DNA of 64,000 bases from Lachnospiraceae bacterium (GTDB taxonomy: Bacteria; Bacillota; Clostridia; Lachnospirales; Lachnospiraceae), in NCBI GenBank assembly GCA_015057525.1, contig SVEE01000001.1, positions 248,001 to 312,000 on the forward strand, in the 5' to 3' direction. The notes under the pieces are model-generated. The model ran no database searches and was not told the origin of the DNA. It worked only from the letters and a program-made list of their open reading frames with translations. The position numbers and the translations under genes were made by a program. This document shows positions 1-64,000 of this stretch, in pieces; the stretch's first letter is position 1; the number at the start of each line of letters is the position of its first letter.

Positions 1-87
1 TTGACAGCCGAAATAGAGGATGACGGAGATACCCTTATGATAAACATTAGTAAGGCAAATGCTGATTGTGAGTTTAGGAAAAAGTAG
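1..87 (+). CDS. C-terminal end of an unidentified protein (partial)
   Basis: An open frame enters from the left edge and stops at TAG, giving 28 visible residues that end in CEFRKK. Too little is present to name a family. Its terminator is almost the same sequence as the one behind the membrane protein gene at 581-1183, which hints that the two units may be related by duplication, but the visible protein ends are not clearly similar. Confidence 0.5.
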   Translation: MTAEIEDDGDTLMINISKANADCEFRKK

Positions 88-145
88 TAATTACTGAAGA
101 GACTGCTACAGCTGCGTGGATAACTAAATATATATCGAATATATA

Positions 146-189
146 AAAGGTGTAAAGTCTTGATATTTTAACAAAGACTTTACACCTTT
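146..189 (+). terminator. Intrinsic terminator after the left-edge gene
   Basis: A perfect 15-bp inverted repeat (146-160 with 175-189, core ggtgtaaag/ctttacacc) with a 14-nt loop is followed by a T-rich stretch. It lies between the left-edge gene and the convergent small gene at 239-388 and could serve both. Confidence 0.8.
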
Positions 190-238
190 ATCTTTTGTAC
201 GTATTCAATTACTTTTATCTTTGGTGAATGTTAATATT

Positions 239-388
239 TCATCTTTCGTTTGGTGCAGTTACTGAGACACCCTTGTTTTTGGCAAATTCAAGAAGCTCAT
301 TTAAATCGTTGTAAAGATTGTTTTTAAGTAACAATTGACATGCAAATGCAAAAACTGCCAGTTCGTTTTGATTCATATCATCATTCAT
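239..388 (-). CDS. Small hypothetical protein, 49 aa
   Basis: A 50-codon frame on the minus strand starts at ATG (388) and encodes a small, probably helical, acidic-to-neutral protein with the pattern LAVFAFACQLLL then LNELLEFAKNKGV. I do not recognise the family. Support for a real gene is contextual: AAGGGG sits 9 nt before the ATG, with GAAGGG directly in front of it, which would also fit a start at the fifth codon (ATG at 376). A consensus promoter (TTTACA, 17 bp, TATAAT) lies immediately upstream, and a strong terminator lies downstream. No signal peptide or membrane segment is obvious. Confidence 0.6.
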   Translation of the reverse strand: MNDDMNQNELAVFAFACQLLLKNNLYNDLNELLEFAKNKGVSVTAPNER

Positions 389-420
389 CCCTTCGTACCC
401 CTTTCATAAAGTATAAGTAA

Positions 421-449
421 ATTATAGGGGCTATTTTTATTTGTGTAAA
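421..449 (-). promoter_or_regulatory. Sigma-A promoter for the 49-aa gene
   Basis: On the minus strand TTTACA (444-449) and TATAAT (421-426) are separated by exactly 17 bp, about 30 nt upstream of the small gene's ATG. Confidence 0.7.
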
Positions 450-516
450 GCCTTTATTAAAGTATCAATGTACAAGTTATTTTGGATATAAATGGATTGA
501 AAAGATATTGCTTGGC

Positions 517-545
517 TTGATTGTTTAAAGAAAATAGCTTATTAT
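517..545 (+). promoter_or_regulatory. Sigma-A promoter for the 581 gene
   Basis: TTGATT (517-522) and TATTAT (540-545) are separated by 17 bp, ending 35 bp before the ATG at 581. It is divergent from the small-gene promoter at 421-449. Confidence 0.65.
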
Positions 546-580
546 AGAACAATAGTGTAATACAGAGGAGGTTCCCAAAT

Positions 581-1183
581 ATGGAAAACGAAAATATGGT
601 TCAAGAGCAGACTGGAGCAGAGGAGAAAGCTGTTAAGGGTAAAAAGAAAAATAGTATTTTACCAGTAATAGTAATAATAGCCCTTGTTGCAATAGCAGGA
701 ATATATTTATACAAGCAGCAGGCTGATGCACCGGTGATGTCTATTGATGGTGTGGAGTTCAAATTAAAAGATAAGGCTAGTGTGCTTACTGATGCAGGCT
801 TTGAGATAAGCGGCAAGGTGTCAAAGCTTCCAGCAAAGACTTGGGAGATGTTGTTTGAAGTTGAAAAAGACGGTGTTTTATATGCGTATGTGACATTATA
901 TAATACTAGTTCATCTGAAAAAGAGTTATCTGAGTGTAATATAGGTGAAGTAACTGTAATGAAACAGTCTTATATGGCTTATGATAAGTTCATGGTAAAT
1001 GGTGTGAATGTATTTGAAGTGTCTGCTGATGAAGCAAGAACTGAATTGGGTATAAAAGAAGATGACACTGTTGTAAGTACAGATTTAGGATATGCACATG
1101 TGAGGTTATCCGATTATGACACTACAGCAGATACGTACGGAGAAATATACATATATTGTGACTTTGGTAAGAAGTACGATTAA
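581..1183 (+). CDS. Membrane-anchored protein of unknown function
   Basis: A 200-residue protein with a short charged cytoplasmic N-terminus (lysine-rich KGKKKN near residues 19-24), one hydrophobic segment at about residues 25-44, and an extracytoplasmic domain of about 155 residues. The membrane segment has no lipobox cysteine and no clear cleavage site, so it is best read as a type II anchored protein. The external part is rich in beta-prone and acidic residues. I do not recognise the family. The start is set by GAGGAGG 9 nt before the ATG. The gene is a single unit between its own promoter and a terminator. Confidence 0.8.
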   Translation: MENENMVQEQTGAEEKAVKGKKKNSILPVIVIIALVAIAGIYLYKQQADAPVMSIDGVEFKLKDKASVLTDAGFEISGKVSKLPAKTWEMLFEVEKDGVLYAYVTLYNTSSSEKELSECNIGEVTVMKQSYMAYDKFMVNGVNVFEVSADEARTELGIKEDDTVVSTDLGYAHVRLSDYDTTADTYGEIYIYCDFGKKYD

Positions 1184-1190
1184 CATTTAT

Positions 1191-1236
1191 AAGGTGTAAA
1201 GTCCTGTTGATTTAACATGGCTTTACACCTTTTTTG
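1191..1236 (+). terminator. Intrinsic terminator after the 581 gene
   Basis: An 11-bp stem (1191-1201 with 1221-1231, aaggtgtaaag/ctttacacctt) is followed by a run of T. The stem core is the same as in the terminator at 146-189. Confidence 0.85.
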
Positions 1237-1292
1237 TGTTTATCTCATGGTAACATAATGAATATTGAATTTCAACATCTTTCCTTGAATTA

Positions 1293-1321
1293 TTTACACA
1301 TAGGATATATGATGGTTATAT
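1293..1321 (+). promoter_or_regulatory. Probable promoter for the ion channel gene
   Basis: TTTACA (1293-1298) and TTATAT (1316-1321) are separated by 17 bp, 26 bp before the ATG at 1348. Confidence 0.5.
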
Positions 1322-1347
1322 GGTAAATTTTTACGTGGGGGAGTAGT

Positions 1348-3408
1348 ATGAATTCAAAGGAAATAAAACAAAAGAACAAAACTATATGGAAAAAGATAAT
1401 ATACAAATTTGATGAATTCCTTTCTAAGGGTATGGGAGTTCAGTTTGTGATGCTTATTGTGGCTGCTTTAGTGATTATTGTGATAGCAGGTCTTTTGGTG
1501 GGGATATTTATAGATGGTATTTCGCTGAAAGGTGGAATTTGGGATAGCCTTATGCATCTGCTTGATCAGGGAACTATCACAGGTGATGAGACAAATAATA
1601 AGCTTTACTTAACATTTATGCTTGTGGTCACAGGATTTGGCCTCTTGCTCATGGGTACTATTGTGGGTATCTTAAACAATGCGATTTCTTCCAGACTTGC
1701 TATTTTGGACGAGGGTCTTACTCAGGTTATGGAGAAAGGGCATATTGTTATTATTGGATATGATGATAATTGTTCATGTATAGTAAGACAGCAGATGGAA
1801 TCCAACGAGAACTGGACAGGTAACAGAAGTATAGTGGTTGTTGACAATATTCCTTCTGTTGATATGAAAACAGATTTGCAAGCCAAGCTTAATCTGGGTA
1901 AAAAGCTTAGAACAAAACGTGGTGTTAAGAGGTCTAAGCTTATATATAGAACTGGTAATACTGTAAATGAAAAGACTCTTCAGATGGTTTCTTTAGAGTC
2001 TGCAAAGTCAATCATTATTAATAAGTCTGACGATTTTGAAGTAATTAGAATTTTGCTTGCTATTTCCAAGTATTTCAAGAGAAAAGATATTAATGTTCAT
2101 ATGACAGAAAAGATGCCTAACATTGTAACCTTGATGCACAATGAAGAAAATATTCAGGCGGCAAAAGTTGCAATAGGAATATTTGATGAAAGTGGAAATG
2201 AAATTCAATGTCCGGCAGCAAATAAAATTCAAATTATGTATATGGATAAAATATTGGCCCATATATTTGCGCAAATATGTAGACAGCCAGGTCTTTCTTG
2301 GGTTTTATCGGAGATATTTAGTTATAATAACTCAGAACTTTACATAGAAGATGGGTGTAATGGAACATCCTTGGTTGATATGGGGTTTGTAGGAAAATCT
2401 TTCCGACAGATTTCAAAGGAGCTTAAGACATCCATTGCGCTTGGTATTCAGAAAGCTGATGGTAGAATTCTTCTTAATCCGGATTACGATGAGACAATAT
2501 TTGAGCAGGGTGACAGATTAGTTCATCTTGCCTTAGATGACAATGAAATTAAGCTTAGGAATTCTGGAACATCAGAAGAAGCTTACGGTAAAGCAGTTGT
2601 GGCTGCACAACACGAAGAAGAACCATATCATATTATAATTCTCGGATGGAGTCATGCAATTAAGGATATTGTTATTGATATCAATGACTTTGCAATGCCA
2701 GGCTCTACCATTAAAATTGTATCAGACTATGAAGGCTGTGAAGAGGCTAATAGAGGCATTTTTGATAAGCTAGAAAATGTTTCCATAGAATATATTGATA
2801 AGTCGCCATATCATTGGGAATATGTTTCTAATTTCCTTGATATGGAGAGAGAATTATCAAGCAAAGAAAATAAAAAGATTACTAATATTCTTATTCTTTG
2901 TCAGGATGATGTTGAACGTGAAGAGGCGGATAGAAGAACAGCAGTGTTATTGCTTAATCTTAGAACGTATCTCAATAAATATGATATGGATAACACAATA
3001 AATGTTACTAGTGAAATCAATCAGGTAGAGGATCAGATGCTACTTCAGAGTGCTGAGATTAACGATTTCGTTGTTGGTGATGAGATTGCTAACCGTATTA
3101 TGGTTCAGGTAGCAAATAACACTGACCTTTATCAGGTATTCCGTGACTTATTGAATGATGATGGTTCGGAATTTTATCTTCGTGATATTATAGATTATGT
3201 TGATATCAATAATGACTTTACATTTGAATATGTTTCAGATGTTGCATTAGAAAAACATGAAATAGCACTTGGATGGATTCACTATGAAGAGAACAGTCAG
3301 GATGTAGAAGTAAGACTTAATCCTAAGTGTGAGCCTATATGTATGAGCTTTAAAGGTAATGATTATTTCACAGAAAATGACAAATTAATAGTTTTAGCAG
3401 AGGATTAA
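1348..3408 (+). CDS. CASTOR/POLLUX-type ion channel with RCK (TrkA-N) domains
   Basis: A 686-residue protein with two membrane helices (about 33-56 and 88-109) flanking a short loop with DQGTITGD, placed where CASTOR/POLLUX-type channels have their pore filter. A Rossmann-type nucleotide-binding fold begins at about residue 132 (HIVIIGYDDN) and a second one near residue 427 (HIIILGWSH), followed by a C-terminal TrkA-C-like region. This two-helix plus tandem RCK design is that of plant CASTOR/POLLUX (DMI1) channels and their bacterial relatives, which form cation channels gated by cytoplasmic ligands. The transported ion cannot be read from the sequence. A GGGGGAG ribosome site lies before the ATG. 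The gene appears monocistronic. Confidence 0.8.
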   Translation: MNSKEIKQKNKTIWKKIIYKFDEFLSKGMGVQFVMLIVAALVIIVIAGLLVGIFIDGISLKGGIWDSLMHLLDQGTITGDETNNKLYLTFMLVVTGFGLLLMGTIVGILNNAISSRLAILDEGLTQVMEKGHIVIIGYDDNCSCIVRQQMESNENWTGNRSIVVVDNIPSVDMKTDLQAKLNLGKKLRTKRGVKRSKLIYRTGNTVNEKTLQMVSLESAKSIIINKSDDFEVIRILLAISKYFKRKDINVHMTEKMPNIVTLMHNEENIQAAKVAIGIFDESGNEIQCPAANKIQIMYMDKILAHIFAQICRQPGLSWVLSEIFSYNNSELYIEDGCNGTSLVDMGFVGKSFRQISKELKTSIALGIQKADGRILLNPDYDETIFEQGDRLVHLALDDNEIKLRNSGTSEEAYGKAVVAAQHEEEPYHIIILGWSHAIKDIVIDINDFAMPGSTIKIVSDYEGCEEANRGIFDKLENVSIEYIDKSPYHWEYVSNFLDMERELSSKENKKITNILILCQDDVEREEADRRTAVLLLNLRTYLNKYDMDNTINVTSEINQVEDQMLLQSAEINDFVVGDEIANRIMVQVANNTDLYQVFRDLLNDDGSEFYLRDIIDYVDINNDFTFEYVSDVALEKHEIALGWIHYEENSQDVEVRLNPKCEPICMSFKGNDYFTENDKLIVLAED

Positions 3409-3409
3409 A

Positions 3410-3446
3410 AAATAAGGTGGTTTAATTAACCACCTTATTTTTCTTC
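3410..3446. terminator. Bidirectional terminator between channel and MATE genes
   Basis: A perfect 13-bp inverted repeat (3410-3422 with 3428-3440) with a 5-nt loop, flanked by A and T runs so that it works in both directions. It starts 2 bp after the channel stop codon and contains the stop codon of the convergent MATE gene. Confidence 0.9.
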
Positions 3447-4780
3447 CATATGCCACTTAGATAAAATCCTATGGCCATAATAGCACCGAGACATGTTGCT
3501 GCAGGGATAGAGTATCCAATACCCTTTAATCCCATGTCTAGTGAAAATCCAAGGAATAATGCAAGAGGTATTCTCACTAAAAATGCAGATGTAATGTCGT
3601 TGATCATGGTAATCCAGCCATTGCCTGTACCTGTGAAAACCGCATTGAAGCCTATGATAAATGGAAGGAAAACATATTCAAACGAGAATGCAAAGAGGTA
3701 CACCTTGCCTACATATATGAGATGTTTTTCGGCACCGAAAAGCATAAAAATTTCATCTGGGAAAATGTGAACAATAGTAAAAACTATAGCACACAAACAG
3801 CATGAAAGAATAAGTCCATATCTGGTTGCCTGTTTAACACGTTGGTATTTCTTCGCCCCCATATTCTGTGAAATCATTGCAGATACCGACGAAGTGATTG
3901 CTACGCTAGGAAGAATGGCGAAGCCATTGAATTTATTGACAATTCCGGCTGCTGCTCCGGCAGTAACTCCTCCTATATCGTTGATTAAAGATGTTAAAAT
4001 TAAAAATGAAAAGTTTGTAGCTACAAGCTGAATTGCACTTGGCATACCAACTCCAAGAAGCACCTTGAAACAGCTTTTGTCAAATTTAAAGGATGATATT
4101 TTGAAGTCAAAAACAAAGTTGTGTTTCTTTAGATATATTATACATAAAATCACGGAGAGAGCCTGTGCAATTATGGTTGCAAGAGCAGCTCCTGCGGCTC
4201 CCTTTTCATAATATCCAACGAACAAGAAATCTAAAGCAATATTGGTGACAGAGGCAATAGATATAAACTTAAGTGGAGTTTTACTGTCCCCTAAGCCTCT
4301 CATTATGGCACTTAGTGCGTTGTAGCCGTAGACAAATATAAGTCCCGAAAGACATATGATGAGATAGTCTTTTGCCTCTTTGTAGGACTCAATAGGTGTG
4401 TTCATTAAGTTGAGTATTGGAGTTGTAAAAAACAGCAAAATTGCTGTTATACTAACTGCTAAGGAGAAGAGGGTAATAAGTAGTGTGCTGATAGATTTGT
4501 TTATTTTATCCTCCTGTTTAGCACCAAGATATTGACCAATCATAACTGTTCCACCAGTGGAGAGTCCCATGGCAATATTGGTTACAATCACTATGACCTG
4601 ACTGCTTGTGCTTACGGCAGAAATACTGTTCTCTCCACAAAAGGTACCGAGAATTATCATATCGGCAACACTATATATGGATTGGATTAAATTGCTTACG
4701 AAAAACGGAATTGCAAAAATAATCAGCTGTGACCATACATTTCCAGTTGTTAAATCTTTCTTGAATTTATTGTCTGTCAT
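3422..4780 (-). CDS. MATE family efflux transporter
   Basis: A 452-residue integral membrane protein with about twelve hydrophobic segments in two similar halves. Family marks are the N-terminal LTTGNVWSQLIIFAIPFF stretch, AVSTSSQVI, GLSTGGTVMIGQYLGAK and, in the second half, SAMISQNMGAKK. MATE proteins export drugs or metabolites by Na+ or H+ antiport; the substrate here is unknown. The open frame extends 14 codons further to an ATG at 4822, but that codon overlaps the promoter. AAGGAG lies 7 nt before the ATG at 4780, so the shorter form is chosen. It is transcribed alone, convergent with the channel gene. Confidence 0.92.
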   Translation of the reverse strand: MTDNKFKKDLTTGNVWSQLIIFAIPFFVSNLIQSIYSVADMIILGTFCGENSISAVSTSSQVIVIVTNIAMGLSTGGTVMIGQYLGAKQEDKINKSISTLLITLFSLAVSITAILLFFTTPILNLMNTPIESYKEAKDYLIICLSGLIFVYGYNALSAIMRGLGDSKTPLKFISIASVTNIALDFLFVGYYEKGAAGAALATIIAQALSVILCIIYLKKHNFVFDFKISSFKFDKSCFKVLLGVGMPSAIQLVATNFSFLILTSLINDIGGVTAGAAAGIVNKFNGFAILPSVAITSSVSAMISQNMGAKKYQRVKQATRYGLILSCCLCAIVFTIVHIFPDEIFMLFGAEKHLIYVGKVYLFAFSFEYVFLPFIIGFNAVFTGTGNGWITMINDITSAFLVRIPLALFLGFSLDMGLKGIGYSIPAATCLGAIMAIGFYLSGIWKKNKVVN

Positions 4781-4813
4781 AGAATACTCCTTGATATAAT
4801 TACTAACGGTAAT

Positions 4814-4842
4814 ATTATACAATGCAAAAAGTTTTGTATCAA
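4814..4842 (-). promoter_or_regulatory. Sigma-A promoter for the MATE gene
   Basis: On the minus strand TTGATA (4837-4842), 17 bp, TATAAT (4814-4819). It lies 34 bp upstream of the ATG at 4780 and rules out the longer reading frame start. Confidence 0.8.
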
Positions 4843-4910
4843 TAAAAGCTTAAAAATATAGTGGTCTGTGATATAATAATAAATATTTCTATTAGAAAAG
4901 GATTATAAAT

Positions 4911-5252
4911 ATGAAAGTAATATCCAAAGCAGACATTGTTTTATTTTCAATTATCATTCTTATATGTCTTGGACTGTTGTTTATTTTTAAGATGAACTCC
5001 AAACCTGGATACAGTGTAAGAATTATGGTTGATGGAGAGTTGGTGGAGACTTTTGATATCAACCAGGATAAAGAATATAACTTAAAAACAGACTTAGGAG
5101 AAAATGTTATAGTCATTGATAAAGGTGAGGTATACGTTTCAGAGGCAGATTGCCCAGATAAAATATGTGTTAATCACGCTAAAATAAGTAACGTGGGAGA
5201 AACTATAATATGCCTTCCCCACAAGCTTGTGGTGGAGATTGATGAAGAATAA
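4911..5252 (+). CDS. NusG domain II-containing protein
   Basis: A 113-residue protein with an uncleaved membrane helix at about residues 9-27 and an external domain of about 80 residues. The domain carries the pattern CPDKICVNHAKISN then ICLPHKLVV, which is typical of the NusG-II (DUF) family exported by Clostridia. In other genomes these often sit beside Gx transporter or FMN-binding genes, but here the neighbours are a MATE exporter (divergent) and a leucine-rich-repeat protein. The three cysteines are conserved family positions. A ribosome site AAAAGGA precedes the ATG. The -10 region is TATAAT at 4872-4877, with a poor -35. The molecular function is not known. Confidence 0.85.
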   Translation: MKVISKADIVLFSIIILICLGLLFIFKMNSKPGYSVRIMVDGELVETFDINQDKEYNLKTDLGENVIVIDKGEVYVSEADCPDKICVNHAKISNVGETIICLPHKLVVEIDEE

Positions 5253-5271
5253 CTTGGATTGAGGTTTATGT

Positions 5272-6093
5272 ATGTATCTTGATGTAATTGATGATTTTAT
5301 AAACAAAAAAGAATATTTAGGAAGGACAGACATCACACAAATAATTATCCCTTCCAAGGTTCTAAGCATTGAAAATTGGGCATTTGCCCAGTGTACAAAC
5401 CTAAGAGAAATTGCAATTCCAATAACCTTAGATATCATGGGTAAGGATGTGTTTTTAGATTGTAATAGGCTGGAATATATATTCTTTTATGATGCTAAGC
5501 TAGAGGACGAGGAAAAATTTTTCGACAATGTAAAGGAGAAGGATAGATTCCTTGCTAGGATGACAAGTATAGCATTTTTGAAATTTGATGAGGTGGAGCT
5601 AAGAGATATAAAGAGCGTTGGAACAAGAGAGTGGATTGGTAAATGGGATAAAACTTGTCTTGAATATATTAATCAGCCTCATGGATTAAAATTCTCACCC
5701 TTCCTAGCAGGAGGAGAAGAGGATTACATAGACAAAGAAAACAACTATGAATATTATTGTCATATGAAAAGGCTTGAGAAGGTTGGTGTTATACTGACTA
5801 GATTATTGTCTGCCGATACATTTGCTCTGAACAAGGATATAGAAGACAAGTACATAAGCTTTCTAAAGGAACTTATGCCAGACGGAGAAACAGTGCAGGC
5901 TCTTGTTGAATCAGGTGATATGGCTAATGCATTTTACAAGCTATATGATAGATATGAAATTATTAATGGAGATAATATTGATATTGTTCTGACAGCTACA
6001 CCAGAGGAGTGTGTGGAATTAAAGGCGCTACTTCTTAGAAAAAAATCTGAGTATACAAAGGATGACAATGTGTGGGATGCTTTTTCCCTTTAA
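5272..6093 (+). CDS. Leucine-rich repeat (BspA-like) protein
   Basis: A 273-residue protein without a signal peptide. Residues 20-75 contain two to three BspA/TpLRR-type repeats (IIIPSKVLSIENWAFAQCTNLREIAIP, quoted here in part as IENWAFAQC and TNLREIAIP). The remaining 200 residues are helical and not recognised, with a C-terminal segment resembling an ankyrin-like helix bundle only loosely. It follows the NusG-II gene after 19 bp and is probably cotranscribed. GAGG lies shortly before the ATG; a second ATG 4 nt upstream is out of frame. A role in protein-protein contact is inferred from the repeats only. Confidence 0.75.
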   Translation: MYLDVIDDFINKKEYLGRTDITQIIIPSKVLSIENWAFAQCTNLREIAIPITLDIMGKDVFLDCNRLEYIFFYDAKLEDEEKFFDNVKEKDRFLARMTSIAFLKFDEVELRDIKSVGTREWIGKWDKTCLEYINQPHGLKFSPFLAGGEEDYIDKENNYEYYCHMKRLEKVGVILTRLLSADTFALNKDIEDKYISFLKELMPDGETVQALVESGDMANAFYKLYDRYEIINGDNIDIVLTATPEECVELKALLLRKKSEYTKDDNVWDAFSL

Positions 6094-6101
6094 AATCATA
6101 T

Positions 6102-6156
6102 AAAAAAGAATCAGAAGTAGTGTGCATATGTGTACTACTTCTGATTCTTTTTTGTT
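6102..6156. terminator. Bidirectional terminator, 20-bp stem
   Basis: A perfect 20-bp inverted repeat (6102-6121 with 6134-6153) around a 12-nt loop, with A and T runs at the ends. It terminates the LRR gene on the plus strand and the ABC permease on the minus strand. Confidence 0.92.
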
Positions 6157-8404
6157 ATTCTACGTTCTTAAGAGCATCTTCCAAAGGAATCTTCTTAACC
6201 TGCTTCATCTGAAGGAAGGCGATAATTCCATATGCAATAATTCCTGTGATTGCTATAAGAACAAGACTTTTAACATCTGTCTGGTATGTAAGCCATCCGG
6301 AATATATGAAGAACATAAATTCAACAAGTACAGCCATTATGGAGTCCACCAGCGGTATTGTAAGAATAAGAGAAGCAATTACAACAATAGCGGTGGTGAT
6401 TACATAAAGCTTATTGATTTCTTTCTGCGTGTAACCAAGTATTTTTATCATGGAAATACTTTGGGAATTCTTCTCTATAATAATCTTAGAGAGAAGATAT
6501 ATTACAAGCATAAATATCATTACTCCAACTGCGAAGAATAAGTCCATCATACTTCCCATAGAATCCATAAGCTGTCTTGTGGTCTTGGTTAAGTTGTCTT
6601 TGGTAATAACTGTAGCTACGGTTCTTTCCTCCAAATCTGTAAGCTCTTCGTTGGAAAAATATCCATTGAAATAACCTTCCTCAAAATCAAAATATTCACC
6701 CATTTCGTCCTGTGGCATAAATATTGCAATTCCTGTTGGATAGTCGTAAATTCCAGTCACTTTAAAATCATATTCTTTGTCAGAAAATTCTTCTTTGAGG
6801 GTGATTGTATCACCTACAGCCACGTCATATTTATCTGAATATGCGCTAGATACATAAATATCATTTTCTTTGAAAGATATATTGATATACTGGCTATCAT
6901 CCTCAATACCATATATGCTTACAGTTTCCACAAAATTTCTTATTTCAAGTGTCTTGAGAGAATAAGCGGTATAGGTCTCAGCATCTTCGTTTTCTGTTTC
7001 GAGAGGAGCTTTAAGAATATATTGATATTTGCATATCATGTTATCAATAATATCATCTCCGTAGTTTGTGAGTATGGCAGGAAATGCAGTGCCGAAAACC
7101 ATAATAATATTTGCAAGGAATATACCAATAATTATAGTAATGTAGTTTGGCATATTCTGGAAGATAATTCGAAGTCTAAAACGCTTCATTATCTTAATTT
7201 TAGTGTTAAGCTTAAAGGCTTTTTTCTTCTTTTTCTTGCCGATGTCACGACGGATAAATCTAAGTGGTGACAACTTGAATTTGTTAACAAGAATTAGGAA
7301 ATTAATCAGGAACATTATTATAAGAGGGATGACTGTAGTCTTTACAAATGCATCAGCATTAAATAAAAGTTCATAAGTAGTGAGACAGTAGCTGTTGTAA
7401 TACATGTCTGCAGCATAGTCCTCAATAACTGTGTATCCTAATATGTTTCCCATGATTGCCGCTGTAAATGTTACAAGCATTGGCATGGCGAGATAATGTC
7501 TTATGAGTTCACCTTTTGAATAGCCTGATGCTCTGAGGGTTCCTATAACTGTAGCTTCCTTAGCAATGGTGTTGCTGGTTGTTATTGCAAAAATGAATGC
7601 GATAATAGCGATTAACAAGTAGAGGAATACACTGAAAATAACAGAATCTCTACCCATGTCGTCTCCTGTAAAATGAATGGCTTGATTATTGTAAGCAGGG
7701 ATAAAGCCTTCAAGTGGAGCCAATTTGTAAAGTTCTTCAAGAAGGTCTTCACTCATTTTTTTTGCTTCGATATCGTCAGCAGGTGCAACATCATATTCCC
7801 AAGAATAGCAGTAGTGAATATGTGTATCACCGATATTTTCAAAGCCTTCCTGTGTAACAACACCTACACCGAATTTCATTGTATCGAACATTGTGTCTGT
7901 AGGGCTTTGGAAAAGGGCACTATAGTCAGTAAATGCAACTAAACCACATATTTTAAGTTCTTTTCCAGAAACAGAGATTGTGTCACCGATTTCCAGATTA
8001 TTTTTAATTGCATGAATTCTGTCTATGGCAATTTCATTTGCATCCGCAGGAAATTCGCCTGACATAAGACATACTCGGTTAATGTCAGTACGGTTTATGA
8101 AGATTCGAAGAGTAGTGTCTATAGTTGTGGTTTCCTCAAGATAGAAGTTTTCGTATACTGTGAGCCCTTCTTCCTCGATTTTCTCGATTAAAACATCATC
8201 AGCTTTAGCCGTTAATTCAAAGTTACCATCCTCTATGTTATATTTCTCAAAGCTTTCATCAAATGCTTTTTGCATACTGTGGCTGGCAACGAGAAATCCT
8301 GAAACAACGGATATCATTGCAGTGATAAAGATAAATAATATTATGTATTTTCCTAGTTCGCTTTTTATTTCTCGTGGAAATCGTTTGTTAAGTGGATTTT
8401 TCAT
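6155..8404 (-). CDS. ABC transporter permease, FtsX/MacB-type
   Basis: A 749-residue protein with an N-terminal helix (about 19-42), a large external domain, three helices at about 250-370, a fourth at about 415-440 beginning the second half, another external domain, and three C-terminal helices. This is the duplicated FtsX-like (DUF214) permease layout used by transporters that handle lipids, lipoproteins or peptides. The segment GTLRASGYSKGELIRHYL after the second helix group is the coupling region facing the ATPase. The ATG is preceded by AAGGAGGT. Only 14 bp separate it from the ATPase gene, so the two form one operon, probably under the upstream riboswitch. Confidence 0.9.
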   Translation of the reverse strand: MKNPLNKRFPREIKSELGKYIILFIFITAMISVVSGFLVASHSMQKAFDESFEKYNIEDGNFELTAKADDVLIEKIEEEGLTVYENFYLEETTTIDTTLRIFINRTDINRVCLMSGEFPADANEIAIDRIHAIKNNLEIGDTISVSGKELKICGLVAFTDYSALFQSPTDTMFDTMKFGVGVVTQEGFENIGDTHIHYCYSWEYDVAPADDIEAKKMSEDLLEELYKLAPLEGFIPAYNNQAIHFTGDDMGRDSVIFSVFLYLLIAIIAFIFAITTSNTIAKEATVIGTLRASGYSKGELIRHYLAMPMLVTFTAAIMGNILGYTVIEDYAADMYYNSYCLTTYELLFNADAFVKTTVIPLIIMFLINFLILVNKFKLSPLRFIRRDIGKKKKKKAFKLNTKIKIMKRFRLRIIFQNMPNYITIIIGIFLANIIMVFGTAFPAILTNYGDDIIDNMICKYQYILKAPLETENEDAETYTAYSLKTLEIRNFVETVSIYGIEDDSQYINISFKENDIYVSSAYSDKYDVAVGDTITLKEEFSDKEYDFKVTGIYDYPTGIAIFMPQDEMGEYFDFEEGYFNGYFSNEELTDLEERTVATVITKDNLTKTTRQLMDSMGSMMDLFFAVGVMIFMLVIYLLSKIIIEKNSQSISMIKILGYTQKEINKLYVITTAIVVIASLILTIPLVDSIMAVLVEFMFFIYSGWLTYQTDVKSLVLIAITGIIAYGIIAFLQMKQVKKIPLEDALKNVE

Positions 8405-8418
8405 GTTGGACTACCTCC

Positions 8419-9117
8419 TTACCAGTCAAGATCCATAGCTGAAATCTTTTCTTCGTTGAGATAGTTTTTGCGAATAACACCATCTCTTAATTTTACAACA
8501 CGGTCTGCCATGTTTTTGATAGCGTCATTGTGTGTAACCATAATAACGGTGTTACCGTATTTTTTATTGACATCTTCAATAAGTTTTAATATATCTTTTG
8601 ATGTGTTGAAATCGAGAGCTCCAGTAGGCTCATCGCAGAGTAGAATATCCGGATTTTTGACAATTGCTCGTCCGATAGCAGTTCTTTGTTGCTGGCCACC
8701 TGATAACTGATTAGGTAATTTATGACGATGCTCGTATAGACCAAGAGTTTTAAGAATATCATCAACATCAAGTGGGTCGTCACTTAAGTAGGCACCAACC
8801 TCGATGTTTTCTTTAATGTTTAAGTTAGGAATAAGATTATACATTTGGAAAATATAACCAAGATGCTTTCTTCTGTATGCAGTAAGGGCTTTTTCGTTCA
8901 TATCCACTGTTTTTTCCCCGTTTATGGATATGTAACCACTGTCTGCGTCATCAATACCTCCTATGATGTTAAGAAGAGTAGATTTGCCTGAGCCTGAGGG
9001 GCCGAGAAGTACACAGATTTCTCCTTTTTCAAGCTCTAAATCGATTCCCTTTAAAACATCGACTCTGCTTTCTCCTTCTCCAAAATGTTTTTTGATTCCG
9101 TTAATTTGTAAGAACAT
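8419..9117 (-). CDS. ABC transporter ATP-binding protein (LolD/MacB class)
   Basis: A 232-residue ATPase. Walker A GPSGSGKST is at about residues 38-46, the Q-loop in IFQMYNLIPNLN, the signature LSGGQQQR at about 138-145, Walker B DILLCDEPTGALD after that, and the switch histidine in VMVTHND. The length and the GALD after Walker B match partners of FtsX-type permeases. It is the first gene of a two-gene operon and starts 27 bp after the leader terminator. AAAGGATG precedes the ATG. The transported substrate is not evident. The manganese-type riboswitch in front suggests a link to metal stress, which is an inference. Confidence 0.93.
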   Translation of the reverse strand: MFLQINGIKKHFGEGESRVDVLKGIDLELEKGEICVLLGPSGSGKSTLLNIIGGIDDADSGYISINGEKTVDMNEKALTAYRRKHLGYIFQMYNLIPNLNIKENIEVGAYLSDDPLDVDDILKTLGLYEHRHKLPNQLSGGQQQRTAIGRAIVKNPDILLCDEPTGALDFNTSKDILKLIEDVNKKYGNTVIMVTHNDAIKNMADRVVKLRDGVIRKNYLNEEKISAMDLDW

Positions 9118-9144
9118 AATTTATCATCCTTTCTTTTTTGGTAA

Positions 9145-9180
9145 CAAAAAAACCAAGTATGCTATGTTGCTATACTTGGT
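9145..9180 (-). terminator. Leader terminator of the riboswitch
   Basis: On the minus strand a perfect 9-bp stem (9152-9160 with 9172-9180) with an 11-nt loop is followed by seven T. It sits between the aptamer and the ATPase start. A leader segment (9198-9204) is exactly complementary to seven bases of the terminator's 5' side (9169-9175), and a second one (9211-9216) to six bases (9167-9172), so alternative pairing is possible. Confidence 0.88.
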
Positions 9181-9219
9181 AAAAAAATAGACTACACGTA
9201 TAGCTTTAAATAGCAATAC

Positions 9220-9300
9220 ATGAGTCTCGTTATTTAAGACAAGCCAGGCTAATAAGCCAGGATGTTGACTTGCCACACTTTCGTGCCACTACTCCCTCAT
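9220..9300 (-). ncRNA. yybP-ykoY (manganese) riboswitch aptamer candidate
   Basis: Read on the minus strand, the aptamer opens with P1 strand ATGAG followed by GGAGTAG. It continues with a hairpin containing CACGAAAGTG, then GTCAACATCCTGGC and a GCCTGGCTTGTC return strand, and closes with CGAGA followed by CTCAT, which pairs with the opening ATGAG. GGAGTAG after P1, GTCAA in the middle and CRAGA just before the closing P1 strand are the conserved marks of the yybP-ykoY family, which senses Mn2+. The gene-controlling part is the terminator at 9145-9180. A consensus promoter lies upstream. This was found by eye; a covariance search against RF00080 would settle it. Confidence 0.82.
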
Positions 9301-9324
9301 AGGAATGTTTTGTTGTTGTGTCTT

Positions 9325-9353
9325 AATATAATTGCTTTGGAAAGTTTTGTCAA
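9325..9353 (-). promoter_or_regulatory. Strong sigma-A promoter for the riboswitch leader
   Basis: On the minus strand TTGACA (9348-9353), 17 bp, TATATT (9325-9330). Transcription would start near 9318, about 18 nt before the aptamer and about 200 nt before the ATPase start codon. Confidence 0.85.
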
Positions 9354-9439
9354 TATACTTTTTGAGAAAAATATCAAATTTAATGTTTTGAGTAATTGCT
9401 ATTTGATTAAAAATCGATTAATATGTCTATGGGGGTTAA

Positions 9440-9613
9440 GTTGTTATATCTGATAATTCATTTTTACAGCAGTCTTCTTTGAATACCATTAATTCAGAGA
9501 CATTTTCCTTTGAAACTACACATTTCCTTACTATTACTGGTAACATCGAAAGAATAGGCGACCACGCCTTAAATATAGCTCAGGCGTATGCTAAGATTGC
9601 CATGAGGGCGTAA
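9440..9613 (+). pseudogene. Remnant of a PhoU-domain (Na/Pi cotransporter-type) protein
   Basis: A 57-codon frame with no start codon follows an in-frame TAA at 9437 and ends at TAA 9611-9613. It contains NIERIGDHALNIA, the hallmark of the last PhoU helix as found in PhoU and at the C-terminus of NptA/PNaS-type Na+/phosphate cotransporters. The preceding residues (ETTHFLTITG) also fit that helix bundle. No upstream part of such a gene is visible in any frame, so this is a 3' remnant of a deleted gene. It lies directly before the fliB-like gene. Confidence 0.75.
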
Positions 9614-9628
9614 AAAAGAGGAACAAAA

Positions 9629-10822
9629 ATGAAGTACAGAATGCCAGATTATTATAACCAGTTCAAATGTATAGCGGACAAATGTCCTGATACATGTTGC
9701 GCTGGTTGGGATATTGTTATTGATGATAAGTCCATGAAAAAGTATAAGTCCTTTGAAGGTGACTTAAAGGACTATGTTATGGGAAATATTAATGAGAGTG
9801 AGCAGGTTTTCAAAAGATGTGGAGCGCGGTGTTCATTTCTTAATGATAACAATCTCTGTGATTTATACACGAGAGCAGGGGAAGAAAGTTTGTGTAAAAC
9901 CTGCTTTAGATATCCAAGGCATTTTGAAGAGTACGGTGAGCTTGTAGAAGCTGCCCTTTCTATATCATGTCCTGTTGCTGCAAAGATGATTATTGATAGA
10001 AAAGCAAAAGACCGTTTTCTGATTAAAGCTAATGATAAAAAAACTCCACGTGATAAAGAGGTGGATAAAAAACTGTTAGAGGTTTTACTCAGGGTTAGAA
10101 AAACAATATTTAACATAGTGAGCAACAGGAAATGTGGTGTCGGGGAAAGAACTAAGGCAATCATGAAATTAGGACAGGATATACAGCCTGTTTTATATGA
10201 TTATGAGAGATTAGGATTAAAGAAATATATAAAGGCAAGCCGTGATGGCCTCCTTAATAATATTGAGGAAATAAGAAGTAAATATGATGATTTAAATACT
10301 GAAGATGCTGTTAAAGTTAAAGCTGTTGGGCTTTCTGGCTTGGCAGAAACTTCCATAACCAAAATCAAGAGGGACTTTTTCGAAGTGTTATCAGGACTTG
10401 AGAAGATAAATGATGACTGGGAGGAAGTTGTAAATCATATAATTAATGTTTTGTATGTGGATCTGTCTGATGAAGAATATAAAAAATTATCAGATGAATT
10501 TGATGTGTATATGAAAGATAGACAATATGAGTATGAGCATATTCTTAACTATTTCTTGTATACTTATTTCCTTGGTAGTGTGTACGACTATAACGCACTT
10601 GCCATGATTAAAATGTCAGTAATAAGCACTATAATAATAAGAGAAATGGGAATGACAGTCTGGCTTGATAATGACAAAGAATTTTCTGTGGATGAACAGA
10701 TAAAGGTGGCATACACATATTCAAGGCAGATAGAACACTCAGATAATAACCTAATGTGTATGGAAGGCTTAATGACGGCTCATCCTGTGTTTGGGGATGA
10801 AAAAATACTCAGTGTACTTTAA
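9629..10822 (+). CDS. fliB: FliB-type flagellin lysine N-methylase
   Basis: A 397-residue cysteine-rich protein. The N-terminal half has the YkgJ/FliB cysteine pattern: KCPDTCCAGW near residues 18-27, RCGARCSFLN, LCDLY, SLCKTCFRYPR and SISCPVA, ligands likely to hold a metal cluster. FliB methylates lysines of flagellin in Salmonella, and homologues are common in motile and non-motile Clostridia. No flagellar gene is in this window, so the substrate is uncertain. The start follows AGAGGAAC. It lies 15 bp after the PhoU remnant. No clear promoter was seen between that remnant and the divergent riboswitch promoter, so its transcription start is unknown. Confidence 0.85.
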   Translation: MKYRMPDYYNQFKCIADKCPDTCCAGWDIVIDDKSMKKYKSFEGDLKDYVMGNINESEQVFKRCGARCSFLNDNNLCDLYTRAGEESLCKTCFRYPRHFEEYGELVEAALSISCPVAAKMIIDRKAKDRFLIKANDKKTPRDKEVDKKLLEVLLRVRKTIFNIVSNRKCGVGERTKAIMKLGQDIQPVLYDYERLGLKKYIKASRDGLLNNIEEIRSKYDDLNTEDAVKVKAVGLSGLAETSITKIKRDFFEVLSGLEKINDDWEEVVNHIINVLYVDLSDEEYKKLSDEFDVYMKDRQYEYEHILNYFLYTYFLGSVYDYNALAMIKMSVISTIIIREMGMTVWLDNDKEFSVDEQIKVAYTYSRQIEHSDNNLMCMEGLMTAHPVFGDEKILSVL

Positions 10823-10842
10823 AGCACACTGAGTATTTTTTA
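10801..10842. terminator. Bidirectional terminator overlapping fliB end
   Basis: A perfect 15-bp stem (10801-10815 with 10826-10840) with a 10-nt loop. The fliB stop codon lies in the loop, and the minus-strand PHP gene ends at the stem's right edge. Confidence 0.9.
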
Positions 10843-11676
10843 TAAAGTCTTTATATTATCTAGTAATCTCATAGGAATTCTCATTCCACCACGTCCTCTG
10901 CCCATTTCAATATTTGGTTTAACCACACCGTGGAAGTCTGAACCACCTGATATGGCAAGGTCAAGCTTAAGTGCCATAGAGCGCAGCTTGTCACTTTCAT
11001 ACATGTTGTTTGAGGAATGATATGCCTCAATACCCTTTAATCCTAAAGATTTTAAATATATTAAAAGTTCTTCAATCTGTGCATATCCAAAGTGATATAA
11101 AAGTGGATGTGCAAGAAATGCGGATTTGCAGTACTTGGTGAGAATGTTCATTGCAGTTTCGCAGGTTACCTGTGGCTTAGGCAGATAGTACTTACAGCCT
11201 ATTCCAATGTATTTTTTAAATGCTATATCCTTAGTTTTGCAGATGCCTTCTTCTACAAGAACTCTTGCAAAATGAGCTCTGGTGATAACGCTGTCAGGGT
11301 TACCGTGCAAGAGCTTTTCCATGGTAACGTTAAGACCATCTTTTTGCATAAGCTCCACCATGCGAAGATTTCTGTCTTCTCGAGCCTTCTTTAACATATC
11401 AAGTTCCTTTGCCAGTTCAGGATTTTCGTAATCTGCATAAAAACCAAGTATGTGAATTTCTCTGTTGTTATAATAGCAGGAGAGCTCTATACCAGGGACA
11501 ACCTCTAAATCTTTATCTTTAGTATATTCTAATATTTCAGCGACTCCATCTACAGTATCGTGGTCTGTTAGTGCGATAGCCTTTAGCCCCATGCGAATGG
11601 CTTCATCTGCAACTTCACTTGGTGTAAGAGAACCATCTGATGCGTTAGAATGAACGTGTAAATCTATTAATTCCAT
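10840..11676 (-). CDS. PHP-domain phosphoesterase (TrpH/RNase AM-like)
   Basis: A 278-residue soluble protein of the PHP family. Metal-binding motifs are HVHSNASDG near the start, LTDHDTVDG at about residue 37, GIELSCYY, HILGFY, FLAHPLLYHFGYAQ in the middle and SGGSDFHG near the C-terminus. This set matches the YciV/TrpH group, whose E. coli member (RNase AM) trims RNA 5' ends and degrades pAp-type 3',5'-bisphosphates. Either activity is possible here. A GAGG lies 11 nt before the ATG. The gene is convergent with fliB and divergent from the SCP2 gene. Confidence 0.88.
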   Translation of the reverse strand: MELIDLHVHSNASDGSLTPSEVADEAIRMGLKAIALTDHDTVDGVAEILEYTKDKDLEVVPGIELSCYYNNREIHILGFYADYENPELAKELDMLKKAREDRNLRMVELMQKDGLNVTMEKLLHGNPDSVITRAHFARVLVEEGICKTKDIAFKKYIGIGCKYYLPKPQVTCETAMNILTKYCKSAFLAHPLLYHFGYAQIEELLIYLKSLGLKGIEAYHSSNNMYESDKLRSMALKLDLAISGGSDFHGVVKPNIEMGRGRGGMRIPMRLLDNIKTL

Positions 11677-11722
11677 TTTATTTTAACCTCACTTTTAGTG
11701 ACCTCAGTATAACAAATTAACA

Positions 11723-11752
11723 TTGACTAATACAATGGTAATTTTATATAAT
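11723..11752 (+). promoter_or_regulatory. Sigma-A promoter for the SCP2 gene
   Basis: TTGACT (11723-11728), 18 bp, TATAAT (11747-11752), 61 bp before the ATG at 11814. Confidence 0.7.
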
Positions 11753-11813
11753 TTATAGATAGTACAGGCATTATTAATGTACTATAAATTTTAAATAATA
11801 AGGAGATAATATT

Positions 11814-12131
11814 ATGACATACGAAGAAATCGTTGCAAAGGTTAAAGACAGATTAGCAGGAGTTGACCCTAATAAGGTTAATGGATTTCTTGCAATTCAG
11901 GTTAATATAACAGGAGAGGGCGAAGGTGCTTTCTATGTAGAAGTTAAAGATGGTAAGCTTTCTGTTGAGCCATATGAGTACCATGACAGACAGGCTAAAA
12001 TCATTATGAAGTCTAAGAATTTCCTTGATCTTATGGATGGTAAACTTGATCCAGTACTTGCGTTTACATTAGGCAAGCTTAAGATTGAAGGAAGTGTTGA
12101 GAAGGTTCTTGAGTTTGGTAAATTACTTTAA
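11814..12131 (+). CDS. SCP2 sterol-binding domain protein
   Basis: A 105-residue single-domain protein. It has the SCP2 pattern of an amphipathic first helix, a beta-sheet with GAFYVEVKDGKLSVEP, and the closing MDGKLDPVLAFTLGKLKIEG segment that is highly typical of bacterial SCP2 proteins. These bind hydrophobic ligands such as fatty acids or lipids, but the bacterial role is not known. AAGGAG precedes the ATG. It is followed after 21 bp by the WYL regulator and is probably cotranscribed with it. Confidence 0.9.
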   Translation: MTYEEIVAKVKDRLAGVDPNKVNGFLAIQVNITGEGEGAFYVEVKDGKLSVEPYEYHDRQAKIIMKSKNFLDLMDGKLDPVLAFTLGKLKIEGSVEKVLEFGKLL

Positions 12132-12152
12132 TTTGATTATTTAGGAGTGCAC

Positions 12153-13160
12153 ATGGCTAAATCGGCAAATCAAAAGCTAAAGCTTTTGTATATTATGGAC
12201 AAGTTCATAAAGGATACTGATGAGGAACATGGTATAACAACTCAGGAATTGACAGAATATCTTGCTGGATATGATATATCAGTGGAGAGAAAAACTATCT
12301 ATGATGATATAGAGACACTTAGAATTTATGGCATGGATATTCTTAAGGAAAAAGTTGGTAAGCAAACTTATTACAAGCTTATTTCCAGAGAGTTTGAATT
12401 GCCGGAGCTTAAGCTTCTTGTGGATTCTGTTCAGGCAGCGAAGTTTATTACTGCCAATAAGACTAACGAACTCATTAAGAAATTAGAGAGTCTTGCCAGT
12501 AAGTATGAAGCGAGAGAACTTCAAAGACAGGTTCATGTTCTTAACAGAGTTAAGAATCCTAATGAAAAAATATATTTTTCTGTGGATACCTTACACAGAG
12601 CTATTTATAAAAATGTTCAGGTGACATTTAAGTATACTTATTGGAATCTTAAAAAGGAACTTGTGCCTAAGCATGATGGCAAAATATATCATGTGAGTCC
12701 TTGGGCTCTTACTTGGGATGATGAGAATTATTATCTTATCGGATATGATGAGGATGAAGCCAAGATAAAGCATTTCCGTGTAGACAAGATGGATTCCCTT
12801 TCTGAAACATCTGAAGCTAGACACGGTAAAGAACACTTTGACAAGTTTGACCTTGCTTCTTATTCCAAGAAGGTGTTTGGAATGTATGGTGGCGAGGAAA
12901 AAACAGTTAAACTTAGAGCAAAAAGCCACATGGTTGGTGTGATAATTGACCGTTTTGGCAAGGATATAATGATAATCCCTGAAAAGGAGTCAGGAGGAGA
13001 AGGCGAATACTTCACTGTCAATGTGGACGTGGCAGTAAGTAATCAATTTATTGGTTGGATAATAGGTCTTGGCTCTGATGTGGAGATAGTGTCACCACCT
13101 GAGGTGAGAAGTCAGGTTAATGAGTATCTTACAAGTCTTAGCAAGATATATAGTAATTGA
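12153..13160 (+). CDS. WYL-domain transcriptional regulator
   Basis: A 335-residue protein. The N-terminal 70 residues form an HTH_11/DeoR-like winged helix (LKLLYIMDKF, TTQELTEYLAGYDISVERKT, quoted in part). The WYL domain is at about 135-225, with YHVSPWALTWDDENYYLIGY and FRVDKMDSL. A C-terminal WCX extension follows. WYL proteins sense small ligands, often nucleotides or nucleic acid. The frame is open from GTG 12147, but AGGAG at 12143-12147 overlaps that codon and is spaced correctly for the ATG at 12153. The target genes cannot be read from the sequence. Confidence 0.9.
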   Translation: MAKSANQKLKLLYIMDKFIKDTDEEHGITTQELTEYLAGYDISVERKTIYDDIETLRIYGMDILKEKVGKQTYYKLISREFELPELKLLVDSVQAAKFITANKTNELIKKLESLASKYEARELQRQVHVLNRVKNPNEKIYFSVDTLHRAIYKNVQVTFKYTYWNLKKELVPKHDGKIYHVSPWALTWDDENYYLIGYDEDEAKIKHFRVDKMDSLSETSEARHGKEHFDKFDLASYSKKVFGMYGGEEKTVKLRAKSHMVGVIIDRFGKDIMIIPEKESGGEGEYFTVNVDVAVSNQFIGWIIGLGSDVEIVSPPEVRSQVNEYLTSLSKIYSN

Positions 13161-13172
13161 ATTATTGCTAAT

Positions 13173-13206
13173 AAAAATGGACAGGTTCTAAACCTGTCCA
13201 TTTTTT
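13173..13206. terminator. Bidirectional terminator between WYL regulator and hslO
   Basis: A perfect 15-bp stem (13173-13187 with 13191-13205). The 3-nt loop (13188-13190) is exactly the TAG stop codon of the minus-strand hslO gene. Confidence 0.92.
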
Positions 13207-14051
13207 AAGAAGTTAAGTAATTCATCTGGAGAGAAAGAATATTTGGTATGGCAGAAATCACACACAACCTCTATAGGCTGGTTTTCTTCTATCATATCAG
13301 CGATTTCTTTTCTGCCTAAGCTTATTACAGCCTTCTCGACTCTATCCTTACTACAGTCACATACATAAGCACAAGGCATAGTGTCTGTAAATGTAACGTC
13401 ATATCCTTCAAAAAGCTTCTTAACAATATCCTCTACAGAAACTCCCTGCTCCAAAAGAGTAGTAAAAGAGAATTCTTTAAGTCTAGCCTCCAAATCATCG
13501 ATAAGCTTATCCTCTGCAAAAGGCATAAGCTGAATAATAAATCCACCAGCTTTTGAAACTGTGGCATCAGCGTTGTGTAATACACCTAAGGCAACAGAAG
13601 AAGGTATCTGTTCACTAGTTACAAAATAATATGTTAAATCCTCTGCGATTTCACTGCTTACTAAATGAGTCTGTCCCACATAAGGCTCTTTAAGTCCTAT
13701 ATCCTTAATGACACTCATAACACCTAAGTCTATAGCCTTTGCTACGTCCTTTGCTGGAAGCATAACCTGAGGTTCACTTACATATCCCTTAACCTCACCT
13801 TTAGAGTTTGCTGTAACCAGCATACCGTGAATAGGACCTTGACATTGAAGCCTTATAGTCAATGTGTCTGTGTCATTTTTACACATGGCACCCATAAGGA
13901 CACCGCCAGTTAAAAGTCGTCCTAAAGCGTTGGTAACAACTGGACTTGTGTTGTGTGTTACTCTGGCTTTTTCTACTGTGTCTGTTGAGTTGCAAGCGAA
14001 GAATCTAACCTGATTACTTGCTGCCATACCTCTTACTATATAATCTGTCAT
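13188..14051 (-). CDS. hslO: Hsp33 redox-regulated chaperone
   Basis: A 287-residue protein. It has the Hsp33 N-terminus MTDYIVRGMAASNQVRFF, a central VSEPQVMLPAKDV region, and the C-terminal zinc switch CDC near residue 233 followed by CDFC near 266. Oxidation of these four cysteines releases zinc and activates holdase function under oxidative stress. The frame extends 17 codons upstream, into the preceding methyltransferase gene's end region, but GGAGG sits 5 nt before the ATG at 14051 and the family's conserved N-terminus begins there. It is the second gene of a two-gene operon with the methyltransferase. Confidence 0.95.
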   Translation of the reverse strand: MTDYIVRGMAASNQVRFFACNSTDTVEKARVTHNTSPVVTNALGRLLTGGVLMGAMCKNDTDTLTIRLQCQGPIHGMLVTANSKGEVKGYVSEPQVMLPAKDVAKAIDLGVMSVIKDIGLKEPYVGQTHLVSSEIAEDLTYYFVTSEQIPSSVALGVLHNADATVSKAGGFIIQLMPFAEDKLIDDLEARLKEFSFTTLLEQGVSVEDIVKKLFEGYDVTFTDTMPCAYVCDCSKDRVEKAVISLGRKEIADMIEENQPIEVVCDFCHTKYSFSPDELLNFLKNGQV

Positions 14052-14079
14052 ATTTGCCTCCATTTTATAGTTAATAATC

Positions 14080-14850
14080 TTATTTGCCTTGTTCTCTGGC
14101 AATTATATATATACGTTCACATTCCTCAGTAGCAGGAGTGTGGGTAAATGCATCGTATGCTTCAAGTAATTCAAGACCTGACGCTTTTATAAGGTTTTTT
14201 ATTTCATCTAAAGTGTATCCTCTTTGAAAATGAAATTCCTCATGCTTGCGATACAGGTTACAAGAATCATCCTCTAGGTTTTCTTTCAAGAAAAGACTGA
14301 GGGCAAGCTCGTTTATATTTTCCTCATCATCATAATAATTATCCCAAATAAAGCTAATATCATCCCTGTCTTCAGCGATTGTAGCATCAGCAACTATTTC
14401 TTTATAGTAGTAGCGTGGATGAAAATCAAATATAAAAATTCCCTTAGGGTCAAGATAGTTGTTTACAAGCTTGAATACCTGTAAGAGCTCATCTGGTTCG
14501 GTTATGTAATTAATACTGTCGCACAAAGAAACTGTGGCGGCAACTGTTCCGTAAAGCTCAAACTCACGCATATCCTGACATAGATACAGGGTGGAGGAGT
14601 TTGAATCTGCTTTTTTAGCGTTGGCTATGTCAAGCATGGAATCAGAATTGTCGATGCCTATCATGTCATATCCCACATTAGAAAGCATTTCAGTAATAGT
14701 TCCAGTACCACATCCAAGCTCTGCAACTATACCGTCTTTGATACCATATTCAATTAACAATCCGTGTATATAATTAAACCATTCATCATATGGAATATTG
14801 TCCATAAGCTGGTCATACACAGAGGCAAAGTCTGAATAAGCTTCTGACAT
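14080..14850 (-). CDS. Class I SAM-dependent methyltransferase
   Basis: A 256-residue soluble protein. SAM-binding motif I is AELGCGTGTITEML at about residues 42-55, the acidic residue at the end of strand 2 is in IGIDNSDSML, and motif IV is in VAATVSLCDSINYIT. The family is the broad methyltransf_25 group found in Firmicutes next to hslO or comEA-holA loci. The substrate cannot be deduced. GAGGAG lies 6 nt before the ATG. It is the promoter-proximal gene of the operon with hslO, with 28 bp between them. Confidence 0.88.
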   Translation of the reverse strand: MSEAYSDFASVYDQLMDNIPYDEWFNYIHGLLIEYGIKDGIVAELGCGTGTITEMLSNVGYDMIGIDNSDSMLDIANAKKADSNSSTLYLCQDMREFELYGTVAATVSLCDSINYITEPDELLQVFKLVNNYLDPKGIFIFDFHPRYYYKEIVADATIAEDRDDISFIWDNYYDDEENINELALSLFLKENLEDDSCNLYRKHEEFHFQRGYTLDEIKNLIKASGLELLEAYDAFTHTPATEECERIYIIAREQGK

Positions 14851-14882
14851 AACAATCTCCTCTACAATATTTGCTGTCCTTG

Positions 14883-14911
14883 ATTATAGATTAAACGGGT
14901 ACTAATTTCAA
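14883..14911 (-). promoter_or_regulatory. Sigma-A promoter for methyltransferase-hslO
   Basis: On the minus strand TTGAAA (14906-14911), 17 bp, TATAAT (14883-14888), 33 bp before the ATG at 14850. Confidence 0.8.
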
Positions 14912-14924
14912 GAAAATAAATGTG

Positions 14925-14954
14925 TTGATTAAGCTGCTTATAATGATTTATAAT
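14925..14954 (+). promoter_or_regulatory. Promoter for the LtaS-like gene
   Basis: TTGATT (14925-14930), 18 bp, TATAAT (14949-14954), 44 bp before the ATG at 14998. It is divergent from the methyltransferase promoter. Confidence 0.6.
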
Positions 14955-14997
14955 TTCGTTGTTTATATAATTATGAAATAAAGAAGAGAAAATTAAA

Positions 14998-17025
14998 ATG
15001 AAAGAAAATCTAAAAAATAGAAAAACCTTGCCAGCATGGTGGCGTTTTATAGCATATCCAATAATATTTATGTTTTATGAGATATTATTTCACGTTGCCA
15101 TATATGGTCAAATTGATAAGTACATAATAAATCCAGTTTTCTTTGCAATAGTTGTGGGAATTCTAGTGGCAAATCTTACAAGCATTTTTAAGAATATTGG
15201 AAATGCTGTGACATCCTATGTGTTGGTTGTTAGCACATTCCTAATCTACCTTGTTCAATATATTTATTATCAAATATTTGGAACATTCTTAAGTCTTGTG
15301 TCTATTGGTGGTGCACAAAACGCCATGGATTTCAAGGTGGTTTTAAAAGATGTGGTTAAAAACAATATTGGTTGGATAATATGTTTTGTTATTCCTGTGG
15401 TTGTGCTTGTGATAATGCAACTTAAGTTCTTGATATTTGAGAGACCCTCGGGAAAGCTTAGAATATGTGGTGGCGTAGGAGTGGTTGTGGCTTTTGTTGT
15501 TGCCTTACTTGCTCTTAATATTCATGGGAGAGGGAATTACTCACCATACCAATTGTTTCACAACAAATTTGTTCTTGAGATATCAATGAATAAGCTTGGG
15601 GTTTTGGTGACAACTGTTAAGGATGGAACAGCTCTTGTTTTTGGTGGTGATGAAATAGAGGAATTTACTCTTAATGAAGAACCTATAAATATTGCTACTG
15701 ATACGGATGCAACTGAAAATCATACAGAACTTGGAAACGATACTGATGCAACTGAAGAAATAGTGTATGGTCCACAGATTGATGAGGATATTGATTTGTC
15801 ACAGCTTTATTATTCTACAGAAGATGAGAGTTTGAAAAACATCACAGCATATTTTTCAAATCAAGCACCTACCTATGAGAATGAATATACAGGCATGTTT
15901 GAGGGATATAATCTTGTGTTTGTAACTGCGGAAAGTTTAAGTAAGTATGGCATATCAGATGCCTGTACACCTACCCTGAATAAAATAATGAATGAGGGTT
16001 TTGTTTTCGAGAATTACTATAATCCATTGTGGTATCACAGTACAATAGATGGAGAGTATGTGAATTGTCTGGGACAATATCCTAGTTCGACTGAGTGGAG
16101 CTTCTATAAGACTGTTGACACATACCAGCCTTACGCTCTTGGTAATGCTCTCAACGAGGAAGGTTATGCAAGCTATGCTTACCATGATTACACATTTTAC
16201 TACTACAATAGAAGCGAAACTCATGCAAACATGGGGTATGATTTTAAAGCTATAGATTATGGCTTGGAAATTCCATACTATACACCTTATTCAGACCTTG
16301 ATACCATGGAAGCTGTATATGAAGAATTAATAAGTAAGGATAAATTTAATATGTATTTTATGTCCTTCAGCGGACATTTACCTTACAACTATGGCTACAA
16401 CGCCATGTCTCTTAAGAATAGGGAAGAGGCGGAGAAATTGACAGAGGGCATGGGACTTTCTGAGGAGGCGGTGGCTTATATTGCTGCTCAGATGGAGCTT
16501 GATAAGGCTCTGGGATTTTTAATTGAGAAACTTGAAGAGGCAGGGAAGCTTTCTAACACTGTGTTTGTGGTCACGCCCGACCATTATCCATATGGATTAT
16601 CTGGCTCCACATATAACGAATTGGCAGGGGAAGAAATTTCAGGAGATACATTTGAGGAACACAGGTCATGTCTTGGTATATGGTCGCCCTCTATGGAGAA
16701 AAGTGTGATTGTAGATAAATACTGTGCCAGTGTAGATGTTCTTCCAACAATACTTAATTTGTTTGGGGTTAATTATGATTCAAGACTACTTGCGGGAAAC
16801 GATATACTGTCAGATTCGGAAGAGCTAGTTATCTTTTCTGATCACAGTTTTATAACAGACAAACTTAAATATGACGCTTCCACTGGAGAAGTTAAATATT
16901 TTGTGGATGAAAGATACATAGGTCCGGATTACATTGATGAAACCATAGAGAAGGTGGAAAATATATTGTCTGTGTCAGATGCTATGATAGAAGCGGATTA
17001 TTTTTCCTTTGTGTACGGAAAATAG
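14998..17025 (+). CDS. LTA synthase family sulfatase-like enzyme
   Basis: A 675-residue membrane enzyme. Five hydrophobic helices occupy about residues 13-180. A Thr/Asp/Glu-rich linker follows (about 225-265), then the extracellular alkaline-phosphatase-fold domain. Catalytic-site landmarks are TAESLSKYG (metal-binding Glu), the WYHSTIDGEY region with the likely nucleophilic Thr, FMSFSGHLPY, and VVTPDHYPYG (metal ligands). LtaS enzymes transfer glycerol phosphate from phosphatidylglycerol to build lipoteichoic acid. Related phosphoglycerol or phosphoethanolamine transferases share this design, so the exact group transferred is uncertain. The gene has its own promoter and terminator. Confidence 0.85.
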   Translation: MKENLKNRKTLPAWWRFIAYPIIFMFYEILFHVAIYGQIDKYIINPVFFAIVVGILVANLTSIFKNIGNAVTSYVLVVSTFLIYLVQYIYYQIFGTFLSLVSIGGAQNAMDFKVVLKDVVKNNIGWIICFVIPVVVLVIMQLKFLIFERPSGKLRICGGVGVVVAFVVALLALNIHGRGNYSPYQLFHNKFVLEISMNKLGVLVTTVKDGTALVFGGDEIEEFTLNEEPINIATDTDATENHTELGNDTDATEEIVYGPQIDEDIDLSQLYYSTEDESLKNITAYFSNQAPTYENEYTGMFEGYNLVFVTAESLSKYGISDACTPTLNKIMNEGFVFENYYNPLWYHSTIDGEYVNCLGQYPSSTEWSFYKTVDTYQPYALGNALNEEGYASYAYHDYTFYYYNRSETHANMGYDFKAIDYGLEIPYYTPYSDLDTMEAVYEELISKDKFNMYFMSFSGHLPYNYGYNAMSLKNREEAEKLTEGMGLSEEAVAYIAAQMELDKALGFLIEKLEEAGKLSNTVFVVTPDHYPYGLSGSTYNELAGEEISGDTFEEHRSCLGIWSPSMEKSVIVDKYCASVDVLPTILNLFGVNYDSRLLAGNDILSDSEELVIFSDHSFITDKLKYDASTGEVKYFVDERYIGPDYIDETIEKVENILSVSDAMIEADYFSFVYGK

Positions 17026-17041
17026 AGTTGTACAAAAAAGC

Positions 17042-17081
17042 CCTAATGTGGTAGAATGATTCTGCCGTATTAGGTTTTTTT
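17042..17081 (+). terminator. Intrinsic terminator after the LtaS-like gene
   Basis: A 15-bp stem with G-U pairs (17042-17056 with 17060-17074) and a 3-nt loop is followed by seven T. Confidence 0.88.
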
Positions 17082-17165
17082 GTGGTACACTAAATGGTAC
17101 ACTTATAAAAATATTAAGCAATCAAAGCTAGTAAATATAAGAAATAATTTGGAGGAATAATAAAA

Positions 17166-18263
17166 ATGAAATTAGGAATCGTTGGATTACCTAACGTAGG
17201 TAAGAGTACATTGTTCAATTCGTTGACTAAGGCGGGAGCAGAATCGGCTAACTATCCATTCTGTACAATCGACCCAAATGTGGGAGTTGTACCTGTTCCT
17301 GATAAGAGATTAGATGAGCTTACTAAGATGTATAATTCAGCTAAGACAACACCTGCAGTAATCGAGTTTGTTGATATCGCAGGTCTTGTTAAGGGTGCAT
17401 CTAAGGGTGAGGGTCTTGGTAACCAGTTCCTTTCTAATATTAGAGAGACAGATGCAATTGTGCATGTTGTAAGATGTTTTGAGGATACTAATGTTATCCA
17501 CGTTGATGGTTCAGTTGACCCAATAAGAGATATTGAGACAATTAACTTTGAGCTTATTTTTGCTGATATAGAAGTTCTTGATAGAAGAATTGCTAAGACT
17601 GGAAGAGGTGCTAACAACAATAAGGAACTGGCTAAAGAATTAGACCTTCAGAAACGTATGAAGGAGCACCTTGAGGGCGGTAAGCTGGCGATAGCCTTTG
17701 AGACAGATGATGACGATGAGAAGAAGTGGCTTAAGGAGTACAACTTACTTACAGGTAAGCCTGTTATATATGCTGCTAACGTATCAGAGGATGATTTGGC
17801 AGATGATGGAGCGTCCAACGAGTATGTTCAGAAGGTTAAGGAATATGCTAAGGAGTTTGGCAGTGAAGTGTTCGCTGTTTGTGCTCAGATTGAGCAGGAG
17901 ATTTCTGAACTTGATGATGATGAGAAGTTTATGTTCCTTGAGGAACTTGGGGTAAGTGAATCAGGACTTGATAAGCTTATTAAGGCAAGTTATTCTCTTC
18001 TTGGTCTTATTAGCTATCTTACATCGGGAGAGGATGAGACAAGAGCTTGGACAATTACTAAGGGGACTAAGGCACCTCAGGCAGCAGGTAAAATCCATAC
18101 AGATTTCGAAAGAGGATTCATTAAGGCTGAGGTTGTTGCTTATGATGATCTTATGTCTTCGGGAAATATGCTTGCAGCTAAGGAAAAAGGTCTTGTTCGT
18201 CAGGAAGGTAAGGAGTACGTAGTACAGGATGGAGATGTAATCCTGTTCAAGTTTAATGTATAA
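17166..18263 (+). CDS. ychF: Ribosome-binding ATPase YchF
   Basis: A 365-residue OBG-family P-loop protein. It has G1 GLPNVGKST at about residues 7-15, the switch II DIAGLVKGAS, a helical coiled-coil insertion at about 130-200, and a C-terminal TGS-like domain (TSGEDETRAWTITKGTKAPQ, GKIHTDFERGFI). The NxxE-type G4 in this family makes it prefer ATP over GTP. It binds ribosomes and is linked to oxidative stress in other bacteria. GGAGGAAT precedes the ATG. It is followed by lgt after 12 bp and is probably cotranscribed. Confidence 0.96.
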   Translation: MKLGIVGLPNVGKSTLFNSLTKAGAESANYPFCTIDPNVGVVPVPDKRLDELTKMYNSAKTTPAVIEFVDIAGLVKGASKGEGLGNQFLSNIRETDAIVHVVRCFEDTNVIHVDGSVDPIRDIETINFELIFADIEVLDRRIAKTGRGANNNKELAKELDLQKRMKEHLEGGKLAIAFETDDDDEKKWLKEYNLLTGKPVIYAANVSEDDLADDGASNEYVQKVKEYAKEFGSEVFAVCAQIEQEISELDDDEKFMFLEELGVSESGLDKLIKASYSLLGLISYLTSGEDETRAWTITKGTKAPQAAGKIHTDFERGFIKAEVVAYDDLMSSGNMLAAKEKGLVRQEGKEYVVQDGDVILFKFNV

Positions 18264-18275
18264 AAGAGGTATGCT

Positions 18276-19247
18276 ATGTTAGATATCAGATTTCCTAATT
18301 TAGGATTGTTGCTGGAAAATGTAAAAGAGGGCATAACCATAGGTGGCCTGGAGATAAAGTTTTATGGAATAATAATTGCTCTTGGTTTTCTTATTGCTTA
18401 TTTAATAGTAACTAAAGAAGCTAAGAGAACAGGGCAGGACGAAGAATTGTATCTTGATTTTCTCTTATGGCTTATAATACCTGCTATACTTGGCGCCAGA
18501 CTATATTATGTAATATTTAACTCAGGTGAATATTTTGCGTCTGGTAAGGGTTTCGGCCAGACCTTGCTTGATATTATCAATATACGTAACGGTGGACTTG
18601 CTATTTACGGTGGTGTTATCGCAGGAGTGATTGTGGCTATTATATTTGCTAAGAAGAAAAAAGCTAATTTTGCTCTTATGGCAGATACAGTTTCTATGGG
18701 CCTTCTTGTTGGACAGATAATGGGTCGCTGGGGAAATTTCTTTAATAGAGAAGCTTTTGGAGGACCAACGGATTCCCTTTTTGCAATGTGTATTCCTACA
18801 GAATACTTTGTGGAGAAGGGTAATCTTACAGCTTTAGTTAATGAGGGAATAATAACTCAGGATATGGTTGCCGCTGAGAATTACGATGCAATGCAGTGGA
18901 TAAGTGTTCATCCTACATTCTTATATGAAAGTCTTTGGAATATTATAATACTCATAATTATATTTGCTTACAGAAAGCATAAAAAGTTCGATGGAGAGCT
19001 TGGTCTTATATATCTTTGGGGATATGGTCTTGGAAGAGTTTGGATAGAAGCCTTAAGAACGGATTCCCTTATGGTGCCAGGAATTAACATGAAGGTTTCA
19101 CAGCTCGTGGCAGCGATATGTGTTCTTGCAGCGTCAATAGTGTTGGTTAAGATGCGTATGAAGTATGTTTCGGCAACACCTGATAAGGCTAAAACAGTTA
19201 AAGTGGCAACTTCAGAAGATGACGATGAGGATTCAGATGAAGAATAG
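18276..19247 (+). CDS. lgt: Prolipoprotein diacylglyceryl transferase
   Basis: A 323-residue integral membrane enzyme with seven hydrophobic helices. Lgt signatures are NGGLAIYGGVIAG at about residue 108, MGRWGNFFNREAFGG at about 148 (substrate-binding Arg, Asn and Glu), and HPTFLYESLWN. It transfers diacylglycerol from phosphatidylglycerol to the lipobox cysteine of prelipoproteins. An unusual feature is the hydrophilic C-terminal tail ending in about ten Asp and Glu residues. AGAGGT precedes the ATG. It is the second gene of a probable ychF-lgt operon. Confidence 0.95.
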   Translation: MLDIRFPNLGLLLENVKEGITIGGLEIKFYGIIIALGFLIAYLIVTKEAKRTGQDEELYLDFLLWLIIPAILGARLYYVIFNSGEYFASGKGFGQTLLDIINIRNGGLAIYGGVIAGVIVAIIFAKKKKANFALMADTVSMGLLVGQIMGRWGNFFNREAFGGPTDSLFAMCIPTEYFVEKGNLTALVNEGIITQDMVAAENYDAMQWISVHPTFLYESLWNIIILIIIFAYRKHKKFDGELGLIYLWGYGLGRVWIEALRTDSLMVPGINMKVSQLVAAICVLAASIVLVKMRMKYVSATPDKAKTVKVATSEDDDEDSDEE

Positions 19248-19292
19248 CTTGTGGAGTGAATTCCCATAAAAAAATTGCAAATTTGTCTATTG

Positions 19293-19322
19293 TTCACAAA
19301 AACTAAACATATGTTTTGTGAA
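19293..19322. repeat. Short inverted repeat in the lgt-mraZ spacer
   Basis: A 9-bp perfect repeat, ttcacaaaa (19293-19301) and ttttgtgaa (19314-19322), with a 12-nt AT-rich loop. It is followed by A rather than T, so it is not a typical plus-strand terminator. Its role is unknown. Confidence 0.4.
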
Positions 19323-19340
19323 AAATTGACTCTTGAAATC

Positions 19341-19378
19341 AAAAGGAAATGCAAATTAAGTATTGCATTTCCTTTTTT
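19341..19378 (+). terminator. Intrinsic terminator after lgt
   Basis: A perfect 14-bp stem (19341-19354 with 19363-19376) with an 8-nt loop and a T run separates ychF-lgt from the dcw cluster. Confidence 0.88.
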
Positions 19379-19391
19379 GTTGATATAAAAT
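19363..19391 (+). promoter_or_regulatory. Candidate promoter for the dcw cluster
   Basis: TTGCAT (19363-19368), 17 bp, TAAAAT (19386-19391). The -35 overlaps the right arm of the lgt terminator, and transcription would start at the beginning of the MraZ repeats. A second candidate is TTACAT (19440-19445), 16 bp, TAATAC (19462-19467), overlapping the end of the repeats. The sequence does not decide between them. Confidence 0.4.
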
Positions 19392-19398
19392 AGATGCA

Positions 19399-19442
19399 AA
19401 GTGGGTGTGAAGTGGATGTGAAGTGCCAGTAAAGTGGAGTTA
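19399..19442 (+). promoter_or_regulatory. Likely MraZ operator: four 11-bp direct repeats
   Basis: Four tandem units with a period of exactly 11 bp: aagtgggtgtg, aagtggatgtg, aagtgccagta, aagtggagtta. Each begins with AAGTG. MraZ binds direct GTG-containing repeats upstream of its own gene in several bacteria (TGGG-type in E. coli, AAAGTG-type in Mycoplasma), so this is read as the autoregulatory operator of the division and cell wall cluster. Confidence 0.8.
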
Positions 19443-19514
19443 CATAACGCTGAGTGGCACCTAATACAATTCATTTTCGTTTTAGTGGAAGTGAATGGGA
19501 AGGATAAGCGTACT

Positions 19515-19958
19515 ATGACCAAGGGTATGAAGGGTCAATCGAATCATAATCTTGATGCTAAGGGCAGATTGATAATACCGGCAAGACTTAGAGAAGGTCT
19601 TGGCGATAAATTTGTGCTGTGCAGAGGTATGGATAATAATATTTATGCTTATCCTGAAGAAGAGTGGGAGAAATTCTCAGAACGTCTCAATGGACTTCCT
19701 GTGTCTGATGCAGCAGCGAGACAGTTCAAATCATTTTTCCAAGGTTCAGCTACTGATTGTGAAGTGGATGGACAGTTTAGAATTGTTATTCCTCAGACTT
19801 TAAGAGGATGGGCACACATTGATAAAGAAGTCGTTATGGTTGGTAGTGGTGCAGTTGCTGAAATATGGGACAAGACTGCATGGGATAACTACAATAGTGT
19901 GGACAACATGGATATCAATGCATTGTCGGCAATTATGAGTGATAAATACGGAATATAG
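19515..19958 (+). CDS. mraZ: Transcriptional regulator MraZ
   Basis: A 147-residue protein with two AbrB-like halves, each with its signature: [18 protein letters not shown] near the N-terminus and [16 protein letters not shown] near residue 85. MraZ forms a ring-shaped oligomer and controls the dcw operon through direct repeats, here at 19399-19442. The open frame extends 27 codons upstream to an ATG at 19434, inside the operator repeats. The ATG at 19515 gives the usual family length of about 143 residues and has AAGGA about 10 nt upstream, so it is preferred. rsmH begins 10 bp after it. Confidence 0.94.
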
Positions 19959-19968
19959 GGGTGTGATT

Positions 19969-20904
19969 ATGGAATTTAAACATATTTCGGTACTCCTTGA
20001 AGAAACAATAGATAGTTTGAATATTAAGCCTGATGGAATATATGTGGATGGAACACTGGGTGGTGGAGGACATTCACTGGAAATATGCAAGAGGCTTAAT
20101 AAGGAAGGCAGATTGATTGGCATAGACCAGGATATGGATGCCATAAGAGCTGCCAGTGAGCGATTGAAGGAATATAAGGATAATGTAACAATCGTTCACA
20201 GTAATTATCAGGATATGGACTCTGTGGTCAAGAACTTAGACATTGGCGGTGTCGATGGCATAGTTCTTGACCTGGGAGTGTCTTCGTATCAGCTTGATAC
20301 AGTTGAGAGAGGATTTACTTATAGAGAGGACACGCCTCTTGATATGCGAATGGATCAAAGTCAGGTTATGACTGCCAGAGACATAGTTAATGATTATTCG
20401 GAGATGGAGCTTTTTAGAGTAATCAGAGATTATGGTGAAGATGGTTTTGCAAAGAATATAGCAAAGCATATTGTTATGGCTAGACAAGAGAAACCTATCG
20501 AAACTACAGGTGAGCTTAATGAAATAATAAAAGCTGCTATACCTGCCAAGATGAGACAGGGAACAGGACATCCTTCTAAGAAAACATTTCAGGCAATACG
20601 AATTGAACTCAATCGTGAGCTTGAGGTTTTGGAAAATTCCTTAGATAAGATGATTGAAATGCTTAATCCGGGTGGAAGACTTTCTATAATAACTTTCCAC
20701 TCTTTGGAGGATAGAATAGTAAAAAATATATTCAGAAAGAATATGAATCCTTGTGTGTGCCCACCAAGTTTTCCGGTGTGTACATGTGGCAAGAAACCTA
20801 TGGGTAAGGTGATTACCAGAAAACCTATAGTTCCAGGTAATGAAGAACTGGAGGAAAACAAAAGAGCAAAAAGCTCTAAATTGCGTGTGTTCGAAAGAAT
20901 ATAG
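19969..20904 (+). CDS. rsmH: 16S rRNA (cytosine-1402-N4)-methyltransferase
   Basis: A 311-residue SAM-dependent methyltransferase. The start [12 protein letters not shown] is family-typical. SAM motifs follow as [22 protein letters not shown] and [13 protein letters not shown]; then [30 protein letters not shown] and the C-terminal [17 protein letters not shown]. It makes m4Cm1402 in the ribosomal P site. AGGGGTG precedes the ATG at 19969; the frame opens 10 codons earlier inside mraZ, which is rejected. It is the second gene of the dcw operon. Confidence 0.96.
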
Positions 20905-20932
20905 CAAACTATAAAAGTAAGGAGAGATAGTC

Positions 20933-21424
20933 ATGGGTGAAAGACAGGCAAGAAGCATGTATTATGTTGATGGAAGTACTGTAAGAAAAATTCAGCATGC
21001 ACCACAGCAAGAGAGAACTCCACAGCGTAGACCTTCTGAGAAAACTGCACCAAGAACAGTGACCAAGAAGCAGCTTACAAAGAAAGCTGATAAGGCCCTT
21101 GCCTTTAATTCTAATTACACTGTGTTTGTGGTAACTTCCGTTATTATAATGGTTATCGCCTGTGTAGCAATGCTCTATATGGAGTCTAGAATAGAGGCTC
21201 AAAAGAGCAATATTAATAGCCTTGAAGCAAGTCTTGAGGCTATAGAAAACGACAATTCAGCATACAAGATAACACTTGATAATATGTATACTTTGGATCA
21301 GGTGTATGATATAGCAACTAATGAACTGGGTATGGTTTACGCCAGAAAGGGTCAGATTGTATATTACGAGAGTGCTGATGAAGATTATGTGAAGCAGTAT
21401 CAAGATGTTCCTGAGGCTGATTAG
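20933..21424 (+). CDS. ftsL: FtsL-like cell division protein
   Basis: A 163-residue bitopic membrane protein. The cytoplasmic N-terminus of about 62 residues is basic and Gln/Arg/Thr-rich. One helix spans about 64-84, followed by a coiled-coil region (MESRIEAQKSNINSLEASL, about 85-115) and a short C-terminal tail. The position between rsmH and the PBP genes is that of ftsL, and the layout agrees, although sequence conservation in this family is weak. FtsL pairs with FtsB/DivIC and FtsQ/DivIB to activate septal peptidoglycan synthesis. AAGGAGAG precedes the ATG. Confidence 0.8.
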   Translation: MGERQARSMYYVDGSTVRKIQHAPQQERTPQRRPSEKTAPRTVTKKQLTKKADKALAFNSNYTVFVVTSVIIMVIACVAMLYMESRIEAQKSNINSLEASLEAIENDNSAYKITLDNMYTLDQVYDIATNELGMVYARKGQIVYYESADEDYVKQYQDVPEAD

Positions 21425-21496
21425 TCTCAGGATATCTTTGTTTTATCTGGTTGATAAAATTCTTCATAAAATGAGATGTAATGAAGGTGAGCAATT

Positions 21497-23617
21497 ATGG
21501 CAAAGAAGAAAAAAAGCTATAAGTTCTTAAGTAAGATGAAAAAAAGACTGCTGTTTGTCGTTGTGGCATTTTCGGCAGTTTTTGTTGTGCTTATAAGCAG
21601 ACTTATATATATAAATGCTAAAGAGGGTGCCAAGTACGAGCAGCAGGTTCTTGCACAGCAGGGATATAGCAGTACAGTTATTCCTTATAGAAGAGGCGAC
21701 ATATTAGATTCCAATGGAACAACCCTTGCAACTACTAAGAAAGTTTACAATCTTATATTAGAACCAAAGAATATTTTGGAAAAGGAAGAATATACTACAG
21801 CTACAGTGGAGGCACTGAAAACATATTTTTCATTTACGGATGCTGAAATTAGCGAATTCCTTTCTAATAAGGACTCGTATTATGAAATTGCCTTGAAGGA
21901 TTTGGAATATGAACAGGTAAAGCCTTTTAATGATTTTTATGCCAGTGAAGATGCTGACAATGTAAGAGGTGTTTATTTCGAGGAAGAATACGAAAGAATA
22001 TATCCTAACAATGACCTTGCATGTCATTTGATTGGATTTACGGTGAGTGGAAATGTTGGAATGTATGGTATTGAGGAGAATTACAATTCTTATCTCAATG
22101 GATACAATGGAAGACAATATTCTTATTTAAATGAAGAATATGGTTTAACAGAGACTATAGAACCAGCAGTAAATGGTTATAATTTAATTACAAGCATTGA
22201 TGCTAACATTCAATCTATAGTGCAGGAAAAGGTTGAAGAGTATATGACAACAGGTGAGGGAGCTAAAAATGTTTCTGTTTTAGTTATGGACCCTGCAACA
22301 TGCGATATTTTAGCTTTGTACAATTCGCACCAATTTGATCCTAATGATGCATACGATTTAGATTCTTTAGAGTATCAGTTTGAGACTGTAGAGGAATTTG
22401 AAGATTTTAAGAAAAATGCTTCTGATGAAGAAACCGTAGCAGCACTTAATCAAGTTTGGAGAAACTTTGCAATAAGTGATGTGTTTGAACCAGGTTCAAC
22501 ATACAAAACCTTTACAATAGCAGGAGCGTTAGAAGAGAATATTGTAACTGAAAATTCTACATTTATGTGTGATGGTGGTGAGCAGGTTGAAGATTATTAT
22601 ATTAATTGTCACTCTCATGATTATGGTGGACATGGTGAGGTTACATTATCTAGAGCACTTGAGGGCTCTTGTAATGATGCCATGATGGCTATTGCCGATG
22701 CAGAAGGAGCAAGTATATTTGATAAGTATCAGGTGCTTTTTGGATTTGGTCAGCCGACAGGAATAGATATTCCTGGAGAGCCAGATTCCCTTTCGTTTAG
22801 TACTGTAGTATATCACGAAGATACCCTTAATCCTGTAGAACTTGCAACATCTTCATTTGGTCAGGGCGTTTGTGTTTCTATGATTCAGGTAGGAACTGCA
22901 TTTTGTTCAACTATTAATGGTGGATACTATTATGAGCCAAGTGTAGTTGACCGAATTGAGGATGAAGATGGAAATATAATTGATACACTAGATAATGTTT
23001 TGGTTAGAAGAACTGTTTCGGAAAGTGTTTCGGCAATTATGAGACAGGAGTTGTTCCAGGTTGTAGAAGAGGGTACTGGTAAGAAAGCTGGAGTTGAAGG
23101 ATATACAATCGGAGGCAAGACTGGTACAGCAGAGAAGCTTCCTAGAGGTAATCAGAAATATCTTCTTTCTTTTATTGGTTTTGCACCAGTGGACAATCCA
23201 CAGGTTGTAATATATGTAGTTGTTGATGAACCTGATATAGAGGTTCAATCATCAAGCTCAGGTGCTACATTACTTTTTTCCGCAATAGCAGGTGAGTTAT
23301 TCCCTTATATGAATATATATAAGACAAATGATAACTATGATTTAGATATATCGGATGCAGTAGATCAGCCGGCAGTGCCAATATATACAGGTGATACGCC
23401 TGATGGTGATGTGGCTGGCGGTGATGATAATCCATATGTATCTGATAGTGATGATGAACCTGTGCAGGATGATAGTTCAGGTGATGGCGGAACAGGCGAT
23501 GACGGTTCAGGTGATGATAGTTCGGGTGATGATACCGGTGATGTGGCTGGCGGTGACGACGACTCGGGGGATGATGACTCAGGAGAACCTGAGACTTCTG
23601 ATGTGCCTGCAGAATAA
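21497..23617 (+). CDS. Class B penicillin-binding protein (FtsI/SpoVD-like), first copy
   Basis: A 706-residue transpeptidase. A short basic N-terminus and a membrane anchor at about 14-34 are followed by a PBP dimer (pedestal) domain and a transpeptidase domain. Active-site motifs are EPGSTYKTFT (SxxK), GSCNDAM (SxN) and KTGTAEKLPR (KTG). There is no PASTA domain. The last 80 residues are instead an acidic Asp/Gly/Ser tail with repeats such as GDVAGGDD, seen twice. It is the third enzyme-coding gene of the dcw run and probably the septal transpeptidase. The neighbouring second copy may have a different role, such as in sporulation. AAGGTGAG precedes the ATG. Confidence 0.9.
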   Translation: MAKKKKSYKFLSKMKKRLLFVVVAFSAVFVVLISRLIYINAKEGAKYEQQVLAQQGYSSTVIPYRRGDILDSNGTTLATTKKVYNLILEPKNILEKEEYTTATVEALKTYFSFTDAEISEFLSNKDSYYEIALKDLEYEQVKPFNDFYASEDADNVRGVYFEEEYERIYPNNDLACHLIGFTVSGNVGMYGIEENYNSYLNGYNGRQYSYLNEEYGLTETIEPAVNGYNLITSIDANIQSIVQEKVEEYMTTGEGAKNVSVLVMDPATCDILALYNSHQFDPNDAYDLDSLEYQFETVEEFEDFKKNASDEETVAALNQVWRNFAISDVFEPGSTYKTFTIAGALEENIVTENSTFMCDGGEQVEDYYINCHSHDYGGHGEVTLSRALEGSCNDAMMAIADAEGASIFDKYQVLFGFGQPTGIDIPGEPDSLSFSTVVYHEDTLNPVELATSSFGQGVCVSMIQVGTAFCSTINGGYYYEPSVVDRIEDEDGNIIDTLDNVLVRRTVSESVSAIMRQELFQVVEEGTGKKAGVEGYTIGGKTGTAEKLPRGNQKYLLSFIGFAPVDNPQVVIYVVVDEPDIEVQSSSSGATLLFSAIAGELFPYMNIYKTNDNYDLDISDAVDQPAVPIYTGDTPDGDVAGGDDNPYVSDSDDEPVQDDSSGDGGTGDDGSGDDSSGDDTGDVAGGDDDSGDDDSGEPETSDVPAE

Positions 23618-23710
23618 TGTTTTGATTTCCATGTGCTTAAATTTACAGTCAGACATATTAAACTTTATTTTAGAATAATAATTTAATAAAAGTTTGATGG
23701 GTGAAATGTT

Positions 23711-25501
23711 TTGGCAAGGAAGATTGTAATAACTCCTTTTACCAAAATGCAAAGGGGAAGATTATCCTTATTTACATTTATAGTTTGCTTGGTAATATGT
23801 GTGCTGGTAACAAGGCTTACAATGCTTATGCTTGTTGCATCAGAGGAATATAACAGGAAGGCTATTGAAGTTCAGGAAAGAAACAGAAGTATTAAAGCAC
23901 CAAGAGGTGTTATATACGATAGAAACGGTGTGGTTATTGCCGGAAATGAGGCAGTGTGTACCATATCAGTTATACATAGTCAGATAAAAGATCCCGAAAC
24001 GGTTATTAAAGTTTTGTCAGATAAGCTTGATATAGACGAGGCTACCGTTAGGAAAAAGGTTGAAAAAATAAGCTCAAGGGAAAATATAAAAAGTAATGTA
24101 AGTATTGAACTTGGCAATGAAATTAGAAATATGAATCTTGCCGGTGTTATGGTTGATGAGGATTACAAAAGGTATTATCCATACAGCACTTTGGCATCTA
24201 AGGTAATAGGTTTTACAGGTTCAGATAATCAAGGAATTATAGGACTTGAAGTTAAGTATGATGAAATACTTATGGGTAAAAATGGTAGTATTGACACCCT
24301 GACAGATGCAGCAGGAAGAGAAGTTGAAGATGCTGCTGAAACGAGAACGGAACCTATTCCAGGTAATAATTTGGTTACAACAATTGATGTTAACATACAA
24401 ACATATATTGAACAAAAAGCCATGGAGGTTTTGAAGGCTAAGAATGCTAACAGAGTGTGCATTATAGTGATGAATCCGCAAAATGGTGAGATTCTTGCCT
24501 TGGCAGATGTTCCGGAATACGATTTAAACAATCCTTTCCGGCTTAACTACGAGGTGCCTGAGGGAACAGAGGTCACATTGGATATGCTTAATGCAATGTG
24601 GAGAAACTTTTGTATAAATGACACCTATGAACCAGGCTCCACATTTAAAATTATAACTGCCTCGGCGGCTTTTGAAAAAGGTGTTTTAAATGTAGAAGAT
24701 TCCTTTTATTGCCCAGGATATAGACTTGTGGGTGATAGAAGAATAAAATGCCACAAGGTTATTGGCCATGGTTCAGAAACCTTCAGGGAGGGAATAATGA
24801 ATTCCTGCAATCCTGTGTTTATGGATATAGTGGCTAGGGTAGGAGTGGCAGATTTCTATAATACCTTAGAGCAACTTGGCTTGTTTGAAAAAACTGGTGT
24901 TGACTTACCGGGAGAAGCTGGTTCTATATTTCACTTAGAAGAAAATGTAGGTGAGGTTGAGTTAGCCACAATGGCATTTGGTCAATCCTTTCAGATAACA
25001 CCTTTACAGCTTATGAGAGCCGTGGCTGCTGTAGTTAACGGTGGAAGACTTGTAACACCACATTTTGGATTATATGTAACAGATAATAACAATAACATTA
25101 TAGATAAATTAGATTATCAGGAGGAAGAGTCGTATATAAGTGAGGAAACCTCTGAGATAATGAAAACCCTTTTAGAAGATGTAGTGTCTGAGGGGACAGG
25201 AAAAAATGCTTATGTAGAAGGGTATTCCATAGGTGGAAAAACTGCTACAAGCGAAAAACTTCCTAGAAGCAGTAACAAATACATTTCCTCTTTTATAGGT
25301 TTTGCCCCTGCTGAAAATCCGGAAGTTTTAACTTTAATCTTGATTGATGAGCCAGAAGGGGTGTATTATGGTGGAACTATAGCCGCCCCAGTGGTTGGAG
25401 ATATATATGAAAATATTTTGCCTTATTTAGGGGTAGATAGGAGCGAGACTTCTGAAGATGAGGATGTGGAAACAACTTATTTTCAGGATACAGTTTTTTA
25501 A
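23711..25501 (+). CDS. Class B penicillin-binding protein, second copy (SpoVD-like)
   Basis: A 596-residue transpeptidase with a membrane anchor at about 18-38, a pedestal domain beginning RSIKAPRGVIYDRNG, and a transpeptidase domain. Its motifs are EPGSTFKIITA (SxxK), MNSCNPVFMD (SxN) and KTATSEKLPR, where KTG is replaced by KTA. The start is taken as TTG at 23711, with GGGTGA upstream; no in-frame ATG occurs before residue 13. It lies 93 bp after the first PBP and is only moderately similar to it, so this is an old duplication. It may be the SpoVD-like (spore cortex) or the division enzyme. Confidence 0.9.
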   Translation: MARKIVITPFTKMQRGRLSLFTFIVCLVICVLVTRLTMLMLVASEEYNRKAIEVQERNRSIKAPRGVIYDRNGVVIAGNEAVCTISVIHSQIKDPETVIKVLSDKLDIDEATVRKKVEKISSRENIKSNVSIELGNEIRNMNLAGVMVDEDYKRYYPYSTLASKVIGFTGSDNQGIIGLEVKYDEILMGKNGSIDTLTDAAGREVEDAAETRTEPIPGNNLVTTIDVNIQTYIEQKAMEVLKAKNANRVCIIVMNPQNGEILALADVPEYDLNNPFRLNYEVPEGTEVTLDMLNAMWRNFCINDTYEPGSTFKIITASAAFEKGVLNVEDSFYCPGYRLVGDRRIKCHKVIGHGSETFREGIMNSCNPVFMDIVARVGVADFYNTLEQLGLFEKTGVDLPGEAGSIFHLEENVGEVELATMAFGQSFQITPLQLMRAVAAVVNGGRLVTPHFGLYVTDNNNNIIDKLDYQEEESYISEETSEIMKTLLEDVVSEGTGKNAYVEGYSIGGKTATSEKLPRSSNKYISSFIGFAPAENPEVLTLILIDEPEGVYYGGTIAAPVVGDIYENILPYLGVDRSETSEDEDVETTYFQDTVF

Positions 25502-25531
25502 AAAAGACTTATGAGATAAAGGAGCATGAAC

Positions 25532-26485
25532 ATGATTAGAAATGACATTATTTTACCTATTTTAATTGCTTTTGGTATAAGTGTATTACTTAGTCCGATT
25601 ATTATACCATTCCTTAAAAAATTGAAATTTGGACAGTTTGTAAGAGACGATGGTCCTGAATCTCATCTTAAAAAGTCAGGTACTCCTACAATGGGAGGCT
25701 TGATTATATTATTTAGTATTGTAATAACTTCTTTGTTTTATATAAAGGAATACCCACAGATTATACCTGTGCTTTTTGCAACTCTTGGATTTGGCCTTGT
25801 TGGATTTCTTGACGATTACATTAAGGTCGTAATGAAGCGTTCTATGGGACTTAGAGCTTGGCAAAAAATGCTTGGACAGATTGTGGTGACTGGCGTATTT
25901 GCATATTATATTCATGCACATACAAATCTAGGAACAGATATTATGATTCCTTTTATGGATAAGACTATTGATCTTGGTTGGGTTTACTATCCACTCATGT
26001 TTATTGTTATTCTTGGAACAGTTAACGGTGCAAACTTCACAGATGGTCTCGATGGTCTTGCATCATCAGTAACAGTTTTGATAGCTACATTCTTTACAGT
26101 TGTAGCCATAGGTTTTGGCTCAGGAGTTGCACCTATTACATGTGCAACAGTGGGAAGCCTTTTGGGATTCCTTGTGTATAATGTATATCCTGCCAGAGTG
26201 TTTATGGGAGATACAGGTTCCCTTGCTTTAGGTGGATTTGTAGCATCTACAGCATATGTGTTAAAAATGCCGATTATTATTTTACTTGTAGCCTTCATAT
26301 ATTTTGCAGAGGTTCTTTCTGTAATTATACAGGTACTTTACTACAAGAAAACTAAGAAGAGATTTTTCAAGATGGCACCAATTCATCATCATTTTGAATT
26401 GTCAGGATGGCCAGAGACAAAGGTAGTTTCTATTTTTTCTATTGTAACAGCGATACTTTGTTTTATTGGTATGCTTGCTATTTAA
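25532..26485 (+). CDS. mraY: Phospho-N-acetylmuramoyl-pentapeptide transferase
   Basis: A 317-residue integral membrane enzyme with about ten helices. Signatures are TPTMGGLIIL, GFLDDYIKV (catalytic Asp pair), NFTDGLDGLAS, VFMGDTGSLALGG and the HHH loop APIHHHFELSGW. It transfers phospho-MurNAc-pentapeptide to undecaprenyl phosphate, giving lipid I. Two ATGs are 6 nt apart (25526 and 25532). AAGGAG is 7 nt before the second and only 1 nt before the first, so 25532 is chosen. It lies 30 bp after the second PBP. Confidence 0.97.
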   Translation: MIRNDIILPILIAFGISVLLSPIIIPFLKKLKFGQFVRDDGPESHLKKSGTPTMGGLIILFSIVITSLFYIKEYPQIIPVLFATLGFGLVGFLDDYIKVVMKRSMGLRAWQKMLGQIVVTGVFAYYIHAHTNLGTDIMIPFMDKTIDLGWVYYPLMFIVILGTVNGANFTDGLDGLASSVTVLIATFFTVVAIGFGSGVAPITCATVGSLLGFLVYNVYPARVFMGDTGSLALGGFVASTAYVLKMPIIILLVAFIYFAEVLSVIIQVLYYKKTKKRFFKMAPIHHHFELSGWPETKVVSIFSIVTAILCFIGMLAI

Positions 26486-26498
26486 CAGGAGGAACACT

Positions 26499-27857
26499 AT
26501 GTTTGATAAAAAAGTATTAGTTGCAGGAAGTGGAAAGAGTGGCTTGTGTGCATCAGCTCTTCTTGCAAGAAATGGTGAAAAGGTTATTCTTTTTGATGAG
26601 AACAAGAATCTTAAGCCTGAAGATGTTCTAGCTAAAATTGAGGATGTAGAAAATAAAGATAATATAGAAGTATATATTGGTGAATTAACTGATGAAATAA
26701 TATCACAGTGTAGCATTATGGTTATAAGCCCTGGTATTCCTGTGGATGCTAAATTTGCATTAAAAGTAAAAGAAGCAGGACTTCCAATATGGAGTGAAAT
26801 AGAGCTTGCATACAATTATGAAAAAGGTGTTGTGGCAGCTATCACTGGAACAAACGGAAAAACAACCACCACTACATTAGTGGGAGAGATTATAAAAGCG
26901 TGGAATGAGGAAACTTATGTGGTAGGTAACATAGGTATACCTTATACAAAGCTTTCAGATGGAACAACTGATAAGTCTGTGACAGTTGCAGAAATAAGTA
27001 GCTTTCAGCTTGAGACAATAGTTTCATTTAAACCACATGTGAGCGCTATTCTTAATGTGACACCTGATCACTTAGACAGACATTATACATTTGAAAATTA
27101 TGCAAAGTGTAAGCTTGATATAACAAAGAATCAGACAAAAGATGATTATGCAGTTTTGAATTATGATGACCCAGAAACTATGAAGCTTGCAGATAAAATT
27201 GAGGCTAAAAAGATATATTTTAGTAGAGAGAAGCTTCTTGATGAAGGCGTGTTTGTAGAAGATGGGAAGATTGTAATTAAGGAAGCTGACAATAAGATAA
27301 ATGTGTTATCTCTTGCAGATATTAAACTTTTGGGAACACACAATACTGAAAATGTCTTAGCTGCAGTTGCAGTGTCATATTACATGGGGGTTCCTGTGGA
27401 TGTCATTGAAAAAGTATGTGTAGAATTTAAGGGTGTTGAACACAGAATCGAGTACGTTAAGACTGTAAATGGTGTAGCATATTATAATGATTCAAAGGGA
27501 ACAAACCCTGATGCGGCAATAAAAGCAATAAAAGCAATGACAACCACTACTTTACTTATAGGTGGTGGATATGACAAACAGTCATCTTATGATGAATGGA
27601 TAGAGGCTTTTGATAACAAGGTCAAGTATCTTGTTTTACTTGGGCAAACAGCTAAGAATATAACAGAATGTGCCCATGGACACGGATTTACAAAGACTAT
27701 AACAGTGGAGTCCCTTAAGGATGCTGTAAAGTTTTGTTATGAGAATGCTCAGCCTGGAGATGCAGTTTTACTTTCACCGGCATGTGCAAGCTGGGGAATG
27801 TTTGAGAACTATGAGCAAAGAGGTAATATGTTCAAAGAATATGTAAGAGAACTATAG
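26499..27857 (+). CDS. murD: UDP-N-acetylmuramoylalanine-D-glutamate ligase
   Basis: A 452-residue Mur ligase. It has the N-terminal Rossmann region (KVLVAGSGKSGLCASALL), the ATP loop ITGTNGKTTTTTL at about 113-125, VAEISSFQLE, NVTPDHLDRH, the central EHRIEYVKTVNGVAYYNDSK and the C-terminal LLSPACASWGMFENYEQRG. This set is characteristic of MurD, which adds D-Glu to UDP-MurNAc-L-Ala. The frame opens 11 codons earlier inside mraY, but AGGAGGA is 6 nt before the ATG at 26499. Confidence 0.97.
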   Translation: MFDKKVLVAGSGKSGLCASALLARNGEKVILFDENKNLKPEDVLAKIEDVENKDNIEVYIGELTDEIISQCSIMVISPGIPVDAKFALKVKEAGLPIWSEIELAYNYEKGVVAAITGTNGKTTTTTLVGEIIKAWNEETYVVGNIGIPYTKLSDGTTDKSVTVAEISSFQLETIVSFKPHVSAILNVTPDHLDRHYTFENYAKCKLDITKNQTKDDYAVLNYDDPETMKLADKIEAKKIYFSREKLLDEGVFVEDGKIVIKEADNKINVLSLADIKLLGTHNTENVLAAVAVSYYMGVPVDVIEKVCVEFKGVEHRIEYVKTVNGVAYYNDSKGTNPDAAIKAIKAMTTTTLLIGGGYDKQSSYDEWIEAFDNKVKYLVLLGQTAKNITECAHGHGFTKTITVESLKDAVKFCYENAQPGDAVLLSPACASWGMFENYEQRGNMFKEYVREL

Positions 27858-27870
27858 GGGTGTGATATCA

Positions 27871-29037
27871 GTGGATAGAACTTCACAAGAAATATCAGAA
27901 TCATCAGGTAGAAGAAAAAAAGAAAGCTTTTGGGTGAGCGGTGGATATTTTGATTATCAAATATTGTTCATACTGATTGTTTTGGTTTTGTTCGGAATAC
28001 TTATGGTTTTTAGTTCAAGTTCATATAGAGCGGTAATAAATGGAGTAGATAGTGCATACTACGCAAGACGACAGGCTATATTTGCCCTGCTTGGATTTGT
28101 GGCAATGATGATAGTGTCTAAGGTGAATTACAAATTCTTTCAGCATTTTTCTGTATTGCTTATTTACATATCTATAGCTTTATCCATAGTGGTATTGGTT
28201 ATAGGAACAGCTAGCAACGGTGCAACAAGATGGATTCCAATAGGACCGATTCATTTTCAGCCTTCTGAGATAGCGAAACCGGCAATTATAATATATGTAG
28301 CTCATGCCTGTGTTAAACAGTCTAGACTTTTAAATAATCTGCTTGGTATAGCAAAGATGTGTGCATTACCACTTATTGCTATCGTTTTCATAGCATCTGA
28401 AAATCTTAGTACAGCGGTTGTATGTTTTGCGATTATGTTTATTATTGTGTTTGTTGCAAGCCCTAGATTCTGGAATCTTGTTGGCCTTTTTGTAGGCGGT
28501 GTTGCAGCAGCTATTCTTGCCATAACAACAGTTGGCTATAGAGGTGCCAGAATTGATGCATGGCTTAATCCGGAAACAAGTGAAAATGGTTTCCAGACAA
28601 TGCAGTCCTTATATGCTATTGGTTCAGGTGGATTATTTGGTAAAGGTCTTGGACAGAGTATACAAAAGATGGGATTTTTACCTGAGCCTCACAATGATAT
28701 GATTTTCTCTGTTATATGTGAGGAATTAGGCTTGTTTGGAGCTATAGGTGTAATTCTTTTGTTTGCCTTTTTAATATACAGATGTAGATACATAGCAAAC
28801 AATGCAGCTGACAGCTTTGGTGGTCTTATTGTTACAGGTGTAATAGCGCATATTGCTATTCAGATGATTATAAATGTAGCCGTAGTAACAAATACTATTC
28901 CGAACACAGGTGTTACTCTTCCTTTTGTTAGTTATGGTGGAACTTCACTTGTATTTATGATGATAGAAATAGGAATGGTGTTATCTGTATCAAGACAAAT
29001 TAGACCATATGAGAAGAAAATAGCGAAAGAGATGTGA
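27871..29037 (+). CDS. ftsW: Septal peptidoglycan polymerase FtsW
   Basis: A 388-residue SEDS-family membrane protein with about ten helices. Landmarks are GILMVFSSSSYRAV, YYARRQAIFALLGF, GATRWIPIGPIHFQPSEIAKP (quoted in part), LPEPHNDMIFSVICEELG and the C-terminal VSYGGTSLVFMM. FtsW polymerises lipid II and works with a class B PBP, two of which are encoded upstream. AGGGG is 10 nt before the GTG at 27871, but only 1 nt before the earlier GTG at 27862, so the later GTG is preferred. It begins 13 bp after murD and overlaps ftsQ by one base. Confidence 0.93.
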   Translation: MDRTSQEISESSGRRKKESFWVSGGYFDYQILFILIVLVLFGILMVFSSSSYRAVINGVDSAYYARRQAIFALLGFVAMMIVSKVNYKFFQHFSVLLIYISIALSIVVLVIGTASNGATRWIPIGPIHFQPSEIAKPAIIIYVAHACVKQSRLLNNLLGIAKMCALPLIAIVFIASENLSTAVVCFAIMFIIVFVASPRFWNLVGLFVGGVAAAILAITTVGYRGARIDAWLNPETSENGFQTMQSLYAIGSGGLFGKGLGQSIQKMGFLPEPHNDMIFSVICEELGLFGAIGVILLFAFLIYRCRYIANNAADSFGGLIVTGVIAHIAIQMIINVAVVTNTIPNTGVTLPFVSYGGTSLVFMMIEIGMVLSVSRQIRPYEKKIAKEM

Positions 29038-29744
29038 TGCTTATGAAAAAAAGGATAATCTTAGTAATAGCATTAGTGATTATTTTTGCGGGCATCATAT
29101 ATGTAAATACATTTAATCTCAAGGAGATTAAGGTGTCTGGGTGCGAGCTTTCTAGTTCGGAGGATGTAATCAGTGCGGTGGAAGCACAAAGCTTTGCTAA
29201 CAACACTATTATGCTATATTTGGCTAATAAATTTAGTCCAATAGATGATATACCTTTTGTTGAGAAAATAGATATAGAATTTTTATCTAAGAATGTTATA
29301 TCGGTCACAGTATACGAAAAATCCATGGCAGGATGTATTGAGTACATGGATGGGTACGTATATTTTGATAAAGATGGAGTAATTTTAGAAGCTTCATCAG
29401 AAATGCTGGAAGGCATACCTTGTATAAAGGGTCTCAACTATAGTCAGTGGGAGGTTGGAGAAAAACTTCCTATAGACGATGAAAGTAAATTTCAATCCAT
29501 ACTTTCTATAACTCAGTTGATTGAAAAATACGAGTTAGATATTGATGGAATAAAGTTTACAGCAGAAAATGAGATAATACTTATACATGAGAAGATTACC
29601 ATTGAACTTGGAGAGGGGGAATATCTTGCAATCCAGATGATGAATCTGGGAAGTATACTGGAGGGTCTGGAGGGACAGGAAGGTACACTGTATATGAAAG
29701 ATTTTAATTCTGAAAATGCTACAGCAAGTTTTAGTAAGAAATAA
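29037..29744 (+). CDS. ftsQ: Cell division protein FtsQ/DivIB
   Basis: A 235-residue bitopic protein. One helix lies near residues 6-23, followed by a POTRA domain (FNLKEIKVSGCELSSSEDV) and a beta-domain with the typical VYEKSMAGCIEYMDGYVYFD region. It stabilises the FtsL/FtsB complex. The ATG at 29037 overlaps the ftsW stop in TGATG, implying translational coupling; another ATG two codons later is possible. It is the last gene before the ftsZ promoter. Confidence 0.85.
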   Translation: MLMKKRIILVIALVIIFAGIIYVNTFNLKEIKVSGCELSSSEDVISAVEAQSFANNTIMLYLANKFSPIDDIPFVEKIDIEFLSKNVISVTVYEKSMAGCIEYMDGYVYFDKDGVILEASSEMLEGIPCIKGLNYSQWEVGEKLPIDDESKFQSILSITQLIEKYELDIDGIKFTAENEIILIHEKITIELGEGEYLAIQMMNLGSILEGLEGQEGTLYMKDFNSENATASFSKK

Positions 29745-29755
29745 TCAAAAATATG

Positions 29756-29784
29756 TTGATATTTTGGTGAAAAAATTATATTAT
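29756..29784 (+). promoter_or_regulatory. Sigma-A promoter for ftsZ
   Basis: TTGATA (29756-29761), 17 bp, TATTAT (29779-29784), in the 124-bp spacer between ftsQ and ftsZ. The leader of about 78 nt contains no obvious stem-loop. Confidence 0.8.
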
Positions 29785-29868
29785 ATAAGTAATAATGCAA
29801 CATTGTGGGTAAGTCTGTGAATAAACAGCTTAATTTAATAATGAAATACATTGAAGGAGGAAGAAACC

Positions 29869-31101
29869 TTGCTTGAAATAAAATCAAACGACGAAAAAAA
29901 CCCTGCAAGAATCCTTGTGATTGGTGTAGGTGGAGCTGGTAACAATGCAGTAAACAGAATGATCGATGAGAATGTGGAAGGTGTAGAGCTTATAGCTATT
30001 AACACTGATAAGCAGATATTATCGCAGAGTAGAGCTACTACTAAGATTCAGATTGGTGAGAAGCTTACTAAGGGACTCGGTGCAGGTGCTAAGCCTGAGA
30101 TCGGTGCTAGTGCGGTTGAAGAGAATAGAGAAGAGATTACTGATATCATGAAGGATGCTAATATGGTATTCGTTACTTGTGGTATGGGTGGTGGTACAGG
30201 AACAGGTGCCGCTCCAGTAGTTGCTGAGATAGCAAGAAATCTTGGTATACTTACTGTAGGTGTTGTAACAAGACCTTTCTCATTCGAGGGTAAGCCTCGT
30301 ATGAATAATGCCATTAATGGTATTGCTAAACTTAAAGAGAACGTTGATACACTTATCGTTATTCCTAACGACAAGTTATTACAGATATGTGATAAGCGTA
30401 CAAGTATTCCTGAAGCATTAAAGAAGGCTGATGAGGTTCTTCAGCAGGGTGTTCAGGGTGTAACTGACCTTATCAATAAGCCAGGTCTTATCAACCTCGA
30501 CTTTGCTGATATTCAGACAGTAATGAGAGATAAGGGTGTTGCTCATATCGGTATCGGTAGAGCAAGTGGCGATAATAAAGCAGTTGATGCAATCAAGAAT
30601 GCTATGGACAGCCCATTACTTGAAACTACAGTTACAGGTGCTACAGATATCATCGTTAACTTCTCTGGTAATATTGGTATTGTTGAAGCATATGATGCTA
30701 TTACATACCTTACAGAGGTTGCAGGAGATGGAGCTAATATCATCTTCGGTACAGTTGACAACGATGTTATGGGTGAAGATGTATGTATTACTATTATTGC
30801 TACAGGTATTGAAGACAATGCAACAGGAGCTACAGTTTCATCGTCTAACTCAGTTTCGATGCCAGGCTCAAGTGTTAAGGCTCAGAATAAGGTTTCTTCA
30901 GTTAAGACTCCAACATATTCGGGACAGCCTTTATCAAGTGCAACTTCTTCGTCAGCTAAACCATCATTTATTGGTTCAACTGCTAAACCTGCTGGTATTA
31001 ACCCAGAGCTTACAAGCAGTGCAAAGCCAGCACCAGTTAAGCCACAGAACAATGCTGCGGCAGCTGGAATTAAGATTCCTGACTTCTTAAAGAGAGGTTA
31101 A
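29869..31101 (+). CDS. ftsZ: Cell division GTPase FtsZ
   Basis: A 410-residue tubulin homologue. It has [15 protein letters not shown] near the N-terminus, the tubulin signature [27 protein letters not shown] and the T7-loop region. A Ser/Ala/Pro-rich linker of about 80 residues follows from about residue 320, and the C-terminal partner-binding tail is IKIPDFLKR. It forms the Z ring. The start is TTG at 29869, 8 nt after AGGAGG; the frame opens six codons earlier at a TTG within that ribosome site. Codon use is noticeably more biased than in its neighbours, as expected for high expression. ftsA is not present next to it. Confidence 0.97.
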
Positions 31102-31116
31102 TTTATAAGGATTTTT

Positions 31117-31155
31117 AGGCGTGTTGCACCTTTAGGGTGCAACAGGCCTTTTATT
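31117..31155 (+). terminator. Intrinsic terminator after ftsZ
   Basis: A 14-bp stem with one mismatch (31117-31130 with 31136-31149), a 5-nt loop and a T-rich tail end the dcw cluster. Confidence 0.85.
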
Positions 31156-31180
31156 ATTACAAGGAGAAAAGGAGAGAGAT

Positions 31181-33823
31181 ATGGACAATATGGGCGAAAG
31201 AACCGTATATTTTGACCCGGCTATGCTGGCTCAAATGCAATCCGGAGCTAAGAAAAGTACTCTGGTTATTGTAGATGATGCGGGGATTAATGAGCTTGAT
31301 TTAAGCGCGTATTCGGAAGCTACATATACTTTTGGACGTTCAGAAGATAACAGTATTGTTGTTCGTTCAAGTATTGTTTCCGGACATCATGGTGAAATAT
31401 GTATTAACCAAGGTAGATTTTTCATTAAGGATAATAACAGCTCAAATGGAACATATATTGCATATGGACCGCAGTTTACTAAGATTGCTCCTCAGCAGTA
31501 TGTAGGTGGACATGGCGGAGATATGATTATCCGTCTTGGTACTACTAAGTCTATGGAAGGTAGAGAGGCAGTTCTCATGCTCTATGATAGCAATGCTACA
31601 TCGGGAAAGTGGAGAACATACAACCTTCATGATGGAGACAATAGTATTGGACGTGCTGATAACTGTGATATAAAACTTAAGAACGTTGCTGTTTCAAGAA
31701 TGCATGCAGGTGTAAGATGTATTAATGGTGAGGTTTATGTATTTGACAACAAATCAGCCAACGGTGTTTTTGTAAACGGCCTTAAGATTGATAGACCAGT
31801 TAAGCTTTCAAATAAAGATATATTTACTATCTTGAATACCACCTTTATATATACTGGTAATCAGTTATTCTATAAGGTTAATACAGAGGGTATTGCTCTT
31901 GAAATCAGAAATCTCAACAAAGAGGTTCCTGCTAAGGGTGGAAAGAAATGTATTCTCGATAAAGTTAACTGTAGTATCGGAGCTAATGAGTTTGTTGCGA
32001 TTATTGGTGGTTCTGGTGCAGGTAAGACAACCCTTATGACTGCCATGAGTGGTTTTGATACAGAGATTACTGGTGACGTATTCTGTAATGGTATTAGTTT
32101 AAGAGAACATTTCCAAACACTTAAAAATGTAATTGGTTTTGTTCCTCAGCAGGATATTATTTACGAGAATATTACTCTTAAGAAGATGCTTTATTATACA
32201 GCTAAACTTAAGATGCCAGAGGATACTAGTAAACAAGAAATTTATGCTCGTATTCACGACGTTCTTTCTATGGTGGAACTGGTTGATCACCAGGATACAT
32301 ACATAAGACGTCTTAGTGGTGGACAGAAGAAACGTGCAAGTATTGCAGTAGAGCTTCTTGCTAACCCAGGACTTTTCTTCTTAGATGAGCCTACATCGGG
32401 TCTTGATCCTGGAACAGAACAGCATCTCATGCACACACTTGCTAAGCTTTCTAAGGATCAGGAAAAGACAATTATAATGGTAACTCATACAACAAATAAT
32501 ATCCATCTTTGTGATAAGGTTATTATTATGGGTTATGGTGGAAGACTTTGCTACTGTGGCAAGCCAGAGGGAATCAAAGACTTCTTCAATACTGATGATA
32601 TAGTTCAAGTATATGATATGATTACTGCTGACACTAAAGCTTGGGAGGCTAGATTCAAGGCTTCAGGAATCAATCAGCTTGGTGGAACTGGACAAGCAGG
32701 TCAGGGCAAGGAAATCAAGCCTAGACGAGTTAGTAACATGAATCAGCTCTCTGTATTAATAAGACGTTACCTTACTCTTATTAAGAATGATTTACAGAGA
32801 CTTGCAATGATATTCTTACAGCCGGTACTTATAGGTTTACTCATGGCACTTGTTGCCGAGGACGGCATCTATGAGAAGATGTTCGAGACTAGATCTATTT
32901 TGTTTGCACTTATGAGTGCTGGTATATGGATGGGACTTTTCAATACTATCCAGGAGATATACAAAGAACGAGTCATACTGAAACGAGAATATATGGCCAA
33001 TCTGAAATTGCCACTGTATATGTTGTCAAAGTATATTGTGCAGGCCATGATTGCAGCTATTCAGGCAATTATTCTTGTAGCTGTGTTTGTACTGGTTAAG
33101 GGTACATCAGAATATGACGGTGTTATCATTGGCAATGGAACCATTGAAATGATGGTAACTATCTTTATCACAATTTATGTATCAGCAGGATTTGGTCTTC
33201 TCATTTCCGCTGCATCTAAAAATGGTGATAGAGCAATGACCATAGCTCCTTTTGTACTTATTATACAGCTTCTCTTCTCGGGAATTTTATTCTCTCTTGA
33301 CGGTGCTACAGAGAAGATATCTTACTTCACTTTTAGCCGTTGGTCTATGGAAGCATTGGGTAGTACCAATGCCTTAAATGACCTTGAACCTGTGGGCCAG
33401 GAAGATGCAGAGAAGGCTGAAGAAGAAGCCTTAGAGGAAAAAGAAGAGATGGTTGAGGATATGAATGAGTTCATCGCTGATATGCAGGATGGATACGATG
33501 AGCAAATAAATAATCTTCAAGATCAGTTGGCTGTAGCAACTAATACAGAGATAGAGCCATATGAATCAGAACCAGCCGAAATTGAAATGGATGAGGACGG
33601 TAATGTAATTATGCCGGAAACAGATGGTGAAGATTCTGAAGATGACGATGATGACGATGACAAAAAGAAAAAGGATAAAGATGAAGATGAGGAAGAAGAC
33701 GAAATGTTCGTTAGAGAAGCTGGTCACACATTAAAGTGCTGGTTTATCCTCTTTGGAGTAACATTCCTTTTTGCAGGAGTAAGTATTTTAATTCTTACGA
33801 GACTTAAGAACGAGCAAAGATAA
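31181..33823 (+). CDS. ABCG-type transporter with two N-terminal FHA domains
   Basis: An 880-residue single-chain half transporter. FHA domain 1 is at about 45-120 (FGRSEDNSIVV, SGHHGEI, NSSNGTYI) and FHA domain 2 at about 135-225 (IGRADNCDIKL, VSRMHAGVR, SANGVFVNG). The ATPase domain is at about 240-470, with Walker A GGSGAGKTT, signature LSGGQKKRAS and Walker B FLDEPTSGLDPG. An ABC2-type membrane domain from about 525 has six helices. Before the last helix is a highly acidic insert with Asp and Lys runs (about 740-840). FHA domains bind phosphothreonine, which suggests control by the PASTA kinase at 60708. AAAGGAG precedes the ATG. Confidence 0.9.
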   Translation: MDNMGERTVYFDPAMLAQMQSGAKKSTLVIVDDAGINELDLSAYSEATYTFGRSEDNSIVVRSSIVSGHHGEICINQGRFFIKDNNSSNGTYIAYGPQFTKIAPQQYVGGHGGDMIIRLGTTKSMEGREAVLMLYDSNATSGKWRTYNLHDGDNSIGRADNCDIKLKNVAVSRMHAGVRCINGEVYVFDNKSANGVFVNGLKIDRPVKLSNKDIFTILNTTFIYTGNQLFYKVNTEGIALEIRNLNKEVPAKGGKKCILDKVNCSIGANEFVAIIGGSGAGKTTLMTAMSGFDTEITGDVFCNGISLREHFQTLKNVIGFVPQQDIIYENITLKKMLYYTAKLKMPEDTSKQEIYARIHDVLSMVELVDHQDTYIRRLSGGQKKRASIAVELLANPGLFFLDEPTSGLDPGTEQHLMHTLAKLSKDQEKTIIMVTHTTNNIHLCDKVIIMGYGGRLCYCGKPEGIKDFFNTDDIVQVYDMITADTKAWEARFKASGINQLGGTGQAGQGKEIKPRRVSNMNQLSVLIRRYLTLIKNDLQRLAMIFLQPVLIGLLMALVAEDGIYEKMFETRSILFALMSAGIWMGLFNTIQEIYKERVILKREYMANLKLPLYMLSKYIVQAMIAAIQAIILVAVFVLVKGTSEYDGVIIGNGTIEMMVTIFITIYVSAGFGLLISAASKNGDRAMTIAPFVLIIQLLFSGILFSLDGATEKISYFTFSRWSMEALGSTNALNDLEPVGQEDAEKAEEEALEEKEEMVEDMNEFIADMQDGYDEQINNLQDQLAVATNTEIEPYESEPAEIEMDEDGNVIMPETDGEDSEDDDDDDDKKKKDKDEDEEEDEMFVREAGHTLKCWFILFGVTFLFAGVSILILTRLKNEQR

Positions 33824-33835
33824 TTTGCTAAATAT

Positions 33836-33865
33836 AAAAGAGACTGTGAAAACAGTCTCTTTTTG
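33836..33865. terminator. Terminator between the FHA-ABC and transglycosylase genes
   Basis: A perfect 12-bp stem (33836-33847 with 33852-33863) with a 4-nt loop and A/T flanks can act in both directions for the convergent genes. Confidence 0.9.
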
Positions 33866-33869
33866 TTTG

Positions 33870-34754
33870 TTACAATAAGTTGTTTGAGCGATAAGCATAT
33901 GTGCTTCCGCCAAGTTTAAACAGATTCATAAGGGATTGATCCCCTGAATCATCATTGCCTGAGGTGGAAGATGTCTCCCCTATGCTTGCAATAATTTCTA
34001 ACATATTTTCGAAATATTCCATAAGCAACTGATAGTCGTCATATGAAAAAATCTTTTCAAGGTTAGAGGATTTATAAAAATCGTCAATTGCTGAGGTTAA
34101 ATTATCTATAGAACTGCTAGAATCATTAGCACTTTTTTTTGTGGTGTTGATTATATCCTGAGAAGCTGTCGCTGATGAATTAATGCTTACATTCTTATCT
34201 GGAACATCAACCCCTGCAGAAAGTGTTGCTAACACCTTGGCAACATATTCCTGTGTCTCCTTGAAAGGTGGTATTCCACCGTATTTTTCTACGTTACCAG
34301 AACCGGCATTGTAAGCAGCCAGCATAAGAGATTGGTTGCCATCATACATCTCGGAAAGTTTTCCTAAAAGTTTGGCGGCTCCCATTATGTTTTGGTATGG
34401 GTCGCGCGGGTCCTCAACACCAAGATACTCAGCTGTTGAAGGCATAAGCTGCATAACCCCAATGGCACCTGCTTGGGAAACAACATCTGTTTGGAATCTT
34501 GATTCATGATAACCGATAGCCTTAAGCAAGTCCTCTGAAACATTGTATTTTTTTGCAGCCTCTTTGAATATGTCATTAAGACTTATTTCTTTAGTTGATT
34601 CTTCTGCATCTAGCTTGGCAGTTTCTACAGAAAGAATATCATCAAATGGTGATACGCCCCTTGTAGATGTTACGTTAGATGGCTGTGTTGCACTAGTGCT
34701 GGTTATGCCATAGACACCTTCATCAACATATCCTAAACCGTTAATGTATATCAT
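33870..34754 (-). CDS. Lytic transglycosylase (SLT) domain protein
   Basis: A 294-residue protein. A low-complexity N-terminal part is followed by an SLT lysozyme-like domain at about 75-185. It has IGYHESRFQ with the catalytic Glu, GAIGVMQLMPSTAEYLGV, LLAAYNAGSGNVEKYGG and the closing ETQEYVAKVL. A Ser/Asp-rich C-terminal region of about 100 residues follows. No signal peptide or membrane helix is visible, so export may rely on another route. Such signal-less SLT proteins occur with flagellar and secretion loci in Clostridia. The start is preceded only by a weak GAGAG. It is divergent from nnr. Confidence 0.85.
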   Translation of the reverse strand: MIYINGLGYVDEGVYGITSTSATQPSNVTSTRGVSPFDDILSVETAKLDAEESTKEISLNDIFKEAAKKYNVSEDLLKAIGYHESRFQTDVVSQAGAIGVMQLMPSTAEYLGVEDPRDPYQNIMGAAKLLGKLSEMYDGNQSLMLAAYNAGSGNVEKYGGIPPFKETQEYVAKVLATLSAGVDVPDKNVSINSSATASQDIINTTKKSANDSSSSIDNLTSAIDDFYKSSNLEKIFSYDDYQLLMEYFENMLEIIASIGETSSTSGNDDSGDQSLMNLFKLGGSTYAYRSNNLL

Positions 34755-34801
34755 ATGTATCTCTCTTTCTTAAAACAAATCCAAATGGAAAATCTATTTA
34801 T

Positions 34802-34830
34802 AATATACATTAAAAACTATAGGTCTGCAA
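34802..34830 (-). promoter_or_regulatory. Promoter for the transglycosylase gene
   Basis: On the minus strand TTGCAG (34825-34830), 17 bp, TATATT (34802-34807), 47 bp before the ATG. Confidence 0.6.
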
Positions 34831-34841
34831 TATGTAAATTG

Positions 34842-34870
34842 TTGCAGTTAAGCCACATTTGTACTATAAT
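34842..34870 (+). promoter_or_regulatory. Sigma-A promoter for nnr-alr
   Basis: TTGCAG (34842-34847), 17 bp, TATAAT (34865-34870), 52 bp before the ATG at 34923. It is divergent from the transglycosylase promoter. Confidence 0.75.
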
Positions 34871-34922
34871 TAAACTGTTTATATTTAAGTATCATATTAT
34901 ACATGACACGGAGGAAGAAGCT

Positions 34923-36434
34923 ATGAAATATATTGTTAGTGGCAAAGAAATGGCTAAAATTGATGACTATACTATTAATGTTATTGGATTGCCACAGATG
35001 GTCCTTATGGAGAGAGCAGCTTTATCTGTTTATAATTTTATATATGAAAAATTTCCTAATAAATCTAAGGTTCTTGTGGTTGTAGAGAGTGGTAACAATG
35101 GTGGAGATGGACTTGCTGTTGCACGAATGTTAAATAACACAGGATATGATGTAGATATATATTGGGTAGATGAGTTAAGTGCTAAGAGCGAGGGATTTAA
35201 TGCTCAACTTGATATTGCAAGAAAGCTTAATCTTAAGTTTATTGATGAAATAGTTAACTATGGCTATGATGTAGTTGTAGATGGAATGTTTGGAGTAGGA
35301 CTGAATCGTGCTCTTACAGGTGAGCATGCGGAGGCTATTAAACAGATTAATGACATAGATGCATACAAGGTAGCTATTGATATTCCTTCTGGCATAGATT
35401 CTTATACTGGTTTTGTACTTGGTGTTGCTTTTAAGGCAGACACAACCATAACCTTTGGATTCTCGAAGCTTGGAATGCTTATGGGTATGGGCTTTGAGTA
35501 CAGTGGGAAGGTGATTGTAGCAGATATAGGTTTTCCTCATCAGGCTGTAGATTTTATTGAACCAAGATTATATACATATGATGAGACAGATTTAGAAGAA
35601 AAAATTCCTTATCGACGTTCAGACACTCACAAGGGTAGCTACGGCAAAATAGGTGTTATCGCAGGAAGTAAGAATATGGCAGGGGCTGCAATGTTTGCTG
35701 CAGAATCTGCATATCGTATGGGTTGCGGTTTAGTTAAGATTTGTACTGTTGAGGCCAACAGAGAAATTATTCAGACAAAGCTTCCAGAGGCTGTATTAAC
35801 AACTTATAATCCAGAAGATAAAAGTGATGTAAGAGAGGCGATTAAGAGCACTATGGCTTGGTCTGATGTAATTATTTTAGGACCAGGACTTGGAACTGAC
35901 CAATGTGCGAAATATGTGGTAGAGAAGGTTCTTAAGAACTATGATAAGACCATTATCTTGGATGCAGACGGTCTTAATGTGGTTTCAGAAGATATTACAC
36001 TTTTAGATGAGTCTAAGGCAGATATAATTATTACTCCTCATCTTCTTGAGATGTCTCGTCTCACAGGTGATAAGGTAGGAGATATAAAAGAAAATAAATA
36101 TGATATAGCAAGAGATTTTGCTAAGGAACATGGAGTGATAGTTGTTCTTAAGGATGCAAGAACTATTGTATCAAATGGAGAGCAACAGGCATATATTAAT
36201 ATAACCGGCAACAATGGCATGGCAACTGGTGGTTCGGGAGATGTTTTAGCAGGTATTATTGCAGGACTTTCCGGACAGGATTTGGATGCGTTTGAAGCTG
36301 CTAAGTTAGGTGTATGTATGCATGGTATGGCAGGACAGGAAGCTGCCATAAGCAGAGGAAGATATAGTATGATTGCAAGCGATATTGTAAGAAGTATTAC
36401 TAAGGTGTTAGAGGGAGATTATTATGTCAATTAG
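34923..36434 (+). CDS. nnr: Bifunctional NAD(P)HX epimerase / dehydratase
   Basis: A 503-residue fusion. The N-terminal YjeF_N epimerase domain (about 1-215) has ESGNNGGDGLAVARML and VAIDIPSGIDSYTG. The C-terminal ribokinase-like ADP-dependent dehydratase domain (about 230-500) has HKGSYGKIGVIAGS, ILGPGLGTD, ILDADGLNV, ITPHLLEMSRL and MATGGSGDVLAGIIAGL. Together they repair hydrated NADH and NADPH. The open frame begins 56 codons earlier, upstream of and through the promoter; GGAGGAAG before the ATG at 34923 sets the start. Its end overlaps alr by 11 bp, so the two are translationally coupled. Confidence 0.95.
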   Translation: MKYIVSGKEMAKIDDYTINVIGLPQMVLMERAALSVYNFIYEKFPNKSKVLVVVESGNNGGDGLAVARMLNNTGYDVDIYWVDELSAKSEGFNAQLDIARKLNLKFIDEIVNYGYDVVVDGMFGVGLNRALTGEHAEAIKQINDIDAYKVAIDIPSGIDSYTGFVLGVAFKADTTITFGFSKLGMLMGMGFEYSGKVIVADIGFPHQAVDFIEPRLYTYDETDLEEKIPYRRSDTHKGSYGKIGVIAGSKNMAGAAMFAAESAYRMGCGLVKICTVEANREIIQTKLPEAVLTTYNPEDKSDVREAIKSTMAWSDVIILGPGLGTDQCAKYVVEKVLKNYDKTIILDADGLNVVSEDITLLDESKADIIITPHLLEMSRLTGDKVGDIKENKYDIARDFAKEHGVIVVLKDARTIVSNGEQQAYINITGNNGMATGGSGDVLAGIIAGLSGQDLDAFEAAKLGVCMHGMAGQEAAISRGRYSMIASDIVRSITKVLEGDYYVN

Positions 36435-37593
36435 TGATGTGGGATATAATAGAATATTTGCCAGAATAAACATGGATAATCTCAGATATAATATATCTCT
36501 AATGAAATCCTTAGTTAAACCGGATATGAAAATATTGGTGGTTATTAAGGCTGATGCTTATGGGCATGGCTCTGTTGAGGTTGCTAAGAGAATAGATGAT
36601 TTGTCAGATTATTATGGTGTCGCTACAATAGATGAGGCAGTGGAGCTTAGAAATGCAGGTATAAAGAAGCCAATTCTTATTATTGGATATACAGCTTCTT
36701 ATAACTTTCAGAAACTTGTAGATTATGATATTGCTCAAGCGGTGTATGATGTTGATGAATGTCAGAAACTGTCGGATTTAGCCGTTGCTAATGGAACAAA
36801 AGTTAAAGTCCATATTAAGGTTGACAGTGGAATGTCCCGTATTGGATTTTCAGTTTCGGAAGAAGGCTTTTCTCAGGCTAAGAAGCTTAAGGATATGCCT
36901 GGACTTGATATAGAGGGAATATTTACTCACTATGCCAAGGCCGATGAGGTAGATAAGAGATATGCTTATGGCCAAAAGGATAAATTTTTAAGATTTATCA
37001 ATGAAATGGAAGATTCAGGAATGAAGTTTTCTATTAAGCATATAGACAATAGTGCAGGTACCATGGAGATGGATGATAACGATTTTGATATGGTCAGAGT
37101 AGGTATTGTTACCTATGGTTTATATCCATCTAATGAGATGGATGAGTCAGTAGTAATAAAACCAGTTATGTCTTTGGTTGCTCATGTGGCACATGTTAAG
37201 ACTCTTCCAGCAGGTGTTGGTGTAGGCTATGGATGGACCTATGTTACCGATAAAGAGACAAAGGTAGCTACCGTCACAGTTGGTTATGCAGATGGATATC
37301 CACGTGCTCAGTCTAATATTGGCAGAGTGATAATAAATGGAGAATATGCACCTATTATAGGAAGAGTATGTATGGATCAGATAATGGTAGATGTGAGCCA
37401 TATACCTGATGTTAAGCTTAACGATGAAGTTATTTTGATTGGTGGTACAGATGATAAGTACATATCTGTGGAAGAGGTTGCAGAGCCAGCAGCCAGCTTC
37501 AATTATGAACTTATTTGCAATATAGGAAGAAGAGTACCTCGTGTGTATTACGAACATGGTGAAGACACTGTATGTAACAATTATCTTGTGTAA
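36424..37593 (+). CDS. alr: Alanine racemase
   Basis: A 389-residue PLP enzyme. The PLP lysine is in VVIKADAYGHG at about residues 36-46. HIKVDSGMSRIG and the catalytic tyrosine segment VGYGWTY follow, then VGYADGYPRA and the C-terminal RVCMDQIMVDVS. It makes D-alanine for peptidoglycan. GGGAG before the ATG lies inside the nnr coding end. The order nnr-alr-mazF is common in Firmicutes. Confidence 0.96.
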   Translation: MSISDVGYNRIFARINMDNLRYNISLMKSLVKPDMKILVVIKADAYGHGSVEVAKRIDDLSDYYGVATIDEAVELRNAGIKKPILIIGYTASYNFQKLVDYDIAQAVYDVDECQKLSDLAVANGTKVKVHIKVDSGMSRIGFSVSEEGFSQAKKLKDMPGLDIEGIFTHYAKADEVDKRYAYGQKDKFLRFINEMEDSGMKFSIKHIDNSAGTMEMDDNDFDMVRVGIVTYGLYPSNEMDESVVIKPVMSLVAHVAHVKTLPAGVGVGYGWTYVTDKETKVATVTVGYADGYPRAQSNIGRVIINGEYAPIIGRVCMDQIMVDVSHIPDVKLNDEVILIGGTDDKYISVEEVAEPAASFNYELICNIGRRVPRVYYEHGEDTVCNNYLV

Positions 37594-37626
37594 ATTTATG
37601 TATGTGGTAATACTATAAACAGGTAC

Positions 37627-37655
37627 TTGAAATAAATGCATAAGTGTAATATTAT
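37627..37655 (+). promoter_or_regulatory. Promoter in the alr-mazF spacer
   Basis: TTGAAA (37627-37632), 17 bp, TATTAT (37650-37655), about 90 bp before the mazF start. It would let mazF-corC-yebC be made apart from nnr-alr. Confidence 0.65.
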
Positions 37656-37744
37656 TTATCATCGGGAAGTAAAGTAATGTATATAACCGTTGATTATTGG
37701 AAATACTTTGATTAGTTAGTAATAACAATGGGAGTGTGAAACAT

Positions 37745-38086
37745 TTGATAATCAGACGAGGCGATATATATTATGCTGATTTGCGACCTGTTATAGGTTC
37801 CGAGCAGGGTGGCGTCAGACCAGTACTTATTATACAGAATGAAGCTGGCAACAAGCATAGTTCGACAGTTATTATTGCAGCAATTACTTCGCAGTTACAT
37901 AAGGCGAAGCTGCCAACTCATGTTGAACTTGATTCAAGGTATTGCGATATAGCTAAGGATTCTGTTATACTGTTAGAACAGGTTAGAACAATTGATAAAC
38001 AGAGGCTTAGAGAAAAGGTGTGTCATCTTGATGACCAAATTATTGGAAGAGTTAATGAAGCACTTAGGATAAGTCTCGAATTATAA
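37745..38086 (+). CDS. mazF: MazF/PemK-family endoribonuclease toxin
   Basis: A 113-residue protein matching EndoA/MazF over its full length: [49 protein letters not shown] and [16 protein letters not shown]. The Arg in GGVRPVL and the Thr in AAITS are the usual active-site residues. MazF cuts mRNA at short sequence motifs. TTG at 37745 is chosen because the family begins with MI(V/I)KRGD and GGGAG is about 10 nt upstream; a GTG at 37736 is an alternative. No antitoxin gene is visible in the 151 bp between alr and mazF. Confidence 0.93.
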
Positions 38087-38102
38087 AAAAGGAGAATAAA
38101 AT

Positions 38103-38951
38103 ATGTCCCAGGGTGGTCCCAGTAGTTTAAAAAAGTTTTTTTCAAAAAAGGTAAATGAAGATAAGGTAGAAGAAGAAATTCTTTCGATGGTTGAAGAAGG
38201 ATATGAGCAGGGTGTTATCGAGGATAACGAAGTTGAGATGATATCTAACATTTTTGAATTTAGTGACAAGAATGCAAGAGATATTATGACTAACAGACAG
38301 AAAGTCATTGCTGTAGAAAATGTTATGACCGTAGATGAGGCACTGCACTTTGTTATTGAGAATAACTATTCAAGATATCCAGTTTTTGAAGAGGATATTG
38401 ATACAATAGTAGGTGTAATTCATATTAAGGATTTGGTTGCAAAATACCTTCAAAGTCCAGAGAGTGTTGTTACAGATGTAGTTGAAGAACCTATATTTAT
38501 ACATCCAACCTTTAATATTTCTAAACTTCTCGAGAAGATGCAGTCCGAGAAGATACATATGGCTATCGTTGTAGATGAATATGGTCAGACAGAAGGCATT
38601 GTTACAATGGAAGATATTATCGAGGAAATAGTTGGTAACATATTTGACGAGCATGATGATGAAGAAGAGGTTAATATTTCATGTGTGTCTGAGGGAATAT
38701 ATATGGTTAATGGAAGTGCACCATTAGATGAACTTTCAGATGTTATTGAAATAGAATTTCCAGATGAAGATATTGATACTGTTAATGGATTTATGTTATA
38801 TAAACACGGAAAGCTTCCATCTGCAGATGAAATTATCGAAATAAAATACCAGGGATATAAGTTTGTTCCTGTAGAGATAAGTGATAAGATGATAACCCGC
38901 GTTAGAATCGAAAAAATAAAAGAAGATACAGATAAAAAGGATAAGGAGTAA
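38103..38951 (+). CDS. CorC/HlyC-type CBS-domain protein
   Basis: A 282-residue soluble protein. A short N-terminal helical region ([19 protein letters not shown]) is followed by a pair of CBS domains at about 65-180 ([35 protein letters not shown] in part) and a C-terminal CorC_HlyC FAD-like domain (about 195-275). It lacks the DUF21 membrane part of full-length hemolysin C/YfjD proteins. CorC is linked to Mg2+/Co2+ efflux, and Gram-positive relatives have been called hemolysins without good proof. AAGGAG precedes the ATG. It lies between mazF (16 bp) and yebC (4 bp). Confidence 0.88.
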
Positions 38952-38955
38952 TACC

Positions 38956-39684
38956 ATGTCAGGACATTCAAAATTTGCGAACATTAAACATAAGAAAGAG
39001 AAAAATGATGCTGCAAAAGGCAAGATTTTTACTATAATTGGAAGAGAAATTGCGGTAGCAGTTAAAGAGGGTGGACCAGACCCTGCTAACAACAGTAAGC
39101 TTCGTGATGTTATTGCAAAAGCTAAGTCAAACAATATGCCTAATGATACAATTGAAAGAGGTATCAAGAAAGCAGCTGGAGATGCGGGTTCAGTTAATTA
39201 TGTTTCTATTACATATGAAGGATATGGACCTAATGGAACAGCAATTATTGTTAATGCACTTACAGATAATAAGAATAGAACAGCTTCTAACGTGAGAAAT
39301 GCTTTTACAAAGGGTGGCGGTAACGTTGGAACTACAGGCTGTGTATCATATATGTTTGATGAGAAAGGCCAGATTATCATAGATAAAGAAGAGTGCAGTA
39401 TGGATGCAGATGATCTTATGATGATTGCTCTTGATGCTGGAGCAGAGGATTTTGCTGAAGAGGAAGATAGCTTCGAAATTATAACTGCACCAGCAGATTT
39501 TTCTATGGTGCGTGAGGCATTAGAGAAAGAAAATATTCCTATGGCTCAGGCTGAGGTTACTATGATACCTCAGAACTATGTAGAGCTTAGCTCTGATGAT
39601 GATATCAAGAAGATGAATAAGATTCTTGATTTGCTTGATGAGGATGACGACGTGCAGTCAGTTTACCACAATTGGGATGAGTAG
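38956..39684 (+). CDS. yebC: YebC/PmpR family regulator
   Basis: A 242-residue protein. It has the family start [63 protein letters not shown] and [15 protein letters not shown]. The YebC family includes DNA-binding regulators; recent work also assigns YebC2 members to relief of ribosome stalling at proline runs. Which of these applies cannot be decided here. AAGGAG precedes the ATG, 4 bp after the corC-like gene. Confidence 0.95.
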
Positions 39685-39686
39685 AT

Positions 39687-40595
39687 ATGCCTTTTTTAGT
39701 AGCTTTTATTATATGGTATAACATATATGCCAAGAAGAACCCCAAATATAGCAGAACGGTGGAAGATAAGTTAGGGCTTATTATTGTTGGTTTTATTGCA
39801 TTTAGTGTAATAACATCTGCTCTGCCTTTTATTTTCGACATGGCTCTGGTTTTAATTGTGTTTGGTATTTTTCTTTTCCCTTTTATAGCTATAGTAATGG
39901 CTGTATTGCATGCTTTGGGAATAATAAGAAAACCTTATAATCCTATGAAAGATAAGAGGGATGAACAGGTATATTATAATCAGTTCAAGTCAAATTCTTA
40001 TGCGAAAGATAGGAAAAAATGGTATCAAACTGGAACAAAACTTACCAGAACAGTAAAGAAACGTCGTAAAATAATCGAGAAGTTTAATGATAAATACGAC
40101 CTTACTCTTACTGAGGAAGAGATAGATAGAATTGTTGATGCTTCATATATGTCATATTGTTGGGAAAAAGAAATATATGACATGAGTAAACATTATGACA
40201 ATATTTCAGAATGGTATAAGTCTGACACATGCTGGCTTAGAGCATACATAAAGGTTTTTCCGGTTCAGTCAATATCTTCGGATTTTGAAAGACAAAGAAG
40301 GATATGTATAGAAACATTCAAACTTATATTTGATCAGATGAATCCCGCGTCATACAGTACTATTGAGGCATGTGTGGAAGATATAAATACCAGATATTTT
40401 TCCTTTTTTGATGATGTAACTTTCATGATTGCACATAGATTCTTAGATGCTGTAGGTTACACGTACGAGTTACCTAAGTCAGAGGTTATACAGTATGAGA
40501 GTGAACTAGAGAGATTAAAAAGAAAATATGACGAAGAGGAAGAACAGCATAAGTTTGAGCAGCGTATTAATACTGGTCAGAGAAGAAAAATATAA
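39687..40595 (+). CDS. Hypothetical membrane protein
   Basis: A 302-residue protein I do not recognise. The N-terminal 85 residues hold two to three hydrophobic segments (about 2-13, 29-50 and 52-78). The remainder is soluble and strongly charged, with several conserved-looking Trp, Tyr and Cys residues (SYCWEKEIYDMSKHYD, WYKSDTCWLRAY). The C-terminus is a basic/acidic helix, probably a coiled coil. It starts 2 bp after the yebC stop with GGGATGAG just upstream, so it belongs to the mazF-corC-yebC transcription unit. Confidence 0.75.
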   Translation: MPFLVAFIIWYNIYAKKNPKYSRTVEDKLGLIIVGFIAFSVITSALPFIFDMALVLIVFGIFLFPFIAIVMAVLHALGIIRKPYNPMKDKRDEQVYYNQFKSNSYAKDRKKWYQTGTKLTRTVKKRRKIIEKFNDKYDLTLTEEEIDRIVDASYMSYCWEKEIYDMSKHYDNISEWYKSDTCWLRAYIKVFPVQSISSDFERQRRICIETFKLIFDQMNPASYSTIEACVEDINTRYFSFFDDVTFMIAHRFLDAVGYTYELPKSEVIQYESELERLKRKYDEEEEQHKFEQRINTGQRRKI

Positions 40596-40604
40596 TAATC
40601 ATAT

Positions 40605-40655
40605 ATAATAAAAAATATCCATGTCGATTAAGTTAACATGGATATTTTTTATTAT
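40605..40655. terminator. Bidirectional terminator, 20-bp stem
   Basis: A perfect 20-bp inverted repeat (40605-40624 with 40636-40655) with an 11-nt loop between convergent genes. Confidence 0.92.
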
Positions 40656-40671
40656 ATGAAATTGTAAATCA

Positions 40672-43242
40672 CTACTGTATTTGTACTAGCTGTGACATGT
40701 GACGGTTACCCTGTATATCTTCAATGATAAACATTCCATAGTATGGAACACCTTCAAAGATTGGTCCTATTATTGCAGAGTAGCCATCGCTCTCTGGGAA
40801 TGAATTATACATGATAGTAACATCATCCCAATCGCTACTTTCGTATTCCTGTAGATTCTCTTCACCAGTGAAATAGTGTGAGCAGTATCCCCATGCAATA
40901 TTTTCGTAGTCATCTGGGTCAATGAGATATCTTTCTGGAGTTACATCTGTAGTTTCTATATCCTCTTCACCATATAAGATGTTTAATACAGGATATGCAC
41001 CTTGGAATTCACCTTCAGGGTTGTCTGGTGTTGTTTCAAGTACGAAATATGCTGTCACTGCATCATCGCCTTCTATGTCATCGTTATAGAACATACATGT
41101 GAGAAGATACTGACAATAGCTTTCTGTTACTTCGTGTTGCTTGTACATTACTTCATACAAATCGCCTGTAGTGTCGTTTTGTACATAACGTGCTGTTCCA
41201 TCATAATTGGCTGTCAATACGTTATTGGCATCAAGGGTTATATTTGTGCTTTCCATACCAACGAATACAAGGTTACCAGGCTGGTCTAAATCAGCTCGGG
41301 AAATAACATAATATGCTCTGTATGCTTCGCTTACCTGTTCTTCTGTAAGCTGTAAGCTAAATGTATAATCACCGTTGGAAACAGGAATTAAAGTATTTGG
41401 ATCCCATGCTGCTGTACATACTTCATCGCCCTGCAACAAGTCATTAAAACTGTTGATATAGTTTGTATATTCTTGTGTGAAATCAAATGTAGCAAACTCT
41501 GATAAGAAGTATGAAGCATTCTCTTTGGCTTCGTATGGGTTGTATACGGAAACTCCGTTTTCGTTTGCAGTATTTGAGGAGTTGTATACTACAAAATTAT
41601 CTAATGCTTCATAGAGGGCATCAGCTTCATCTGGATGGATGCTTGCAAGGTTAGATGCGTAGTGCATAAAGTCGATAAGCTCTAATGAATCTTCACCTGT
41701 GTATGTAGATGCGATTTTCTTTGTGTTTATTCTTGCTTCAGCATATTCAGAGAAGTTGCTGGCAGTTATATTTGAATCCGCCTGACCAAAAAGGTCTGCA
41801 ATGGCTGTTTCTACTTCTGCGTATGCGTTTAAGTCCATAACAGATAGGGTGATTTCCCATCCGTCATATACATCTTCGTTTTTACATCCCTCTACATAAT
41901 AATCACAAATAACCTGACCAATTTCTGCACCTGTACTCAAATCAGCTATGTCAGCAAGGAATTGGTAGTACCATCCACATCCTGGCTCTGATTCCTGAGA
42001 TGCAATAAGGTAATTACTGTAAGGCTCGAGAGCATTGGCGATTTCTGCATTAGCCATGAGGCATGCATCAAAACCAACAAATTCCAGCTTGTTGCTTTCA
42101 TTAAATGGGCTGTTAGCAAAAGCCTCCTCAAGCTCTAAAGTAAGCAATCTATCGCTGTATACTTCGTCGACACCATATCCGTTAAATGGACCACCGCCGT
42201 GGTTCCAAAGTATAACACCGTATTGGTCAGCTGGATAGTTCTCGTATCCGAATGTAAGTAATTCGGTAAGTGTAGCAGGATCGCCCATGTTTGTTGATTC
42301 TAAAGAACCAATATCTTCAAGTGAACCATCTTTTGCTATGTACAAACCATTACCGAACATATTTACATCTTCGTGATACCACATGAAACTACCACCTGTG
42401 TATATAATAAGATTAGTTTTTTCATCATCAAAGCCGGAACCTAACATTTCGTCTATATCACCGGAAGCATACCCACCGAAAGACTCAAGGTCTGAGCCTA
42501 CCATATATACCATAATGGTTCTTGAACCAGGAACTGCTACCTGTGTTTCTGTGGTAGGTGTTTCAGTGGTTGGCTCTTCTGTAGGTTCTTCTGTATCTGG
42601 TTCCTCGGTTGTCTTGTCATCGTCATCGTCGTCGTTATCTGCAACCTCGTTGTTATCTCTTAAATCTCTGGTCTGGCTGTTTGAAACTATAACCACTACT
42701 AAAATGACTATGGCAACAACAAGTAAGCTTGCAAGTAAAATGATAGGCCACATCTTTTTCTTTTTTGGTGGTGGAGTTTGAATGGATGGAGCTCCTCCGA
42801 ATGCAGCTTGAGGCATTCCATAAGCCATCTGCTGAGCTTGACCAACATATGGGTTTTGCTGGTATGGTGAATTATTGTATCCACCTTGATATGGTGGTGT
42901 TTGACCAAACTGAGCTTGTTGGAAATTGCTACTGGCGTTGTATTGACTCTGGCTCATATTGTTGCCGGCATTATATTGATTTTGCCCTATGTTATTAACT
43001 CCATTGTATGTAGGCTGTGCCATGCTCATATTGTGGCTTGGTTGTTGTTGGATAGAATTATTTAAATTCTGTTCAACACTGCTGTAAGAAATTTGTTGCG
43101 GCTGTTGGTTGCTTGCCGGAGTATTGTATGCGTTATTTATTTGATTGTTGGGATAGGGTGTTTGTGATTGAAATGGAACATTGCCACAAACGGGGCAGGC
43201 GCCCTGTCCACTGTATTCCTTCCCACATTCGGTACATATCAT
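40672..43242 (-). CDS. Membrane-anchored clostripain-family (C11) protease with zinc ribbon
   Basis: An 856-residue protein. It has an N-terminal zinc ribbon (CTECGKEYSGQGACPVCG, about 3-20), a Gln/Asn/Tyr/Pro-rich cytoplasmic segment (about 25-160) and one membrane helix (about 166-188). An acidic Thr/Glu/Pro linker (about 195-235) leads to an external peptidase C11 domain. The catalytic His is in ILWNHGGGPF and the catalytic Cys in FDACLMANAEI, the pair that defines clostripain-like peptidases. C11 enzymes cleave after Arg or Lys. A further 300 residues of beta-rich sequence follow. AAGGGGG precedes the ATG. Confidence 0.88.
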   Translation of the reverse strand: MICTECGKEYSGQGACPVCGNVPFQSQTPYPNNQINNAYNTPASNQQPQQISYSSVEQNLNNSIQQQPSHNMSMAQPTYNGVNNIGQNQYNAGNNMSQSQYNASSNFQQAQFGQTPPYQGGYNNSPYQQNPYVGQAQQMAYGMPQAAFGGAPSIQTPPPKKKKMWPIILLASLLVVAIVILVVVIVSNSQTRDLRDNNEVADNDDDDDDKTTEEPDTEEPTEEPTTETPTTETQVAVPGSRTIMVYMVGSDLESFGGYASGDIDEMLGSGFDDEKTNLIIYTGGSFMWYHEDVNMFGNGLYIAKDGSLEDIGSLESTNMGDPATLTELLTFGYENYPADQYGVILWNHGGGPFNGYGVDEVYSDRLLTLELEEAFANSPFNESNKLEFVGFDACLMANAEIANALEPYSNYLIASQESEPGCGWYYQFLADIADLSTGAEIGQVICDYYVEGCKNEDVYDGWEITLSVMDLNAYAEVETAIADLFGQADSNITASNFSEYAEARINTKKIASTYTGEDSLELIDFMHYASNLASIHPDEADALYEALDNFVVYNSSNTANENGVSVYNPYEAKENASYFLSEFATFDFTQEYTNYINSFNDLLQGDEVCTAAWDPNTLIPVSNGDYTFSLQLTEEQVSEAYRAYYVISRADLDQPGNLVFVGMESTNITLDANNVLTANYDGTARYVQNDTTGDLYEVMYKQHEVTESYCQYLLTCMFYNDDIEGDDAVTAYFVLETTPDNPEGEFQGAYPVLNILYGEEDIETTDVTPERYLIDPDDYENIAWGYCSHYFTGEENLQEYESSDWDDVTIMYNSFPESDGYSAIIGPIFEGVPYYGMFIIEDIQGNRHMSQLVQIQ

Positions 43243-43271
43243 AATTCATCCCCCTTTTTTTGAAAAAATAT

Positions 43272-43300
43272 AATATAATTCTAGCACAAATGAACTTTAA
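43272..43300 (-). promoter_or_regulatory. Possible promoter for the C11 protease gene
   Basis: On the minus strand TTAAAG (43295-43300), 17 bp, TATATT (43272-43277). The -10 is good and the -35 is poor. Confidence 0.35.
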
Positions 43301-43338
43301 TTCCTATAATATTTTTAAAAATATATGTGTAAAGATTG

Positions 43339-43367
43339 TTAAAAAATATAATGGGTTGTGATATTAT
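43339..43367 (+). promoter_or_regulatory. Extended -10 promoter for dtd-moxR operon
   Basis: TTAAAA (43339-43344), 17 bp, TATTAT (43362-43367) with TG at 43359-43360, which makes an extended -10. Confidence 0.5.
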
Positions 43368-43398
43368 AAAAACAGAGTAAAAATATAAGGAAAATAGG

Positions 43399-43860
43399 AT
43401 GGTGAATATAATTATGAAATTAATTATTCAAAGAGTTAATGAGGCTAAAGTTGTAATAGATGGCAATATATCAGGTGAGATTAATAAAGGTCTTTTAGTT
43501 TTTCTCGGAGTAGGAGAAGGAGATACAAGAGACATGGTTGACAAGTATGTTGACAAGCTTTTGAAACTACGTATATTTGCAGATGAGGAAGGAAAGACAA
43601 ATTTAAGTGTACAGGATATTTCAGGAGAGATTCTTGTTGTATCACAATTTACTCTCTATGCTGATTGCAAGAAAGGAAACAGACCGAGTTTTGTTAAGGC
43701 AGCATCCCCTGATTTAGCCAATGAATTATATGAATATTTCAAGGAGAAGGTTATTGCTTTATATGGAAACGTACAATCCGGAGAATTTGGGGCAGATATG
43801 AAAGTAGAACTTGTTAATGACGGACCATTTACAATAATTTGGGATAGTCAGGAATGGTAG
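43399..43860 (+). CDS. dtd: D-aminoacyl-tRNA deacylase
   Basis: A 153-residue DTD-fold protein. It has [14 protein letters not shown] near the N-terminus, the active-site motif [17 protein letters not shown] and the cross-subunit [11 protein letters not shown] with the Gly-cis-Pro motif at the C-terminus. It removes D-amino acids, and glycine from tRNA-Ala, from mischarged tRNAs. AAGGA is 7 nt before the ATG at 43399. The family's conserved start would put translation at the ATG at 43414 (MKLIIQRV), so five residues at the N-terminus are uncertain. It overlaps or abuts moxR and leads a four-gene operon. Confidence 0.94.
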
Positions 43861-43871
43861 AGGGAGAAAAT

Positions 43872-44825
43872 ATGGATATTACTAAGGTTAAGGAAATAGC
43901 AGATAAGATTACCAATAACGTAGCCAAGGTTATTGTAGGTAAGGACGAGGTTATAGAATTAATTCTTGCAGCCATGTTTGCTGGAGGTCACGTTCTTATT
44001 GAAGATAATCCGGGAACAGGCAAAACTATGCTTACAAAGGTTATAGCAAAAAGTATATCAGGTGAGTATAAGAGAGTTCAGTTTACACCTGATTTAATGC
44101 CATCGGATGTAACAGGTCTTAATGTTTATGACCGTAAAATTTCGGAGTTTAAGTTGGTGAAGGGACCAGTTTTTACCAATATTTTATTGGCAGATGAAAT
44201 TAATCGTGCAACTCCAAGAACACAATCAAGTCTTCTTGAAGCAATGGAGGAAAGACAGGTTACTATCGATGGTAATACTATGAAGTTGCCAGAACCATTT
44301 ATGGTGTTTGCTACAGAAAATCCTGTTGAGACAACAGGTACATATCCGCTTCCTGAGGCACAATTAGACAGATTTATTATGAAACTTAATATGGGTGTTA
44401 CAGATAAAAGTCAGGAATTAAACATTATAGAGAAGTATATAAATGATAATCCGTTAGAAGGGATATCAGCAGTGTGTAACATGGAGGACATATTAGATGT
44501 CAAACAGCTGGTGTCAAAGGTATTTGTACATAACTGTATCAGAGAATATATTGTAGATATTATTCTTTCTACAAGGGATAACAAGAAACTTGTGGCTGGC
44601 ATTAGTACAAGAGGAACTCTTGCACTGGTCAAATGCTGTCAGGCTTATGCTGCAATTAAAGGAAGAAATTATGTTGAGCCAGATGATGTTAAAAAGTTAG
44701 CGCCATATGTTCTTGCACATAGACTTATTATATTTGGCTCAGGATTTGGTCATAGAAATTCTTATGAATTTATGGAAGATATAGTGGCATCTATAGATGT
44801 ACCTGTTGAGGACTGGGAGAAATAA
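43872..44825 (+). CDS. MoxR family AAA+ ATPase
   Basis: A 317-residue ATPase. It has Walker A EDNPGTGKTML at about residues 42-52, Walker B ILLADEINRA, EAMEERQVTIDG, a sensor in ENPVETTGTYPLPEAQLDRF (quoted in part) and the C-terminal lid GISTRGTLALVK. MoxR ATPases work as chaperones for partner proteins, often with von Willebrand or DUF58 proteins encoded next to them, as here. AGGGAG is 5-6 nt before the ATG at 43872. The frame opens six codons earlier at an ATG within dtd, with no suitable ribosome site. Confidence 0.93.
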   Translation: MDITKVKEIADKITNNVAKVIVGKDEVIELILAAMFAGGHVLIEDNPGTGKTMLTKVIAKSISGEYKRVQFTPDLMPSDVTGLNVYDRKISEFKLVKGPVFTNILLADEINRATPRTQSSLLEAMEERQVTIDGNTMKLPEPFMVFATENPVETTGTYPLPEAQLDRFIMKLNMGVTDKSQELNIIEKYINDNPLEGISAVCNMEDILDVKQLVSKVFVHNCIREYIVDIILSTRDNKKLVAGISTRGTLALVKCCQAYAAIKGRNYVEPDDVKKLAPYVLAHRLIIFGSGFGHRNSYEFMEDIVASIDVPVEDWEK

Positions 44826-45947
44826 ATGCAACTGATTATAGCTTTGATAATAGCTACAATTGTATACACTGTACAGCAGAGGGTGTATAGCAAGCTTTGG
44901 AACAAAAATCTCCATGTAAAAATTGACTTTAAGGATGATTATGTGGAGTGTGGAGAAAGAAGCATGCTTACAGAAGTGATTAATAACGCTAAGTTTCTTC
45001 CTCTGCCTGTTTTTCATGTAAAATTTTCTACAACAAGACACTTTGTTTTTGATGATTTGGAAAATGCGGTTGTTACAGATAATTATCACAGAAATGACGT
45101 TTTTTCTGTAATGGGTAACCAGAAAATAACAAGGAAGCTTGAGTTTGTCGCAAACAAAAGAGGATTGTACAGTATCAATTCTTTTAATATTATTGCCAGA
45201 GATTTCTTTATGACTAGAAATTTTGCAGAGAATATAAAGAATAACTCGGATATATATGTTTTTCCGGCTAAAATAAATAACACAGGTTTTGATGTGATTT
45301 GTAATACCCTTATGGGTGATATAGAAAACAGAAAAAGTCTTGTGGAAGATCCGTATACATTTAGAGGTATTAGGGAGTATGATACTTCTGACAATATGAG
45401 TAAGATTAATTGGAAGGCAACAGCAAGAAGAGAGGATCTGATGGTTAATTTATATAATCACAGCTCTGAGCAGCGTGTGAAAATTCTCGTTAACCTTGAA
45501 CCGAACAATATGGTTAAGGTTGAACGCCTTCAGGATATTTGTGTGGAGTTAGCAAGCTCTCTTTCGGCTTTTTTTATTAATAAAAAGGTTCCTGTTATGA
45601 TGTGCTCTAACGGTTTGGATGTTGTGACAGGTGAATTGGGAAGTGTAAGCTATGGAGCATCATTAAATCATCAGATATCCATAGATAAATATTTAGCAAG
45701 AGTTGGGGAAAATGCAGGTGTCGAATCCTTTTTTGATATTATAGATGTTCAATTGAAGGATATGAAGAAAGATACAACTTATGTGATTATTTCACCATAC
45801 TACAAAGAGGATTTGATGCTTAAGCTTGATTACATGAGAAGTGTAGGGATGAATATTTATATGATAATTCCCTATTACGATATCGTAAGACCTGACAATA
45901 TGAGGGAATATACTCATGGCTGGGAGGTGAAGTTGGTTGATACATAA
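44826..45947 (+). CDS. DUF58 domain protein
   Basis: A 373-residue protein with an N-terminal hydrophobic segment (about 2-17), a beta-rich middle and the DUF58 core FRGIREYDTSDNMSKINWK (about 179-197), followed by TARREDLMVN. The rest is a von Willebrand A-like fold. DUF58 proteins are the usual partners of MoxR ATPases. It starts directly after the moxR stop codon, and its end overlaps the next gene by 11 bp, so all three are coupled. Confidence 0.88.
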   Translation: MQLIIALIIATIVYTVQQRVYSKLWNKNLHVKIDFKDDYVECGERSMLTEVINNAKFLPLPVFHVKFSTTRHFVFDDLENAVVTDNYHRNDVFSVMGNQKITRKLEFVANKRGLYSINSFNIIARDFFMTRNFAENIKNNSDIYVFPAKINNTGFDVICNTLMGDIENRKSLVEDPYTFRGIREYDTSDNMSKINWKATARREDLMVNLYNHSSEQRVKILVNLEPNNMVKVERLQDICVELASSLSAFFINKKVPVMMCSNGLDVVTGELGSVSYGASLNHQISIDKYLARVGENAGVESFFDIIDVQLKDMKKDTTYVIISPYYKEDLMLKLDYMRSVGMNIYMIIPYYDIVRPDNMREYTHGWEVKLVDT

Positions 45948-47160
45948 CATAGAAAGAACCAGAAAGCTTCTTAGAATGATATATCAGGCATTGTTCATGA
46001 CATTGGTGCTTTTGTTTATTTCTATAGTTTTTATGAAACAAAAACCACCTATGTTTGTTTTCCTTGTACTGTTTGTGGAGTATTCACTGTCCTATATTAT
46101 TAGAGATTATTCCAGTAGCAATCTGTGGACTTTTTTTCTTCATCTTATTATGGGCTTACTTATTTTGTTAGTGCCAAGTAGCATAGGAATTAAGGCTTTA
46201 CTAGTGCTTGTAGATATATATTTACTAGGGGAATCCTTTGGTTATGCAAGGTTTGGATACAAGCTTAAGCCTTTGGATGATATTCCGTGGCCTACATTTT
46301 TAGTTGCTTTAATAGTATATGGTTATGGGTATATGATGCATGAGGATATAATGATGAATGGCGCATATTTTATTCCAGTTTTCTTGCTCGTAATATATTA
46401 TTGTATGGTGTATGTGGATGGTCTAAAGGTGTACGTCAATGCCACAAAGGATGTGTCAGGATTACCACTTAAGAGAATTGTATCCACTAACACTATGATT
46501 GTTATGGTTATAACTCTATTTCTTATAGTAGGACTTATTCTTGGCAATGTTCTTGGTCTTGATGAAGCTTTGTGGTCTTTAGGCAGGGGATTTGTGGCCA
46601 TTATTAAGGTTATAGCTATATTCTTTGTATATATATGGCGTGTTATAGCAAGCTTTCTTTCCGGCGGTGGAGGAGGGACAAGTGGTCCTGTGGTGATGGA
46701 ACAGCATGCGAGCCGAAAATACGCCACTGAAATTGGTGAGTCCTTTGATTTTGTTATCAAAGGAGCGGTCATAGTTGTGGCAATATATATTGTCTATAAA
46801 ATAGCAGTCAAAGTTATTAAAAAGTTATCTATCAAAAGAAAGTTTGTTAATGATATAATAGAAAAAGCAGAAGTGAATCACAAGGATACTTCAAAAAATA
46901 TAACTAAAAGAGGGATTTTTGTTAGTAGGTTGTCAGAAGAAGAAAAAATACGAAAATATTATAAGATAAGAATTTTACGTCACAAGTATGATATAAGTCT
47001 TACGGAGGGTAAAACCCCCCGAGAAATTCAAAGAGAAATATCTGATAATGACATAGGAGATGTTAAGGAAATAACTGATATATATTCGGATGTAAGATAC
47101 GGACAGATCCTTGTGACAAAAGAATTAGTAAGGAAAATGAATCGCCTTACAAAGCGTTAA
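45937..47160 (+). CDS. Membrane protein with DUF4129-like C-terminus
   Basis: A 407-residue protein with six or more helices in the first 240 residues, one more at about 268-290, and a cytoplasmic C-terminal part. The end segment YYKIRILRHKYDISLTEGKT followed by PREIQREI resembles the DUF4129 tail usually attached to bacterial transglutaminase-like membrane proteins. The transglutaminase domain itself is missing. The start is TTG at 45937, 8 nt after GGGAGGTG, inside the end of the DUF58 gene. The third gene in MoxR-DUF58 operons is often a transglutaminase or DUF4129 protein, which agrees with this reading. Confidence 0.75.
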   Translation: MIHNIERTRKLLRMIYQALFMTLVLLFISIVFMKQKPPMFVFLVLFVEYSLSYIIRDYSSSNLWTFFLHLIMGLLILLVPSSIGIKALLVLVDIYLLGESFGYARFGYKLKPLDDIPWPTFLVALIVYGYGYMMHEDIMMNGAYFIPVFLLVIYYCMVYVDGLKVYVNATKDVSGLPLKRIVSTNTMIVMVITLFLIVGLILGNVLGLDEALWSLGRGFVAIIKVIAIFFVYIWRVIASFLSGGGGGTSGPVVMEQHASRKYATEIGESFDFVIKGAVIVVAIYIVYKIAVKVIKKLSIKRKFVNDIIEKAEVNHKDTSKNITKRGIFVSRLSEEEKIRKYYKIRILRHKYDISLTEGKTPREIQREISDNDIGDVKEITDIYSDVRYGQILVTKELVRKMNRLTKR

Positions 47161-47167
47161 ATGATAA

Positions 47168-47196
47168 TTGAATATTTAACATAAATATGTTAAAAT
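47168..47196 (+). promoter_or_regulatory. Sigma-A promoter for glgA
   Basis: TTGAAT (47168-47173), 17 bp, TAAAAT (47191-47196), 66 bp before the glgA ATG. Confidence 0.7.
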
Positions 47197-47262
47197 AATA
47201 AGTACTTACGGCGTGGCTTTGCACGAAGGATTTTAGTCACGAATTAACGAGGAGGATTAGTT

Positions 47263-48699
47263 ATGAAGAAGGTTGCTTATATTGCATCTGAATGTGTACC
47301 TTTTATAAAAACAGGCGGACTTGCTGATGTAGTTGGAACATTACCTAGAATTTTCGATAAGAAGGAATATGATGTTAGAGTTATTATTCCTAACTACATG
47401 TGTCTTCCTACTAAATATAAAGAGAAGATGAGATATATAACACACTTCCATATGGATATAGGCTGGAAACAGCAGTATGTTGGTGTAATGTATCTTGAGT
47501 ACGAGGGTGTACCTGTATATTTTATTGATAATGAATACTTCTTTAACGGATTTAATATTTACGGTGATGTTAAGTGGGATATAGAGAAGTTCTGCTATTT
47601 CAGTAAGGCAGCATTATCTATACTTCCAGCAGTAGGATTTCAGCCTGATATTGTTCACTGTCATGATTGGCAGGCTGGTCTTGTTCCTGTTTATTTAAAG
47701 ACATTATTTGCCAGCAATCCATTCTACAGTGGAATGAAGTCTATTATGACAATTCACAACCTACAGTTCCAGGGCAAGTGGGATATAAAAACACTTAAAG
47801 AGTATTCTGGATTACCAGATTATCTTTTCACTCCAGATAAGCTTGAGCATCATAAGGACGCCAGCATGCTCAAGGGTGGACTTGTATATGCTGATAAGAT
47901 TTCTACAGTGTCTAACACATATGCACAGGAGATTCAGACATCACAGTATGGTGAAGGCTTAGAGGGACTTTTAAGTGCAAGAAATCAGTCGCTTTGGGGT
48001 ATTGTTAACGGTATCGATTACAATGATTATGACCCTGCAACTGATAAGAAGATTTACAAGAATTATAATATTAAGAACTTCCGCAAGAATAAAGTTGAAA
48101 ATAAGCTTGCTCTTCAAAAGAAGATGGGACTTCCTGAGGATCCTAATGCATATATGATGGGTATTATTTCAAGACTCACTGACCAGAAGGGACTTGATTT
48201 AGTAGATCGTATTATGAATGATATTTGTACAGATGGAACACAGTTTGTGATTCTTGGTACAGGAGACAGAAGATACGAGGATATGTTCAGATACTACCAG
48301 GGTATACATCCTGCTAAGGTTTCAGCTAACATATATTATTCGGATGCTTTGTCTCATGAGATGTATGCAGCATGTGATGCAATGCTTGTACCATCAAGAT
48401 TCGAGCCATGTGGACTTACTCAGCTTATGGCACTTAGATATGGTACACTTCCTATAGTTAGAGAGACAGGTGGTCTTAAGGATACAGTTCAGCCGTATAA
48501 CGAATTCGAGGGAACAGGAACAGGATTCTCATTTGCTAATTATGATGCATTTGAACTTCTTAATACTATAAACTATTCGAAGCGTATATTCTTCGACTAT
48601 AAGGATGCATGGCAGGATATGCAAGAGAGAGCTATGCAACAGAATTACAGCTGGAGTAACTCAGCTGAGATATACCAAAGACTTTACGAACAAGTATAG
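47263..48699 (+). CDS. glgA: Glycogen synthase (ADP-glucose)
   Basis: A 478-residue GT5 glycosyltransferase with two Rossmann domains. It has ASECVPFIKTGGLADVVG at the N-terminus (the ADP-glucose binding KTGGL), VHCHDWQAGLVPVYL, GIVNGIDYNDYDP, IISRLTDQKGLDL and the C-terminal SRFEPCGLTQ with the catalytic Glu. It extends alpha-1,4-glucan. Its partners glgC, glgB and glgP are not in this window; the gene has its own promoter and terminator. GAGGAGG precedes the ATG. Codon use is biased towards that of well-expressed genes. Confidence 0.95.
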   Translation: MKKVAYIASECVPFIKTGGLADVVGTLPRIFDKKEYDVRVIIPNYMCLPTKYKEKMRYITHFHMDIGWKQQYVGVMYLEYEGVPVYFIDNEYFFNGFNIYGDVKWDIEKFCYFSKAALSILPAVGFQPDIVHCHDWQAGLVPVYLKTLFASNPFYSGMKSIMTIHNLQFQGKWDIKTLKEYSGLPDYLFTPDKLEHHKDASMLKGGLVYADKISTVSNTYAQEIQTSQYGEGLEGLLSARNQSLWGIVNGIDYNDYDPATDKKIYKNYNIKNFRKNKVENKLALQKKMGLPEDPNAYMMGIISRLTDQKGLDLVDRIMNDICTDGTQFVILGTGDRRYEDMFRYYQGIHPAKVSANIYYSDALSHEMYAACDAMLVPSRFEPCGLTQLMALRYGTLPIVRETGGLKDTVQPYNEFEGTGTGFSFANYDAFELLNTINYSKRIFFDYKDAWQDMQERAMQQNYSWSNSAEIYQRLYEQV

Positions 48700-48701
48700 T
48701 T

Positions 48702-48730
48702 GTAAAAACGCGCGTAAGCGCGTTTTTTAC
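48702..48730 (+). terminator. Intrinsic terminator after glgA
   Basis: A GC-rich stem with A/T extension (gtaaaaacgcgc/gcgcgttttttac) with a GTAA tetraloop at 48714-48717, followed by T. Confidence 0.9.
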
Positions 48731-48750
48731 ATTGGACAGGAGGGTAAGAT

Positions 48751-50544
48751 ATGGCACTGGATGGTGTTGTAATTTCAGGTATCGTTAGTGAACTAAATAA
48801 TAAGCTTCTTGGTGGAAGGATATATAAAATTTACCAGCCAGAGGTAGATGAAATATGTATGGTTGTAAAAAGTAAAACTGATGATGGGAACATGACATAC
48901 AGGCTTACTATTTCTGCCGATGCAAGTCTTCCGCTTATGTATTTAACTGAAAATACAAAGGAAAATCCTGCTGTTGCACCTAATTTTTGTATGTTGCTAA
49001 GAAAACATATTGGCAATGGAAGAATCATTGGAATAAAGCAACCTGACTTTGAGAGAATAGCAGAATTTACTATTGAACATTTAGATGAAATGGGTGATCT
49101 TTGTACTAAGAAGCTTATTGTGGAAATAATGGGCAAACACAGTAATATTATTTTTACTGACTCAGATAACCAGATAATAGACAGCATTAAGCATGTTTCG
49201 TACCAGGTTAGTTCAGTGAGAGAGGTGCTTCCTGGAAGACAGTATGTATATCCACCGGCACAGGATAAGGTTAATCCTATGGAAGTGGATGTAAATTACT
49301 TTATGAATCATGTCATAAGTAAGCCAGTAAATATTTCAAAAGCTATATATACATCATTGACAGGTATTTCTCCTGTTATTGCTAATGAAATATGCTATAG
49401 AGCAGGTGTAGATGGGGGTATTTCCACATCATCTCTTGATATGGTTTCCAAAGAAAATTTATTTAAAGTATTTTGCGAGGTTATGGATGATATAAGGATG
49501 GAAAATTATTTTCCATGTATAGCCTATAATGGTTATGAACCTAAAGAATTTTCAGCCATAAAACTTAATGCATATGGTGAATTTGTGGAAGGGTTATCTA
49601 TGCCTGAAGCTGGAGTTTTAGGACTTAAGAAATTTGATTGCATATCTCAGGTAATAGAAGAATATTACAGCAAGAAGAGTGTAGTTACACGTATTAAACA
49701 GCGTTCAACCGACCTTAGAAAGATTGTGTCAAATGCCGTTGAGAGAACCGCGAAAAAATACGATTTGCAAATAGCACAGTTAAAGGATACGGAAAAAAGA
49801 GACAAATTCAAAGTTTATGGTGAACTTATTACAGCTTTTGGATATGGGGTTTTGCCGGGTGCAAAGGAACTTGTTTGTGAGAACTATTATACTGGAAAAG
49901 AAGTGACAATACCTCTTGATCCCGATATATCCGTCATGGATAATGGCAAGAAGTATTTTGAAAAATATAATAAATTAAAGAGAACTTATGAAGCCTTAAT
50001 AGAACTTACAATAAGCTCTAAGGAGGAACTTGAGTATTTGTTGTCAGTACAAAATTCTCTAGATATTGCCAACTCTGAAACAGATCTGTCTCAGATAAAG
50101 GCGGAGCTTATTGAAAGTGGATATATAAGAGGCAAAATTGATAGGAATAAAAATAAGAAGAACGAGAAAAGTAAGCCACTACATTATATATCATCTGATG
50201 GATTCCATATGTATGTGGGAAAGAATAATTATCAGAATGAAGAGCTTACATTTAAGGTGGCAACTGGAAATGACATGTGGTTTCATGCTAAACAGATGCC
50301 AGGGTCTCATGTTATAGTTAAGCTGGAAGGTGAGATGGAATTGCCAGATAGAACCTATGAGGAGGCTGCAAGACTTGCCGCATATTATTCCTCAGGTAAG
50401 ACAAATGGTAAGGTGGATATTGATTACACTGCTAGAAAAAATCTTAAAAAACCACCTAAGGCTAAGCCAGGATTTGTTATTTATCACACCAATTATTCCA
50501 TGGCAATTGAGCCTGATATTCATGGGATAAGGGAAGTAAAATAG
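48751..50544 (+). CDS. rqcH: Ribosome quality control factor RqcH (NFACT family)
   Basis: A 597-residue protein. The NFACT-N domain is at about 1-190 (MALDGVVISGIVSELNN, KIYQPEVDEI). A helix-hairpin-helix is at about 208-225 (TGISPVIANEICYRAG), followed by a coiled coil (about 330-470) and a C-terminal NFACT-R domain with WFHAKQMPGSHVIV. RqcH binds stalled 50S subunits and adds alanine tails to mark nascent chains for degradation; older names are fibronectin-binding protein or FbpA. AGGAGGGT precedes the ATG. Confidence 0.94.
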   Translation: MALDGVVISGIVSELNNKLLGGRIYKIYQPEVDEICMVVKSKTDDGNMTYRLTISADASLPLMYLTENTKENPAVAPNFCMLLRKHIGNGRIIGIKQPDFERIAEFTIEHLDEMGDLCTKKLIVEIMGKHSNIIFTDSDNQIIDSIKHVSYQVSSVREVLPGRQYVYPPAQDKVNPMEVDVNYFMNHVISKPVNISKAIYTSLTGISPVIANEICYRAGVDGGISTSSLDMVSKENLFKVFCEVMDDIRMENYFPCIAYNGYEPKEFSAIKLNAYGEFVEGLSMPEAGVLGLKKFDCISQVIEEYYSKKSVVTRIKQRSTDLRKIVSNAVERTAKKYDLQIAQLKDTEKRDKFKVYGELITAFGYGVLPGAKELVCENYYTGKEVTIPLDPDISVMDNGKKYFEKYNKLKRTYEALIELTISSKEELEYLLSVQNSLDIANSETDLSQIKAELIESGYIRGKIDRNKNKKNEKSKPLHYISSDGFHMYVGKNNYQNEELTFKVATGNDMWFHAKQMPGSHVIVKLEGEMELPDRTYEEAARLAAYYSSGKTNGKVDIDYTARKNLKKPPKAKPGFVIYHTNYSMAIEPDIHGIREVK

Positions 50545-50558
50545 CCACAAGATAATAA

Positions 50559-50587
50559 TTGCAATTTGCATTGGGATATAATATAAT
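50559..50587 (+). promoter_or_regulatory. Sigma-A promoter for yicC-gmk-rpoZ
   Basis: TTGCAA (50559-50564), 17 bp, TATAAT (50582-50587), 72 bp before the TTG start of yicC. Confidence 0.75.
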
Positions 50588-50658
50588 AGTATAGATTGCT
50601 GGTATATTGCGCTTTTTTATACACAGCACTTACTATACTGATAAAAAAGGTGAATGCA

Positions 50659-51537
50659 TTGATAAAAAGTATGACTGGCTTCGGAAGAAGCGAGATGATA
50701 AATGAAGACAGAAAAATAGTTGTGGAAATCAAAGCAGTTAATCACAGATACTGCGATATGAATGTTAAGCTCCCTAAGAAGCTTAATTATTTCGAGACAA
50801 CTATAAGAAACTTTTTAAAGGAATACATACAGCGTGGCAAGGTAGATGTTTTCATAGTGTATGAAGATTATACTAAGTCTAATGTTTGTGTAAAATATAA
50901 CAAGGAAATCGCAGCAGAATATGTTGCCCATTTAAATAGTATGGTTGATGATTTTGGTCTAGTGTCAGATTTAAAACCATCTGTTATAGGAAGATTTCCA
51001 GAGGTTTTCTCCTTGGAGGAGAAGGCTGAAGATGAAGAGGTTATATGGGAATATTTGAAGAGCTCTATTGAAGAGGCAGCAGTTAAGTTTGTAGAATCCC
51101 GTATAACTGAGGGTGAGAATCTTAAGAATGATCTTATTTCTAAGCTGGATGATATGCTTGAGATGGTAGGTTTCATTGAGGCTAAATCCCCTGAAATAAT
51201 TGCTGAATATAAGAAGAAACTCACTGATAAGATTGCAGAACTTACTGCTAATGCTCAGATAGATGAGTCAAGGATTGCTACAGAAGTAACAATATTCGCA
51301 GATAAGGTTTGTGTAGATGAAGAGATAGTGAGACTTAAGAGTCATATTGAAAGTACCAAGGCTATTCTTATTGAGGGTGGTTCTGTTGGTCGTAAGCTTG
51401 ACTTTATAGCTCAGGAGATGAATCGCGAGGCTAACACTATTTTAAGTAAGTCGAATTCTTTGCAGATTTCTGATGTGGGTATTAATCTCAAGACAGAGAT
51501 TGAGAAGGTCAGAGAACAAATACAGAATATCGAGTAA
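50659..51537 (+). CDS. yicC: YicC family endoribonuclease
   Basis: A 292-residue protein with the family start MIKSMTGFGRSE, VEIKAVNHRYCDMNVKLP, the central SRITEGENLKNDL and the C-terminal KLDFIAQEMNREANTILSKS (quoted within limits). YicC proteins are metal-dependent endoribonucleases, and E. coli YicC acts in RNA turnover. Translation is taken from the TTG at 50659, 8 nt after AAGGTG, because the family begins with MIKSMTGFG. The open frame reaches 21 codons further up, into the promoter region. The gene lies upstream of gmk, as usual in Firmicutes, although remA, often found between them, is absent. Confidence 0.94.
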   Translation: MIKSMTGFGRSEMINEDRKIVVEIKAVNHRYCDMNVKLPKKLNYFETTIRNFLKEYIQRGKVDVFIVYEDYTKSNVCVKYNKEIAAEYVAHLNSMVDDFGLVSDLKPSVIGRFPEVFSLEEKAEDEEVIWEYLKSSIEEAAVKFVESRITEGENLKNDLISKLDDMLEMVGFIEAKSPEIIAEYKKKLTDKIAELTANAQIDESRIATEVTIFADKVCVDEEIVRLKSHIESTKAILIEGGSVGRKLDFIAQEMNREANTILSKSNSLQISDVGINLKTEIEKVREQIQNIE

Positions 51538-51556
51538 TACAAAAGGTGGTATTGTT

Positions 51557-52174
51557 ATGGATAAAAAAGGTTTTTTGATAGTTATATCAGGTTTTTCGGG
51601 AGTAGGTAAGGGAACAGTTGTTAAAAGATTAGTTGAAGACTATGGCTACAGCTTATCTATCTCTGCTACAACAAGAGAACCAAGAGAAGGAGAAGTAGAC
51701 GGTAAGGATTATTACTTTAAGTCTGTTTCTGATTTTCAGAATCTTATAGATTACAACGGATTTATTGAGTGGGCTCAGTACGTTGATAATTACTACGGAA
51801 CTCCTCGTAAGTTTGTTGAGGATGAGATGAAGCTTGGGCATGATGTGATTCTTGAAATTGAAGTTCAGGGAGCTATGCATGTTAAGGAGCAATATCCAGA
51901 TGCGTTACTTATTTTTGTGACAGCACCTAATGCAGAAATATTAAAAGAGAGACTTAAGGGCAGAGGAACAGACAGTGAGGCTGTCATTGCAAAACGTCTT
52001 CGCCGTGCTGCAGATGAGGCAGAGGATATTGATGTATACGACTATGTTGTTGTCAATGATGACTTAGAGGAATGCGTTAAGGCTGTAAATTCTGTTATTG
52101 TTGCCAATAAGTGCAAGAAGTCAAATAATCTTAAATTTATTGAAGATATCAAACAGGAGCTTAAGGCTCAGTAG
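51557..52174 (+). CDS. gmk: Guanylate kinase
   Basis: A 205-residue kinase. It has P-loop GFSGVGKGT at about residues 11-19, the GMP-binding SISATTREPREGEVDGKDY, VILEIEVQGAMHVKE and the lid RLRRAADE. It converts GMP to GDP. The frame extends 28 codons upstream into yicC, but AAGGTGG is 7 nt before the ATG at 51557. It is the second gene of yicC-gmk-rpoZ. Confidence 0.96.
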   Translation: MDKKGFLIVISGFSGVGKGTVVKRLVEDYGYSLSISATTREPREGEVDGKDYYFKSVSDFQNLIDYNGFIEWAQYVDNYYGTPRKFVEDEMKLGHDVILEIEVQGAMHVKEQYPDALLIFVTAPNAEILKERLKGRGTDSEAVIAKRLRRAADEAEDIDVYDYVVVNDDLEECVKAVNSVIVANKCKKSNNLKFIEDIKQELKAQ

Positions 52175-52227
52175 GTATATAGCAATCGCATAATTTTGAT
52201 TGCAGATGTAAGAAGGGAGATATAAAT

Positions 52228-52461
52228 ATGTTACATCCATCATATTCAGATTTGATGACAGTAGTTAATAGTGAGGTTGAGCCAGGTGAACAGCCAGTTG
52301 TTCAGAGTAGATACTCTATTGTTATGGCTACTTCAAAAAGAGCAAGACAGATTATTGGAGGTTCAGAGCCACTTGTTTCTGCAAAGGGTAAGAAGCCACT
52401 TTCAATTGCTGTTGAAGAACTCTACAACTCAAAAGTTAAAATCGTTGGTGACGAAGAGTAA
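52228..52461 (+). CDS. rpoZ: RNA polymerase omega subunit
   Basis: A 77-residue protein with the RpoZ pattern: MLHPSYSDLM, then RYSIVMATSKRARQIIGG, and KKPLSIAVEELYNSKVKI. It helps assemble RNA polymerase around beta-prime. AAGGGAG precedes the ATG. It is the last gene of the yicC operon, followed by a terminator. Confidence 0.95.
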   Translation: MLHPSYSDLMTVVNSEVEPGEQPVVQSRYSIVMATSKRARQIIGGSEPLVSAKGKKPLSIAVEELYNSKVKIVGDEE

Positions 52462-52474
52462 TATAAGCAAATAT

Positions 52475-52506
52475 AAGCTGCTGCATTTTGCAGCGGCTTT
52501 ATTTTA
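52475..52506 (+). terminator. Intrinsic terminator after rpoZ
   Basis: An 11-bp stem (52475-52485 with 52489-52499) with one G-U pair and a TTT loop, followed by a T-rich tail. Confidence 0.88.
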
Positions 52507-52520
52507 TCATATGATTTAGG

Positions 52521-52648
52521 TATCAAAGGATGTTTTTAAATATGATATGACATTTTGTATCGAGAAACATATACAAAGCAAACTTTTAAACTGCGTTTAT
52601 ATGTCTTCTGATACAAAATGCCATATCATATTAAAACATCCTTGTATA
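52521..52648. repeat. Long imperfect hairpin element (MITE/REP-like)
   Basis: The left arm 52521-52561 and right arm 52610-52648 are about 40 nt each and nearly complementary along their length, including 11 perfect pairs next to the loop (cattttgtatc/gatacaaaatg) and the blocks ggatg/catcc and tatgatatg/catatcata. The 48-nt centre has a further inverted repeat (acatata/tatatgt). The pair differs by single-base changes and a few 1-nt indels. It codes for nothing and lies between the rpoZ terminator and murE. A non-autonomous mobile element or a large RNA hairpin in the murE leader are the two readings. Confidence 0.7.
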
Positions 52649-52666
52649 GCCGAAAGGAGTTAATGT

Positions 52667-54166
52667 ATGTTACTAAGAGATTTACTAGCTGACCTTGATT
52701 ATCAGATTATTCAAGGTAGTGATGATATAGATATTAATATGATACAGAATGATTCCCGTAGAGTTGGTGAGGGGGATTTGTTTTTCTGTATATCTGGTGC
52801 TGTTTCGGATGGACATAATTATGCAGAAGATGTTGCTACTAAAAAGGCTGCGGCCCTTCTTGTTGAGAAAGAGGTTGAGGTACCAGCAGAGGTAACAGTC
52901 ATAAAGGTAAAGAGCACAAGATATGCCATGGGAATTATTAGCTCAAAGTTTTATGGCGAGCCATCAAAGAAGTTAAAAGTAATTGGAATAACAGGTACCA
53001 AGGGAAAGACCACAACCACATACATGATTAGAGAGATGCTTGAACTTGCAGGTCATAAAACAGGTCTTATAGGTACTATAGAAATAATTAATGGAAAAAA
53101 AGCAATTCCTGCAGCTAACACAACACCAGAGTCCATAATTCTTCACAAATATTTAAATGATATGGTAGAAAATGGTTTGGACACTGTTGTGATGGAAGTT
53201 TCATCTCAGGGACTTATGTTAGATAGAGTGGCAGGAGTTGATTTTGACTTTGGTATTTTTACAAACTTGTCTAAAGACCATATTGGTCCTAATGAGCATA
53301 AGACTTTTGAAGAATACATGATGTGGAAGGCAAAGCTTTTTACAATGTGTAAAACAGGAATAATCAATATCGACGATGAACATTCAGGAGATATGACAGA
53401 GAGTGCTGTTTGTGAGCTTCTCACATATGGTGTTGATGAAGGTGCAGATTATAGGGCAGAGGATTTCAAACTATATTCTAAGGATGGAGTGCTTGGCATA
53501 GAGTACCAATTGACAGGTGAGATGAAGGGCAATGTTATTGTTGACCTGCCAGGTGAATTCTCTATTCATAACTCCCTTGCAGCTATAGTAGTAGCACATA
53601 AGATGGGTGTTGATTTTGAAAGTATTAAGGAAATTCTTAAGGCTATTAAGGTAAGAGGCAGAGTTGAGATGATTCCAATATCTGATTCTTTTACCATTAT
53701 GATAGACTATGCCCACAATGCCATGTCCCTAGAAAGTATTCTTAAGGCACTTAGGGATTATCAGCCTAAGAGGCTTGTAACCCTTTTTGGCTGTGGTGGC
53801 AATCGTTCCAGAGATAGAAGATTCGAGATGGGAGAGGTAGCTGGAAATATGGCTGACCTCACTATTATCACCAGCGATAATCCAAGAAATGAAGAGCCAC
53901 AGGCTATCATTGATGATATAAAGATAGGAATCGCTAAGACAAAGGGTAAGTATATAGAGATTGCCGACAGAAAGGAAGCAATCAGATATGCAATTATGAA
54001 TGCTGTTCCGGGAGATGTAGTAGTGTTAGCCGGAAAAGGACACGAAGATTATCAGGAGATAAATGGTGTCAAGCATCATATGGATGAAAGAGAACTCATA
54101 AAAGAAATTTTGGAGGAAGAAGATGTCACAAAGATATGCGGATATAATAATAGATATTTCGCATGA
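52667..54166 (+). CDS. murE: UDP-MurNAc-tripeptide synthetase MurE
   Basis: A 499-residue Mur ligase. It has an N-terminal domain (NDSRRVGEGDLFFCI), ATP loop GITGTKGKTTTTYMI at about 107-121, NTTPESI, VMEVSSQGLMLDR, the central VRGRVEMIPISD and the C-terminal FGCGGNRSRDRRFEMG. SDNPRNEEP near residue 408 is the motif that selects meso-diaminopimelate rather than lysine. GAAAGGAG precedes the ATG. It stands outside the dcw cluster and opens a long run of overlapping genes; the last 44 bp overlap priA. Confidence 0.95.
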   Translation: MLLRDLLADLDYQIIQGSDDIDINMIQNDSRRVGEGDLFFCISGAVSDGHNYAEDVATKKAAALLVEKEVEVPAEVTVIKVKSTRYAMGIISSKFYGEPSKKLKVIGITGTKGKTTTTYMIREMLELAGHKTGLIGTIEIINGKKAIPAANTTPESIILHKYLNDMVENGLDTVVMEVSSQGLMLDRVAGVDFDFGIFTNLSKDHIGPNEHKTFEEYMMWKAKLFTMCKTGIINIDDEHSGDMTESAVCELLTYGVDEGADYRAEDFKLYSKDGVLGIEYQLTGEMKGNVIVDLPGEFSIHNSLAAIVVAHKMGVDFESIKEILKAIKVRGRVEMIPISDSFTIMIDYAHNAMSLESILKALRDYQPKRLVTLFGCGGNRSRDRRFEMGEVAGNMADLTIITSDNPRNEEPQAIIDDIKIGIAKTKGKYIEIADRKEAIRYAIMNAVPGDVVVLAGKGHEDYQEINGVKHHMDERELIKEILEEEDVTKICGYNNRYFA

Positions 54167-56132
54167 AGCCATTGACAGAACATTTCAATATATTATTCCA
54201 GAAGATATGGAGGAAATGTTGGAAATAGGAATGCAGGTTCAGGTTCCCTTTGGTCAATCAAACAGGCTTCGTAAGGGATATATAATTGGTATAACAGACA
54301 TTCCGGCATATGATATTCAAAAGATGAAGACTATTGCCAAGATACCAGATAAAAGTATTCCTATAGAGGGTAAGCTTATTAAGCTCGCAGGGTGGATGAA
54401 GGAAACTTATGGTTCAACTATGTTTGCTGCATTAAAGACGGTGATGCCTGTCAAAGAAAAGATACGAAAAACTGCAGCGAGAGTACATGAAATTGCGTAT
54501 GAAATAACCAAAGCACCTGTACAGGTTTTAAGCCCTATCCAACAAAGTATTGTTGATGAGTATATTGATGATATAGAGAAGAATATAAATAGAACATATT
54601 TACTTCATGGTGTAACAGGCAGTGGTAAGACGGAAATTTACATTGAATGTATTAAGGAAACAATAAAAAATGGTGGTCAGGCTATTGTTCTTATACCAGA
54701 AATTGGACTTACCTATCAGAATGTTGCAAGATTCAAGCAACATTTTGGTGAAAGAGTGGCAATAATTAACTCTAAGCAAAGTAAGGGTGAAAAATATCAA
54801 GAATTTACCAAGGCAAAAAATCATGAAGTTGATGTTATAATTGGTCCTAGATCAGCTTTGTTTACTCCATGTGAAAATTTGAAGTTGATTATAATCGATG
54901 AAGAACATGATTCGGCATATAAAAGTGACCAAACACCTAAATATCATGCTAGAGAAACTGCTGTTGAAAGAGCAAGGCTAGAAGAGGCATCAGTGATACT
55001 TGGCTCAGCTACACCTACTATGGAAAGCTATTCTTTAGCTAAGCTTGGTGCATATAAGCTGTGGGAGTTACCTGTTAGACCTGATGGCATGGATATGTCT
55101 GAGGTTTCAATCGTGGATTTACGAGAGGAACTTCGTTTGGGAAACAGAAGTATAATCAGTAAAGAACTGTACGATATGATAGAGGACAGATTAAATAAAA
55201 AAGAACAGATTATGCTTTTTATAAATAGACGAGGCTATAATAGCTTTGTTTCTTGTCGTGAATGTGGTGAGGTAATAAAGTGTCCTAAGTGTGATGTGTC
55301 ACTTTCTCTTCACAATAATGGCTTCATGATGTGTCATTATTGTGGACATATTGAAAGGCATCCCAAACAGTGTCCAAAATGTACATCTAAGCTTATAGGT
55401 GGCTTTGGAACAGGAACAGAGAAGGTTGAAGCAGAGATAAATAAGCTTTTTCCTCAAGCTAAAACACTTAGAATGGATAAGGATACCACTTTACGAAAGG
55501 GTGCTCATGGTGATATATTAGCTAAGTTCCTTAATCATGAGGCAGATATTCTTATTGGAACACAGATGATAGTCAAAGGTCATGACTTTGCAAATGTTAC
55601 TCTGGTAGGTATAATACTTGCGGATATGTCCTTATTTGCAAATGATTATATGGCGGGAGAAAGAACCTTTGATTTGCTCACACAGGCAGCAGGAAGGGCT
55701 GGAAGAGGTGAGCAAAGAGGTAATGTAATAATACAAACCTATCAGCCGGAGCATTATGCTATAGCTGCAGCGGCAAAGCAGGATTATGAGGGCTTTTTTG
55801 ATATGGAAATGTCATATAGAAAGCTTTTAGGGTATCCTCCGGTTTACAATATGATGGTTGTACTAATGACAGGTCCTGATTATGATGAACTGGTGCTTTT
55901 TTCAGAAAAAATTTCCACGGAAATAAAGTTCGCATGTGCAGATATGAACAAAATAAAGATTATAGGCCCGGGAGATGCTTCTATTTCTAAGATGAATGAT
56001 CAGTTCAGACGGGTTATATATATAAAGAGCAAAACCCTTCAAGGGTTAAAATATACAAGAGATAAGGTAGAGGAATATAAACATGAGAATATAAGCATCA
56101 CAGTAGATATAAATCCTGTGATGGCATATTAA
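54123..56132 (+). CDS. priA: Primosomal protein N' (PriA helicase)
   Basis: A 669-residue SF2 helicase. The N-terminal DNA-binding part (about 1-110) is followed by Walker A HGVTGSGKTE at about 161-170, DEEH, and a zinc-binding region with eight cysteines (CRECGEVIKCPKCD, CHYCGH, CPKC). Motifs V and VI follow as ILIGTQMIVKGHDF and TQAAGRAGRGEQRG. It restarts stalled replication forks. Length is slightly below the usual 720-800. GGAGGAAG precedes the ATG at 54123, which lies within murE, implying translational coupling. The next gene, def, starts 22 bp later. Confidence 0.95.
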   Translation: MSQRYADIIIDISHEAIDRTFQYIIPEDMEEMLEIGMQVQVPFGQSNRLRKGYIIGITDIPAYDIQKMKTIAKIPDKSIPIEGKLIKLAGWMKETYGSTMFAALKTVMPVKEKIRKTAARVHEIAYEITKAPVQVLSPIQQSIVDEYIDDIEKNINRTYLLHGVTGSGKTEIYIECIKETIKNGGQAIVLIPEIGLTYQNVARFKQHFGERVAIINSKQSKGEKYQEFTKAKNHEVDVIIGPRSALFTPCENLKLIIIDEEHDSAYKSDQTPKYHARETAVERARLEEASVILGSATPTMESYSLAKLGAYKLWELPVRPDGMDMSEVSIVDLREELRLGNRSIISKELYDMIEDRLNKKEQIMLFINRRGYNSFVSCRECGEVIKCPKCDVSLSLHNNGFMMCHYCGHIERHPKQCPKCTSKLIGGFGTGTEKVEAEINKLFPQAKTLRMDKDTTLRKGAHGDILAKFLNHEADILIGTQMIVKGHDFANVTLVGIILADMSLFANDYMAGERTFDLLTQAAGRAGRGEQRGNVIIQTYQPEHYAIAAAAKQDYEGFFDMEMSYRKLLGYPPVYNMMVVLMTGPDYDELVLFSEKISTEIKFACADMNKIKIIGPGDASISKMNDQFRRVIYIKSKTLQGLKYTRDKVEEYKHENISITVDINPVMAY

Positions 56133-56154
56133 TTGTTTATTTAGGAGGTTTAAA

Positions 56155-56631
56155 ATGGCAATAAGAAAAATTCGTGTGGATGGTGATGATGTATTAAGAA
56201 AGGTATGCAAGCCTGTAGATAAGATGACAGGAAGAATAGCTACACTTATTGACGATATGTACGATACAATGTACGAGGCTAATGGTGTAGGGCTTGCTGC
56301 ACCACAGGTTGGTATTTTAAAGAGAATCGTTGTTATTGATGTTTGTGATGGAGAGGCATATACACTTATTAATCCTGTTATAGTGGAAGCAGATGGAGAA
56401 CAGGTAGGTGATGAGGGTTGCCTTAGTCTTCCAGGATTAATAGGAACAGTTAAACGTCCTAATCATGTTGTATGTAAGGCGTTAAATGAAAATATGGAAG
56501 AGATTACAGTAGAGGGTGAAGGTCTCTTGGCAAGAGCTATATGCCATGAGCTTGACCATCTTGAAGGTATTTTATATAAGGATAAGACTGAGGATGGTCT
56601 TTATAGCACTGAGGCACCAGAGGAAGCATAG
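56155..56631 (+). CDS. def: Peptide deformylase
   Basis: A 158-residue metalloenzyme with all three motifs in order: GVGLAAPQVG (motif 1, about residue 43), EGCLSLPG (motif 2, with the metal-binding Cys) and CHELDHLEG (motif 3, HExxH). It removes the formyl group from new proteins. AGGAGGT precedes the ATG. It lies next to fmt, which provides the formyl-Met-tRNA, the classical pairing. Confidence 0.96.
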   Translation: MAIRKIRVDGDDVLRKVCKPVDKMTGRIATLIDDMYDTMYEANGVGLAAPQVGILKRIVVIDVCDGEAYTLINPVIVEADGEQVGDEGCLSLPGLIGTVKRPNHVVCKALNENMEEITVEGEGLLARAICHELDHLEGILYKDKTEDGLYSTEAPEEA

Positions 56632-56657
56632 CAAGTGCCTTTAAAGGAGGAAGCAAT

Positions 56658-57596
56658 ATGAAAATAGTATATATGGGAACTCCAGATTTTGCGGTTTATG
56701 CACTGGAATCAGTAATTAATGCTGGCCATGACGTTAAGGCGGTTATTACTCAGCCGGATAAACCGCAGGGAAGAAGTAAAGCATTAGTTCCAACCCCTGT
56801 TAAGAAAAAGGCTATGGAACATGATATACCTGTGTATCAGCCTGAAAAGGTAAGAGATGAAGAAACTGTAAATATGTTAAAGGATATTAATCCTGATGCT
56901 ATAGTGGTTGCTGCCTATGGTCAGATTTTACCTGAGAGCATTTTGAATATTCCTCAATATGGATGTATCAACATTCATGCATCCTTGTTGCCTAAGTATA
57001 GAGGTGCGGCTCCTATAGAGTGGTCAATTATTGATGGAGAGGATAAAACAGGCGTGACTACCATGTATATGGAAAAGGGTCTTGATACCGGAGATATGAT
57101 TGAGAAGGTAGAAATAGAGATATCTAAGGATGACACTGGTGCAACACTTCACGATAAGTTGGCAGTGGCAGGTGCTGAGTTGATTCTTTCTACACTTAAA
57201 GCCTTGGAAGAGGGAACTGCAACAAGGACTAAACAGGATGATAAGGCTAGCTGTTATGCGTCTATGTTAAGAAAAGACATGGGTGACATAGATTTCACTA
57301 AGTCAGCTACTGAGATAGAGAGACTTATAAGAGGATTAAATCCATGGCCATGTGCCTACACCAAAATCGATGGCAAAGGCGTAAAGATATTTAAAGCGGA
57401 TGTAAAAGCTTTGTCTGAGGAAGAAAAATATAATCCGGGAGAGATTATAGAAGTAACTAAGAAAACATTTACAATTGCCTGCGGCAAAGATGCTCTTGTA
57501 ATAAGAAATCTTCAGCCAGAAGGTAAAAAACCTATGGATACAGTTGCATATTTAAATGGCAACAAGTTAGAGAAAGGTATGCGTGTAAACGTATAG
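56658..57596 (+). CDS. fmt: Methionyl-tRNA formyltransferase
   Basis: A 312-residue enzyme. The start MKIVYMGTPDFAVYALE is followed by AVITQPDKPQGR, the catalytic INIHASLLPKYRGAAPIEW (Asn, His and nearby Asp), MYMEKGLDTGDM and a C-terminal OB-fold domain. It formylates initiator Met-tRNA using 10-formyl-tetrahydrofolate. AAGGAGG precedes the ATG. It lies 26 bp after def and 24 bp before rsmB. Confidence 0.97.
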   Translation: MKIVYMGTPDFAVYALESVINAGHDVKAVITQPDKPQGRSKALVPTPVKKKAMEHDIPVYQPEKVRDEETVNMLKDINPDAIVVAAYGQILPESILNIPQYGCINIHASLLPKYRGAAPIEWSIIDGEDKTGVTTMYMEKGLDTGDMIEKVEIEISKDDTGATLHDKLAVAGAELILSTLKALEEGTATRTKQDDKASCYASMLRKDMGDIDFTKSATEIERLIRGLNPWPCAYTKIDGKGVKIFKADVKALSEEEKYNPGEIIEVTKKTFTIACGKDALVIRNLQPEGKKPMDTVAYLNGNKLEKGMRVNV

Positions 57597-57620
57597 AATA
57601 AGACTGGGAGAGAAGTCGCA

Positions 57621-58904
57621 ATGGATTCGAGAGACATAGTGTTAAATATTCTTATGGATATAGAGACTAAGAATACATTTTCCAATACAGCAATAGCTAA
57701 GGCGTTATCTAAGGTTCAATTCGAGGATAAGCAGGGAAGAGCTTTCATAACAAGGCTTGCAGAGGGTGTTATGGAGAGAATTATAACATTGGACTATGTT
57801 ATAAATCAGTTTTCAAAAACTAAAATTAATAAATGTAAACCTCTAATAAGATGTCTGCTCAGAATGGGAACCTACCAGATATTGTTTATGGAAGGTGTGC
57901 CTGATAGTGCGGCCTGTAACGAATCAGTTAAGCTTGCAAAAAAACATGGATTTGGAAGCTTGTCGGGATTTGTCAATGGTGTTCTCAGAAATATTGCAAG
58001 AAATAAGGATGATATCTTTGAACCATCAGGTGACAAAAATGATGTCACATATTCATCTGTAAAATATTCTATTCCTGAATGGTTATGTAAGAAGTTAAAA
58101 AATGATTATCCGGATAAATATATTAAAATTTTAGAGGGTTGTTTCTGGGATAGAGATACATCTATAAGAGTTAACACTACAAAGATTTCGAGAGATGAGT
58201 TAAAGAAGCTTATTAGCGATGCCGGTATAAATGCAGAGTATGGCTATTATGATGACAAGGCTCTTTTGATTAGGGATTATGATTTCATCAAGAAAATTCC
58301 TGGATATAAACAGGGATATTTTTCTGTTCAGGATGAAAGCTCTATGTGTGCTATAAGAGCTGCTGAAATCAAACCTGGACACAATGTTATTGATGTTTGT
58401 GCAGCACCAGGAGGTAAGACTACTTGTGTAGCTGAATACTTACAGAATGCTGGAATGATTCATTCCATGGATATTTCAGAGGATAAGCTGGAACTAATCG
58501 AAGAGAATGTAAATAGATTAGGCTTTGATAATGTAGAAATAAGCTGTCATGATGCAACAGTACCTATAAATGGTATAGAGGCAGATGTGGTAATTGCGGA
58601 TTTACCATGCTCTGGTCTTGGTATTATTGGCCGTAAAAATGACATAAAATATAGATTGAACGAAGAACAGATAAATGAACTTTGCGTGCTTCAAAGATCT
58701 ATTCTTGATGTGGTATCAGGCTATGTGGTGTCAGGAGGAACATTGCTTTATAGCACATGTACAATCAATCCTGATGAGAATCAGGGCAATGTGAAGTGGT
58801 TTTTAGAGAAACACAGAGAATTTAAACTAAAAGAAGATAGATTGTTTTTGCAGGGCATAGATAATTGTGATGGATTTTATTATGCCGTTATGATTAAGTC
58901 ATAG
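57621..58904 (+). CDS. rsmB: 16S rRNA (cytosine-967-C5)-methyltransferase
   Basis: A 427-residue protein. The N-terminal NusB-like RNA-binding domain is at about 1-140 (DIVLNILMDIE, GVPDSAACNESVKLAKKHG), and the RNA m5C methyltransferase domain starts at about 215. It has SAM motif DVCAAPGGKTT, DMSEDKLEL-type motif II, the DLPCSGLGIIGRKNDIKYR catalytic region with PC, and STCTINPDENQ with the second catalytic Cys. AGAGAAG precedes the ATG. Confidence 0.95.
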   Translation: MDSRDIVLNILMDIETKNTFSNTAIAKALSKVQFEDKQGRAFITRLAEGVMERIITLDYVINQFSKTKINKCKPLIRCLLRMGTYQILFMEGVPDSAACNESVKLAKKHGFGSLSGFVNGVLRNIARNKDDIFEPSGDKNDVTYSSVKYSIPEWLCKKLKNDYPDKYIKILEGCFWDRDTSIRVNTTKISRDELKKLISDAGINAEYGYYDDKALLIRDYDFIKKIPGYKQGYFSVQDESSMCAIRAAEIKPGHNVIDVCAAPGGKTTCVAEYLQNAGMIHSMDISEDKLELIEENVNRLGFDNVEISCHDATVPINGIEADVVIADLPCSGLGIIGRKNDIKYRLNEEQINELCVLQRSILDVVSGYVVSGGTLLYSTCTINPDENQGNVKWFLEKHREFKLKEDRLFLQGIDNCDGFYYAVMIKS

Positions 58905-58927
58905 AACAAACGCAGGATAGGTGCATT

Positions 58928-59953
58928 ATGGATATAAAATCAATGTATTTAAATGAATTAGAAAATTGGGTTAAAGAAAAAGGTCAGCCGGCTTTTCGTG
59001 CAAAACAGCTATATCAGTGGATGCACGAAAAATATGTTGGTTCTGTAGAAGAAATGACAAATTTACCTAAAAGTTTCAGAGAAGTTATTGAAGAGGATTT
59101 CGTATCTATAAGCGAAGAGACCAGACAGGTCTCAAAGAAAGACGGAACAATTAAATTTTTATTTAAGCTTCATGATGGACAAATGATAGAAAGTGTTTTC
59201 ATGAAGTATAATTATGGAAATTCAATATGTATATCTTCCCAGGCAGGATGTAGGATGGGATGCAAATTCTGTGCTTCAACTATTGGAGGTCTTGTGAGAA
59301 ATCTCAGTGCTTCGGAGATGCTTGAACAGGTTTATATGGCAATGAGGCTTACAGGAGAGAGAATATCCAATATAGTAGTTATGGGTACTGGTGAGCCCTT
59401 AGATAATTATGATAATTTAATTAGATTTGTGAGAATTATATCAGACGAGAAGGGTTACAACATAAGTCAGCGAAATATAACAGTGTCAAGCTGCGGAATT
59501 GTTCCAAGAATATACGACCTTGCCAATGAGGATTTAAGTATAACATTCGCCCTTTCATTACATGCACCTACGGACGAGGAAAGAAAAGCATTAATGCCTA
59601 TAGCATATCAATACAGTATAGAAGAAACTTTAAATGCATGCAAAGAATACTTTAATAAAACAGGTAGAAGAATTACTTTTGAATACAGTCTTGTTAAGGG
59701 GCAAAATGATTCTGAAAAGCAGGCCATTGCCCTTGCGAAGCTGCTAAAAGGAATAAATTGTCATGTTAATTTGATACCTGTCAACCCTATAAATGAACGC
59801 GAATATGAGCGAAGCGACGAGGATTTTATCGAAAAATTTAAATTTATACTTGAAAAATACTCAATTAATGGTACTATTAGAAGGAGTGTGGGTAGCGATA
59901 TAGATGCTGCCTGCGGACAGTTAAGGAGAAAACACCAGTCGGGAGGAATCTGA
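58928..59953 (+). CDS. rlmN: Dual-specificity 23S rRNA/tRNA adenine-C2 methyltransferase
   Basis: A 341-residue radical SAM enzyme. It has the N-terminal QPAFRAKQLYQWMHEK, the cluster motif CRMGCKFCAS (Cx3Cx2C), GTGEPLDNYDN, the conserved VSSCGIVPRI, LSLHAPTDEER, and INLIPVNP-type segment NLIPVNPINE. A Cys near the C-terminus (DAACGQLR) is the second catalytic cysteine. It methylates A2503 of 23S rRNA and A37 of some tRNAs. AGGATAGG precedes the ATG. The end overlaps the next gene in TGATG. Confidence 0.96.
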   Translation: MDIKSMYLNELENWVKEKGQPAFRAKQLYQWMHEKYVGSVEEMTNLPKSFREVIEEDFVSISEETRQVSKKDGTIKFLFKLHDGQMIESVFMKYNYGNSICISSQAGCRMGCKFCASTIGGLVRNLSASEMLEQVYMAMRLTGERISNIVVMGTGEPLDNYDNLIRFVRIISDEKGYNISQRNITVSSCGIVPRIYDLANEDLSITFALSLHAPTDEERKALMPIAYQYSIEETLNACKEYFNKTGRRITFEYSLVKGQNDSEKQAIALAKLLKGINCHVNLIPVNPINEREYERSDEDFIEKFKFILEKYSINGTIRRSVGSDIDAACGQLRRKHQSGGI

Positions 59954-60672
59954 TGAGATCGTGTGGAAAAACTGATACTGGCAACAAAAGAAGCAGTAAC
60001 CAGGATAGCATATTCTTCAGTGACAAGCCTATTGGACCATTACCTAATTTGTACATAGTAGCAGATGGTATGGGTGGACACAAGGCTGGAGACAAGGCTT
60101 CCAGAATGGCTATAGATATTACAGTGGACTTCATTGAACATTCAACCTTGGAGAATCCAATTGCAATCTTGAAGAGAGCCATGATATATGCTAACAATGA
60201 AATATACAAAGCGGCAAACAGTGACCATGATTTAACAGGTATGGGAACAACTATGGTTGCAGCAGTTGCATTTGATGGCAAGCTATATGTTGCTAATGTT
60301 GGGGACAGTAGATTATATGTAATTAACAACGAAATAAGACAGATTACCATGGATCACTCCTTAGTGGAAGAATTAATTAGAAATGGTGAATTGGAGAGAA
60401 AAAAGGGGCGCAATCATCCGGAGAAGAACATTATAACTAAGGCGATGGGTTCTAAGGAAGAGGTTATGCCAGACTTTTTCGAGATAGATATGGATTCTGA
60501 AGATAAATATCTGTTATGTTCAGATGGATTGTCAAATATGGTAGAAGATGATGAAATCAGAGATATCGTAGTAGAACAACTAAACTTAGAGAAAACAGCG
60601 CAGGCTTTGATTGACAGAGCAAACTACTATGGTGGCTCGGATAACATATCCGTAGTCATAATATCTGAATAA
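59953..60672 (+). CDS. prpC: PP2C-type protein serine/threonine phosphatase
   Basis: A 239-residue PPM-family phosphatase. It has TGNKRSSNQDSIFF, VADGMGGHKAGDKAS (metal-binding Asp and Gly), GMGTTMVAAV, VANVGDSRLYVI, MDHSLVEELI, LLCSDGLSNMVEDDEI and the C-terminal GGSDNISVVII. It reverses phosphorylation by the PASTA kinase encoded next. Start and stop codons overlap with rlmN. This rlmN-phosphatase-kinase-rsgA-rpe order is common in Firmicutes. Confidence 0.95.
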   Translation: MRSCGKTDTGNKRSSNQDSIFFSDKPIGPLPNLYIVADGMGGHKAGDKASRMAIDITVDFIEHSTLENPIAILKRAMIYANNEIYKAANSDHDLTGMGTTMVAAVAFDGKLYVANVGDSRLYVINNEIRQITMDHSLVEELIRNGELERKKGRNHPEKNIITKAMGSKEEVMPDFFEIDMDSEDKYLLCSDGLSNMVEDDEIRDIVVEQLNLEKTAQALIDRANYYGGSDNISVVIISE

Positions 60673-60707
60673 ACAGTTTAGGGATAGTAACAGAAAGGGT
60701 AAAAGTT

Positions 60708-63026
60708 ATGTTAAAACCAGGAATGATATTGTGTGATAGATATGAGATACTTGAGGTTGTGGGAGCCGGCGGTATGTCTATCGTATACAAAGCAAGATGT
60801 CACAGACTTAACAGAAATGTTGCCATAAAGGTTTTAAAACCAGAGTTTAGTAACGACAAAAATTTCGTTACTAAGTTTCGTATTGAAGCACAGGCGTCAG
60901 CAGGTCTTTCTCATCCAAATATTGTCAATGTATATGATGTATATGATGATGATGGAATTTATTTTATTGTAATGGAGCTTGTTGATGGTATAACTCTTAA
61001 GGAGTATATTGCTCAGAACGGAAGACTCACAATGGATCAGGCAATTGATTTTTCTATTCAGATTGCTTCTGGACTTGAGGCTGCTCATGAGAGTCACATT
61101 ATTCATAGAGATATCAAACCACAGAATATTATTGTATCTCGCAATGGCAATGTTAAGGTTACAGACTTTGGTATAGCTAAGGCTGCCACTTCTAATACAC
61201 TTACATCAGGTGCTATGGGAAGTGTTCATTACATTTCACCAGAACAGGCTCGTGGTGGTTATAGTGATGAGAGAAGTGATATATATTCTCTTGGTATTAC
61301 TATGTATGAGATGGTTACAGGTAGGGTGCCATTTGAGGGAGACAATAATGTTTCCGTTGCGCTCATGCATATTCAGAGTGAGATGATTCAGCCAAGACAG
61401 TATTATCCTGATATTTATTCAAGCTTTGAAAAGGTAATAATGAAGGCTACACAGAAGAAGCCTGAGAGAAGATATCTTACAGCTAGTGCCCTTATTGCAG
61501 ATTTAAAGAGAGTTAAGAATAATCCTAATATAGATATTGTTGTTGCTCCAACAGCAATAACTAACAGTCCAACTCAGGAGTGGACTAAAGAAGATGTGCA
61601 GGCTATTAGAGATGGTAGTGCATTAAAGGATCCATACGACAACAGCCAGTTAAATGCTTTTAATGGTGCGGCTTATGGTACACCTGCGTATGGATATACA
61701 AATACACCTGTTCCAAATAATATGAGTGAAATGCAACCAATGCAGCAGATTCAGCAGCCTATGGGAGGTCTTTCAACTATACCTGTCAACAATCAGAGAC
61801 TTAATCAATTGCTTCAGGAGGATGATTCCTGGGAAGACGATTACGAGGAAGAAGTATATGAGAAACCACAGAGAAAGGCTAGCGTTAAGAAAGTTCAAGA
61901 TTATGAGGATGAGGATGAATATGAAGATGATGATGAATTAGATCCAAGCCTCAGAAAAGCTGTAATAATATCTGGTGTTGCGGCAGCAGTAATAATTGCA
62001 ATTATTGTTTTAGTAATAATCGGTAATACAATGGGCTGGTTTGGTTCAGGAAACAAAAATAAAGACAAAAATAATGACAAGGAAACAGAGGCAACTTCAT
62101 CGGAGGATGCAGTTGGTGAACTTGTGATGATTGATGTATATGGTTTCATGGGTGAAGCTGCTAAGGAGCAGTTAGAGAACATGGGATTCACAAATGTAAA
62201 GATTTCAATCGAGACTAACAGCGATGTTCAGGAAGGTCTTGTATTCGGACAGAACTATGCCGAGGGAGATGTGGTTCCTGTTGATGCAGAGATCATTATC
62301 CAGGTTAGTGGCGGAGCAGAGCTTCTTATGGTTCCTGATGTAACAGGCTATGAGGATGCTCAGGCAGTTACTCTTATTGAGGAAGCTGGATTTAAGGTTA
62401 GCCATGCATATGCTTATGACGAAGAGGTTGAGAAGGACAAGGTTATTAGTCAGGACCCAGTTGGTAATACTCAGGCTCCGGCAGGCTCAACAATCACAAT
62501 TGTTGTAAGTAATGGTTCAGAGAAGGCAGAGGTTAAAATTCCTAATCTATATGGTCTTACAGAGGCAGAAGCAATCGCTTCTATAGAAGCATTAAAACTC
62601 AAGGTGGGTACAATATCACAGGAGTTTAATGATACAGTTGAAGCAGGTCGTGTTATAAGTCAGAGCCCAGTACAGAATTCTGATGCTGTCGAGGGTGATA
62701 CGGTAGACTTTGTTATAAGTAAGGGACCAGAGCCGAAGGAAACAACATATACAGCTAATTTAGCTGCGACAGTATCATATAATGGAACTGATTTTGATGG
62801 TCAGTCTGTAACTATTCTTGTAGTATTTAACGGTGAAACAGTTAATACTATAACAACAGATCCTTTAGTTGCAGGATATTCTGTAAGTGTGTCGGGTTCT
62901 AAGACAGGACTTACAGCACAAAGTGGTTCTGCGGAAATTATAGTTAAGGATGCAGCTGGTAACAATGTAACAGGTTCATTCTCTATTTCGGGACCGACCG
63001 TATCTTATATAGTTGAAGAAGGCTAA
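60708..63026 (+). CDS. pknB: PASTA-domain Ser/Thr protein kinase
   Basis: A 772-residue membrane kinase. The kinase domain is at about 10-275, with the glycine loop VGAGGMSIVYKA, the VAIKVLK lysine, HRDIKPQNIIV and DFGIAKA. A Pro/Gln/Asn-rich juxtamembrane linker (about 300-400) and an acidic stretch follow, then one helix (about 420-440). Outside there are three PASTA repeats (about 470-680), with a glycine-rich beta-type domain of about 95 residues after them at the C-terminus. PASTA repeats sense muropeptides. It probably phosphorylates cell-wall and FHA-domain proteins. The last 14 bases overlap the start of the rsgA open frame. Confidence 0.95.
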   Translation: MLKPGMILCDRYEILEVVGAGGMSIVYKARCHRLNRNVAIKVLKPEFSNDKNFVTKFRIEAQASAGLSHPNIVNVYDVYDDDGIYFIVMELVDGITLKEYIAQNGRLTMDQAIDFSIQIASGLEAAHESHIIHRDIKPQNIIVSRNGNVKVTDFGIAKAATSNTLTSGAMGSVHYISPEQARGGYSDERSDIYSLGITMYEMVTGRVPFEGDNNVSVALMHIQSEMIQPRQYYPDIYSSFEKVIMKATQKKPERRYLTASALIADLKRVKNNPNIDIVVAPTAITNSPTQEWTKEDVQAIRDGSALKDPYDNSQLNAFNGAAYGTPAYGYTNTPVPNNMSEMQPMQQIQQPMGGLSTIPVNNQRLNQLLQEDDSWEDDYEEEVYEKPQRKASVKKVQDYEDEDEYEDDDELDPSLRKAVIISGVAAAVIIAIIVLVIIGNTMGWFGSGNKNKDKNNDKETEATSSEDAVGELVMIDVYGFMGEAAKEQLENMGFTNVKISIETNSDVQEGLVFGQNYAEGDVVPVDAEIIIQVSGGAELLMVPDVTGYEDAQAVTLIEEAGFKVSHAYAYDEEVEKDKVISQDPVGNTQAPAGSTITIVVSNGSEKAEVKIPNLYGLTEAEAIASIEALKLKVGTISQEFNDTVEAGRVISQSPVQNSDAVEGDTVDFVISKGPEPKETTYTANLAATVSYNGTDFDGQSVTILVVFNGETVNTITTDPLVAGYSVSVSGSKTGLTAQSGSAEIIVKDAAGNNVTGSFSISGPTVSYIVEEG

Positions 63027-63030
63027 TTTG

Positions 63031-63918
63031 ATGCAAGGAAAAATAATTAAAGGTGTAGGTGGATTTTATTATATCCACCTACATGATAATAGAATATTTG
63101 AATGTAAGGCAAAAGGAGCATTCCGCAATCAAAATATTAAGCCTGCAGTGGGAGATAATGTAGAAATAGATATTATTGATGAGGAAAAATTAACTGGTAA
63201 TATTATTTCTATTCATGAGAGAACCAACAAGCTTATAAGACCAGCGGTTGCCAATGTCGATCAGGCGGTTATTATTTTTGCACTGTCAGATCCTGAGCCT
63301 AATTATAACCTGTTGGACAGATTTCTTATTATGATGGACCGACAGGATGTTCACACAATTTTGTGCTTGAACAAGTCAGATCTTATAGAAGATGATTCGG
63401 CGTTGAAAGTTAAAAATATCTATGAAGCTTGTGGTTATGATGTTATCATAACCTCAACTTATTCTATGGGACAAAATTCCGGTATTACAGAACTTAAAGA
63501 TAAAATAAAAGGTAAAACCACAGTGTTTGCAGGACCATCAGGTGTTGGCAAATCCTCACTGTTAAACAGTCTAAATCCTAAAACAACTGTTGAGACAGGT
63601 GAAATAAGCGAAAAAATTAAACGTGGTAAACATACCACTAGACATTCGGAACTTATTAATATTTCAGAGGATACCTATATTATGGACACACCAGGTTTTA
63701 GTTCTCTTTATGTAGAGGATATGGAACCTGAGGACATAAAGAATTATTATGATGAGTTTACCCAATTTAGTTGTGACTGCAGATTTAACGGATGTGTTCA
63801 TATTAATGAACCAGATTGTAAGGTTAAGGAAGCGGTTGAGGATGGAATTATAAGTAGACTCAGATATGATAATTACAAACAACTTTACGAAGAACAGAAG
63901 AGTAAAAGGAGATGGTAA
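63031..63918 (+). CDS. rsgA: Ribosome small subunit-dependent GTPase A
   Basis: A 295-residue circularly permuted GTPase. It has an N-terminal OB fold, G4 LCLNKSDLIED, G1 GPSGVGKSSLLN, G3 DTPGFSSLY and a C-terminal zinc knuckle with CDCRFNGCVH and EPDCKV. It acts in 30S subunit maturation. The frame opens six codons earlier at TTG 63013, inside pknB. AAGAAGG is 8 nt before the ATG at 63031, so the shorter form is used. It begins 4 bp after the pknB stop. Confidence 0.95.
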   Translation: MQGKIIKGVGGFYYIHLHDNRIFECKAKGAFRNQNIKPAVGDNVEIDIIDEEKLTGNIISIHERTNKLIRPAVANVDQAVIIFALSDPEPNYNLLDRFLIMMDRQDVHTILCLNKSDLIEDDSALKVKNIYEACGYDVIITSTYSMGQNSGITELKDKIKGKTTVFAGPSGVGKSSLLNSLNPKTTVETGEISEKIKRGKHTTRHSELINISEDTYIMDTPGFSSLYVEDMEPEDIKNYYDEFTQFSCDCRFNGCVHINEPDCKVKEAVEDGIISRLRYDNYKQLYEEQKSKRRW

Positions 63919-63919
63919 A

Positions 63920-64000
63920 ATGAATATTCTATCACCATCATTATTGTCTATTGATTTCAACAATATAGAAAGAGATGCTACAATTTTAGACAAGGCAGGA
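63920..64000 (+). CDS. rpe: Ribulose-phosphate 3-epimerase, N-terminal part
   Basis: Only the first 27 codons are in the window. They read MNILSPSLLSIDFNNIERD and so on, matching the N-terminus of Rpe, where the SPSLLSIDF strand opens the TIM barrel. AAGGAGA precedes the ATG, 1 bp after the rsgA stop. The order rsgA-rpe supports the assignment. Confidence 0.9.
   Translation, partial: MNILSPSLLSIDFNNIERDATILDKAG

Follow-up and report, generated by a model that had tools for sequence, protein, structure and literature searches.

We consider it likely, with a probability of about 0.74, that a compact subclass of the yybP-ykoY riboswitch acts as a Mn2+ ON-switch that controls a two-gene type VII ABC system of metal homeostasis. 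This reading is built on observed features, namely the sequence elements of the leader, their conservation and covariation, the gene company of the aptamer, its pairing with ABC genes and a second box in relatives; from these we infer that Mn2+ is the ligand, that the switch works in the ON direction, that iron represses at the box, and what purpose the system has. The elements found in the window, which is the whole stretch of 64,000 nucleotides that was analysed, are as follows.

9325..9353, minus strand: putative promoter TTGACA-17-TATATT (TTGACA 9353-9348, TATATT 9330-9325), with 11 of 12 consensus matches
9218..9304, minus strand: compact yybP-ykoY-type aptamer (R1 match of 93.8 bits, partial RF00080 match, covariation)
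9296..9300, minus strand: ATGAG, 5' strand of the predicted P1 switch helix (P1 cells paired at 100% in alignment A3 and 99.3% in A6)
9289..9295, minus strand: L1 core GGAGTAG, conserved across the family aptamers
9269-9265, minus strand: GTCAA motif, read in the sequence
9259..9265, minus strand: predicted L3 metal-site loop ACAUCCU, with 9263 as the equivalent of A48 (X. oryzae) and A41 (L. lactis) (excerpt of PMC6754395)
9229-9225, minus strand: CGAGA motif, read in the sequence
9220..9224, minus strand: CTCAT, 3' strand of the predicted P1 switch helix, also used by the competing hairpin
9216..9227, minus strand: AGACTCATGTAT, 5' arm of the predicted competing hairpin, overlapping the P1 3' strand (RNA folding)
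9189..9201, minus strand: ATACGTGTAGTCT, 3' arm of the predicted competing hairpin (cognate versus swapped arm pairing)
9198..9204, minus strand: GCTATAC, putative antiterminator strand, complementary to GTATAGC at 9175-9169
9146..9180, minus strand: intrinsic terminator with T-run, stem ACCAAGTAT (9180-9172) plus ATACTTGGT (9160-9152)
8419..9117, minus strand: ABC ATPase, 232 aa (PF00005, E 3.4e-35)
6155..8404, minus strand: FtsX-type permease, 749 aa (PF02687, E 7e-20, two FtsX stretches)

All the leader elements named in the preliminary description were found at their places in the sequence. The promoter stands 24 nt upstream of P1, a placement that counts in its favour; the match alone is weak, as the scanned region holds 2 promoter-like sites against 2.6 expected from shuffles. 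P1 spans 81 nt from ATGAG to CTCAT, and the aptamer consists of P1, P2 and a long P3 with an inner helix, the fourth junction arm being absent. The 64-kb window holds a single instance of the pattern GGGAGTAG..GTCAA..ACGAGA, which none of 100 shuffles contains, and the aptamer stretch alone folds only slightly better than shuffles (z -1.43, with 16 of 200 shuffles equally good). The terminator (-12.6 kcal/mol, seven T at 9152-9146) was formed both by RNA folding and by a hairpin-plus-T search, and is missing from the output of a simple terminator scan. As described earlier, it precedes the ATPase start, with 28 nt rather than 27 between the T-run and the ATG at 9117. The two leader segments that had been called complementary to the terminator could also be identified, since both GCTATAC (9204-9198) and TTGCTAT (9216-9210) are complementary to its 5' arm. 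A FliB flagellin lysine-N-methylase gene lies at 9629-10822 on the plus strand, divergent from the aptamer promoter.

Rfam gave no hit at gathering score over the whole window, and a search of 801 nt was likewise empty up to an E value of 1. When 121 nt were searched alone, RF00080 matched the P3/L3 part at 9272-9240 with 17.7 bits, below its curated cut-off of 45; a better match to another Rfam family was sought in the same search, and the only one besides RF00080 reached 9.5 bits. The earlier identification as a Mn2+-type aptamer is borne out by the core and the gene company, while the RF00080 hit at gathering score, without which it was said to fall, was not obtained. In the same genus, copies linked to mntP likewise fall short of the cut-off (25.9 and 22.1 bits versus 45), the mntP-linked copy L007 matches RF00080 with 27.3 bits over positions 14-177, and 0 of 397 family genomes pass the cut-off (RF00080 reaches E 0.01 in 15 of them). 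The weak scores of the same-genus mntP copies and the count of 0/397 suggest that a compact form accounts for the RF00080 miss better than absence of an aptamer.

This compact form is seen at the junction. Known yybP-ykoY structures have a four-way junction (excerpt of PMC6754395), whereas three helices meet here, and the joint from P3 to the P1 3' strand is 13 nt in 88 of 90 aptamers and 14-15 nt in 2 (R1 alignment), which leaves no space for a further hairpin; R1 was built from compact forms, so forms with the extra arm would score low. Otherwise the likeness to the yybP-ykoY Mn2+ riboswitches of L. lactis yoaB, X. oryzae and E. coli mntP is close: they have in common L1 GGGAGUAG, the L3 ACA core with the sensing adenosine, and P1 as the switch helix, and the targets of the subclass likewise include mntP, P-type ATPase and UPF0016 genes. 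What sets the window copy apart, besides the 13-nt joint in place of the fourth arm and the sub-threshold RF00080 score, is its target, a type VII ABC system. Judged by score and junction, the sequence is not that of a standard RF00080 member, while its core, predicted switch helix and gene company suggest that it works like one.

For the wider family we used R1, a covariance model built from 15 sequences, ABC- and mntP-linked; its score of 93.8 bits in the window concerns a sequence that is itself in the training set. R1 matched 194 of 397 genomes sampled from the family (E up to 1e-4), in scans which, for both R1 and RF00080, applied stricter filters and scored few candidates, R1 being tuned to this group. 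In a large bacterial family, riboswitches for Mn2+ thus seem to have escaped annotation (194/397 for R1 versus 0/397 for RF00080). Within the genus, R1 matches (E up to 0.01) were found in 23 of 37 genomes, two of them weak, and the core pattern ending in CGAGA in 14 of 37, including our own genome, where the window aptamer is the sole R1 site. Among 90 family aptamers, L1 reads GGAGUAG in 77, GGAGUAA in 12 and AGAGUAA in 1. The third L3 residue is A in all 80 seven-nt loops, the remaining 10 loops having eight nt. The commonest loop, ACAUACU (40/90), is that of the X. oryzae structure, and the Mn2+-sensing adenosine is A48 in X. oryzae and A41 in L. lactis (excerpt of PMC6754395). The window aptamer carries this L1/L3 core with the adenosine, in a loop (ACAUCCU) found in 8 of the 90, 2 of them mntP-linked.

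The helices covary. In alignment A6 (89 distinct rows, fitted to R1), 98.3% of cells are paired and 14 of 21 pairs have two-sided changes, with a covariation of 0.530 versus 0.229 in shuffles; none of 500 shuffles reached this value, and sliding the pairs gave no more than 0.148. The MAFFT alignment A3 gave 96.2% paired cells and a covariation of 0.363 versus 0.210, and the ABC-linked set (26 rows, one of them mntP-linked) gave 97.2% paired cells with two-sided changes at 12 of 21 pairs. Further pair types in the small alignments were in no excess over shuffles (500/500 shuffles as high in A3, 484/500 in the 26-row set).

The genes behind the aptamer point to its ligand. Downstream of 89 R1 sites we found mntP at 60 (55 in a first pass and 5 on re-examining unplaced loci), a Na/Ca-type antiporter at 13, an ABC ATPase with a relative of the FtsX permease at 8, a P-type ATPase at 4, and UPF0016, mgtE and a Na/alanine symporter at 1 each, a contig end cutting off 1. 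This census comprises 29 top-scoring loci (own site excluded) and 60 picked by hand lower in the R1 list; the gene was taken as the longest open frame of at least 90 aa starting within 700 nt, seven unplaced loci were re-examined, and one to two type proteins per class, the ABC class excepted, were confirmed with Pfam. Since the training set of R1 consisted of ABC- and mntP-linked copies, the census is biased toward such copies. The compact subclass thus precedes Mn2+ exporter genes in most cases counted, the window copy preceding the ABC pair, and the view that an FtsX-type ABC system is an unusual target for a Mn2+-type aptamer agrees with these counts (ABC 8/89, mntP 60/89). At 14 pattern sites of the genus, the downstream gene was an ABC ATPase in 9 (including L002, known by its first residues before a contig end), mntP in 4 and a Na/Ca-type antiporter in 1. 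In the genus genomes G002 and G018 the R1 site precedes an antiporter and UPF0016, and in G025 UPF0016 follows the R1 site at a distance of about 1.2 kb; no MntP match was found in these three genomes. Given the company of mntP and cation-transporter genes, the ligand is likely to be Mn2+.

More distant ABC ATPases were also seen behind R1-type aptamers, at L193, L227 and L095 (G023), with 50%, 44% and 52% (over 62 residues) identity to the window ATPase; the Mn switch would thus have been joined to FtsX-type ABC genes repeatedly, or kept through deep divergence. An R1-type aptamer at 1501-1589 of L209 precedes an mgtE gene, an unexpected target.

The pairing of aptamer and ABC genes is conserved, as had been proposed as a check in the preliminary description. 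A permease ortholog of at least 57% identity is present in 12 of 37 genomes of the genus, and the aptamer precedes the ABC ATPase in all 12; in G003, G019 and G020 it is a diverged aptamer before orthologs of 57-58% identity. More widely, named genomes supplied 150 homologous loci, of which 80 were kept, and the aptamer precedes the ATPase in 24 of these 80. In a 72-permease tree, the aptamer label needs 3 changes, versus 20.4 with shuffled labels, and one clade, with records titled as Lachnospiraceae and Oscillospiraceae, is aptamer-bearing in 18 of 18 rows (support 91). This tree excludes 9 of 81 permeases (L106, L107, L120, L125, L130, L144, L149, L165 and L185) as fragments, or for short upstream sequence, an ATPase not found or an in-frame stop (L107). 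The literature covered, which does not extend to the target lists of Dambach 2015 and Price 2015, contains no link between a Mn2+ riboswitch and an FtsX-type ABC system.

The putative expression platform is shared as well. Across leaders, the P1 3' strand lies within AGACTCATGTAT, which is complementary to the later ATACATGgAGTCT, and the core of this later arm, GCTATAC, is complementary to GTATAGC of the terminator. A hairpin stands before a T-run in 31 of 31 leaders (arms cut by rule). Their antiterminator arms pair better with cognate than with swapped partners (mean -14.7 versus -10.4 kcal/mol, a difference matched by none of 20000 permutations); the pair of the window leader itself does not stand out, ranking 15th among the 31 of its row. 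Hand-cut subsets of the 31 behaved similarly, with -13.6 versus -9.3 kcal/mol for the antiterminator arms of 17 leaders and -12.2 versus -10.2 for the competing hairpin of 14 (0 of 20000 permutations as good in either). As the leaders are related, these arm tests show covariation only. In the unbound fold of the window leader, the competing hairpin and the terminator are both present. The terminator is still in the MFE fold when the aptamer is forced, so the ON state would need kinetic control or an order of folding.

The usual sense of these riboswitches is Mn-ON, with P1.1 as the switch helix (excerpt of PMC11087558), and the leader layout, as predicted from sequence, fits this sense with an added hairpin stage. 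When Mn2+ is absent, the P1 3' strand would be captured by the hairpin 9227-9216 / 9201-9189; the same hairpin would mask GCTATAC, the terminator would form and the ABC genes would be off. With Mn2+ at L1/L3, P1 would be held and the competing hairpin would be unable to close fully, leaving GCTATAC to pair with the terminator 5' arm and transcription to continue into the ABC genes. The P1 3' strand would here compete with a separate hairpin, whereas in L. lactis it competes directly with the terminator (excerpt of PMC11087558).

A different putative control was found in relatives that lack the aptamer, which goes beyond the interpretation given in the preliminary description. The box GTTAG-N6-CTAAC, or the box minus one end base, occurs within 150 nt of the ATPase in 30 of 47 aptamer-less homologous loci and is missing in 17, against a background of 0.011 sites per 150 nt in the rest of the same loci. 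These 47 were drawn from 56 aptamer-less loci, leaving out those with upstream sequence missing or too short (L106, L120, L125, L130, L144, L149 and L165), L185 (ATPase not found) and L167. In the 23 aptamer loci checked (L107 left out), the 400 nt next to the ATPase hold no box. A box 88-121 nt before the aptamer was present in 4 of 24 aptamer loci (L146, L155, L159 and L181; 200 nt searched), and these may serve feoA, since L146 has a divergent feoA at the box. Fisher tests, in which kinship is ignored, gave 5.6e-8 for 0/23 and 1.7e-4 for 4/24. Among distant homologs in the genus, 3 of 16 have the box and 13 have none. TetR-like inverted repeats were considered as the common control and found at only some loci (L129, L140 and L178), GTTAG-N6-CTAAC being the common one.

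The box keeps company with iron genes. Our own genome has four full boxes, of which three stand at the feoA-feoA-feoB operon (G000:C6:33676-34325; L289, L301), which has a divergent DtxR-type regulator gene with iron-dependent repressor domains. At L114, feoB and a DtxR-type regulator lie upstream of the ABC genes, and elsewhere the box adjoins flavodoxin, ApbE, ZIP and another ABC gene. Reading 18 loci around 69 box sites by eye also showed some sites by genes without a visible iron link (L296, L299 and L302). Counts of the full box versus a reversed control were 4:1 in our own genome, 3:5 in Coprococcus catus and 5:1 in A. hallii, with 18:2 in A. ruminis, 20:0 in Ruminococcus FC2018 and 19:0 in R. 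albus 8; the excess is clear in the last three and absent in C. catus. The box presumably resembles the IdeR box: as with DtxR/IdeR-type iron boxes, TTAG/CTAA half sites stand at iron-gene promoters with a DtxR-type regulator adjoining, the half sites of the putative box here being six bases apart. We read it as a candidate iron-responsive operator of a DtxR-type regulator; it may bind another regulator.

With the aptamer in some loci and an iron-type box in aptamer-less relatives, the ABC system looks metal-regulated either way. Repression by iron would put the ABC genes on at low Fe and the riboswitch would put them on at high Mn, both of which amount to a high Mn:Fe ratio. The system would then be induced at high Mn:Fe, through the riboswitch in this clade and, in many relatives, through an iron box of the DtxR type. 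This would link Mn and Fe to a widespread FtsX-type ABC family that has no assigned role, making it a candidate component of metal balance whose role is testable.

With an ABC ATPase and a permease carrying FtsX domains, the pair belongs to type VII (MacB/FtsX). The AlphaFold model of the permease (pLDDT 80.9, pTM 0.73) has eight long helices, which we take to form two units of four helices that each carry an extracellular domain. Its best solved fold matches are E. coli YbbAP, BceAB, LolCDE, HrtBA, YtrEF, a pneumococcal non-canonical ABC transporter and MacB, and the predicted fold is of type VII (YbbAP/BceAB/HrtBA-like). More specific assignments were not obtained: the ATPase reaches 197.6 bits versus 966 for MacB of the MacAB pump (a fused protein), 192.9 versus 307.75 for LolD and 180.7 versus 264.85 for FtsE, it is below the cut-off in all 25 NCBIfam families shown, the permease has no NCBIfam match, and the MacB_PCD domain stays below its cut-off (25.8 versus 27 bits). 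Compared with E. coli YbbAP, identity is 12-13% and the rmsd 7.6-10.7, and no TesA-like gene is among the seven proteins scanned around the ABC pair. Compared with the HrtBA heme exporter, identity is 14%, and the HrtB chain has 343 residues where the permease has 749 with two such units. The invariant residues of the permease include many acidic ones.

No MntP or UPF0016 match was found in our own genome (completeness 97.3%), nor in G016, which also has the aptamer-ABC pair and is 87% complete. Possible carriers of Mn2+ in our own genome are one CDF protein, two P-type ATPases and two Na/Ca-type antiporters. A strict exclusion between MntP and the ABC system in the genus was considered and ruled out, as MntP was matched in 10 of the 12 genomes that carry the aptamer-ABC pair, which argues against the ABC system being a simple stand-in for MntP.

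Could the aptamer stand before the ABC operon by chance, with no role there? The missing Rfam hit at threshold would suit this view, which is scarcely credible in the face of an aptamer kept throughout the permease clade with a support of 91, and of helices and platform that covary. More serious, and still improbable, is the idea that the ABC-linked aptamers are variants for an altered ligand (Fe2+, Mg2+ or another divalent metal), leaving the ABC genes outside Mn2+ control. A review deems it likely that some yybP-type RNAs sense other divalent metals (excerpt of PMC7266159), the window loop ACAUCCU departs from ACAUACU of X. oryzae, and R1 sites do precede mgtE (1) and a Na/Ca-type antiporter (13). 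However, ACAUCCU also occurs in 2 mntP-linked census aptamers, other ABC-linked loops read ACAUACU, ACAUCAU, ACAUACC or UCAUCAC, the sensing A is kept in every seven-nt loop (80/80), and antiporter operons that continue with UPF0016 point back to Mn2+.

What the ABC system moves is a separate matter. That it exports Mn2+ itself, substituting for a lost MntP, is rather unlikely in our view. The lack of MntP and UPF0016 matches in our own genome and G016 agrees with it, as do the other targets of the same aptamer, which are mostly cation transporters; against it stand the MntP of 10 of the 12 pair genomes and the incompleteness of G016. Type VII ABC systems act by mechanotransmission, and among the fold matches we know of none that moves Mn2+ and of no ion path. 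YbbAP is held to extract hydrophobic compounds (excerpt of PMC12646458), and an iron box that puts the genes on at low iron would be odd for a pure Mn exporter, an oddity softened by E. coli mntP, which is also under Fur besides its riboswitch (excerpt of PMC11647493). An action on the envelope, in lipoprotein, lipid or peptide stress, with Mn2+ as a proxy signal, seems equally doubtful: the best fold matches include YbbAP, BceAB and LolCDE, and FtsX proteins commonly serve the envelope, but two separate metal-type controls, riboswitch and box, link this one family to metals, and no constant neighbour gene was seen by eye at 16 loci. Within the preferred reading of a Mn2+ ON-switch for metal homeostasis, the candidate cargo that we favour is either a metal-linked compound associated with the membrane (HrtBA-like) or Mn2+. 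It is possible, and we propose it tentatively, that this type VII ABC family of Lachnospiraceae and Oscillospiraceae is a dedicated and as yet unnamed part of the Mn/Fe balance, switched on at high Mn by the riboswitch and at low Fe by a DtxR-type box in sister lines, which stands in for MntP here and moves Mn2+ or a metal-bound membrane compound. We know of no other type VII ABC system under Mn2+ control, and this one would then be the first known to us.

Three aptamer-less ABC operons (L142, L157 and L171, at about 7310-9500) continue with a gene for a large protein of 594-721 aa with a signal-like start and no Pfam match, a possible partner of the permease. In the window, a MATE efflux gene (3422-4822, minus strand) lies downstream of the ABC genes with two opposite-strand genes between, and a CASTOR/Pollux-type ion channel protein is encoded by an opposite-strand neighbour at 1348-3408 (plus strand).
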